In this document: positions 1-35,102 of the stretch, one piece after another | How the letters are laid out: each line of letters opens with the position of its first letter | Numbering within the stretch: position 1 is the stretch's first letter | IMG/VR virus record: IMGVR_UViG_3300020034_000049 | Location: 1 to 35,102 of that record | Strand: one strand, 5' to 3' | Source: a virus | Length of the DNA: 35,102 bases | Notes under the pieces: model-generated | Seen by the model: only the letters and a program-made list of their open reading frames with translations | Told to the model about the DNA's origin: nothing | Databases searched by the model: none | Position numbers and translations under genes: made by a program

Positions 1-3000
1 GTTAGAACATCCAAATCGTGAGAACCTTCACCCTTTGAGCGACGCTCCGAACGCTCACGCTCAAGCTCAGCCATACGTTCTTCTAGTGGCCTGAACAAAG
101 AATCCATAGCTTCCATGTTTTCAGACTGACTTAGCTTATTATCAAATGATGTCTTGATTGCCTGAGCCAACTTATCACCAGCAGTTTCAGCATGTTCTAA
201 CGAAGCCCTAGATACAGCAGTGAATGGGTCCATGATATTTTCTGAGAATCCCTTGTCGGTCATAACCTTCTTGGCATCCTCAATAGCTTGACGAGCTGCG
301 GCCTGAGCCTGTTCCATCATACCCTTAGGGTCGAACTGTGCTTCATACTTAAGGACTAAAGCTTCAGCTTTATCTGCCTCTACCCCGGCGGCGCGTAGCG
401 CCAATCGGACTGCCTCCTTGGCCTGTTCAGCATTTCCGCCAATATCTAGAGTCTTCAATCCTACATTTTGCATAGCGATTTCAAACTTCTCAGTTTCGCC
501 GGTGGCTTCCTTGATTCTGTCAATAACGATTGGAACCTCAGCGCGCATAGAATTTACTCGGTCTTGAACATCAGATGCTTTTTTAGAAGTTGCATCTAGT
601 GCACCTTCTTCTTTAGGAGTAAATCCTAGAATCTTACCCAATCCTTCTGATGAACCGGCCATATTCTCAACAGATTTACGGGCCTTATCAGCATGTGTTG
701 AGATAACCTTCCAAGCAATAGCTCCGGCCGCGACTGCAGCCATAACAATTCCAACTGGACCAATCATTCCAATAATACCGGAACCAGCTAGACGAGTTGC
801 CATTCCAAGCTTGCCCATTGACCCAGAAGCGCCACCAACAGATTTAGCGAATCCTCCAGCAGACCCTTTGACCTTCTCCATACCGCCTGCCCAACGACCA
901 GAGATATTGTCTCCAATACCCTTCCAATTGACGCCACGGAGAGCCATTGCACCCTCAACCAATGCAGGTGCAACAAGTGCTGCCAACATTGCCATGTTCG
1001 CTACATTATCAACAGTTTCATTAGACGAAGCCGAGGAAGCAATCATGCCACCGGCCAGAACAGTACCAGAAAGAGCTGCATCTTTCATAAATCTGGACTG
1101 TTTTTCACTACCGGCTGCGGCGCGCTCGGATTCATCAGCGTTCTTAGCTTGTGATGCTGCTAGATTTCCAGGAATCCACAATCCAGAAGCAGTATTATTT
1201 CCTGTTTGACCTGGCCTTGCTCCACCTCCAGCCGAACCTGGTGCAATATTTGGCATTAATGCAGATTTACTAGCTACCGCTTGAGCCTGTGCATACTTCT
1301 GCATTTCAAGTGTTAGGTTCTGTAATGCACGAGTCTCAGAGATGAACCCAGCCTCGGCCAGACCAGCAGCTATTTGCGCAGCCTTTTGTTCCTTAGTAAT
1401 TAGATTAAATTTAGTTGCTACACCAGTAACAGCAACACCAACTTTGATAAGGTTACCGGCAAAGTTGGCGAACAAACCAAGAAGCATGGTCAATGGACCA
1501 AATGCAGCGAAGAAAATAGCTACACCAGCGGCACCCTTTTTAACAGGGTCCGGTAGACTATTGAATAGTTTAATAATTTTCTGTACAATACTCATAACAT
1601 CGGCACCCATAGCTAGGAATGGTTCGCCCATGTCTGCCAATTCTACTTTAATAGATTCAAGTGCTCTCTTGAATTGTCCAGATGCTGAATTTGCCTGACG
1701 CTCAAGCTCTTGTGCAGCTAGGGCAGCATTCTCTGATGCTGAATTGCTCATAAGGTCATAAGCCTTGCGTGCTTGTGAGCCAGATGCTTCTGCTGCTGGA
1801 CCCATACCAAAGATTGTATCGGTTACACCCATCAATGCAGCGTTCATTCTGTTGTACTGATATGTACCGAATAGTTTTGCGATACCGCGTTGCTTGGTTA
1901 GGTCGTCAAGACCTTCAGTTGACTTAGCTAGTAATTGTAGGAACTTAAATAGGTTACCGCCGGATTTGTCTGACATTTCATTGATGTCAATACCAAGCTG
2001 ACCAAAGTATTTAGATGCATCCTTGACAGGGCTAAGAATTCTGGTTGTTGCAGATTTAAGAGCGTTCGCTCCTTCGGCTGCGTCGACGCCACGTTCCTTC
2101 ATTGCAACCAGCATGACAGTCATTTCTTTGGCAGATACACCAAGACTTGCCATTGCGGCTGCTGCTCGTGGAGTTGCCTCTGCGATATCCTGAATGGATA
2201 GAGAGGTTGCGTTTTCTACCGCGTTCATATAGTTGAATGTCTCGGTCAGCTCTTTACCGCTCATCTTGAATGCGTTCTGCAATGCAATTGTAGTTGAAAT
2301 AGCATCACCATAGTCTAGTTCACCCAGGGTAGCGATACGTACTGTTTCTAGTGTTGATTCTCTTAGTTCAGAACCGCGCTTTCCGGTAGCAGCCAATTCA
2401 GCCTCTACCTTTAAGGTGTCACTAATTGATGCACCATACTGCTCAGCGGCAGTCTTGGCCATAGTAAGAGAATCAGAGCGTAGTTGAGCTAGTTCTCGCT
2501 CTTTACCCATTTGGGTGGTTGCATAAGTATCATAAACTTTAGCAACACGTGTTAGTTGCTGGTCTGCCTGATATGCTAATACGCCCATACCGGCGGCGGC
2601 TGCTAGTACTGGAATGGTGAAACCAACCATCAACTGGCGGCCAGCCCACTGGGTATTCTTACCCCAGTTGACCATTTCTGTTGAAGCGGAACGGGCTTGT
2701 TCTCTGAACCAGCCTAGCCTGTTACTCGCTGTATCTACTTGCTTACTTATTTCGGTTGGAAATGAAAAGTCAATAACTTGCTTTCCACGAGAATCCATGA
2801 ATGTCCTGGCAACCATTTGCTGTATTGCCAATTGCTCCTTATAAGCAGCACGAGAAAGCTTCTGTTGCTTGATGATATCCATCAAACCAAGCTTCTGCTT
2901 CTGTAACAAATCGGTGTAATTCGAAGTAGCAGAATTAACCTTGAGTTGTTCTACATGGAACATTCCAGTAGAAGACAAAGCCTGACGATACATCTGGCTA

Positions 3001-3180
3001 GAGCGCTGTAGCTCTCTGTTTACCTTGGCATAGCCTGTAGGGTCAACCGTACCTGCCTGGTTGACCTGGGCTGCCATTGCTGCGTTAACGCGAGCAATCT
3101 GTGCCTCTAGTTTTTGGAAGTCACCTCGTACCTGTGATAGGTTCGAACTACCAAAAATGCGTATATTCAAGTTGGTCATA
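1..3180 (-). CDS. Tail tape measure protein, N-terminal part (runs off the left edge)
   Basis: This is the scaffold that sets tail length and is usually the longest gene of a siphovirus. The minus-strand frame is open from the ATG at 3180 to base 1, so about 1,060 residues are visible and the C-terminus is missing. About the first 200 residues are polar and helix-rich. They are followed by a TP901-type core (a segment reading ISTTIALQNAFKMSGKEL, then AAMASLGVSAKEMT and GVDAAEGANALKSATTRI) and by Ala/Gly-rich hydrophobic stretches such as GIIGMIGPVGIVMAAVAAGA. The start overlaps the stop of the upstream 70-aa ORF as ATGA, so translation is probably coupled; the Shine-Dalgarno is weak. The position directly after the tail chaperone pair is the standard tape measure location. 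The family call is confident; the 3' end lies outside the window. Confidence 0.95.
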
Positions 3181-3388
3181 CTGTTATCTTCTCAGGCTTC
3201 ATAATATATACTGCAAGAGCAAGTGATATATTATAGACTCTTAAAATTCTTTTGTGAATGCCAGTTTTGTAATGCACTCTTTTGCAATCACGACAATTAC
3301 GAGATACGCCATCGACCTGCCTAGCATCGCGGGTAAAACCTATCGTAGCTTTAGTAAGCTTACGCCTGTAACATTTTTTATTCGTCAT
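3176..3388 (-). CDS. 70-aa zinc-ribbon ORF, probable remnant of an HNH-type homing endonuclease
   Basis: The ORF begins one base after the stop of the tail chaperone T frame (TAA-ATG) and ends in an ATGA overlap with the tape measure gene. Its first half matches in spacing and sequence the N-terminal zinc ribbon of the HNH protein at 6760-7296: KLTKATIGFTRDARQVDG then NCRDC, against KESKSINNFNKLGRAKDG then WCRDC. The expected first CxxC reads C-Y-R-R here, so one zinc ligand is missing (Arg codon cgt, one transition from Cys tgt). No HNH motif follows, and the protein ends after about 25 unrelated residues. I read it as the decayed 5' end of a homing endonuclease kept in frame between two tail genes. 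It may still serve to couple translation into the tape measure gene. Confidence 0.6.
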   Translation of the reverse strand: MTNKKCYRRKLTKATIGFTRDARQVDGVSRNCRDCKRVHYKTGIHKRILRVYNISLALAVYIMKPEKITV

Positions 3389-4086
3389 TTATTCTTCAAT
3401 TTCGAAGTCAAGACCAAATTCGTCCATCTCGACTTCCTCTTTACTTTTTCCTTGCAGTTTTCCTTGCACCCTAGCAATAGACCTTTGAAACTTCTCTTTA
3501 GCATTATCTTCAGATTCCTTATCCAAGTCAATTCCTTTCAAGGATGCCAAAAATTTGTGATTTCTTGACTCTCGGTCTCTTTGTGCAGAGACTATTGCTT
3601 CTAATTCGTGGATGTTTAGAAAACTCTCTAGCTCTTCTACGTTTTTCCAAGTACCGACCAATAATGCTTCGGTTACAAGGCTAGCCAGGTCTAACTCGTT
3701 CCATCCGCCGCTGGATTTGCCATCGAGTCCAGAGCTTCCAGTAGTTTTGGGTCATTTAGTTTAAGCCCACCACAAATCTCAAGGACTTTGAAAATAGTAT
3801 CCATATCTAATACACCTTCAAGGTAGGTACGATATTGTTCTGATAGGGGGTCATCTTCTGTACCCCTCGTTGTCTCAAACTTGTTTGTTGTCTTAAAATG
3901 ATTTTCCAATGCGATACCTGCACAGGTAACGAAAATTACGAAGCTATCTGTCTCGGTGTCGATATCTCCCATTTTTTCCCACGCAGCCATGAAGCGACGT
4001 AGTTGTCCGATTGGAAGCGGTCTTAAAGATACTTCAGTATCGTCTTGTAGAATAATATCTACAATATCATAAACTCGTGTAGCCAT
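3389..4086 (-). CDS. Tail assembly chaperone GT, made by -1 frameshift
   Basis: This is the extended tail chaperone that bridges tape measure and major tail protein during tail assembly. Ribosomes start at 4086, read the G frame to the heptamer at 3751-3745 (C-CCA-AAA), slip back one base and continue in the T frame to the stop at 3389, giving about 232 residues. The T frame is closed by a TGA at 3754-3752 immediately upstream of the heptamer and stays open from there to 3389. That is exactly what a programmed -1 shift needs. The T part ends in a charged helix with EEVEMDEFGLDFEIEE. The T region has only a TTG (3661) as a possible independent start, without a Shine-Dalgarno. G/GT pairs just upstream of the tape measure are a conserved siphovirus feature. 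Confidence 0.85.
3691..4086 (-). CDS. Tail assembly chaperone G
   Basis: This is the short, unshifted tail chaperone of 131 residues, beginning MATRVYDIVDIIL and ending NPAADGTS. The ATG at 4086 is preferred over the upstream GTG at 4101 because an AAAGGA Shine-Dalgarno sits at the right distance before it. G proteins coat the tape measure and recruit major tail subunits; assignment here rests on position (major tail protein upstream, tape measure downstream), size, and the -1 overlap with the T frame. A dedicated promoter lies at 4115-4143, just after the terminator of the major tail gene. Confidence 0.88.
   Translation of the reverse strand: MATRVYDIVDIILQDDTEVSLRPLPIGQLRRFMAAWEKMGDIDTETDSFVIFVTCAGIALENHFKTTNKFETTRGTEDDPLSEQYRTYLEGVLDMDTIFKVLEICGGLKLNDPKLLEALDSMANPAADGTS
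3711..3751 (-). promoter_or_regulatory. Programmed -1 frameshift site: CCCAAAA slippery heptamer plus downstream hairpin
   Basis: In mRNA sense the heptamer C-CCA-AAA fits the X-XXY-YYZ rule in the G frame, with positions 3751 (C), 3750-3748 (CCA) and 3747-3745 (AAA). Twelve bases downstream, CTGGA (3732-3728) can pair with TCCAG (3715-3711), with extra G-C pairs outside. This is a plausible stimulatory stem. The T frame opens exactly at the heptamer. Confidence 0.8.
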
Positions 4087-4114
4087 TAATATTCCTTTCA
4101 CTCATTGTAATTTG

Positions 4115-4143
4115 ATTATATCCGACGTTTCATTTTAACGCAA
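4115..4143 (-). promoter_or_regulatory. Promoter for the tail chaperone genes
   Basis: On the minus strand TTGCGT (4143-4138), 17 bases, then TATAAT (4120-4115). It lies between the terminator hairpin of the major tail gene and the G start codon at 4086, giving a short leader that carries the AAAGGA ribosome-binding site. Confidence 0.6.
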
Positions 4144-4152
4144 TAAATGACA

Positions 4153-4175
4153 AGCCCCCGGGGTTACCGGGGGCT
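4153..4175 (-). terminator. Terminator hairpin after the major tail protein gene
   Basis: A perfect 9-bp G+C-rich stem (agcccccgg / ccgggggct) with a 5-base loop follows the major tail gene stop by about 20 bases. The T-tract on the minus strand is weak, so read-through into the chaperone genes is likely. High output of major tail protein compared with chaperones would fit a partial terminator here. Confidence 0.75.
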
Positions 4176-4196
4176 GCCAAAGTCAATTTTTGCCTA

Positions 4197-4832
4197 TCAG
4201 ACGTTCAAACGGTCACGAATAGAACCATACCTTGAGGTAGAGTCGTCTGGAAGCGCACGGAATGAAACCGGTACAACTGTTGGGTCGTTACGGCTCATTG
4301 AATGAGCGCTTGACTCAACTGACAGAACGCGGAATGCGTGGTATACACGCTCACCGTAGTTGTTGTCTGCTGCGTGCTCTGGTGAGTTTCCGATTGCAAT
4401 AAGTCCGCGCTCAACTGGCGCAGCACCTAGAGAACCAGCTTCCATTGCAGCTTCACGCTCAAATGGACCAACGGATGATACTGTTGCGTCCAACTGACCC
4501 CAAGCAATTAGCAAGTTGTCAAGAGTAGCCTCTGCAAAGGTAGTTCTTAGTGATACGGTCATACCCTGCTTAAAAATCTTTGCAGCGTCAAGCAATTGGT
4601 CAACCTGTACATCAGCGTAATCTGGCTCGTAAGAAACCTCAAGACCCTCTTGAGTGTAACCAACATTCTTCCAGTTAGTTACTAATGTACCAACACCAGT
4701 GCTGGTAGAACCATCTGCTGTTGCTAAAGTTGTACGATACTTTGTACCGCCGACTAGCGCTGGCTTCGTGGTTCCTGATGGGCCTAGGTATACGTCAGCA
4801 GCGCCGACTAGAATCTGCTTCTTGTTTCCCAT
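4197..4832 (-). CDS. Major tail protein (tail tube)
   Basis: 211 residues, beginning MGNKKQILVGAADVYLGPSG. It is rich in beta-prone, Gly/Thr/Val segments, as expected for tail tube subunits. A strong Shine-Dalgarno (GGAGGTG, 10 bases before the ATG), its own promoter (4880-4909) and a following terminator point to high, separate expression. Gene order (tail terminator upstream, G/GT and tape measure downstream) is the main basis for the call. No C-terminal Ig-like extension is seen. Confidence 0.88.
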   Translation of the reverse strand: MGNKKQILVGAADVYLGPSGTTKPALVGGTKYRTTLATADGSTSTGVGTLVTNWKNVGYTQEGLEVSYEPDYADVQVDQLLDAAKIFKQGMTVSLRTTFAEATLDNLLIAWGQLDATVSSVGPFEREAAMEAGSLGAAPVERGLIAIGNSPEHAADNNYGERVYHAFRVLSVESSAHSMSRNDPTVVPVSFRALPDDSTSRYGSIRDRLNV

Positions 4833-4879
4833 GTTATATATTCACCTCCATTTTTAAGTGGTGGCACTTCCTCATTAAT

Positions 4880-4909
4880 ATAATATCTCACTTAAGGTTA
4901 TAAAGCCAA
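4880..4909 (-). promoter_or_regulatory. Promoter for the major tail protein gene
   Basis: Minus strand TTGGCT (4909-4904), 18 bases, then TATTAT (4885-4880), starting directly after the stop codon of the tail terminator gene. The spacer contains the left arm of a TTAAGTG / CACTTAA inverted repeat whose other arm is near 4857-4863, in the leader. Confidence 0.5.
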
Positions 4910-4910
4910 A

Positions 4911-5408
4911 TTACGGTGCTGTGTTTACTGTATATGTAGATATATAATTATATCTTATTGTAAGTGTACCGGCCTGTCTTCCGCCCTCTTGGTCGGCTGG
5001 GCTTGCGCCCTCGCCGAAAGCAATAGCAACAGAACCAAACCTCATCCCTCTGAATGCAGTCAATTGAGCAGGTTTTGATGACCATGTGTTGATGTCACGA
5101 GCGGTTTCATCTTTTCTTCCCAAAGTTTCGGTTAGAACCGTTTGAATCTGATTGATATCTGTTACAGTAGATGAATAGATTGCATATACCAAAGTACCAC
5201 TTCGAATGGCCAAGTTGTCGCTAGTTGGGTCTTCAGCAAAACCATAAACCAAGAAAGGCTTATTGTACTGAGTGAATTCTGGTTCTTGAGATGCAGGAAT
5301 AATAGGACGGAGACCACCGTAGTTTGATTCAATCATAGTGGTGTTAGCTTTTAACACTGCCCAAACATATCCATTCAACACATGCGGTGCCATAATTTTG
5401 GTATCCAT
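4911..5408 (-). CDS. Tail terminator protein
   Basis: 165 residues, beginning MDTKIMAPHVLNGYVWAVLK. In the HK97-type order, the gene just before the major tail protein encodes the ring that stops tail polymerisation and joins tail to head. The size fits that family, and the C-terminal half has alternating beta-strand patterns such as GTLTIRYNYISTYTV. The start overlaps the previous stop as TGATG, so translation is coupled. The role is inferred from synteny; the sequence alone is not diagnostic. Confidence 0.7.
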   Translation of the reverse strand: MDTKIMAPHVLNGYVWAVLKANTTMIESNYGGLRPIIPASQEPEFTQYNKPFLVYGFAEDPTSDNLAIRSGTLVYAIYSSTVTDINQIQTVLTETLGRKDETARDINTWSSKPAQLTAFRGMRFGSVAIAFGEGASPADQEGGRQAGTLTIRYNYISTYTVNTAP

Positions 5409-6250
5409 CAGATTCTCCCTATATTGTCTCTAGCTGCGTCAGTGTACATTTCACGCTCTGCCAATTTCCTGGCCTTTTCAACGTTCATGCTGAATGACTT
5501 TGCTGTCATTCTGATTGGTCTTTGCCCAATTCTACGACCAATTGAATCTACTAATGTGTCTAATTTTCTATCAATCTTACGTTGTGTGTAATCACCAACA
5601 ATGTGGTCACCTTCTGTTGACCACCAAGCAATCCAAAACTTAGAAAAGTTCCCGGCAACGGTCTTTCCTGGTACAGTGTTGATTGGACCTTTAGTAAATA
5701 TATAATTCCTTCCGTGTGCGCGAGCGCTAGGGTCCTTCGCTGATTCGTTGCCAAATGGCACAAACAACATATTGTCTCCACGTGGTCGAATAGTCACGGT
5801 CAGTCCGGCTTCCATGATGGCTGCTTTTCCAGTAAACACATATGGACCCCCAGTTAATCTGTTTAAAACTGTGCGTGGTACCCCGGTGCGGACAACAGTG
5901 GGCTTTGGAATCGGAACAACGCTAGGTTGAAAATTAAACGACGCTTGTAAGTCTCCGTTCATTCCAGTTAGATGGTGACGCCATAGCTTAGCCTCCTGAG
6001 AGTCTGGGTTCATACGTCTTGTGGTACGGCCTCTATTAATACCGGCCGTTCCCCATTCGAACATATGATTGATTGTTCCAGTTGCTAACGCATAGGCCGA
6101 AGCATCTTGGTCAAATCGGTCGGCTGCTCTTCCGTGAGCATGTCGTAACACAGCGTCAATATAGTCTCTATCTTCAAGAACCTTTGCTGCGCCTTGGATA
6201 GTTCCAATAACTCCGGCAAGTTCATTCATATTTACTTTATATTTAATCAT
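5408..6250 (-). CDS. Tail completion / neck protein (HK97 gp10-like position)
   Basis: 280 residues. It sits in the slot of the HK97 gp10-like tail completion protein, between head closure and tail terminator. It is basic, with an Arg-rich centre (GINRGRTTRRMN) and a C-terminal helical segment. It is longer than the usual gp10-like protein of about 120-150 aa, so it may carry an added domain. The ATG at 6250 overlaps the upstream stop by 8 bases. An alternative ATG at 6229 (MNELAGVIGT) is possible; neither has a strong Shine-Dalgarno. The function is inferred from position. Confidence 0.55.
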   Translation of the reverse strand: MIKYKVNMNELAGVIGTIQGAAKVLEDRDYIDAVLRHAHGRAADRFDQDASAYALATGTINHMFEWGTAGINRGRTTRRMNPDSQEAKLWRHHLTGMNGDLQASFNFQPSVVPIPKPTVVRTGVPRTVLNRLTGGPYVFTGKAAIMEAGLTVTIRPRGDNMLFVPFGNESAKDPSARAHGRNYIFTKGPINTVPGKTVAGNFSKFWIAWWSTEGDHIVGDYTQRKIDRKLDTLVDSIGRRIGQRPIRMTAKSFSMNVEKARKLAEREMYTDAARDNIGRI

Positions 6251-6758
6251 TTGGAATATCAGCTCTATTCAATATTGCAAAATTCTCAACATGCCTACCA
6301 AATGGGTCAAATAGAGGAATAACACCATCCACTTCAAAAATGGTTGGTTTGAACACCCCGGCAATTGGACCAAGCTCTTCTTCAATCCAGAAAATCTGAC
6401 CGGTTTTGCCATGGCGAATATTTGTAATTCTATCTCTCTTGGATAGAATCTTGCTGGCAGGAAACCATAGCCTAACGGAGTCAATATTCTCGTAGATTTC
6501 GCCCCAAGCCTCTGTCGTGCCAGATGATTGGACCCCACCACTAACAACACCACGAGCTAAACATGACATTGAAAATGCTTGCGTACCGGCCGTGCCGGTA
6601 TCGGAATCAATGGGAATCCATCTACGAATGATTTCTCCTGTCAACGGGTCCTGTTCAGATTTCCATGAACCTTCGACAGTTGGCGTAAATCCTGTAGCGG
6701 TCTGACGCAAAATGTCTGCCTTCATAGTAAAGCGTACCGACGTAATGCAAACAACCAT
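6243..6758 (-). CDS. Head closure (stopper) protein
   Basis: 171 residues. Its location after the adaptor and before the tail completion gene, and beta-rich sequence such as DSVRLWFPASK and HGKTGQIFWIEEEL, fit the head-tail joining SPP1 gp16-like family. That assignment is by synteny. A GGAG Shine-Dalgarno precedes the ATG at 6758; a second Met at residue 12 lacks one. The HNH gene ends two bases upstream, so the endonuclease insertion has not separated this gene from the operon. Confidence 0.55.
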   Translation of the reverse strand: MVVCITSVRFTMKADILRQTATGFTPTVEGSWKSEQDPLTGEIIRRWIPIDSDTGTAGTQAFSMSCLARGVVSGGVQSSGTTEAWGEIYENIDSVRLWFPASKILSKRDRITNIRHGKTGQIFWIEEELGPIAGVFKPTIFEVDGVIPLFDPFGRHVENFAILNRADIPND

Positions 6759-6759
6759 T

Positions 6760-7296
6760 TTAGATTAGCTCCTCAATATCAGCATGTGTAATTTCTACTG
6801 GCCTGTAATCGGCAGCGGAACGATTACCTTTTGATGTATTATGAAAAATGCATAACAATTGAAAATTATCATAGCTATGCATTCCGCCGACAGACAGCGG
6901 AATAATATGGTCCAAATGAATATTTTTAATTGCCTCACAGTCAGGATGCATACACATTTCTCCATAATAAGAGTACAATACCAAGTATGCGTATTTTACT
7001 CTAGGGTCTTCGATAACCGCCCCTCGCTCAATAGCTCTTCGAGCAGCCTTCAAACTTTTAATCTTAGTTCTACCATGCTCTGAATTTCTGTAAGCACGAC
7101 GAGTCTTTAAACGCTTTTCAACATTGTCTGGATTTGCATACCATTCAGCGTATCTATTCTTTTGACGTTCAGCAGTGTTACGATAATATCGTTTTGTGCA
7201 GTCTCGACACCAAGGTTGACGACCATCTTTTGCACGTCCCAATTTATTGAAATTGTTTATAGATTTGCTTTCCTTACATTTAATACACTGCTTCAT
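6760..7296 (-). CDS. HNH homing endonuclease with N-terminal zinc ribbon
   Basis: 178 residues. An N-terminal zinc ribbon (CIKC at residues 4-7, CRDC near 30) is followed by a basic Arg/Lys/Tyr-rich helix. An HNH nuclease domain ends the protein: CMHPDC, then LDHIIPLSVGG (catalytic His), N in SYDNFQLLC, and H in FHNTSKGN. Such genes are mobile and cut intron-less or insertion-less alleles. It lies as a free-standing gene between adaptor and head closure, with only 1-2 bases to each neighbour. No clear Shine-Dalgarno precedes its ATG (upstream bases TTATTTAAT), so expression may be low. It shares its zinc-ribbon pattern with the remnant at 3176-3388. Confidence 0.9.
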   Translation of the reverse strand: MKQCIKCKESKSINNFNKLGRAKDGRQPWCRDCTKRYYRNTAERQKNRYAEWYANPDNVEKRLKTRRAYRNSEHGRTKIKSLKAARRAIERGAVIEDPRVKYAYLVLYSYYGEMCMHPDCEAIKNIHLDHIIPLSVGGMHSYDNFQLLCIFHNTSKGNRSAADYRPVEITHADIEELI

Positions 7297-7297
7297 A

Positions 7298-8257
7298 TTA
7301 AATAACAGCCCAGCCTCGCTTCAAGACATAATCATCAAGTAATTGGTCCGCCCTAACATTTCCAGTTTTGACATAAGCACCATTGTGGAACTGAAAATGC
7401 CAATCGGCAGACTTGATTGACTTCAGATATCGGTCCCTGTATGCCTGCTCTAGGCAAGCGTAATCATTGACGAGTAGTTTGGCTGCTTCTTTTATTGGCA
7501 TCGGAATTGCTTGGTATCCCCAACCACCGACAATAATGAACGGATAGTCATCTTTCCATGTAGAAGATTTATTACCCCATGAAATAGATGAACCACGAGA
7601 CTTCAACATACCGCCCGCGTAACCACCATCTGATGTGCGATAAGTTCCTTCAGTCCATGGACCTGGGTCATCCTCAGCACCAGCGAAATACAATTCATCA
7701 GGCTGGGGGTCAACACTTGTCGTTTCAGACCAGCGCTTTTTCAAATACCAACCATCAGCGATAATAATCGCTGCTCGTGGGTCAAGGTTGGAATACAAAG
7801 TTTTGTAAGTATCTAATCTAAATAGTCTTTCGGGCAAAGCCAGAGCAGTAGCACCTTCGCCTCGAATAGTCAATGTCTTCGTTCTGTTACCAAACACTTG
7901 ACCAGTGAACGCTTGAATTACAAATCGTACCGCCGCCTCTAGGTCAACAATTTCCACATCAGTGGCCTCGGGAGCAATCGATAGAATCTCTCTTTTCGTA
8001 AGCAATGGAGTAATGACATCATAGGAATCAGTCTTGATTTGTGACCCCGCTACTGGCGCACTGAATGTCCAAACAACATCAACCGTGCATTCATTTAGAA
8101 TATAGGGAAGTGTAGACTCCCAACGGTCATCAGTCAGGTTGGCTGTAGCTGTTAACGCACCCTGATTTACACCATCCTTCTTCCAGGTGGCGGTGGTGGT
8201 CCATGATGCAGGAACATCAAGATAAACCTTGTTTACGCTTTCTTTCCATAGTTCCAT
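7298..8257 (-). CDS. Head-tail adaptor protein with N-terminal beta domain
   Basis: 319 residues from the preferred ATG at 8257 (MELWKESVNKVYLDV). The C-terminal two thirds resembles head-tail connector adaptors: a helical segment (KREILSIAPEATDVEIVDLEAAVRF) and a closing helical part (KEAAKLLVNDYACLEQAYRDRYL). The first about 90 residues are beta-rich and look like a separate small domain. A TTG at 8293 would add 12 residues, but a promoter places the ATG 6 bases after TATAAT with no Shine-Dalgarno, so I read this as a leaderless start. Role inferred from position and fold pattern. Confidence 0.6.
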   Translation of the reverse strand: MELWKESVNKVYLDVPASWTTTATWKKDGVNQGALTATANLTDDRWESTLPYILNECTVDVVWTFSAPVAGSQIKTDSYDVITPLLTKREILSIAPEATDVEIVDLEAAVRFVIQAFTGQVFGNRTKTLTIRGEGATALALPERLFRLDTYKTLYSNLDPRAAIIIADGWYLKKRWSETTSVDPQPDELYFAGAEDDPGPWTEGTYRTSDGGYAGGMLKSRGSSISWGNKSSTWKDDYPFIIVGGWGYQAIPMPIKEAAKLLVNDYACLEQAYRDRYLKSIKSADWHFQFHNGAYVKTGNVRADQLLDDYVLKRGWAVI

Positions 8258-8263
8258 AGTGTG

Positions 8264-8293
8264 ATTATAACATAGCTGATTTATTAAGACCAA
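8264..8293 (-). promoter_or_regulatory. Leaderless-type promoter of the adaptor gene
   Basis: Minus strand TTGGTC (8293-8288), 18 bases, TATAAT (8269-8264), then six bases (cacact) and the ATG at 8257. The -35 overlaps the last codons of the upstream fibre gene. Transcription would start at or next to the A of the ATG. Confidence 0.6.
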
Positions 8294-10788
8294 CTACTTC
8301 CTGTCCTCCTTTTGACAGTAGGATTGACCCATTCTCCATCAACATAAACCTTCAAAATGCCTGTATGCCAATCTCCTGAATGGTAGGCTTTGATTATTGT
8401 TTCTAGTGTATTTAGTGTACCGTCGTCATCTACCGATAATGAGATATCATCAGACACCAAAATAACAACAAACTTGATAACCTCAGCCTCATCAGACATC
8501 GTCAAACCAATTGATTCAGCACCAGGGATTTCTTTCTGCAATACTGCAGAATCGCTTACAGCGATAGATGTTTGGTCAATTAAAACCGATGACAATGCAC
8601 TCTGAGAAAAATCAGATTCGGATAGTCCAGAGGAGTCTGTTCTGTTTAGTGACAATTGATGTACTGATACATCTAGCGCTGCCAGTTGTGCACTATCTGA
8701 TGTAGTCTTTGTAATCGTACCAGAAATTACAATCTCAGCAGATTCGGTCACCGCCAACGATGCAGAGTCTGTTCCTGGGAAATCAGATTGTTTATTGCCT
8801 GTTTCCGATACAGCTAGAGACATTGAATCAGTTACAGCAATCTGTTTAAAAACTGTAGATGATTCTGTAACTGCAAGACCAATAGATTCTGTACCGTCGA
8901 TTGTCTTCGCAATCTCTGAACTGTCTGATACCGCCAAAAACGCGGTATCGGTAACATCAATGTATTTAACCAACGATGCTGATTCACTGACCGCTAAACC
9001 AATTGATTCAGCACCTGGGAAACTCTTCTGGATGGCTGATGTCTCAGATACACTCAATGAAGAAGTATCTATTACAGAAACAGTTACACCCAGAGCATTT
9101 GTTTCTGTGGTGGCCAGAGATATAGAATCAGATGCAGACTTAGTTTCTAGTTGCTCAAGAGAAACACTTTCAGACACAGCCAAGGACATTGAGTCTGTAG
9201 TACCGGAACTAATAGCAATAGCAGACACGTCGACAACTACTAATGAGCCGGTGTCGGTTACCGCACTAGATTTTGCAATAGATGACGTTTCACTGACGGA
9301 TATAGAAACAGTATCGGTTACAGAATTAAATGTTGTTATCGCTATTGTTTCTGAAGCTGCAATTGATACCGCATCTGAGCCACCGATTGGTTCTTCATCT
9401 TCAGATTCTATCAATGATTTGACTACTAAATGAATTACAGCCATCTGTGTTGATGTTGCAAAAACACCACCACTAGCATTCGGAGAGCCTCCGGCTTCTG
9501 GGCGGTAGCTAACATGGATATAGTTTCTATCTTCTATTTCGGTGAATCCTGTAGGTGGAGTAGTGACCAGACCAGCATCAAAGTTAGTCAGCCCATGAAT
9601 TAACATGGATGCTCCAGCAACATCTACAGCGGCTGGTGGTATTGCAGTACCAGAGCCCACAGTGTTGATACCAAAATCAGTAATAGGTTCACTAGCGATA
9701 TCTGCACCAGACAGAAGAACACAAACAGATTGGGCCCAAATTTGTGTACCCCAGCTTATTGAATAGTTTCCTGTATCAGCACCAGTCAATATCTTTCTGG
9801 CAGCATAAAGCTTCATTGTTCCTACCGTCGCGGATGTGATTAAACTAAATCCAGATGGCCAAACAACAGTTGGGGTGGACCCAGAATCTAGTTTCAAGAT
9901 TATAATAGCCACATCATCTGCAGCCGCGCCGGTAGGAACTGCAACTGTTTGTGTTGAAACAAATGCATCATCTGTGCCTGAGATTGTTGAAGCTTTAATA
10001 GCAATCAAGGGCGTGACCTTATCCAAAACTGGTGTATCTTCAGCCGCAGCAATTGAACCACCATCTGAACCAGATTTAACGTTCGCTTCAGAAAGTACAA
10101 CTATTAAAGTTACACCAGTAGACCCAGTGGAAGCAGATAGTGTTGCTGTGGCCACTGGTGCAGCAGAAGACGTTCCTGAAGACGCTGGTCTATCCCAAAG
10201 GCATCCAGATTGGTCATTTCCCTGAGTAGTTCTAGGTTCAGAACGCTCATTCATCGTACCAAACGTAATACCTGTTGCGGTGATAGACTGTGAAGCCCAT
10301 GTTGGAGTATCACTGCTGCAACCAGCAAAAGCAAGGACCATATCTCCGGCACTAATTCCTGGGTCAGATGCGGCAGTTACAGACCAAGCGGTACCTGATG
10401 CGGTGTCTGCACCACCACTCGCAGCGATGCGCCAAGCGCCAGTGGCATTTGTATATCTGAATGCCTGTGTCATCGCTGAATTACCGCTCGGAAGGGAAAT
10501 TGTAGGCATGGTGGACCAAGATACATCCTTAACTCGACTGAATACTGTTAGTCTCACCGGACCGGCGTCTGTACCCGGAGAACCTCCACCACCAGCAATA
10601 GTTGCGACTAATCCCCAATCCGTAGGAGTGGTTGGGGTTTGTGAATCAGTTTTATTCCACACACCAATAAGACACAAGTCACCAGTAGCCAATGATGCTG
10701 GCAATGCTGGTGTAACAGAAGTTGTTCCTGTAATACTGGCAACTGCGGCTGAGGGCGTTGTTCCCTGTGTACCGAATGCAATAGCCAT
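8284..10788 (-). CDS. Repetitive fibre-like structural protein (834 aa)
   Basis: Residues 1 to about 450 form Gly/Ser/Thr-rich beta domains. From about 470 to 770 the protein consists of some fifteen degenerate repeats of about 20-25 residues with consensus TDSxSLAVSESxxI (for example TDSMSLAVSESVSL, TDSMSLAVSETGNK, AESIGLAVSESASL). The last about 60 residues form a distinct cap ending VKRRTGSSWS, an ending that I recall from actinophage minor tail proteins. The repeats should form an elongated beta-helical or solenoid shaft. It starts in a TAATG overlap with the previous gene. Location between capsid and adaptor allows either a tail fibre or a head fibre. No enzymatic motif seen. Confidence 0.65.
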   Translation of the reverse strand: MAIAFGTQGTTPSAAVASITGTTSVTPALPASLATGDLCLIGVWNKTDSQTPTTPTDWGLVATIAGGGGSPGTDAGPVRLTVFSRVKDVSWSTMPTISLPSGNSAMTQAFRYTNATGAWRIAASGGADTASGTAWSVTAASDPGISAGDMVLAFAGCSSDTPTWASQSITATGITFGTMNERSEPRTTQGNDQSGCLWDRPASSGTSSAAPVATATLSASTGSTGVTLIVVLSEANVKSGSDGGSIAAAEDTPVLDKVTPLIAIKASTISGTDDAFVSTQTVAVPTGAAADDVAIIILKLDSGSTPTVVWPSGFSLITSATVGTMKLYAARKILTGADTGNYSISWGTQIWAQSVCVLLSGADIASEPITDFGINTVGSGTAIPPAAVDVAGASMLIHGLTNFDAGLVTTPPTGFTEIEDRNYIHVSYRPEAGGSPNASGGVFATSTQMAVIHLVVKSLIESEDEEPIGGSDAVSIAASETIAITTFNSVTDTVSISVSETSSIAKSSAVTDTGSLVVVDVSAIAISSGTTDSMSLAVSESVSLEQLETKSASDSISLATTETNALGVTVSVIDTSSLSVSETSAIQKSFPGAESIGLAVSESASLVKYIDVTDTAFLAVSDSSEIAKTIDGTESIGLAVTESSTVFKQIAVTDSMSLAVSETGNKQSDFPGTDSASLAVTESAEIVISGTITKTTSDSAQLAALDVSVHQLSLNRTDSSGLSESDFSQSALSSVLIDQTSIAVSDSAVLQKEIPGAESIGLTMSDEAEVIKFVVILVSDDISLSVDDDGTLNTLETIIKAYHSGDWHTGILKVYVDGEWVNPTVKRRTGSSWS

Positions 10789-11060
10789 TACTTCTTCACC
10801 GTCGCTATGTAATGCCCGGTCGTTGCTCTAGTCACACTAGTCCAGGCGGTGCGCAACGCATCATTAACACCCTCAACTTGATGGTCTGGAACTTGAAGAG
10901 AAACCGTCAAGGCTGCTGTACCTGATGTATTAACACCGGAAGGAAATGCGGTGGTGACGCCTGTGGCACTATATGACAACAAGGCGTTGTTGATAGCACT
11001 CAGCGCTGAATTTCTATTAGCTGCTGTGCTGTATGTGATGGTTCCATATACTAAATACAT
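10788..11060 (-). CDS. Small structural protein of unknown function
   Basis: 90 residues, beginning MYLVYGTITYSTAANRN, rich in Ala/Ser/Thr, with no motif I recognise. It is coupled to the following fibre gene (stop TAA overlaps ATG). Its ATG has no Shine-Dalgarno next to it. Instead a 14-bp hairpin occupies 11067-11115 and a strong Shine-Dalgarno lies on the far side of it, at 11124-11133. No other start codon exists in this frame before an upstream in-frame TAA. Confidence 0.65.
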   Translation of the reverse strand: MYLVYGTITYSTAANRNSALSAINNALLSYSATGVTTAFPSGVNTSGTAALTVSLQVPDHQVEGVNDALRTAWTSVTRATTGHYIATVKK

Positions 11061-11066
11061 AATAAT

Positions 11067-11133
11067 ACCGCCACATAGAAACGAGACCTTATGGGTTTTG
11101 CTTCTATGTGGCGGTTAGCTGTGCTCCTACCTC
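11067..11133 (-). promoter_or_regulatory. Hairpin between a strong Shine-Dalgarno and the start codon at 11060
   Basis: In mRNA sense, GAGGTAGGAG (11133-11124) is followed by 8 bases, then a perfect 14-bp stem (accgccacatagaa / ttctatgtggcggt, 11115-11102 with 11080-11067, 21-base loop), then 6 bases and the ATG at 11060. There is no usable start codon at normal distance from the Shine-Dalgarno. Folding the stem would bring the Shine-Dalgarno to about 14 bases from the ATG, similar in principle to T4 gene 38. It could instead be a terminator for the upstream genes. Confidence 0.55.
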
Positions 11134-11172
11134 AAATTAAGATTATTTAATTATATTGTTGTCAATCTACGA

Positions 11173-11553
11173 CTACGCGGTCGTAAATGTAAGAGTTGCT
11201 GTGAACTGCCAAGTCTGCGAAGAAGTCTTTGTTCCCAAAGACTCGACCTTACGACTCAACATAGTTCCAGAAGATGAAGCATTAAAGATTGCCCATTCAT
11301 TCCAAGCATAATTAGCATCGCCAGTAGCAAACGTAGACCTGAAAGCAATTACGTTTGAAGCCCCTGACGGATATGTTGCATCCATTGCTTTGCGAAGCTT
11401 GTTGGTTGAAGCCTGTAGGTCAGTGTGCGCTGCGGAGAAGGCCGTTGATGAATCACCAACGCCGATATATGCGTTCGCGTTACTAAAAGCTGTTACGCCT
11501 GCCCCAATACCGGCCTGTACCAAATGATTTCTTCCTGCATCGGTTAGTGCCAT
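11173..11553 (-). CDS. Putative virion protein (tail/fibre associated)
   Basis: 126 residues, beginning MALTDAGRNHLVQAGIG and ending TATLTFTTA. The pattern of a short helical start, YIGVGDSSTAFS, NEWAIFN and a closing TWQFTATLTF strand is one I associate with phage tail or fibre proteins, but I cannot name the family firmly. It has a very strong Shine-Dalgarno (AAGGAGGT), suggesting high output. Its ATG overlaps the stop of the 59-aa gene upstream. Confidence 0.6.
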   Translation of the reverse strand: MALTDAGRNHLVQAGIGAGVTAFSNANAYIGVGDSSTAFSAAHTDLQASTNKLRKAMDATYPSGASNVIAFRSTFATGDANYAWNEWAIFNASSSGTMLSRKVESLGTKTSSQTWQFTATLTFTTA

Positions 11554-11732
11554 TATTCTACCTCCTTTATCGTTTCACTGTTTACTACTTTACCGTTTTC
11601 TATTTGCTCAACGGTTACGACTTCACCATTCTTAATATGGACCCTTTCGAATTCATTCTCAGGAATTGGGTCGCCTTCAAACTTGCTCAGGACGATTACT
11701 TCTTCGACCTGTAGTTCTGGGTAATCTTTCAT
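11553..11732 (-). CDS. Small acidic protein, 59 aa
   Basis: This ORF begins MKDYPELQVEEVIVLSKF, is acidic, and contains a short duplicated pattern (KNGEVVTVEQIENGKVVNSE) that would form a beta hairpin. It starts in an ATGA overlap with the upstream gene and ends in a TAATG overlap with the downstream one, so it lies in a tightly coupled chain. These overlaps are the main evidence that it is real. No family recognised. Confidence 0.65.
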   Translation of the reverse strand: MKDYPELQVEEVIVLSKFEGDPIPENEFERVHIKNGEVVTVEQIENGKVVNSETIKEVE

Positions 11733-11953
11733 GATATATCAATCCAAACTAATCCTTCATAAGGATTCGACGGTTCTGTTGTGCTAACCACGACGTTTTG
11801 CACCATATTAGCGCCTACTACATTAACTACCGCCGCTTCTCTATTCGTAGTGATTGGTGATTGAGTTGGACCAACAACAGAAATCGCTGTTGATGCTCCT
11901 TCAACTGCGCTAACAACAGAAACCGGGGTAACAACTTCAACCTTTATAGCCAC
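11729..11953 (-). CDS. Small structural protein, 74 aa
   Basis: It starts with GTG at 11953, inside the end of the upstream gene (10-base overlap), and begins MAIKVEVVTPVSVVSAVEG. It is Val/Thr-rich and beta-prone, ending EGLVWIDIS. The closing pattern (PSNPYEGLVWIDIS) resembles the short segments that end phage baseplate or fibre-attachment proteins, but no function can be assigned. Its position in the capsid-to-adaptor cluster suggests a virion role. Confidence 0.6.
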   Translation of the reverse strand: MAIKVEVVTPVSVVSAVEGASTAISVVGPTQSPITTNREAAVVNVVGANMVQNVVVSTTEPSNPYEGLVWIDIS

Positions 11954-12399
11954 AGTGTACTTGACTCCTCAGTTGCAATTGTTCCGGTGAGAATCTTTGC
12001 TTGCCTATCAGATGAAACATGTCTTAGGAAGATATCATAACCAAATACCAATACCGGCGTACCGCCGGTCATCTTTGAATAAACCGCCCCACCAGGTAAA
12101 GTCAATGCTCTAGGAACAGATATAACAATATTTGGGGTATCACCAACACCACTGGATAGCTCTCCTTCTAAGGTGCTATCGGGCTGTGCTCCATCGGCAA
12201 CAGGGTCAATATCAGAAATGCTTGCGGAGTTAAATGTATAAACTCTTTCCTTGGTTGCTGGTACGACAATATCCATCCTGAGTTGATATCCGGATGATAA
12301 GTCAACAACAATCTCAGAACCTGGTGCGCCTTCTTTGTAGATTAGCTCCACAGTAAGGTCTTCACCTTGTCCCCAAATGAAATTAGCGCTCTGTGCCAT
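11944..12399 (-). CDS. Virion-cluster protein of unknown function, 151 aa
   Basis: It begins MAQSANFIWGQGEDLTVEL and is beta-rich. It is first in a run of coupled small genes reaching the 834-aa fibre protein. The ATG at 12399 has no Shine-Dalgarno at working distance but lies six bases after a perfect TATAAT with a TTGTTT -35 at 17 bases, so it probably begins a leaderless mRNA. No catalytic motif. A fibre or fibre-attachment role is suggested only by its neighbours. Confidence 0.6.
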   Translation of the reverse strand: MAQSANFIWGQGEDLTVELIYKEGAPGSEIVVDLSSGYQLRMDIVVPATKERVYTFNSASISDIDPVADGAQPDSTLEGELSSGVGDTPNIVISVPRALTLPGGAVYSKMTGGTPVLVFGYDIFLRHVSSDRQAKILTGTIATEESSTLWL

Positions 12400-12405
12400 G
12401 GCTCA

Positions 12406-12434
12406 ATTATATCCTTACTTGTTTATAAAAACAA
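12406..12434 (-). promoter_or_regulatory. Leaderless-type promoter of the fibre gene cluster
   Basis: Minus strand TTGTTT (12434-12429), 17 bases, TATAAT (12411-12406), six bases (tgagcc), ATG at 12399. It lies in the 36-base gap after the stop at 12436, and would let the fibre cluster be transcribed separately from the capsid operon. Confidence 0.65.
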
Positions 12435-12435
12435 A

Positions 12436-12915
12436 TCAGCTATAGAACGACTCCACCTCGGATGGCTTAGCTACTGCAAACCCACCTTCAACTTCGCATA
12501 GGAAATCAACATCGGCATTATTCACCAAAACATATGGGTTGGCACGGGTGAACTTATACCCTCGTATTTCATATGCTGGATTGTTACGAGTCATCTTGAT
12601 AAGCGAAACATCGCTATCAATTGCATCATGTTTCTTCTGAGCATTCTTGGCCTTTTTTGCTTCATCTGGTAACTGCTCTTCAGTGTCTTCAAATTTAGGT
12701 TTTACTGTTTCTGATGAAATCAACTTCTGCTCCTTCTCAACTTCTTCGGGCTCTTCATCTTTCTTTAGAGCCTGTTTTACCATCTCGTCATCCACACCAT
12801 CATCTCGCAAAGCCTGTAGACGCTGCTCGTTGTTTTTTGTTTCTGACAAGTCAACACCGTAAGTGTCAGCGACCTTAACGATATCGTCTCTCTTCTTTAA
12901 TTCTTCTAGTGACAT
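12436..12915 (-). CDS. Head-associated protein of unknown function, 159 aa
   Basis: The first about 45 residues form a small helical domain (LKKRDDIVKVADTYGVDLS, then QRLQALRDDGV) reminiscent of SAP/HeH-type helical motifs. A highly charged Glu/Lys linker of about 60 residues follows, then a compact C-terminal domain (RNNPAYEIRGYKFTRANPYVLV). It lies directly after the capsid terminator with its own promoter and a good Shine-Dalgarno (AAGGAG). Position after the capsid gene suggests a decoration or head-completion role, but this is inference. Confidence 0.6.
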   Translation of the reverse strand: MSLEELKKRDDIVKVADTYGVDLSETKNNEQRLQALRDDGVDDEMVKQALKKDEEPEEVEKEQKLISSETVKPKFEDTEEQLPDEAKKAKNAQKKHDAIDSDVSLIKMTRNNPAYEIRGYKFTRANPYVLVNNADVDFLCEVEGGFAVAKPSEVESFYS

Positions 12916-12947
12916 TTTTCTCCTTCCTATATGAAATGTCTTTCTTC

Positions 12948-12977
12948 ATTATACCCCCATTTTCAATCATAAAGCAA
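12948..12977 (-). promoter_or_regulatory. Promoter downstream of the capsid terminator
   Basis: Minus strand TTGCTT (12977-12972), 18 bases, TATAAT (12953-12948). The -35 box is the T-rich tail of the capsid terminator hairpin that ends at 12979. The leader carries the AAGGAG ribosome-binding site of the 12915 gene. Confidence 0.65.
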
Positions 12978-12978
12978 A

Positions 12979-13001
12979 GAGGCCCCGGAAACCGGGGCCT
13001 C
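12979..13001 (-). terminator. Terminator of the major capsid gene
   Basis: A perfect 10-bp stem (gaggccccgg / ccggggcctc) with an AAA/TTT loop, followed on the minus strand by CTTTGCTTT. This is a classic intrinsic terminator 20 bases after the capsid stop. Confidence 0.9.
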
Positions 13002-13021
13002 TTATTAAGCTGATATGTTAA

Positions 13022-14041
13022 TCACAGCGCGTATGCGACGTTCTTAACAACAACCGCTGCTTCACCATTCTCGACAGCAGTACCTACGCGAGTAAATACT
13101 GTGTACTCAATAGCATCCTTCTTTGGCTTGAATTCGCGATAAACCACAATTTCACGCTTTACACCCCATAGAAGATTCTTAGGGTCAACTAGCCAAACAT
13201 CACTTCCGTTCTGTGAACCAGATGACGCTGCGTTAGAATCATATGACTCAAATAGAGGAACTTCGACTAGAGGCACACCAAACGGTGCACCATAAGTACC
13301 TCCTGCTGCACCTTCGGTGCGAACGCCGGACGCCAGTCCGCGCTCTGCCAAGGTTTCAGGGGTCACGAAGTCAGCAGAAGTCTGCTGGACGTGGAATAGC
13401 CAGTCCTGAATTAGGGCGGAGTCAACTAGGAATCGTAGGTTTCTACGAGACTGCATATACTTACGGTCCATTCCCTTAAGTGCCTTGTTGAAAGTTGCAC
13501 GGCTCAATGGCTGGCCTGCGTTGTCTTGGACAACTGCCCCACCACCATAAGTTCCTGCTGCTCCTATTAGGCGCTTCCTCCATCCGTCGAATGATTTCAA
13601 AGCTGGGTCAGAAGATGCGGTATCACCATTAATAGCGATATCCTCAATATCGTTTGCAGCCTGTGCAGACATTAGACGAGCGATGTGGTCCTCAAGTGCC
13701 TCACCTTCGATGTTATCCTCAAGAGACTCAGTAGTTAGTTCCCAATCCAAACGCAACTTGACAGTTGTCAAAGAAACCTTTGAGAAGGTGACTTCCTGGT
13801 TCTCACCAGTGTCAACACCTTCGGTTGCTTTACGTACTAGACGTCGACCAATGTGAATCTTGTCGATTTCAACCTCGTTAGCGTTCATACGAACTGTTCG
13901 CACTTGAGAACCTAGAGTTGTCTCATTAAACATATAGTCAATGAAACGGTTAGACTGCTCATTGTTAAGTAGTCCTCCTCCGTCTGGTGCGGTACCGATA
14001 TCGCTGGTCTGAATGACCTTTTGTAGCAATTCGTTGCTCAT
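13022..14041 (-). CDS. Major capsid protein, HK97 fold
   Basis: 339 residues. The sequence fits an HK97-fold capsid subunit: an N-terminal arm, an extended E-loop region with DKIHIGRRLVRKATEG, a long helix with GEALEDHIARLMSAQAANDIEDIAI (spine helix pattern), and a C-terminal domain with NLLWGVKREIVVYREF and a final strand KNVAYAL. It lies directly after the protease/scaffold gene. It has a strong Shine-Dalgarno (GGAGGTG) and a strong terminator behind it, as expected for the most abundant head protein. No fused scaffold domain, which matches the separate scaffold encoded upstream. Confidence 0.92.
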   Translation of the reverse strand: MSNELLQKVIQTSDIGTAPDGGGLLNNEQSNRFIDYMFNETTLGSQVRTVRMNANEVEIDKIHIGRRLVRKATEGVDTGENQEVTFSKVSLTTVKLRLDWELTTESLEDNIEGEALEDHIARLMSAQAANDIEDIAINGDTASSDPALKSFDGWRKRLIGAAGTYGGGAVVQDNAGQPLSRATFNKALKGMDRKYMQSRRNLRFLVDSALIQDWLFHVQQTSADFVTPETLAERGLASGVRTEGAAGGTYGAPFGVPLVEVPLFESYDSNAASSGSQNGSDVWLVDPKNLLWGVKREIVVYREFKPKKDAIEYTVFTRVGTAVENGEAAVVVKNVAYAL

Positions 14042-14093
14042 AATATATATTTCACCTCCATCATAATTTCGTTAATTTGTCGTGCATACAGAA

Positions 14094-14609
14094 TTACCTT
14101 GACATGGTATCAACTGAGAAAGCGCCGTTCCATACACCGGACTTCTGTACTGGTTCTGGTGATTCTACGTCACCAGACTTCTTAAAGGACTCGCTTGAGT
14201 TATACTTTTCCAAACTACCTTCTAGCTCAGTTAGTTTTGCCTTTGCGGTCTCCAAATTTTCTCCGAACTGAGAGAACTTTGTCTCTAGCTCAGTGGTCTT
14301 TGTTTTGAATGAAGAGTCTAGCTCATCAATCTTCTTCTCTAGGGCTGAAACTGCGCTTGCATTTTCTGCACGAGCCTTCTCTAGAGTTTCTACGAATGAA
14401 TCCTTCAACTCATCAATCTTCTTCGCGATTACTTCGGACTCGTCAGGAGTTTCATCAACTGGCTCTACTACGTCGCCTTCAACAGCTTCACCTGTTTGTG
14501 CATCTACAGTGGTTGCAGTCTCTTCTACTCCATCTACCGGCTCCGCTGTCTCAGTCTCCTGAGCTTCAGCAGCCTCTTCCTCAGTGCTCTTCTTTACTTC
14601 TTTGCTCAT
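14094..14609 (-). CDS. Nested scaffold protein from an internal start
   Basis: An in-frame ATG at 14609 (codon 254 of the protease gene, reading MSKEVKKSTEEEAAEAQ) is preceded by AAGGAGGTG at ideal spacing, the best ribosome-binding site in this gene. It would yield a 171-residue acidic coiled-coil protein identical to the C-terminus of the protease fusion. This is the same logic as lambda C/Nu3. The full-length protein would be minor and the scaffold abundant. The Shine-Dalgarno is seen; the product is inferred. Confidence 0.75.
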   Translation of the reverse strand: MSKEVKKSTEEEAAEAQETETAEPVDGVEETATTVDAQTGEAVEGDVVEPVDETPDESEVIAKKIDELKDSFVETLEKARAENASAVSALEKKIDELDSSFKTKTTELETKFSQFGENLETAKAKLTELEGSLEKYNSSESFKKSGDVESPEPVQKSGVWNGAFSVDTMSR

Positions 14610-15368
14610 GTCTACACCTCCTTCGCCTTCGTTTTCGGCGGCGTTGGGGCCAAGGAACTTGGTAACTACGTCTCTCACCTTCTCCGCTCGGTCAGTGCCA
14701 CTCTCAAACCAACCAACATTTTTCATTGGAGTTCCACATACAGAGCAAGACACGTTTTCATTGGCGTCCGCCTTGAAAATCGAATCTGATTCACACCAGA
14801 AAACATTTTCAACGTTTGTGGTAGCAACCATTCCTTCAACCATGGTCTGGCCATCGGCCGACTTGACAATACTGAATACGTTTGCCAAATGATTTGCTGG
14901 ATTGTCTACAAGAGAAAGCTCATTCAGTTCATAATCCTTAATAAACCTTACAGAAGCATTTTGTTCCTTAACGAATTCAGTGGAGGAATCTAAAATATCT
15001 CCACCAATACTGAACCCAGTCAACGTTTCATCAAGTACCTTTTCCCAAGTGGACTCAGCGCCCTTTGAGACATAAGCGGTAACGAAGATGCCGCGATATA
15101 ATTTATCTCCATGAAAGAATTCTTCTTCCCGGAAGTCTACAATCTTACCAACTGCAACAGGCTGATGCATTTCACGCAAATTCCCGCGTGCTCTTGCGAA
15201 TGCCTTCTGCGAAGCCTCGGATAGAACAATGTCTCCTTGAGAGTCTACATTGTCTAGAGTAGCGAAACCAGAAACAAGTCTGTTCACTCGGTCGACCTTC
15301 GCAATTGGCATGGATAAACGAACGTGGTTGGCGTCTGTTGTCCAATTAGCCTTTGCAATAGTGTTCAT
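14094..15368 (-). CDS. Capsid maturation protease fused to scaffold
   Basis: 424 residues. Residues 1-160 match the HK97-type prohead protease (S78-like): catalytic His68 in NLREMHQPVAVGK and Ser120 in LTGFSIGG. Around 195-230 is a Cys-containing insert (FWCESD, then CSVCG) that looks like a small metal-binding ribbon with only three Cys. Residues 254-424 form an acidic, coiled-coil-rich scaffold with heptad patterns (ALEKKIDELDSSFKTK). The ATG at 15368 has no Shine-Dalgarno but a -10 box six bases upstream, so it is probably leaderless. An internal start at codon 254 would give free scaffold. The protein should act inside the prohead and cleave itself and capsid arms. Confidence 0.9.
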   Translation of the reverse strand: MNTIAKANWTTDANHVRLSMPIAKVDRVNRLVSGFATLDNVDSQGDIVLSEASQKAFARARGNLREMHQPVAVGKIVDFREEEFFHGDKLYRGIFVTAYVSKGAESTWEKVLDETLTGFSIGGDILDSSTEFVKEQNASVRFIKDYELNELSLVDNPANHLANVFSIVKSADGQTMVEGMVATTNVENVFWCESDSIFKADANENVSCSVCGTPMKNVGWFESGTDRAEKVRDVVTKFLGPNAAENEGEGGVDMSKEVKKSTEEEAAEAQETETAEPVDGVEETATTVDAQTGEAVEGDVVEPVDETPDESEVIAKKIDELKDSFVETLEKARAENASAVSALEKKIDELDSSFKTKTTELETKFSQFGENLETAKAKLTELEGSLEKYNSSESFKKSGDVESPEPVQKSGVWNGAFSVDTMSR

Positions 15369-15374
15369 AATGTT

Positions 15375-15403
15375 ATGCTATACCAATTCTTTTCCAAAAG
15401 CAA
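15375..15403 (-). promoter_or_regulatory. Leaderless-type promoter of the protease gene
   Basis: Minus strand TTGCTT (15403-15398), 17 bases, TAGCAT (15380-15375), six bases (aacatt), ATG at 15368. The -10 is weaker than at the other sites, but the geometry is the same. Confidence 0.5.
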
Positions 15404-15499
15404 AATTATGTTGTAACTTAGTGCTACGGGGTAGTTCTTCCCTTTTTGAGACTTACGAAATTCAAAAAATGGCTTATTTCCTTGCCCTTTGTGCAAACT

Positions 15500-17122
15500 T
15501 TATGGAGTTGCTCGTCCATCACCCTTACTGTTCCTTCCTTCGCCTGCAGAGTCGGTGGCACCTGCTGAACGCTGAGAATCTCTTTCTCTATTGCCCTGCG
15601 CCTTAGCCTCTGCCTTCTGCTGTGGCTTTATTTCAACTACCTTGTCTCCGCCTTTAAGACCTGGAAGACCTCTGTCTGCACGAATTTCATTTGGAGTCCT
15701 AATCTGATTCTTAATGTCACGTTCGTCAATCTTGGACTGAGTATCGGCATCGGTTAGGGTCATCTCATTCAGCTTCATTTCAAATGCGTCGGTGAATTCC
15801 TTAACTAGTCGATTCATTTTCTTCTCAGCAATTTTTTGCTCAGGAGCACAAACCTGTTCCTTGAATGTCTTATCTGCATCTCTAGCTACCGCCAAATTTA
15901 CGCCTTCGGCGAGACCAATCTTAGAGATTGGCACACGGTGAACCATAAGAGTGCTGTTTAAGTTTTGCTTATGGTAGTTGTTGAAGGATGAGTCTTGAAT
16001 ACCGGTCTCGATGGGCTCAATCTTCAATTCAACCTTGTTCTCTGATGAGTCACCTGGTAATGGAATATACAGTGACCTGTGATTTTGACCCTTGAGACCT
16101 GTCTCAAAGAATTGCATTAATTGTGATTCAGCATGACTACCCATCTTCGCACCTTTAAGAATAATAACGTGACGAGGCACTGCTTTGTTTTCAAAGTAGT
16201 CTAAATTGAATCTCGCTGCGAATTCGTTACCAGCGACTGCCTGTTTTGCAGCAATAATATCCGGAACACCATAGAACCCTGAATCAGGATTATATTTTTT
16301 CAGATGAATCAATTCGTTTGGATTACCGTCACCACCAAATGGGTCCACAACTGGTGGTTCTTCTTTATAATCTTCTCGTTGCTTACTTCCGTCACCGAAG
16401 TTACGAAAGAATACCGCCCTGTTGGAAATAATCTGAACAAAGCCATCTCTACGATGTCTAATTCGGACAGTAGTTGAGGGGCAATGACCAATATATCCAA
16501 TAGTACCGTCTTTTTTCCTACCTATTTCGATATATCCATTACCGGTTGTTTCATAGTCACGCCATACCTTAACCAGTACCTCAGTGAAGGTATCGTCTTG
16601 GTTGAAAGTATCAAAAAGTTCCTCAAGCACAATTCTTTGAGTCGCTAAAGATTTGCGCGTACGCATAGTCCTATCAGCGTCACCTTCTATGGCTTCCAGT
16701 CGGCGCTTCATTTTGGAAGTTTCAACGAACTTCCAACCCAATCCGACGATGTTAGCCACTTTTGCATTAACCGCTGCGTAGTGAGCAGATGAAACATTAT
16801 AAAGCTTTGCTAAATATTCTAGGTTATATGGTGGGACGACTGCTCCGAATGCGTTATACCCTGAAATTTCATCAATTTCAATCTTTTTAGAACGAGTACC
16901 GCTCGTGCCGCGATGCACCTTTTTAATTTCATTAGAAATTTTTCTTTTGAACGCTGGAGTTGTTCCATCAATTAACTCCGCCGCCTTCTTGGAAAATGGG
17001 TCAGCACCCAGAGTCTCATTGGATGTCTGGGGTGCGCCTAGGTGAAGACGTTCAATTTCTGGTTGGCTATCTTCGACTACCGCCGTAATCTTACGAATTG
17101 GCGCGTTTTGTTCGTTGCTCAT
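15500..17122 (-). CDS. Portal protein
   Basis: 540 residues from the ATG at 17122 (MSNEQNAPIRKITAVVED). This start has GGAG at 9 bases; the ATG at 17137 has none. The sequence resembles PBSX/HK97-type portals: AAVNAKVANIVGLGW, FNQDDTFTEVLVKVWRDYETTGNGYIE, the wing and stem region with YFENKAVPRHVIIL, and the crown-side helix EQVCAPEQKIAEKKMNRL. A Gln/Lys/Gly-rich tail follows. It forms the dodecameric ring through which DNA enters. Position before the protease and capsid genes agrees. The usual upstream terminase genes are not in this window. Confidence 0.93.
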   Translation of the reverse strand: MSNEQNAPIRKITAVVEDSQPEIERLHLGAPQTSNETLGADPFSKKAAELIDGTTPAFKRKISNEIKKVHRGTSGTRSKKIEIDEISGYNAFGAVVPPYNLEYLAKLYNVSSAHYAAVNAKVANIVGLGWKFVETSKMKRRLEAIEGDADRTMRTRKSLATQRIVLEELFDTFNQDDTFTEVLVKVWRDYETTGNGYIEIGRKKDGTIGYIGHCPSTTVRIRHRRDGFVQIISNRAVFFRNFGDGSKQREDYKEEPPVVDPFGGDGNPNELIHLKKYNPDSGFYGVPDIIAAKQAVAGNEFAARFNLDYFENKAVPRHVIILKGAKMGSHAESQLMQFFETGLKGQNHRSLYIPLPGDSSENKVELKIEPIETGIQDSSFNNYHKQNLNSTLMVHRVPISKIGLAEGVNLAVARDADKTFKEQVCAPEQKIAEKKMNRLVKEFTDAFEMKLNEMTLTDADTQSKIDERDIKNQIRTPNEIRADRGLPGLKGGDKVVEIKPQQKAEAKAQGNRERDSQRSAGATDSAGEGRNSKGDGRATP

Positions 17123-17429
17123 CTGCAATTGCTCCATAATCTAATGGGTCGGGGACTAATCCCAATTTCTCGCGGGCACGCTGCTGCGCATATTCTTCAT
17201 CTGAAATCGGTCTACGACCCGACCAGAATACAGCCTCACCCTCAGGAAAACCGTAATGTTTTGCGGCTTCGGCAATTTTGCGAATTGCGGTTACATCACT
17301 TTTCATAGCGAAGATATTCATGACATTTCCATCACCGTCGCCTAAGAATTCACCATCGGAACATCTCCATACATAAACTCCGTATGGAACTTCCTCGATT
17401 GGCTTAACACTTGTTGTTGTTAACTTCAT
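17091..17429 (-). CDS. Small protein upstream of portal, unknown function
   Basis: 112 residues, beginning MKLTTTSVKPIEEVPYGVYVW. The first half is beta-rich with RCSDGEFLGDGDGNVMN, and the second half is helical and charged. The 3' end overlaps the portal start by 32 bases, so the two are translationally linked. The ATG lacks a Shine-Dalgarno but follows TAATAT by six bases, again a leaderless arrangement. I do not recognise a family. Linkage to portal suggests a head or packaging accessory role. Confidence 0.65.
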   Translation of the reverse strand: MKLTTTSVKPIEEVPYGVYVWRCSDGEFLGDGDGNVMNIFAMKSDVTAIRKIAEAAKHYGFPEGEAVFWSGRRPISDEEYAQQRAREKLGLVPDPLDYGAIADEQRTKRANS

Positions 17430-17435
17430 ATTGTT

Positions 17436-17464
17436 ATATTACCACAAAGTATTTCTAATGCTAA
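17436..17464 (-). promoter_or_regulatory. Leaderless-type promoter upstream of the portal operon
   Basis: Minus strand TTAGCA (17464-17459), 17 bases, TAATAT (17441-17436), six bases (aacaat), ATG at 17429. It would drive the small gene and the portal gene. Confidence 0.55.
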
Positions 17465-17520
17465 ATTCTGTCATCAGTATGTATCAAAATAGTGTTCTAG
17501 TATCTATTTTTGTCAGAATT
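17464..17520 (-). other. Long A+T-rich hairpin before the portal-operon promoter
   Basis: AATTCTG (17464-17470) pairs with CAGAATT (17514-17520), and inside it AAAATAG (17486-17492) pairs with CTATTTT (17504-17510). It lies 113 bases downstream of the LamG gene stop, and its left arm touches the -35 box. It may end LamG transcripts, but it is not G+C-rich. Nothing else is evident in the 17521-17632 gap. Confidence 0.35.
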
Positions 17521-17632
17521 CAGCTTCTTGCGTTGTGTTTTGTTCAAATTAAGTCACAAAAGCTCCGCTTCGGCACTCATATTATTATTATTGGAATTTA
17601 TTATAAATAATTATGCAAATGATTGGGCTAAT

Positions 17633-19264
17633 TTAACCCGCCGATAATATTGCCCAGTCATAGTCGTAAATCTTGGTTGAAGGAGATGGATTGGTAATTT
17701 CTATATCATCTGTTTCACTCACTGAGATTTTTGGTACTCCAATTGATGACGTATACAAATCAGCTACTTGCTGAGCACTTAGCTGACTATCAAATATTTC
17801 TACCGACCCGACCTGGGCGTCACCAGCAATAGTGATGTCTCCAGTAATAGCAGATGCTTTGACAATGGTATACATTACCCATTCACCAATATTTAACGTA
17901 CCGCCAGCCTGGCCATTTTTGTATGTAGTTCCCGAAACACTAATGGTCGGTGTTGTGCTAGTCAATTTCTTCATCCAAATATTGATTGTGAATGCATCAT
18001 CGGGTACACCAGAAGTGTCTTCACTGATTGTAATTGTTCCACCATCCAGTTTGGTACCAAAATTATCTTTTTGTTCAAGTGGATGCGTATCGAACATCGG
18101 TGACGCTGGCGCAGTGAATGTTGTTGTTCTGCCATCAATAACAGGAATGTTACCGGTGAGTATGCCTACGATTTGAAGGTTATCGACATAGGATGGGTCA
18201 TCGGTAACCCCACCTGCAAATGAAATTTTGATATGTAGGTCTTGGTCAAATGGGTCAAAGCCATCAGGGACCAAGTCAATGGATTGTCCTTGTATTGGCG
18301 TTTCCCAGGTAGTTCCATCAAGAGAAACTTCTAGCTCGGCTCCCTGAGCGTCCCATGTCAAAGAAATGCCATATATGCTTGATGTGCCAGAATCTAGATT
18401 AACTACACTCTGCCACGTACCAGCAACGCTGTCACCTTCGATAAGCTGAGGCACAAGCTGTGAATCAACAACAGTGACTTGGTCTAAGACACCAAGTTTC
18501 CAATCACTGTCTGTTGAAAAAACAGTTTTCAAATATACATCAGATTCTTGTAGTGATAATGGAAATCTGTTACCGCCGAATGACGTGGCTACACCAGCAG
18601 CCAATGTGGCTCTGCGAGCAGCATTGAAATGAGATTTGACACTTTCTGTATTCAAGGCACTACCGAAAATAGCAACGGCATTGACCGCAACCTTTTGAGA
18701 TGATACTGAGGTTCCAAGCCATAGCTTTCCATCTGTTGTTACAAATGTGTCCGACTGCTGAATATCAGTGATATCTACTTCACCAACTAACACGCCATCT
18801 ACAAATAATTGATTTTTGTCAACGGTGTGAACACCAACAATATGTACATTTCTCTTGATACCAATGTCGTAGCTGACTTTTGCTTCGCCAGCACTCATAT
18901 ATTTGGTTGAGAATGAGACGACGGTGTCGTCTATTGTGATTCCATCATAGTTAGAAGCAGAACTAAGTACTTTCTGTACCGAGCCGGTACCAGATTCATC
19001 AATAACTCTAACTGATGCTTCTAAAGAAAATGATTGACGTTCATATCCTTGAACATATACCGGCGAATCAAATTTCGCGTCCACAGAGTTACTAAACACA
19101 GAAGAAAACACTGCGCCCGCAACTAAAGACGCAGCGGTGGTTGGGGAGCCAGTGTCCATAACACCAGCACGGCTATATCCTGAATAATCTTGGAAAGGTG
19201 CAGAATCATCAAGCATCCATAATCCAAGAGGTTTGTCATTCAGAATTGATAGATAATAACTCAT
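17633..19264 (-). CDS. LamG/concanavalin-like tail fibre or minor tail protein
   Basis: 543 residues. Residues 1-215 read as a concanavalin A-like (LamG) jelly roll: PLGLWMLDDSAPFQDYSGYSR, SFSLEASVRV, NVHIVGVHT, NQLFVDGVLVGEV, KLWLGT and a closing NAVAIFGSALN helix. A middle beta region follows, and a second LamG-like unit around 400-515 (AFTINIWMKKL, WVMYTIVKASAI, GSVEIFDSQLSAQQVADLY). Such domains bind carbohydrate, so host surface recognition is likely. The ATG lies seven bases after TATAAT with no Shine-Dalgarno (leaderless). It is isolated from the other tail genes, between endolysin and portal operons. Confidence 0.75.
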   Translation of the reverse strand: MSYYLSILNDKPLGLWMLDDSAPFQDYSGYSRAGVMDTGSPTTAASLVAGAVFSSVFSNSVDAKFDSPVYVQGYERQSFSLEASVRVIDESGTGSVQKVLSSASNYDGITIDDTVVSFSTKYMSAGEAKVSYDIGIKRNVHIVGVHTVDKNQLFVDGVLVGEVDITDIQQSDTFVTTDGKLWLGTSVSSQKVAVNAVAIFGSALNTESVKSHFNAARRATLAAGVATSFGGNRFPLSLQESDVYLKTVFSTDSDWKLGVLDQVTVVDSQLVPQLIEGDSVAGTWQSVVNLDSGTSSIYGISLTWDAQGAELEVSLDGTTWETPIQGQSIDLVPDGFDPFDQDLHIKISFAGGVTDDPSYVDNLQIVGILTGNIPVIDGRTTTFTAPASPMFDTHPLEQKDNFGTKLDGGTITISEDTSGVPDDAFTINIWMKKLTSTTPTISVSGTTYKNGQAGGTLNIGEWVMYTIVKASAITGDITIAGDAQVGSVEIFDSQLSAQQVADLYTSSIGVPKISVSETDDIEITNPSPSTKIYDYDWAILSAG

Positions 19265-19271
19265 ATTTGTG

Positions 19272-19300
19272 ATTATACAATGACAAAGGCCCTATAGCAA
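19272..19300 (-). promoter_or_regulatory. Leaderless-type promoter of the LamG gene
   Basis: Minus strand TTGCTA (19300-19295), 17 bases, TATAAT (19277-19272), seven bases (cacaaat), ATG at 19264. The -35 box lies inside the terminator hairpin at 19286-19319. Confidence 0.65.
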
Positions 19301-19319
19301 ACAAATGCTATAGGGCCTT
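19286..19319 (-). terminator. Terminator hairpin after the endolysin transcript
   Basis: A perfect 14-bp stem (aaggccctatagca / tgctatagggcctt) with a six-base loop, followed on the minus strand by TGTCATTG. It lies 145 bases after the endolysin stop. The same bases supply the -35 element for the LamG promoter. Confidence 0.8.
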
Positions 19320-19462
19320 GCCAGTAATTGACAACCAATCCTAAGGCATTCGGGAGAGCGAATCACCAAATCTGCACTTATGAACTGGATATTATCCAAC
19401 GACTCGGGGCTTCTCAGCCTCGGCACAATTTAAGTGTAACACATTGTGTTTTAATTTTCAAA
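19320..19462 (-). other. Structured non-coding stretch after the endolysin gene
   Basis: No ORF or tRNA fits here. On the minus strand several stem-loops line up: CGAGGCT-GAGA-AGCCCCG, TGGA-TAATA-TCCA, ATTCG-loop-CGAAT, and a nested TGCC(ATTG-gttgt-CAAT)GGCA. The succession is more than expected for spacer. It may be a 3' untranslated region with stability elements or a small RNA ended by the terminator at 19286-19319. I do not recognise a known RNA family. Confidence 0.35.
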
Positions 19463-20218
19463 TTATGAAATTACTTGGTAACCAAATCGCTCGATGTACC
19501 TTGCCGTCATCGGTCCAACAAATCCATCCTGAACCAGTCCACCCTTGGCTTGTACACATTTAACCGCATACTTGAAGAATTCTCCTTTTCGAGTACTCCT
19601 CCAAGCTGAGAATGTTGTTTCAGGAATAACCTTCAATCCGGAATAAGCAAATGCCATGAACTGCTCCGCATCGTATTCATAACTGTGGGAAATTGGCTTT
19701 CCTGCTGCTGCCATATTCAATGCTGTTGCTGACATAGTAACGTCTTTAGTTGGTGTACCCGGCCGTGCCTTGTTCTTCAAGACATTGTAATACTCCCAGG
19801 TCATTAGGCGGTATCCAGATGGACCATCGTCTTCACCGTTACCAGCGAGACCATTATGCCCATTCTTGTATGAAGTTACTTGGTTCTTGGCACCACGACT
19901 TAAATCATCATCTCCAATTGCAATGCAATGGATATGCCACGGCCAACTTCCCTGACTTGGATTACGTAGCCATGCCGCAAAGCCGACTCGACGTAGATTC
20001 TTCACCGCCGTGTATCGCTGAGAGCTAGATAGGTCTCTAGCTCTTACGTCTAATGCGCCTCCACCATCGTGGGTGCCTGCGGAAGCTGAAACCTTACCAC
20101 TATAAGAACCCTGTGTAATTGTTAAATTAAATCCGCATAGTCGCTCTGCTTCCAAAAACATGTCTCTGGTACGAACATTAGTGCGCATTCCTTGATAGGT
20201 AACTCTTTTCTCTGTCAT
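19463..20218 (-). CDS. Endolysin, M15-type peptidase
   Basis: 251 residues. The N-terminal domain carries the M15 peptidase zinc site pattern: GTHDGGGALDVRARD (His and Asp ligands at about 49 and 55) and WPWHIHCIAIG (third ligand near 95). This family cuts peptide cross-links of peptidoglycan. After a linker, the C-terminal half contains a helical unit with GLVQDGFVGPMTARYIERFG, resembling a peptidoglycan-binding repeat. No signal peptide is seen, so export needs a holin, not found here. It has its own promoter (20242-20270), a strong Shine-Dalgarno (GGAGGTG) and an inverted repeat that would hide that Shine-Dalgarno on read-through RNA. Confidence 0.85.
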   Translation of the reverse strand: MTEKRVTYQGMRTNVRTRDMFLEAERLCGFNLTITQGSYSGKVSASAGTHDGGGALDVRARDLSSSQRYTAVKNLRRVGFAAWLRNPSQGSWPWHIHCIAIGDDDLSRGAKNQVTSYKNGHNGLAGNGEDDGPSGYRLMTWEYYNVLKNKARPGTPTKDVTMSATALNMAAAGKPISHSYEYDAEQFMAFAYSGLKVIPETTFSAWRSTRKGEFFKYAVKCVQAKGGLVQDGFVGPMTARYIERFGYQVIS

Positions 20219-20228
20219 TATCTTTTCA

Positions 20229-20260
20229 CCTCCATATTTGCATTATAAACAATATGGAGG
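20229..20260 (-). promoter_or_regulatory. Inverted repeat sequestering the endolysin ribosome-binding site
   Basis: CCTCCATAT (mRNA sense, 20260-20252) is complementary over nine bases to ATATGGAGG (20237-20229), which contains the endolysin Shine-Dalgarno; the loop is 14 bases. The TATAAT box is in the loop, so RNA from the local promoter starts near 20235 and lacks the left arm. Read-through RNA from the reductase gene would fold and block initiation. Confidence 0.65.
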
Positions 20261-20270
20261 CAAAAAGCAA
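20242..20270 (-). promoter_or_regulatory. Endolysin promoter
   Basis: Minus strand TTGCTT (20270-20265), 17 bases, TATAAT (20247-20242). The -35 is formed by the T-rich tail of the reductase terminator. Predicted start near 20235, leaving a leader with GGAGGTG eight bases before the ATG. Confidence 0.7.
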
Positions 20271-20294
20271 AGCCGGGCCTTTGGGCCCGGCTTT
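20269..20294 (-). terminator. Terminator of the ribonucleotide reductase gene
   Basis: A perfect 11-bp stem (aaagccgggcc / ggcccggcttt), four-base loop, then TTTGCTTTTT on the minus strand. It lies 15 bases after the reductase stop: a strong intrinsic terminator. Confidence 0.92.
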
Positions 20295-20309
20295 ATAACT
20301 TATTGTTAT

Positions 20310-23300
20310 TTATACATTACCAATTGAAACTAATTCACAATTTGAACTTGTACAACTCAAGCTTTGAACACCTGTTGTAGTGTCTTCATGTTCATATGCT
20401 GACAGCATAGACCAGTCGATTACTTTTGGCATATCGGCTGCAAACTGTTTATATGTTGTAATATCACAGTCCTGATAAGGAGCCTGCTTATAGCTATGCT
20501 CTGAATATGGTAGGAACGAAATTCCTCCAATGTATTCCCAATTCTCATATACCCAGTTAGCCACCTCAATCCATTCATGCTCACGGACACTAATAGTAAT
20601 CGAAGGATTATGCTCAGTCCAATGAATCTTATAAGCCTTCCAAAGATTCAAATGCTCAATAGCAGTCAAATCATTACGAGTCAAAGCATCTTTTGGTGCT
20701 TTCTGTGGAAAATAAAATACCGTAGTACTATTTGGCTTCGTCACATCTGGCTCATTTGGAATACCGACATCTTTCATAAACTCAGTTAATGGGTCTTTAT
20801 TATCCGCACGAACTGACCTGATGTAATAGTCATTATGCCAAGGATGCATACCCGAACTGGACGCGGTTAGTTGACTTACGGTACCGCTCGGCTTCACGGT
20901 TGTAATTGCTGTAGACAAATTAATGCCCATCTTCTTTGCAAATTTATCATTTGTCTGAACAGCTTCCTCACGCATCATCTGAAGGAATGACTTCAAAGCG
21001 TCCAATCCTTCAGAGCCATTCAAAACCTTATGACCCATTTGGCCGGTAAGAGAAACGCCCAATAAGCGCTCTTCCTCACAGTTGTCTCTCCAAATCTTCC
21101 TAAGATATTTGAAATCTGTTAAGGATGACTGGATAGTGCCCAAAATGGTAGCAATTTCAACCTTTTTGCATAAGTCTTGCAGTGTGTCGTCTGCCTCAAC
21201 AACAACCTCTGTCAGATTACATAGTTGCTTGGAGCGAAGTAAAATCTCTGCGCAGTTGTGAACATATATACCATTCGCATCAAAGGCTGATACCTCTGGA
21301 ACTGCGGCGTCATATACATCCTCAATTCCGTCAGCCTCAACACCTGAAACTGCTGAAAACTCAGAATTCTTATAAAGTTCTCTGACTCCTGAGAGCATAG
21401 CCTTCAACTTATCCTGCTTATCGTTGTCGCTAAATCCAATTCTCTCGGCGAACTTCGCGATAGCCTGTCTAGAAATAATCAGTTCGTGTCCAGCCTTGCA
21501 ATCGTAGAAAGCAAGATTTCGATTTGAATCAGGCAACAGTCTCTTGCCTGCTGGGACGCGGTCAAAGTAAATCTTAGACATTATACCGAGACGAGAAAGC
21601 ATCTTTTGAACTCCATCAAGGTTATTCTTACTGGTGCTCCATAAGCGCACAGACTGACCTTTGTTTCGACCACCCTGTGCGGAACCATCGGCGTCAAAAT
21701 ATCCTCTTAAAAATCCTTCATAGAACTGGCTGGATGCTTCCTGAATCTGCTTGGTGACCTCTTTGTTTCCCCTGGTGACTCCAAATTTGAGTGCTAGGTC
21801 AGTCAACTGTCTACTGGTCGCGCGCCACTTTTTTTCATTACCAACTTGGGTACAAAGGTTAAACTCAGCAGAAATACCTATATTTTCCATGGCTGATACA
21901 GCATGAGCCATTATGCTTTCAGAAGACTCCCACACATCAATACAAGCATTTTGTCCAAAGGTTCCGTCTCCCACCAAAAGACCAATAATATACCCCTCAG
22001 AATCCGTGCCTGCACCCAACCAAGAGTGTCCTTCATTCTGGGAGAGACGAACTCGGTCGGAGATAGTAATATCTTTCAATTCCTTCCATCCAGATTCAGT
22101 TAAAATCTGGTGATTGTCAGTTGCACGAACTGACATTCCATTGTCAAGAGTCATCTTATATACTCGCTTGGTGCCCGTGTAATAGAATCCGGTAGAGTCG
22201 TACATCTGACCATCAAGCATAAGGTTGGTTTTGTGTTCTACGATGTCACCAATCTGTCGCGGACCAAAATCGGTCATTACCCATGTGTCAGCCGGTAAGC
22301 ATGGGTTAAGTCCTGCAATCTTGGACAAGTCCCTTCTAGGAGCCAAATCACTACCGCGCAATCCCTGCATGTTGATGATACCGCGCTCACCTGATTTTGA
22401 TTCATATAGATTACCCCATTCTTGTAGGAACTCACCAATTGATGGTTTCTTGTAATATACCGCCGAGTTGTTAGATAGGGCCCGCTGTTGATTATTCTCC
22501 CACCAAGCACCATTTTTGGCCTTTGCCATTTCGTAGTCATGTAGGTCAGATTGAGAAATCAAGGCTGAGTTGTGTGTTATCAAACCATCAGCGGTAAATT
22601 CATGAATATCGTCCACTTCGATATCCCATGTTTGTTGAATGATTCCAAGGTCCACTGACTCTACTTGTACCGGTGCGAATGGGTAGTCGGCGGACACAAT
22701 ATTATTATCCACGGCCCATTGACGAGTGGTATTTCTCGACTTGAAGGAAATTTTCCATTCTGCTGGATATGTGAAGTCACCTGTATTCTTTGTTCTAACA
22801 GGAATATCACGTTCAGAATATTCTCCCACTACAGAAAGATACATGTCTGCGCCAGTCCGAGTTGCTACAGAGATTGTCCAAAAATCTTGCGCATTTTCTC
22901 CATTGTCTCGTCTGCGCTGAGCGGAAAATGTTTGAATGACAGATGGAATTCCTAGAGAACGTAGCAATCCAGACAGGTCGCTTGCAAACTTCCTATAGAT
23001 TGTGGTGGCCTGGTCAATCCCACCATCGCTACGTATCCTTCCATCGCTATCCAACACCCCGGCCAAATAGGCTGCGCGCACATCTTTCTGTGCAGACTTG
23101 ATAAACTCAGGAATCTTGATTGGAACATTCGGATTCTTTATATTTTCGGCAAACCATAGGGCCAGACCAGTAGAATTGACGCGCAGTCTAATTCCCTTAC
23201 CGCTGTGTGAGTCCTTGGCGACCGTCCCAGACACGCCAAACTTATCAGCGAAAATAGAATTCGCTCGCTCAAGGGTGGCCCACTCATCTTCGTGTCCTGA

Positions 23301-24470
23301 AATCTCAATACCCTTGATATGAATGTGTCCATCACCATGAACAAGACCAATAAGCCAGGCCGTATCAGTGTCAAGAATTTCTGGAATATCGAATGGCTTG
23401 GCATTGAAGTGTCCTGTGTAGGATGGAACCGGTAGGGATTGAATCTCTCCATCATACCCGGCCAAATCCCAAACAAGTCTGTCGCCTGAAACTAGGCTTC
23501 CGGCTTCCTTGAATTCGTATGTGTTTACGGAGTTAAAGACCGCAATCCGATGATTTGGAGTCATTTCTGATTGCCCATACTGATGCTTGACGATGATTGT
23601 TTGCTGCTTGCCGGAATCAACTTTGGCCGACACACGGGCCTTACGACCACCTGAAATAATCATATCTCCAACGGCAATATCTTTACCAAGCACTACACCA
23701 CGATGGGTAGAAATCTCTGTGTAATCTCCAAAACATCTTCTCACACCACCAACAACAACAACCTCACCAACCTTACACATGATGTCGTGAGCTTCCAAGG
23801 ATGTTAATCTTCTTCCGGCCGCATTCTTGAAAATACCAATTGTGAAATCAAACAAATCAATTAATGACTGTGGGCCAGATGCTCTGCCGCCGAATGTCTT
23901 CAGCCTTTCACCCGCAGGACGCACATTAGAAATATCGATGACTGGAATTTGTCCAGCATATAGCATAGCAATCAACTCACGGAAACCACGAGCCCAGCCA
24001 GCTTTTGAATCGGCAACCACAATTGTACTACCAGTTTGCTCAAAGTGCTCATTTACAGTTGGCAGCTTTGAGACATGTTCCTTTTCTACGCTAAACCCAA
24101 GACCTACACCATTCATTAGAATGTATAGTGCCTCATCAAACGCCCTTGCGTCATCGATAGCAATGAATGAACAGTTATACCCAGCTAAATTCTCACGTTG
24201 CAACGCTGGTCCGGCCGTCATAAGACAACGCATAGATGGCATAACCTTGTGATTCAAGATTGCATCTGTAGCTTCATCCCAAAAAGTCTTTTCAATGGCA
24301 CCAGGATATTTGATGTCAGCATGCGTACGCATAAAGCTAATATAGCGGTCAACTGTCTCTGTCCATGTTTCACGACGATTTTCCTCTTCTAGCCACCTGC
24401 TATAGCGGGAAACGCTAATAAATGCTCTATAAGGGTCAGAAATATGTCCACCCTCCGTCAAAATAGACAA
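20310..24470 (-). CDS. nrdJ: Class II (adenosylcobalamin-dependent) ribonucleotide reductase with two inteins
   Basis: This enzyme makes deoxyribonucleotides for replication. The 1,386-residue precursor loses 389- and 349-residue inteins to leave an enzyme of about 648 residues. Seen in the extein: AGYNCSFI (first redox Cys), GGVRR-S at the first splice site, NP-C-AEI with the radical Cys at the second splice site, CNLTEV, TTVKPSGTVSQLT (phosphate-binding motif), and a C-terminal CTSSNC redox pair. The last feature and the single-chain form fit the monomeric NrdJ type, so no NrdB partner is needed. The TTG at 24470 has GGAGGA seven bases upstream and is preferred to the TTG at 24485. No cobalamin riboswitch is seen upstream. 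A strong terminator follows. Confidence 0.92.
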   Translation of the reverse strand: MSILTEGGHISDPYRAFISVSRYSRWLEEENRRETWTETVDRYISFMRTHADIKYPGAIEKTFWDEATDAILNHKVMPSMRCLMTAGPALQRENLAGYNCSFIAIDDARAFDEALYILMNGVGLGFSVEKEHVSKLPTVNEHFEQTGSTIVVADSKAGWARGFRELIAMLYAGQIPVIDISNVRPAGERLKTFGGRASGPQSLIDLFDFTIGIFKNAAGRRLTSLEAHDIMCKVGEVVVVGGVRRCFGDYTEISTHRGVVLGKDIAVGDMIISGGRKARVSAKVDSGKQQTIIVKHQYGQSEMTPNHRIAVFNSVNTYEFKEAGSLVSGDRLVWDLAGYDGEIQSLPVPSYTGHFNAKPFDIPEILDTDTAWLIGLVHGDGHIHIKGIEISGHEDEWATLERANSIFADKFGVSGTVAKDSHSGKGIRLRVNSTGLALWFAENIKNPNVPIKIPEFIKSAQKDVRAAYLAGVLDSDGRIRSDGGIDQATTIYRKFASDLSGLLRSLGIPSVIQTFSAQRRRDNGENAQDFWTISVATRTGADMYLSVVGEYSERDIPVRTKNTGDFTYPAEWKISFKSRNTTRQWAVDNNIVSADYPFAPVQVESVDLGIIQQTWDIEVDDIHEFTADGLITHNSALISQSDLHDYEMAKAKNGAWWENNQQRALSNNSAVYYKKPSIGEFLQEWGNLYESKSGERGIINMQGLRGSDLAPRRDLSKIAGLNPCLPADTWVMTDFGPRQIGDIVEHKTNLMLDGQMYDSTGFYYTGTKRVYKMTLDNGMSVRATDNHQILTESGWKELKDITISDRVRLSQNEGHSWLGAGTDSEGYIIGLLVGDGTFGQNACIDVWESSESIMAHAVSAMENIGISAEFNLCTQVGNEKKWRATSRQLTDLALKFGVTRGNKEVTKQIQEASSQFYEGFLRGYFDADGSAQGGRNKGQSVRLWSTSKNNLDGVQKMLSRLGIMSKIYFDRVPAGKRLLPDSNRNLAFYDCKAGHELIISRQAIAKFAERIGFSDNDKQDKLKAMLSGVRELYKNSEFSAVSGVEADGIEDVYDAAVPEVSAFDANGIYVHNCAEILLRSKQLCNLTEVVVEADDTLQDLCKKVEIATILGTIQSSLTDFKYLRKIWRDNCEEERLLGVSLTGQMGHKVLNGSEGLDALKSFLQMMREEAVQTNDKFAKKMGINLSTAITTVKPSGTVSQLTASSSGMHPWHNDYYIRSVRADNKDPLTEFMKDVGIPNEPDVTKPNSTTVFYFPQKAPKDALTRNDLTAIEHLNLWKAYKIHWTEHNPSITISVREHEWIEVANWVYENWEYIGGISFLPYSEHSYKQAPYQDCDITTYKQFAADMPKVIDWSMLSAYEHEDTTTGVQSLSCTSSNCELVSIGNV
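21255..22301 (-). other. Intein 2 in the reductase, at the active-site Cys, with LAGLIDADG endonuclease
   Basis: 349 residues, from Cys (CLPADTWVMTDFGPRQ) to IYVHN, followed by extein Cys of CAEILL. Splicing motifs: block B ATDNH and the final FDANGIYVHN. LAGLIDADG helices: IIGLLVGDGTF and FLRGYFDADGSA. The +1 extein residue is the predicted thiyl-radical Cys of NPCAE, so no activity is possible before splicing. Confidence 0.93.
22569..23735 (-). other. Intein 1 in the reductase, with LAGLIDADG endonuclease
   Basis: 389 residues, from Cys (CFGDYTEISTHRG) to the terminal ITHN, followed by extein Ser (SALISQSDL). Splicing motifs: block A with C1, block B TPNH, block F DIEVDDIHEFTADG. Between them are two LAGLIDADG helices, LIGLVHGDGHI and YLAGVLDSDGRI, so the homing endonuclease looks intact. 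The insertion site is the conserved GGVRR|S motif. Confidence 0.93.
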
Positions 24471-24506
24471 GAAATTGTCCTCCAATATAATTTTGTGTAT
24501 TCTACT

Positions 24507-24535
24507 ATTATACCCCGGTTAGTGTCCTAAGACCA
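24507..24535 (-). promoter_or_regulatory. Promoter of the ribonucleotide reductase gene
   Basis: A perfect TATAAT (minus strand, 24512-24507) preceded by GGGG, with a poor -35 (TGGTCT, 24535-24530) at 17 bases. The leader then contains TTGGAGGACAATTTC before the TTG start. The weak -35 may mean that a phage activator is needed. Confidence 0.5.
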
Positions 24536-24550
24536 GACGTTACCAAATCT

Positions 24551-24661
24551 TTATTTATCACCTGGACACATACCAAGCACTCTTACTAATCCATGAATTG
24601 GAGAGAATCTAATTCTTAAATGAGCTCCACAAATTAGCCACCCACCTAATTTTTGCTGCAT
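24551..24661 (-). CDS. Possible 36-aa protein between glycosyltransferase and reductase
   Basis: ATG at 24661 overlaps the last codons of the glycosyltransferase gene, and the frame runs to TAA at 24553-24551. The product begins MQQKLGGWLICGAHLRIRF and has Cys and His residues spaced CGAH, then H, then CPG, so it could bind zinc. The Shine-Dalgarno is weak (AGAG). It fills an otherwise empty gap, and its composition looks protein-like, but the length allows chance. Confidence 0.4.
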   Translation of the reverse strand: MQQKLGGWLICGAHLRIRFSPIHGLVRVLGMCPGDK

Positions 24662-25614
24662 AATCTCTTTTCTAATTTACTAAAAGTTTCATGAGTTAAC
24701 GAGTCCCAGTCATACTCTCTATGAATCTTGGGTGCAGTCTCTTGTGCAAAACTATGACATTCATCATAATTATCTACAATATAACGCAATTTATCAACCA
24801 AATCATCGAAATCTGGTTGGAATAATTTACCCGGATGATGCTGTTGCCAAGGTGACTCTACTAGCGTAGAGTCAAGAGCCAGATTAGGGTCCAGAAATCT
24901 CTCATATGGAGCCCAAGCGGCGGTACAAATAGTTGGCATTCCAGTCGCCATTGCTTGAATAGGATTCAAACCAAATCCCTCACCCCAAGAAGGGTATACA
25001 AAGACATGCCTATCATGATGCAGTTGCACCAATTCTTTAAAAGGTACCTTACCTGAGATTGTTTGAACATTAGAGTGGTGGGCTAGATTGAATCCAGGTG
25101 CACCTAGTTTCATTGTAAGCTCTACATCAGCAGAACCATTGAAGGCTGCTCTAAAGGCTTTGAGTGTTTCTGCCATACCCTTGCGATGGGCTTCACCACC
25201 AACATGTAAAAATCTTACCTTATCCCCTAATTTACGTGTCTTGGTTTCCCATTCTGGGTCTACACCATGCTCATAAACATGGATGGGAACATTGACTTCG
25301 TTATACTCTTTATACCATTTAGCAATTATAGGAGAAGGAGTCCAAACTTCGTGTGCATTATTCATGATACCCGGCCAGTCCGGCATCATAAGTGTAGATT
25401 CCCAGGGATGGTACATGATTCTATATTGCTCACCAAACCAGCGAGCATGTTGTGGTTGATTAAATACTAATCCTACATCAGAACTACCATCGTTTTCTGT
25501 TACTTCGTAATTTAAAGATTTCAAACTATGAAGCATACGCTCTGTAGCATAACCATAACCATCATTGTTTCTTATTTTACTTGCTGTAATTATAGTATTT
25601 AGTGATATTCTCAT
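24646..25614 (-). CDS. Glycosyltransferase, GT4/GT-B type
   Basis: 322 residues with the GT-B organisation. The N-terminal half includes an early Gly-rich loop (NDGYGYATERML). A hinge with HVYEHGVDPEWE precedes the C-terminal nucleotide-sugar domain, with RFLHVGGEAHRKGM, then VYPSWGEGFGLNPIQAMATGMPTI, which holds the E-x7-E-type donor-binding motif. The acceptor is unknown: virion protein, modified DNA base or host envelope are all possible. No base-modifying enzyme is seen next to it, so virion or surface glycosylation is slightly favoured. A plain AAGG Shine-Dalgarno precedes the ATG. Confidence 0.85.
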   Translation of the reverse strand: MRISLNTIITASKIRNNDGYGYATERMLHSLKSLNYEVTENDGSSDVGLVFNQPQHARWFGEQYRIMYHPWESTLMMPDWPGIMNNAHEVWTPSPIIAKWYKEYNEVNVPIHVYEHGVDPEWETKTRKLGDKVRFLHVGGEAHRKGMAETLKAFRAAFNGSADVELTMKLGAPGFNLAHHSNVQTISGKVPFKELVQLHHDRHVFVYPSWGEGFGLNPIQAMATGMPTICTAAWAPYERFLDPNLALDSTLVESPWQQHHPGKLFQPDFDDLVDKLRYIVDNYDECHSFAQETAPKIHREYDWDSLTHETFSKLEKRLCSKN

Positions 25615-25724
25615 ATACCTTTTTATTCTCTATTCTTCTAATTTCTATTGTGAGCGAAGCGAGCAATTTATATACCCCCTTCTCCTTCTAACAAACGATT
25701 GTACAAGTTGGTGCTTTTCTAATG

Positions 25725-25749
25725 CAAAGCGGAGGCTGCCTCCGCTTTG
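25725..25749. terminator. Perfect 12-bp palindrome, probable bidirectional terminator or insulator
   Basis: caaagcggaggc-t-gcctccgctttg folds into a strong stem on either strand, flanked by T-rich tails. It sits in the divergent gap between the glycosyltransferase (minus) and the plus-strand operon, where no transcript needs ending, so it may insulate the two or belong to the control region. Confidence 0.5.
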
Positions 25750-25796
25750 AATGTAGTCGCTCGACTACATTCCGGAATGTCAGCGTACGACTACAT
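25749..25796. promoter_or_regulatory. Operator-like cluster: three copies of ATGTAGTCG / CGACTACAT
   Basis: ATGTAGTCG (25751-25759) faces CGACTACAT (25762-25770) as an 11-bp arm inverted repeat with a two-base centre. A further CGACTACAT lies at 25788-25796, two bases before the -35 box of the rightward promoter. The arrangement suggests binding sites for a regulator of this promoter. Confidence 0.55.
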
Positions 25797-25798
25797 GC

Positions 25799-25827
25799 TT
25801 GACACAAGATGGCCAAAGTGCTACTAT
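25799..25827 (+). promoter_or_regulatory. Leaderless-type promoter of the plus-strand operon
   Basis: TTGACA (25799-25804), 17 bases, TACTAT (25822-25827), six bases (gaatag), ATG at 25834. This is the best -35 in the window. Confidence 0.75.
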
Positions 25828-25833
25828 GAATAG

Positions 25834-26001
25834 ATGAGCGAAGACAAGGCAAAAAAGCCCACCGAATGGTGGCAATTAGGTATTCCAGGACCCCAAGGTG
25901 CACGAAAGAAGAAGTTGAAAGAAGAAGAAACAGAATCGAGAGAATATGGACGAGAGAAAAAGGTCCGTATCGGTAAACAAAGACAATGGTCTTGGTTCTA
26001 A
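25834..26001 (+). CDS. Small basic protein, 55 aa, first gene of the plus operon
   Basis: The ORF begins MSEDKAKKPTEWWQLGIPG and ends RQRQWSWF-like (GKQRQWSWF). It is highly charged, with a Lys/Glu-rich middle and Trp at both ends. It has no Shine-Dalgarno, but the ATG lies exactly six bases after a -10 box, so the start is set by a leaderless promoter. No family recognised. As the first gene under a strong and apparently regulated promoter, it could be a host-takeover protein; this is speculation. Confidence 0.7.
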   Translation: MSEDKAKKPTEWWQLGIPGPQGARKKKLKEEETESREYGREKKVRIGKQRQWSWF

Positions 26002-26035
26002 TACTCGCCCCTATAGCATCTTGGTATATGCGTAC

Positions 26036-26107
26036 GCCTCCTTGGTGATAACGGCAGCATAAGTGTTTGGTAAATACTTGGAGCGAGTTCGACTCTCGCA
26101 GGGGGCT
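26036..26107 (+). tRNA. tRNA-Thr (anticodon GGT)
   Basis: A full cloverleaf can be drawn. Acceptor gcctcct / agggggc has one G-U pair. The D arm has GG in its loop. The anticodon stem agtgt / atact has loop TTGGTAA (anticodon GGT at 26069-26071, T33 and A37 in place). The variable loop has four bases, and the T arm is gcgag-TTCGACT-ctcgc. CCA is not encoded. It reads ACC and ACT codons. It lies inside the plus operon, between two small ORFs, and needs processing out of the mRNA. Confidence 0.88.
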
Positions 26108-26129
26108 CGTCCATGAAAGAGAGCGAATA

Positions 26130-26282
26130 ATGACTGACGAAGAGAAGAAAGACTATTGCAAAAGTCTTGCCGAAGAACTTGACAATTGGTTGCTTGAAGT
26201 GAGGCATTATCCAGAAGAAACTGCATTGATTAATAAAACCATTTATATGCTTAATCGCTATGCAGTGGATTTGAATCACTGA
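26130..26282 (+). CDS. Small acidic protein, 50 aa
   Basis: The ORF begins MTDEEKKDYCKSLAEELDNW and is predicted to be mostly helical and acidic. The ATG at 26130 overlaps the TAA of a five-codon reading frame (ATG at 26113) as TAATG, which may feed ribosomes into it. The longer open frame upstream runs through the tRNA and is not used. The stop overlaps the next start as TGATG. Confidence 0.6.
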   Translation: MTDEEKKDYCKSLAEELDNWLLEVRHYPEETALINKTIYMLNRYAVDLNH

Positions 26283-26497
26283 TGTCAGTTAGTCTAAAAA
26301 TTCAGCCTGCAGGCCACCCCAAGATTATAGAGAAAAGAAAGTCACAGACATCTATAGGTATATATATGGAATATTGTGAAAAATGCATTACGTCCTGTAT
26401 TAATGGAGATGCATACGGTTATTGCGACAGTGATTATTGTGATGGGTTTTGTGTACACCTCGGCGCTTGCGAATGTGAATGTCATGAAGGAGAATAA
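26282..26497 (+). CDS. Cys-rich small protein, 71 aa
   Basis: The C-terminal part (from YMEYCEKCITSC) holds ten Cys, including EKC, YCDSDYCDGFC and CECECHEGE, as expected for a metal-binding mini-protein. The TGATG overlap with the previous gene supports the start at 26282. A second ATG at 26367 would give only the Cys-rich part (43 aa). The stop overlaps the next ATG as TAATG. Confidence 0.55.
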   Translation: MSVSLKIQPAGHPKIIEKRKSQTSIGIYMEYCEKCITSCINGDAYGYCDSDYCDGFCVHLGACECECHEGE

Positions 26498-26688
26498 TGC
26501 GAAGAACAATAATTAGGTGTGACAACTGCGATACGATTATTTCAGATACCGCCATTGCTGGTGGTACTGGAACATTAACAAATGAAGAATCTCAAGAATG
26601 GGGTTTGTACCACGACGGTAAAGATAGTGTCGATGTCGCTTTCTGTGGAAAAATGTGTATTAAGGAATGGGTTAGTGAAAATCTATGA
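26497..26688 (+). CDS. Zinc-ribbon small protein, 63 aa
   Basis: It begins MRRTIIRCDNCDTIISDTA with CxxC at residues 8-11, and ends with CGKMCIKEWVSENL (CxxxC), giving a likely four-Cys zinc site. GGAG lies seven bases before the ATG. It is overlapped by 4 bases (ATGA) with the following tiny ORF. Function unknown; such ribbons are common in phage regulators and nucleic-acid binders. Confidence 0.65.
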   Translation: MRRTIIRCDNCDTIISDTAIAGGTGTLTNEESQEWGLYHDGKDSVDVAFCGKMCIKEWVSENL

Positions 26689-26850
26689 TTTGGAATAAAC
26701 ACATTCATACACGTATTGAACGATTGGGTGCAAGGTACAAATGGAAGGTGTTTAATCTGTACCGCGCCTTTCCAATCTTGTCCATATTCAATGTTTGAGA
26801 TTGAACAAACTAAGACATATAAAGGGATGGAAAAACTACTATTATCATGA
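26685..26850 (+). pseudogene. Tiny gene that reads as two frames joined by a one-base shift
   Basis: The ATG at 26685 (ATGA overlap) opens a 37-codon frame (MIWNKHIHTRIERLGARYKWK) that becomes unlike protein and stops at 26798. From about 26751 the +1 frame carries CLICTAPFQSCPYS and KTYKGMEKLLLS and ends in an ATGA overlap with the next gene. Joining the frames after KWK gives one plausible zinc-finger-like protein of about 54 aa. This could be a sequencing indel, a decayed gene or a programmed +1 shift. Confidence 0.4.
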
Positions 26851-27011
26851 ACACAATGATAATGAAGATGCAAGATTTAATAAACATGGGCCACAAAGTC
26901 TTGTGGCCAGCGATTATTGCAAATAAACAATATTATTATATGCGTGACCACGAAGGAAGCGTATATTGGGTAAAACAATTGCCTGATGGAAGCGTGGAGT
27001 TGCTAGACTAA
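26847..27011 (+). CDS. Small protein, 54 aa
   Basis: It begins MNTMIMKMQDLINMGHKVLW and ends LPDGSVELLD, with a beta-rich second half (KQYYYMRDHEGSVYWVKQ) that could form a single hairpin-sheet domain. It starts in an ATGA overlap and ends in TAATG with the following gene. No family recognised. Confidence 0.55.
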   Translation: MNTMIMKMQDLINMGHKVLWPAIIANKQYYYMRDHEGSVYWVKQLPDGSVELLD

Positions 27012-27235
27012 TGGACTTTCAAACATTTCATAAATATAATCGATTAGTACGAGAAGGCAAAGCCCAGCCATTACGATGTGACGTTTGTAAAAACGAAGTC
27101 GTAACCAGGCTGGGTGAGCTTGATTCTGTAGTTCTCTGGTGTTATAGTTGTAATTCATATACTCTACCTGGCCTTAACACCTGCGATAAAGTACGTGCAC
27201 TAGTGGAGGAATATTTCGTTGAAACAGATTACTGA
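27011..27235 (+). CDS. Zinc-ribbon protein, 74 aa
   Basis: Two Cys pairs, RCDVC (residues 23-27) and WCYSC (43-47), form a classic zinc ribbon with beta strands between (VVTRLGELDSVVLW). A helical tail ends VRALVEEYFVETDY. Possible DNA or RNA binding. The next gene begins inside its 3' end, at 27219. Confidence 0.65.
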   Translation: MDFQTFHKYNRLVREGKAQPLRCDVCKNEVVTRLGELDSVVLWCYSCNSYTLPGLNTCDKVRALVEEYFVETDY

Positions 27236-27380
27236 AGAATATATTGATGACCTATTAGACGCTTGGCATAACGACCTAACTCCAGGATTCACTATTGAAG
27301 AACTTGTTTTCATAGCCACCGGCTGGGATACAGAACAATATGAAAATTGGGAAAGAACAGGACACATACCAAATGAATAA
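27219..27380 (+). CDS. Small acidic protein, 53 aa, TTG start
   Basis: TTG at 27219 is preceded by GGAGGA at eight bases. The product reads MKQITEEYIDDLLDAWHND and ends NWERTGHIPNE. It is helical and acidic. The strong Shine-Dalgarno, and the overlaps with both neighbours, argue that it is real despite the TTG start. No family recognised. Confidence 0.6.
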   Translation: MKQITEEYIDDLLDAWHNDLTPGFTIEELVFIATGWDTEQYENWERTGHIPNE

Positions 27381-27648
27381 TACAGCTTGGGGACCAAATA
27401 AGACATGGCGTTGGGGTAAGAACAATCGCTTTGAATTAAGTTACTATGATAAAACTCGTAGGAAATTTAATCGATGGGATTTTAATATCTCTGGTACCGG
27501 CGCATGCGCTAACAATCCACTGACTGCAATATGGATGGCCTGGTGGCATAAGAAAAGAATGGATAAAGAGCGAGATGTCTGGCATTCTCGTCCCGGACTA
27601 ACGTCAGAAGAACTAGATAAGGCAACTAGAGAACTAAATGACAATTGA
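27373..27648 (+). CDS. Small basic Trp-rich protein, 91 aa
   Basis: From ATG 27373 (MNNTAWGPNKTWRWGKNN) the protein is rich in Trp and Arg/Lys; an ATG at 27340 would add 11 residues but has no ribosome-binding site. The stretch NPLTAIWMAWWHKKRMDKER is an amphipathic helix, and the C-terminus is helical (LTSEELDKATREL). Nucleic-acid binding is possible. It overlaps ThyX by 11 bases. Confidence 0.6.
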   Translation: MNNTAWGPNKTWRWGKNNRFELSYYDKTRRKFNRWDFNISGTGACANNPLTAIWMAWWHKKRMDKERDVWHSRPGLTSEELDKATRELNDN

Positions 27649-28327
27649 ACTAGTATCAGAAATAAAAACAGAATTAATCAAGACCAACGCATCTGATGAA
27701 GATGTAGCACGAGCAGCCTGGGTATCTAACTATGGTGAAGATGCTAGAGAAAAAGATGCTGAACGCATTCAGGGATTGATTAATTTTCTGTATCGTAATT
27801 CTCATATGTCTCCATTTGAACATGGTTCATTTACCTTCTGGGTTGATTGTCCTATCTTTGTTGCTAGAGAATTTATGAGACATAGAACATTCTCCTATAA
27901 TGAAGTAAGTGGTAGATATAAGGAATTAGAACCTAGATTCTATCTACCGCCGAATTCCAGACCACTGGTTCAAACAGGTAAAGTCGGGGAGTATACCTTT
28001 GAGACCGGAGATGAGTCTCAATTCGCGGTGATGAAAAATAACACTAGGTTTTCATATGAAAAATCTTGGAAAGCATATCAGTCGATGTTGACTGCTGGAA
28101 TTGCCAAAGAGGTTGCAAGAAATGTGTTACCAGTTGGAATTTATACACAATTCTATGCAACTGCCAATCCACGTAACATAATGCAGTTTCTTATACTCCG
28201 TAATGATGAGCATGCTCTTGAAGAAATCCGAATTGTCGCACAGCAAATCGAGGCGGTATTCAAAGAGATAATGCCTAAGACCTATTTGGCATTTAATAAA
28301 ATTAGAGAGGAAAAACAAAATGACTGA
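27638..28327 (+). CDS. thyX: Flavin-dependent thymidylate synthase
   Basis: 229 residues, a normal ThyX length. The signature RHRTFSYNEVSGRY (residues 81-94) is the ThyX motif RHRxxSxNExSxRY, which places FAD and dUMP. A conserved His/Glu segment (MSPFEHGSFTFWV) precedes it, and the C-terminal RNIMQFLILRNDEHALEEIR matches the family. It converts dUMP to dTMP with methylene-tetrahydrofolate and NADPH in the cytoplasm. With the reductase at 20-24 kb it supplies dNTPs for phage replication. AGAG is its Shine-Dalgarno. Confidence 0.96.
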   Translation: MTIELVSEIKTELIKTNASDEDVARAAWVSNYGEDAREKDAERIQGLINFLYRNSHMSPFEHGSFTFWVDCPIFVAREFMRHRTFSYNEVSGRYKELEPRFYLPPNSRPLVQTGKVGEYTFETGDESQFAVMKNNTRFSYEKSWKAYQSMLTAGIAKEVARNVLPVGIYTQFYATANPRNIMQFLILRNDEHALEEIRIVAQQIEAVFKEIMPKTYLAFNKIREEKQND

Positions 28328-28550
28328 ATTAACTAACGATGAAAAAGAATTCTTGCTTGGTATTGTAGACAGGTCGGATTCTGATTATGATGATGGAATA
28401 GACGGGTATCCAAATTATAGTATTAATGAGGACGGGCTACTAACAATTACTTTTTACGACCCGGACCGTCCGGACCGTCCCGGTACATATACAGGTCATT
28501 GGAAATTAGAATTCATCGATGGAGGTTTTGAAGAGGAAACAGATGGCTGA
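28320..28550 (+). CDS. Acidic small protein, 76 aa
   Basis: It begins MTELTNDEKEFLLGIVDRSD and ends EFIDGGFEEETDG. It is strongly acidic with a beta-rich second half (NYSINEDGLLTITFY). A nine-base tandem repeat (cggaccgtc twice) encodes the PDRPDRP turn. It overlaps the thyX stop by 8 bases and has AGAGG before the ATG. A DNA-mimic style role is possible, but only composition suggests it. Confidence 0.6.
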   Translation: MTELTNDEKEFLLGIVDRSDSDYDDGIDGYPNYSINEDGLLTITFYDPDRPDRPGTYTGHWKLEFIDGGFEEETDG

Positions 28551-28746
28551 ATTAACAGACCCAACAGAAGACAACGACCCGCTATCAGATAAGAATGTGC
28601 ATACTGTGAATGCAATCACGCTAATGCGTATTTACGACGTATTATCTGCATTGCTTACATCAGTCGCCCCCGATGAAGCAGAAGCATTGCTTGAGGCTCA
28701 TGCCGACGGGAAGCTTATCGGACCTATGCCCTATTTAAATATGTAA
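28543..28746 (+). CDS. Conserved small phage protein, 67 aa
   Basis: Starts at ATG 28543 (GAGG Shine-Dalgarno), not at the earlier ATG 28519. The core TLMRIYDVLSALLTSVAPDEAEALLEAH followed by GKLIGPMPYL is a pattern I recall in small proteins of actinobacterial phages, function unknown. It is helical and acidic. It is the last gene before the second leaderless promoter. Confidence 0.65.
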   Translation: MAELTDPTEDNDPLSDKNVHTVNAITLMRIYDVLSALLTSVAPDEAEALLEAHADGKLIGPMPYLNM

Positions 28747-28780
28747 TTGCAAACAGTAAAAACGATTACATATTGTGACC

Positions 28781-28809
28781 TTGACCTGAAGAACCATCCG
28801 TGTTAGGGT
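28781..28809 (+). promoter_or_regulatory. Leaderless-type promoter of the secreted M15-like gene
   Basis: TTGACC (28781-28786), 17 bases, TAGGGT (28804-28809), six bases (ggatag), ATG at 28816. Same geometry as at 25799; no Shine-Dalgarno. Confidence 0.65.
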
Positions 28810-28815
28810 GGATAG

Positions 28816-29667
28816 ATGATTCAAGGTAGACATCGTCGTTGGCTGAATCAGGCACCTAAGCCTCAGGCCCCGCAGGGTCCGGGTCAACACAATACCAATA
28901 GCATCACAAATAAGAAGAACGCAAAACATTTACGTAGGAGGTCGCCAGCCAAGCCATTGTTAATTACAATGTTTACGCTGGCACTCTTACCAACTATAGC
29001 ATTAAGCGTATCTGACGCTAATGACAAAGTATCTCTTGACGCTGCTGCCGCAGCTACTCAAATTACATACCGCCAAATAAAGGCAAGCAGAAGTGGCACC
29101 CGGCCGGTATCTAAAGATACTTCTAAAGATTTTCCTACTAAGAAGACCAAACCAGCTTCCCTACCAACCACGCCGGTCAAGAAACGTGCAAAGCCTACTG
29201 AGACTGTGAGTAAGACTAAGAAGGTAGTCACAAAGAAGCTCGAAATCAAGAAGCCGGTGGAAAAAAAGAAAACAGTAAAGAAGACGGCGATTATTGCTGT
29301 AGCTGGTCTGGATTTCAGTCCATGTGCTGAATCACGCAGTATTGAATCAGGTGTAGGATTGAACGCACGTAATCTTTACCGCGCGGTTTGTCACGCCTTT
29401 CCAAAAGCAGGCCCATTCGGCGGGTATAGAAATGATTCCGACTCATACCATGGCAAGGGTAGAGCAATTGATATTATGGTTCCATCTCACTCAGTAGGAG
29501 AACAAGTACGTGACTGGGTGATGTCTAACCGTAAAGGATTGAAAGCAATGGAAATAATCTGGGAACAGCACATTTGGACACTTACGCGCCCACTATGGAG
29601 AATTATGTCAGACAGAGGCGGAGCCACTGCAAATCATTATGACCATGTCCATGTGAGTTTACTATAG
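28816..29667 (+). CDS. Membrane-anchored or secreted protein with M15-like C-terminal domain
   Basis: 283 residues. A basic N-terminus (about 45 aa, KHLRRRSP) precedes one hydrophobic segment (residues 46-64, PLLITMFTLALLPTIALSV), then an about 90-residue Lys/Thr/Pro-rich linker. The C-terminal domain (about 165-283) has YHGKGRAIDIMV and HYDHVHVSLL, the H...D and HxH zinc pattern of the M15/ARB_07466-like domain found in many actinobacterial cell-wall proteins. It should act outside the membrane on peptidoglycan peptides. It differs from the cytoplasmic endolysin at 19463. The AID motif and all expected ligands are present. Possible roles are exclusion, wall remodelling or lysis assistance. 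Starts from a leaderless promoter. Confidence 0.75.
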   Translation: MIQGRHRRWLNQAPKPQAPQGPGQHNTNSITNKKNAKHLRRRSPAKPLLITMFTLALLPTIALSVSDANDKVSLDAAAAATQITYRQIKASRSGTRPVSKDTSKDFPTKKTKPASLPTTPVKKRAKPTETVSKTKKVVTKKLEIKKPVEKKKTVKKTAIIAVAGLDFSPCAESRSIESGVGLNARNLYRAVCHAFPKAGPFGGYRNDSDSYHGKGRAIDIMVPSHSVGEQVRDWVMSNRKGLKAMEIIWEQHIWTLTRPLWRIMSDRGGATANHYDHVHVSLL

Positions 29668-29679
29668 AGAGGATTCTTC

Positions 29680-30030
29680 ATGATTAAGAAGATTTTAACT
29701 GCTATTATTTGCACCAGTGTTGTCCTTGTAACCATGGGCGCAGCCGATGGCTGCGAGGCTGAACAGAAGCCAACCAAGATTAAGACCAAGAAAACAAGTC
29801 CTAAGCTTCAGTTGATGTCTTCTGGTAAGACGCATAAAGTAACTGAATCACGTGAGGGCACTTGGACAGCACCCAAGAGCAATAAGAATTGCACATGGAT
29901 TATTATCCCTAAAGAAGGCAAGGCCAAGAAAGGAAAGTACAAACGCTTCGGAGGAAACACAGTAACTTTGAGCTACCCGGCACACAGTTATTTTTCTAGT
30001 GTCGGTTGTGGAATTTGGACCAAGCGATGA
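29680..30030 (+). CDS. Secreted or lipoprotein-like small protein, 116 aa
   Basis: Residues 1-22 form a signal sequence (MIKKILTAIICTSVVLVTMG), followed by AADGC at 21-25, which is a poor lipobox, so plain secretion or lipid attachment are both possible. The mature part is Lys-rich, with C-terminal strands containing NCTWIIIPKEG and SVGCGIW, where the two Cys could form a disulphide. GAGAGGA precedes the ATG. It follows the M15-like gene by 12 bases and may work with it at the envelope. Confidence 0.65.
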   Translation: MIKKILTAIICTSVVLVTMGAADGCEAEQKPTKIKTKKTSPKLQLMSSGKTHKVTESREGTWTAPKSNKNCTWIIIPKEGKAKKGKYKRFGGNTVTLSYPAHSYFSSVGCGIWTKR

Positions 30031-30221
30031 TTATTAGAAACAGAGTGTTAGTCGAATGGTTCGAAGACTCCACAACGAGTTCGGCCTATAACATTGAAGA
30101 AGTAAAGAATTATCTCCGAGATGAGTTTGGTTTCTATGACAGGTTTACTATTATTGAATACTCAGAACAGAATCCGCCGGTAGATGAATATGACCCAGAA
30201 GAATCAATAAACATCATATAA
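30027..30221 (+). CDS. Small acidic protein, 64 aa, last gene of the plus operon
   Basis: ATG at 30027 overlaps the previous TGA as ATGA, which supports this start over the earlier one at 30006. It begins MIIRNRVLVEWFEDSTTSS and ends DEYDPEESINII. The alpha/beta pattern with a helix EEVKNYLRDEFGF suggests a small folded domain. Unknown function. From 30222 to 30403 there is only A+T-rich spacer. Confidence 0.6.
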   Translation: MIIRNRVLVEWFEDSTTSSAYNIEEVKNYLRDEFGFYDRFTIIEYSEQNPPVDEYDPEESINII

Positions 30222-30403
30222 GAAAACAATGCCTTATTGGCAATTGCTCACAGTAATCAAATAACTTCGCTATGTTACGTAATTACTACAAAACAAAACT
30301 TATATAAATTTTTATGGTTGATGATACGCACTCAAACTAAATAAATCCAATTACTTTTAGTGCGCCCATAACTACACAAAGTATCCAATAAATAAATAAA
30401 AAC

Positions 30404-30431
30404 ATGCCCCGGGCTCTTTTGCCCGGGGCAT
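30404..30431. terminator. Bidirectional terminator between converging operons
   Basis: A perfect 11-bp stem (atgccccgggc / gcccggggcat) with a TCTTTT loop. The tail is TGCTTTGTGTT on plus and GTTTTTATTTATTT on minus, so it can end both the plus operon and the minus-strand gene at 30441-30638. Confidence 0.9.
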
Positions 30432-30440
30432 TGCTTTGTG

Positions 30441-30638
30441 TTAGTAGTTCAGAGCGGCCCTGGCGTAGTCAACAGCCGTCACAGCCTGCCTCAGTGTCGC
30501 GTTGTGCAACGCACGAAACACTTTGATGGCCTGCAAACGCTCACCATGCAGCAAGAGGATACGTACTGCCCTGTCATTGACAGCAAGGGTGTTGAGTTTG
30601 TCCTCACTCAGGTCACTGCCATAGGCACGAGGGTACAT
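30441..30638 (-). CDS. Small protein with L7/L12 C-terminal-like motif, 65 aa
   Basis: It begins MYPRAYGSDLSEDKLNTL. The stretch GERLQAIKVFRALHNATLRQAVTAVDYARA follows the helix-turn-helix pattern of the ribosomal L7/L12 C-terminal domain (AIKxxRxxTxxxLxEAxxxV), a mini-domain seen alone in a number of phages. It might bind translation factors; this is inference. AAGGAG precedes the ATG at 30638. The AGGTA/TACCT palindrome at 30653-30667 overlaps its likely promoter. Confidence 0.6.
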   Translation of the reverse strand: MYPRAYGSDLSEDKLNTLAVNDRAVRILLLHGERLQAIKVFRALHNATLRQAVTAVDYARAALNY

Positions 30639-30652
30639 AATAACTCCTTAGT

Positions 30653-30965
30653 AGGTAATATATACCTTATCACATGTACTAGTTGCATACCAGCGTTACT
30701 CATGGGTAACATATACTCAATTGACAACGTAAGACAATGGACACCCTTGATAGTGACAATGAGTGACTACTCATTTGATGTAACCCCGAGGATTTTGCTT
30801 ACTTGGTTACTATGTGTATACATATTAGCCTATGACAACGTAAGACAATGCATCCGAAATGTAGTCATATGTGGGCTACTACCTACTCTATGTAACAATA
30901 CAACTACCGTCTGTTTGGGCGGTAGGTATATCAATACCTAGTGAAACACTATACCTACATAGGTA
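30653..30965. repeat. Three palindromes with half-site AGGTA / TACCT
   Basis: AGGTA-atata-TACCT (30653-30667), TAGGTAT-atca-ATACCTA (30923-30940) and TACCTA-ca-TAGGTA (30952-30965). The first lies just upstream of the 30638 start codon. The shared half-site suggests a dimeric repressor; no repressor gene is obvious in the window. Confidence 0.55.
30722..30850. repeat. 18-bp direct repeat TGACAACGTAAGACAATG
   Basis: Identical copies at 30722-30739 and 30833-30850, 111 bases apart. On the minus strand each reads TTGTC-ttacg-TTGTC, a direct repeat at one helical turn, and each is followed 18 bases after TTGTCT by TATGTT or TATGTA, so each could be a leftward promoter or operator. Confidence 0.6.
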
Positions 30966-30999
30966 GTACAACTATCCATATGGTACGTATTGCTGCAGG

Positions 31000-31078
31000 T
31001 GGTGCATATTCCCTAATAAATGGCCAAATAACACCATATTTGGTGCATATTCCCTACAAATACCACTATATATGGTGT
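31000..31078. repeat. Direct repeat TGGTGCATATTCCCTA and inverted repeat ACACCATAT
   Basis: TGGTGCATATTCCCTA occurs at 31000-31015 and 31041-31056, 41 bases apart. ACACCATAT (31031-31039) is inverted as ATATGGTGT (31070-31078), and CACCA-tatt-TGGTG (31032-31045) is a local palindrome. Confidence 0.6.
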
Positions 31079-31217
31079 TTTATGCCTATAACAAGCGTTA
31101 TAAGGTATGCTGTCTATTATTCATACACCGTATGATAAATGCATTGGTAAAATAGCACGACCGTTCTATATAAGTATTTTAGCATTAGCTATACATTAGC
31201 TATATACATAGACATCA

Positions 31218-31442
31218 TTATTCATTCTTTATACCTACCGCCTCGCCCTTGTCATTGATACCTAAAGGATAGACTATTACTGCATTGGTAGTCATACATA
31301 GTTGATTATTACCTATTGTAGATTGGTCTACCGCCGATTTGGCCTTGAGTGCTACCTCCCTAGCGGGACCAGCGAATTGGTCTGGCACTTTAGATGCGAT
31401 GTCTAAAAGGGTGATTACTTCCTCAGCAGTGAATAGCGTCAT
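31218..31442 (-). CDS. Small protein, 74 aa, unknown
   Basis: It begins MTLFTAEEVITLLDIASKVPD with a helical first half (REVALKAKSAVDQ) and a beta-like second half (LCMTTNAVIVYPLGIND). The Shine-Dalgarno is poor (GCCGG). It lies 15 bases after the preceding gene, so it probably shares its mRNA and its ribosomes. No family recognised. Confidence 0.55.
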   Translation of the reverse strand: MTLFTAEEVITLLDIASKVPDQFAGPAREVALKAKSAVDQSTIGNNQLCMTTNAVIVYPLGINDKGEAVGIKNE

Positions 31443-31457
31443 TATATACCGGCTTTT

Positions 31458-31691
31458 CTAGTCTGTTTCTTGAACCATGAAATAGGTAACTTCAGAAGAC
31501 CGAATAAAATAAATGGCATGGTCAATCGTCAAATTGAACGTCGTAGCATCTGAAGTTGCCTTCTTGGCTACTTCCATCATTTCGGATTTGAACTTTGAGT
31601 AGCTTACCCCCGATTCCTCGATGTCCTCACGGGCGATACTATTCTCAAATAACGTACCGTTTTTCAGGCCGACCTTAACGTGTAGCTTCAT
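31458..31691 (-). CDS. Small protein, 77 aa, unknown
   Basis: It begins MKLHVKVGLKNGTLFENSIA. An alternating beta-helix-beta pattern (KFKSEMMEVAKKATSDATTFNL, then HAIYFIRSSEVTYFMVQETD) suggests one compact alpha/beta domain. AGGAGGAG lies close before the ATG, a strong ribosome-binding site. No function can be assigned. Confidence 0.6.
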   Translation of the reverse strand: MKLHVKVGLKNGTLFENSIAREDIEESGVSYSKFKSEMMEVAKKATSDATTFNLTIDHAIYFIRSSEVTYFMVQETD

Positions 31692-31740
31692 ATCTCCTCC
31701 TAAGTTACTGGCTAGTATGGCCTTCTAAGCCTTTGAAATA

Positions 31741-31769
31741 GTCGGGGTAGGCTCACACCCCACCCCGAC
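31741..31769 (-). terminator. Terminator hairpin after the 81-aa gene
   Basis: An 8-bp stem (gtcggggt / accccgac) with a 13-base loop, which could extend by alternative CCCC/GGGG pairing. On the minus strand it is followed by TATTTC. It starts 11 bases after the stop of the 31781 gene. Confidence 0.6.
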
Positions 31770-31780
31770 CTAAAAATGGC

Positions 31781-32026
31781 TCACGCATTAACCTCGTAGT
31801 AGTCATCAGCGAGTCCGCCCAAGCCGTCAGCCTCAGATTCGTCAGTGGTCAGACCTTGGGAGTCCAACCAGTCATTAAAGCCGGTGTGGTAGGCAGTCTC
31901 GTCCATTTCCTTGAGAACCTGACTGGCGTCCCATGACAACTGACTATCAAAGCGAACAACTCCGTAGAGTTCATCCAGCATATCGTCATACCGAATATAT
32001 GCGTCGTTCTCATCGATGTATTCCAT
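31781..32026 (-). CDS. Acidic protein, 81 aa
   Basis: It begins MEYIDENDAYIRYDDMLDEL and ends GLADDYYEVNA; about a quarter of the residues are Asp or Glu. The body looks helical, with FNDWLDSQGL. AAAGGCGG lies before the ATG. Strong acidity in a small early phage protein is typical of anti-restriction or regulatory DNA mimics, but there is no direct evidence for that here. Confidence 0.6.
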   Translation of the reverse strand: MEYIDENDAYIRYDDMLDELYGVVRFDSQLSWDASQVLKEMDETAYHTGFNDWLDSQGLTTDESEADGLGGLADDYYEVNA

Positions 32027-32086
32027 TACATACCGCCTTTGTTGTTAGTGGAGACTGCCCAGCCGAGATTCTAAAATTACTTTGAG

Positions 32087-32266
32087 TCAGTCTTCTGTCA
32101 CGGTCTGGTCAAGTTGTCGGTCACCAGCATAACGCTTTTGCTTTTCAAGAAAGCTCACCATTTGCTCACGGTAGGTGAAACGCACACAGCCCTTGACAGG
32201 ATTATCACTGTCAGCGTCCCACACATAATCCACTCGAAATGGCTGACGCTGTCCACGCTTAGGCAT
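32087..32266 (-). CDS. Small basic protein, 59 aa
   Basis: It begins MPKRGQRQPFRVDYVWDAD and ends QLDQTVTED. A beta-rich front (RVDYVWDADSDNPVKGCVRF) is followed by a helix (REQMVSFLEKQKRY). GGAGGAG lies about 11 bases before the ATG. It has its own probable promoter at 32323-32352, embedded in a terminator hairpin. No family recognised. Confidence 0.6.
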   Translation of the reverse strand: MPKRGQRQPFRVDYVWDADSDNPVKGCVRFTYREQMVSFLEKQKRYAGDRQLDQTVTED

Positions 32267-32322
32267 TTCAACTCGCCTCCTCCGCGACTGTCGCCCGGTA
32301 TTGGTTCATCCTCGCAATACAA

Positions 32323-32352
32323 ACACTACCAGCTGGGCTCTTAGTGTGTCAA
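32323..32352 (-). promoter_or_regulatory. Promoter embedded in a terminator hairpin
   Basis: On the minus strand TTGACA (32352-32347) is formed at the loop of the 15-bp hairpin, with TAGTGT (32328-32323) 18 bases later, just past the stem. It would drive the 32266 gene with an about 50-base leader. Confidence 0.5.
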
Positions 32353-32365
32353 GAGCCCAGCTGGT
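32328..32365 (-). terminator. 15-bp terminator hairpin
   Basis: Perfect stem accagctgggctctt / aagagcccagctggt with an eight-base loop. T-rich bases follow on both strands (GTTTTCTC on plus, AGTGTTTGTATT on minus), so it can terminate in either direction; its main job is likely to end the minus-strand mRNA from 32529-32681. Confidence 0.8.
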
Positions 32366-32371
32366 GTTTTC

Positions 32372-32521
32372 TCAAACCACTTCTAGTGAGTAACCGATTA
32401 CAGCAGAGAGTGAAATTCGCTCGTACCGGCCGTTCAGGCCGGAGGCCATATGGTTGGGTGTCCGAGCCTTTTATCGCCTCAGAATGGCATACAGCGCTTG
32501 AGCGTACATCGGCCGGTATGT
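32372..32521 (-). pseudogene. Small ORF interrupted by an in-frame stop
   Basis: From TTG 32521 the frame reads MTYRPMYAQALYAILRR, then TAA (32473-32471), then continues without a break as KARTPNH, MASGLNGRYERISLSAV and so on to TGA at 32372. Both parts look protein-like, and the second could start at ATG 32449 (25 aa). It may be a decayed gene, a stop read through, or two mini-proteins. Confidence 0.3.
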
Positions 32522-32528
32522 CAAGAGG

Positions 32529-32681
32529 CTAACCTAATTCGTATCCAGCATCAGTTAAAGCAGAGTGCACGGCATCACACACCGTATCCGCAATGTCGTA
32601 CTTGGCTTCGTTCCATGCCTTGACGATTCTGTCAATGGCTTCTTGATTTACTGCATTCTGTACGTCACTCTCAGTAATCAT
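32529..32681 (-). CDS. Small acidic protein, 50 aa
   Basis: It begins MITESDVQNAVNQEAIDRIV and ends LTDAGYELG. It appears to be almost entirely helical (KAWNEAKYDIADTVCDAVHSAL) with amphipathic spacing. GGAGGA lies five bases before the ATG, a strong site that supports the call. Unknown function. Confidence 0.65.
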   Translation of the reverse strand: MITESDVQNAVNQEAIDRIVKAWNEAKYDIADTVCDAVHSALTDAGYELG

Positions 32682-32741
32682 TATTCCTCCAACCCTACAG
32701 TATTTCACAATTTTTCAGGTAGTACAAGACCCCAGACACAA

Positions 32742-33002
32742 TTACTTTGTGCTATTACAGTCACACTCAAAGTGATGAGGACATTCGTACTGACCTTCGT
32801 ACCCTTGCTGCGCGGCCTCATGCTTGCGAAGTTCATCAAAAGCCTTATGCTGACGCGCTAGCTTCACTGAGCAGAATTCAACGAAACCGTTGTCGTCCAT
32901 ATCTACCCATTCGTGAATGTGCATGTGCTCTTCACATACCTCGCAATGGCGACCATCGACATCTAGACCACGCAAGTCCTTGGCGTAAATTCTCTCTGTC
33001 AT
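32742..33002 (-). CDS. Cys/His-rich small protein, 86 aa
   Basis: Start at ATG 33002 (MTERIYAKDLRGLDVDGRH) with AGGAGA upstream; the longer frame from 33065 lacks one. CEVCEEHMHIHEW and a later FCS form one probable zinc site, and CPHHFECDC near the C-terminus a second. The arrangement suggests a metal-stabilised binding protein. Unknown function. Confidence 0.65.
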   Translation of the reverse strand: MTERIYAKDLRGLDVDGRHCEVCEEHMHIHEWVDMDDNGFVEFCSVKLARQHKAFDELRKHEAAQQGYEGQYECPHHFECDCNSTK

Positions 33003-33010
33003 GCTATCTC

Positions 33011-33229
33011 CTAGTAGTAATAGTCGGTCATTATTGCTTGGTAGTCGATTAGATGACCCTTGCATAGACTATCACAGACGGCATCTTTGGTACATCGTTC
33101 GTCAGCGGGCATGTATATGCTTCCCCAGATGCACAAAGGCTTTTCTCTCAATACCCGGCTGTCCTCTAGCTCATTCTGAATCCGCCGGTACTCAGAATAC
33201 ACCTTAGCAGTTTTTCCCTGTCCATACAT
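33011..33229 (-). CDS. Small protein with Cys-rich C-terminus, 72 aa
   Basis: I prefer ATG 33229 (MYGQGKTAKVYSEYRRIQNE), which has GGAGG at eight bases; ATG 33235 and GTG 33262 are alternatives. A charged helix is followed by CIWGSIYMPADERC and CDSLCKGH, possibly a metal site. The stop TAG is part of the Shine-Dalgarno region of the next gene (32742-33002). Confidence 0.6.
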   Translation of the reverse strand: MYGQGKTAKVYSEYRRIQNELEDSRVLREKPLCIWGSIYMPADERCTKDAVCDSLCKGHLIDYQAIMTDYYY

Positions 33230-33308
33230 TGTCATAGCCTCCGAATACGCTTGATGTGACACTTGTCAGTGTCGTGTTGCCAGAGAAATGCTTGGCTTGA
33301 ATGTCCAT
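33204..33308 (-). CDS. Possible 34-aa protein
   Basis: ATG at 33308 overlaps the previous stop (TAATG) and has GGAG at 10 bases. It encodes MDIQAKHFSGNTTLTSVTSS and ends DNVWTGKNC. It overlaps the next start by 26 bases and carries that gene's Shine-Dalgarno. Coupling on both sides supports it; shortness counts against it. Confidence 0.45.
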   Translation of the reverse strand: MDIQAKHFSGNTTLTSVTSSVFGGYDNVWTGKNC

Positions 33309-33448
33309 TATTCATCTACTCCAATATTAGCCAAGAACTCAGGAAGATGTTCCCGAACTAGCTTCGGGTCAAAGCCAAGCTGTGGATAGAACTTTCCCAG
33401 CATGTCGCTGATGTCGTACTCCATTAAATCTAATTCGGAGTCATTCAT
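33308..33448 (-). CDS. Small acidic protein, 46 aa
   Basis: ATG 33448 follows the previous TGA by four bases, with AGGGA upstream. The product begins MNDSELDLMEYDISDMLGKF and ends LPEFLANIGVDE. It is helical and acidic. The longer frame from 33562 lies over the previous gene and is rejected. Confidence 0.6.
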   Translation of the reverse strand: MNDSELDLMEYDISDMLGKFYPQLGFDPKLVREHLPEFLANIGVDE

Positions 33449-33452
33449 TTCA

Positions 33453-33596
33453 TCATTCCCTAAACGTAAAGTAGTAGTACAGAATGCCGTTGATTCGTCG
33501 TCGGCCGGTGAGGATATATTGGTCTGGATTTGATTCACATACATTAATGTCATATTCAACATGTACCGGCGTCGGTCCTAGAAAATCAATAACCAT
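33453..33596 (-). CDS. Small protein, 47 aa
   Basis: From ATG 33596 the protein reads MVIDFLGPTPVHVEYDINV and ends LYYYFTFRE, a beta-rich mini-domain with an Arg-rich turn (TGRRRINGI). A TTG at 33644 would overlap the previous gene and add 16 residues. The frame upstream of that is a shadow of the 33634 gene. AAAGG lies too close to the ATG to be a good ribosome-binding site, so the start is uncertain. Confidence 0.5.
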   Translation of the reverse strand: MVIDFLGPTPVHVEYDINVCESNPDQYILTGRRRINGILYYYFTFRE

Positions 33597-33633
33597 TGCC
33601 TTTACCGGCTCATTGTCCTCGTATACCGGCTTG

Positions 33634-34248
33634 CTACGCGGCAAGCGCGGCGGAGGTGCGTTTACCGGTGCGGTAACCAGCCTCGTTGACCTTGAGCCTG
33701 TCGCGCCAAACAAGCCAAGTGATGGCCTGTAGTTGACTAGGCGTGATACCAATGAGGCTCGATGCCTGCCTGTAGATGTTCGCAAAAACATCGTAACCTC
33801 CCTTGCGTGCAAGCATTGGGCGCGGACGGTTGCCGAATACCTCAGATACTGCAATATCGTGCGCATGTCGGTCAACCGTAATGACATCATCTCCCTGTCC
33901 AATGATGTTCAGATAAAAACTGCGGACCTTATCTCCGCCCAGTACATTTAGTGGCTGCTCGCCTGCAAGCATGCGATTGACCTTAGAGACATTTGCTTTG
34001 AAGGTACCACCAGTCAGCCTGCCATCGGCGTATGCCTGTGTCGCTAGCGCTTGATTGCGCGGCCATGATGTGTTGGGTGACAGTGCAGCAATGATGCCAG
34101 CGGCTCTGTGGACGTTTGACGGCTCTAGAGTCTGCGCTAGTGTCCTAGCTCGGTCATACCACCCCAAGCCATTAGAGATGTGCTCAACGCTTGCGCGGCA
34201 AAGCACAGCTAGTACGTTGGCAACGCTGGGCTCATTGATGTTTGACAT
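33634..34248 (-). CDS. DUF7178-like conserved phage protein
   Basis: About 204 residues from ATG 34248 (MSNINEPSVANVLAVLCRA), with GGAG at 8 bases. Conserved-looking segments: ALSPNTSWPRNQALA, GGDKVRSFYLNIIG, VITVDRHAHDIAVSE and ITPSQLQAITWLVWRDR. I recall this combination from phage proteins now called DUF7178; that is from memory, not a search. The order of a helical K-containing segment and then VDRHA resembles helix-hairpin-helix DNA glycosylases (VDTHV), so a base-excision-like or DNA-binding role is conceivable. It overlaps the kinase-like gene upstream. Confidence 0.6.
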   Translation of the reverse strand: MSNINEPSVANVLAVLCRASVEHISNGLGWYDRARTLAQTLEPSNVHRAAGIIAALSPNTSWPRNQALATQAYADGRLTGGTFKANVSKVNRMLAGEQPLNVLGGDKVRSFYLNIIGQGDDVITVDRHAHDIAVSEVFGNRPRPMLARKGGYDVFANIYRQASSLIGITPSQLQAITWLVWRDRLKVNEAGYRTGKRTSAALAA

Positions 34249-34250
34249 CA

Positions 34251-34688
34251 TCACATCTCCAAATCAATAGGCCAATAGCGACCGTTCCACAGTCGTACAT
34301 TGTTGTAGCCCAAATCGGTAATACCATTATCCCAAAGCTCTTGCCAGACATCGGCCGGTAGAACATTAGTGCATTTGCATTTGCGTTCACAAAAACACTC
34401 ACCAATCTCAATACCGCCGATGTGCTGCATTGCAATAACCGAAATGCCACCAATGTCATAAATGCTGGTTTTGGGAATCCCGATACGGTCAGACCAGTCG
34501 AGGGTAATCAATTCTTGATACCGGCACCACTCGCGCCGGTTAATTCGATTCTCTCGGCCTGAGAGATTTTCAACCTTGTAGACAACATCGCCTCCAGACC
34601 AAAAGACAGTCCGTGCACTGCCCAGTGTAGAAAGCAATTCAAGCTCATCATTGAATGCCATCTCAGCGTAAACCCTGTTGCCGACCAT
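34251..34688 (-). CDS. Minimal protein kinase-like protein, 145 aa
   Basis: It shows kinase-fold landmarks in order: VVYKV with Lys38 (ATP Lys), a helix with RREWCRYQEL (Glu candidate for the Lys salt bridge), a hinge-like VIAMQHIGG, then ITDLGYNNV (D125...N130, like the catalytic loop) and PIDLEM (D142, like DFG) at the very C-terminus. It also carries ECFCERKCKC, a Cys cluster. The C-lobe after DFG is missing, so it may be a binding pseudokinase, a small-molecule kinase relative or an inhibitor. AGGAG precedes the ATG. It has an about 130-base structured leader. Confidence 0.55.
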   Translation of the reverse strand: MVGNRVYAEMAFNDELELLSTLGSARTVFWSGGDVVYKVENLSGRENRINRREWCRYQELITLDWSDRIGIPKTSIYDIGGISVIAMQHIGGIEIGECFCERKCKCTNVLPADVWQELWDNGITDLGYNNVRLWNGRYWPIDLEM

Positions 34689-34818
34689 CAGTGACTCCTA
34701 ATTAAATGCGGATAACGCAAACGGGGCAGGCGGACATGAATCCTTTAAAGGCTTGCCGACGACTGACCGCCTACCTGCCCCCAGTCGGGGTGATTACCCG
34801 CGTAACCGATTGGCTTCA
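34689..34818 (-). promoter_or_regulatory. Structured 5' leader of the kinase-like operon
   Basis: Between the predicted start (about 34818) and the AGGAG before 34688 the RNA can form GGTTAC...GTAATC-type and CCCC-gact-GGGG hairpins. It can also form CGACTG...CAGTCG, and a long GGGGCAGG...CCTGCCCC stem closing on CCTTTAAAGG. Several of these exclude each other, as in attenuators or riboswitches. No known class recognised. Confidence 0.5.
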
Positions 34819-34824
34819 GACTCA

Positions 34825-34853
34825 ATCATAACATACTACTAGAGATGCAACAA
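34825..34853 (-). promoter_or_regulatory. Promoter of the kinase-like operon
   Basis: Minus strand TTGTTG (34853-34848), 17 bases, TATGAT (34830-34825). The -35 overlaps the tail of the terminator at 34851-34882. Confidence 0.6.
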
Positions 34854-34882
34854 GCCGGTGGATAATTAAATCCACCGGCTTG
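34851..34882 (-). terminator. Terminator of the right-edge gene
   Basis: A perfect 12-bp stem (caagccggtgga / tccaccggcttg) with an eight-base A+T loop, nine bases after the stop of the 34892 gene; TTGCATC follows on the minus strand. Confidence 0.8.
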
Positions 34883-34891
34883 TTGAGATAT

Positions 34892-35102
34892 TCAGGACTT
34901 GGAAGCAAACGCGGCAGCAGCAGCCTCGACCGCCTTGGTGGACAGTCGCCCACGCTTGCCAGCGTCAGTACCGGCCAGGGTGCGTGCCTCGGACGCGGGC
35001 ACCTTGACAAGCTTCGTGTGCGACTTGCCCGTGGCGGTCACGCCCTTGACCTTGAGCGTCACACTCGCCGTGTCGCGCACCTTCGCCGAAGCATCGTATG
35101 CC
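34892..35102 (-). CDS. Ala/Lys-rich protein, C-terminal part (runs off the right edge)
   Basis: The frame is open to the window edge; a GTG at 35080 is only a possible internal start. The visible 69 residues (AYDASAKVRDTASVTLKVKG onward) have a beta-rich start and end in a basic, then Ala-rich tail (GKRGRLSTKAVEAAAAAFASKS). Codon use is much richer in G+C than in neighbouring genes. This may mark recent acquisition or strong expression. Function unknown. Confidence 0.6.
   Translation of the reverse strand, partial: AYDASAKVRDTASVTLKVKGVTATGKSHTKLVKVPASEARTLAGTDAGKRGRLSTKAVEAAAAAFASKS

Follow-up and report, generated by a model that had tools for sequence, protein, structure and literature searches.

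The reductase-endolysin junction

The stretch of DNA analysed here (the window) comprises the 35,102 bases of a phage record in IMG/VR, and all features of interest lie on its minus strand (Table 1). Its closest named relatives are the Stanwilliamsviridae, phages of Streptomyces, with which it shares the gene order glycosyltransferase, reductase, endolysin, portal, protease and capsid. The reductase inteins carry homing endonuclease domains, the second lying at a conserved NPC motif. The predicted endolysin has no Pfam match, and a direct search of viral contigs returned no close relatives; its SAGTHDGGGA and HIH motifs are conserved in five relatives, and its gene occupies the position of the annotated endolysins of Streptomyces phages.

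Table 1. Features of the reductase-endolysin region (window coordinates)
Feature	Position	Strand	Details
B12-dependent ribonucleotide reductase, two inteins	20310..24485	-	phrog_367, E 5.6e-165; LAGLIDADG_3, Intein_splicing, Hom_end
Intrinsic terminator 3' of reductase gene	20268..20295	-	12 pairs, 8 GC, loop 4
-35 box TTGCTT	20265..20270	-	as parsed, each of the 28 leaders has a TTG-type -35 here
Left arm (anti-SD) CCTCCATATT, within promoter spacer	20251..20260	-	10-bp perfect repeat
-10 box TATAAT, in loop	20242..20247	-	exact TTGCTT-17-TATAAT match
Predicted transcription start, ~20235 (+/- 2)	20233..20237	-	inferred from -10 position
Right arm AATATGGAGG, includes SD GGAGG	20229..20238	-	perfect inverted repeat with left arm
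Shine-Dalgarno (SD) GGAGG	20229-20233	-	
Endolysin ATG	begins 20218	-	
Endolysin, 251 aa, predicted M15-like peptidase	19463..20218	-	weak phrog_2649 endolysin match, E 3.6e-4
Candidate noncoding RNA, ~150 nt	19275-19428	-	directly after endolysin; promoter-like boxes TTGAAA-17-TACACT, terminator

In the short gap between the two genes, the T-run of the terminator overlaps the -35 box of a promoter-like sequence, TTGCTT-17-TATAAT (20270-20242), which is the sole zero-mismatch match to that pattern in the window, and a promoter scan found no other minus-strand promoter in the gap. On the minus strand CCTCCATATT and AATATGGAGG form a 10-bp perfect inverted repeat. This palindrome occurs once in the window, even when 3 mismatches are allowed, and nowhere else in the 35 kb is there a comparable pair of arms of which the right one resembles an SD. 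A preliminary description of this DNA had noted a strong terminator just upstream and a -10 box in the loop of a stem over the endolysin SD, and both are found as described, with the -10 box between the arms; the stem itself is also present, and only the length given for it, 9 bp, was too short. Judged by their arrangement, the terminator, the promoter and the putative SD-hiding arm are fused into a compact module of ~75 bp. With the predicted start at 20235 +/- 2, an RNA begun locally would be without the entire left arm. If it began at A20235 it would open with the AUG of a frame of 5 codons, which ends in a UAA that overlaps the start codon of the endolysin (UAAUG); this frame is absent from those leaders of relatives that were inspected by eye, and is possibly due to chance.

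Predicted occlusion of the endolysin SD

In the predicted RNA the stem extends to ~17 pairs, because CUUUUU and GUGAAAAG pair as well, and in read-through RNA the terminator and the SD hairpin are predicted to fold side by side. By computation, read-through RNA must spend 18.9 kcal/mol to open the SD and local RNA 0.3; in a longer context it is 16.7 kcal/mol versus 1.1-2.1 for starts from 20240 to 20232, all of these being energies that ignore co-transcriptional folding and proteins. The computed probability that the SD is unpaired in read-through RNA is 0.00. These values (18.9 versus ~0.3-2 kcal/mol) bear out the earlier proposal that the SD is hidden solely in RNA that carries the left arm. 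The fold of the 151-nt region is itself unusually stable (z = -5.75, with none of 200 shuffles as stable), and when the 17-nt spacer alone was shuffled, with all else fixed, the observed occlusion had p = 0.00025.

Strong SD occlusion is also specific to the lysin gene in the three genomes in which promoter-SD units were scanned. In the window, Jay2Jay and Evy the endolysin units cost 18.7, 11.7 and 10.2 kcal/mol, respectively, and all other units cost at most 5.9 kcal/mol; a sister promoter of the window, TTGCTT-18-TATAAT before 12915, is without such an arm.

A genome-wide search for the exact pattern CCTCC..GGAGG..ATG hit the endolysin site of the window, of the IMG/VR contig L003 and of Evy, and several genomes also contained the pattern elsewhere; the pattern TTGCTT-CCTCC-GGAGGTGA retrieved Streptomyces phages together with mixed other matches. 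A search with the exact arms returned 22 stretches, two of them with the promoter-in-loop layout in other phages (L083 and L096) and the rest mixed. In these two unrelated phages (L083 94-124, L096 7576-7610) CCTCCATAT..ATATGGAGG flank a -10 box, separated by 17 bp from a -35 box, directly before a start codon. A small protein family (MSDEGSFSSML..) lies behind a similar SD-hiding hairpin in L082, L086 and L095, where no promoter was found in the hairpin loop. Rfam gave only sub-threshold chance matches at the SD-hairpin site.

Promoter and arm in related phages

Leaders preceding the endolysin gene were first compared in 28 sequences. Besides the window, these came from 23 Streptomyces phages, taken for the most part from a set of 127 Streptomyces records, and from four IMG/VR contigs with an endolysin after the reductase; L190 and L166 were added later. 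The promoter is common to the first 28, with a TTG-type -35 box, a 17-bp spacer and a -10 box in 28/28 leaders; the parse gave Muntaha and BillNye a 19-bp spacer, and GTGCTT at 17-bp spacing fits them better. A terminator precedes the promoter in nearly all 28 leaders, directly so in most.

The anti-SD arm is more restricted. It is present in the window, in L003 and in Samistivirus, with sequences that differ, remain mostly complementary and lie at different positions, as in the arm pairs of Bmoc (ACCTCCTT/AAGGAGGT), Jay2Jay (CTCCTTGG/CCGAGGAG), Daubenski (CCTCTTCGG/CCGAGGAGG) and L003 (ACACCTCCCTT/AAGGGAGGTGT); in Samistivirus pairing is kept partly through wobble and bulges. Karimacvirus, most Loccivirinae, L006, L018 and L081 retain the promoter and have a weak arm or none. 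The preliminary description had proposed to look for compensatory change between the arms; pairing is maintained in several relatives (L003, Samistivirus), and Karimacvirus and most Loccivirinae lack the arm.

This pairing is tested fairly by shuffling the spacer, rather than by a count of covarying positions. The shuffle gave p = 0.001 for L003, 0.014 for Jay2Jay, 0.015 for Bmoc and 0.010 for Daubenski, and non-significant values for L190 (p = 0.10) and Tomas (p = 0.54). Fisher's method, applied to representatives of 14 lineages without leaving out the weak ones, gave a combined value of 1.5e-5, for representatives that are not fully independent, since two are Samistivirus. In the window and L003, moreover, each spacer occludes its own SD better than does any of the other 23 spacers. 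Covariation was counted in eight arms registered by hand, as MAFFT did not register them: both sides had changed in 7/12 pairs, and the score was 0.40 versus 0.05-0.12 for slid-partner controls, a count that is supportive only, since these sequences were selected because they have arms, and this choice and the manual register favour pairing.

Interpretation and comparison with known systems

We regard it as probable that the ~75-bp module guards endolysin synthesis, its SD being hidden in read-through RNA and exposed in local RNA. Polymerase arriving from the reductase gene, the predicted source of read-through RNA, would mostly be halted at the predicted terminator. RNA extending past it would contain both arms and fold so as to hide the endolysin SD, and leaked RNA would consequently not be translated for endolysin. 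The local promoter would yield RNA with a ~17-nt leader, bearing the right arm alone and an open SD, so that endolysin would be made solely from its own promoter. We infer that transcription would begin at the predicted start, that the two RNAs would differ in translation, and that the purpose would be to prevent premature lysis.

Other readings of the palindrome deserve consideration. SD-hiding hairpins serve as regulated RNA switches elsewhere, and a switch responding to temperature, protein or RNase processing could act on all endolysin mRNA if the true start lay upstream of the left arm. Palindromes with the same arms do precede starts that have no obvious promoter in the loop (L082, L086, L095). 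The endolysin promoter, however, is kept in relatives with its -10 box between the arms, the scan of the gap revealed no other from which such an mRNA could start, and a stem that takes 18.9 kcal/mol to open would probably not melt on its own; we consider such a switch quite improbable. Even less credible is an accidental complementarity, without function, between a pyrimidine-rich spacer and the strong SD beside it. Several relatives with the same promoter have no arm, as such an accident would allow, but the shuffle p values of the window (0.00025) and L003 (0.001), the combined value over the 14 representatives (1.5e-5) and the lack of occlusion at other promoters of three genomes argue against it.

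Alternatively, the palindrome might be a DNA operator whose arms, bracketing the -10 box, bind a dimeric repressor or activator that controls the promoter. A precedent exists in Cluster K mycobacteriophages, where the SAS/ESAS inverted repeats, which like those of the window surround a SigA-like promoter near translation starts, are favoured by their authors as protein binding sites (PMC3203893, PMC11373665). Those repeats, however, follow a single consensus that recurs many times in each genome (a 17-bp ESAS repeat with a 13-bp SAS at many genes) and do not support RNA pairing, whereas the phages considered here have one copy with pairing kept, and the window contains a single site at up to 3 mismatches. 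Since the arms vary among relatives in sequence, length, spacing and position in the spacer, and make use of G-U pairs, while complementarity to the SD is retained, we judge an operator unlikely.

The guarding of endolysin synthesis by RNA structure has a close parallel in T4 gene e, as the preliminary description had proposed. There the longer early RNA gives ~100-fold less lysozyme, and late promoters adjoining the ribosome-binding site (RBS) produce RNA in which the stem has lost its 5' strand; the leaders of soc, 49 and I-TevI are grouped with that of gene e, and T4-type relatives differ in having an RBS-hiding leader structure (PMC3014915). The window resembles gene e in that a lysis enzyme is encoded, long upstream RNA is predicted to hide the ribosome-binding site, and the promoter lies within the region coding for the 5' strand of the stem, with a local RNA predicted to be structure-free. 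Pairing of the SD and/or start in RNA from an upstream promoter is found in the window by computation, and a promoter that would yield local RNA without the 5' strand is recognized by sequence. The phages and enzymes are unrelated, however, and in place of the late-only T4 promoter (TATAAATA, gp55) the window has boxes of the vegetative (host) sigma type, with a terminator fused to them. No Sigma70_r2 or Sigma70_r4 domain passed the cut-off in eight related records, among them the window, itself only a 35-kb fragment. From these two observations, the role of the module may be less to set the time of lysis by itself than to prevent leak. The gene e analogy holds for anatomy, SD occlusion and the promoter in the loop; it is weakened by the vegetative-type promoter, since early-versus-late timing in T4 derives from a late-only one, and by the lack of the arm in Karimacvirus and most Loccivirinae. 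Similar logic is shared by Aeh1 mobE and T4 homing endonucleases: mobE belongs to a ribonucleotide reductase operon in which a terminator limits transcription, and its RBS is hidden by a hairpin (PMC2988022). In that case a homing endonuclease gene is protected and the promoters are T4-type, whereas the window's module precedes an endolysin.

The site is best read as a block on read-through RNA like that of T4 gene e, apparently acquired separately, with a host-type promoter replacing the T4 late promoter. More tentatively, actinobacteriophage-like lineages could have evolved a lysin-specific module of this kind on more than one occasion, the choice of start, without a phage sigma factor, blocking endolysin synthesis from leaked RNA. 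If the gene e reading is right, the T4 lysozyme trick would be paralleled separately in a family that has >100 sequenced Streptomyces phages, some of which grow on standard laboratory hosts, making lysis control by RNA shape testable outside T4, and guarding lysin against transcriptional leak would be a general need met by similar solutions.

The candidate noncoding RNA after the endolysin has no Rfam match, and TTAGGAT is invariant in seven aligned sequences; a covariance model built from these seven matched 16/16 further phage records of the RNR clade, with one copy each except for two in G008, and had no match at unrelated endolysin loci. Approximately half of the model's 26 pairs belong to the terminator, so weak matches need care. 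In addition, a recurring promoter, TTGYNN-17/18-TATAAT, precedes structural genes on the minus strand of the window (4143, 12434, 12915, 19300), in some cases following or overlapping a terminator, with 13 matches versus 5.5 expected in the window at up to 2 mismatches. In promoter-like boxes before the genes at 19264, 12399 and 15368 (minus strand) the -10 lies ~7 nt before the ATG, which suggests leaderless mRNAs, and the gene after the conserved RNA in Bmoc and Jay2Jay has a similar -10-to-ATG spacing.
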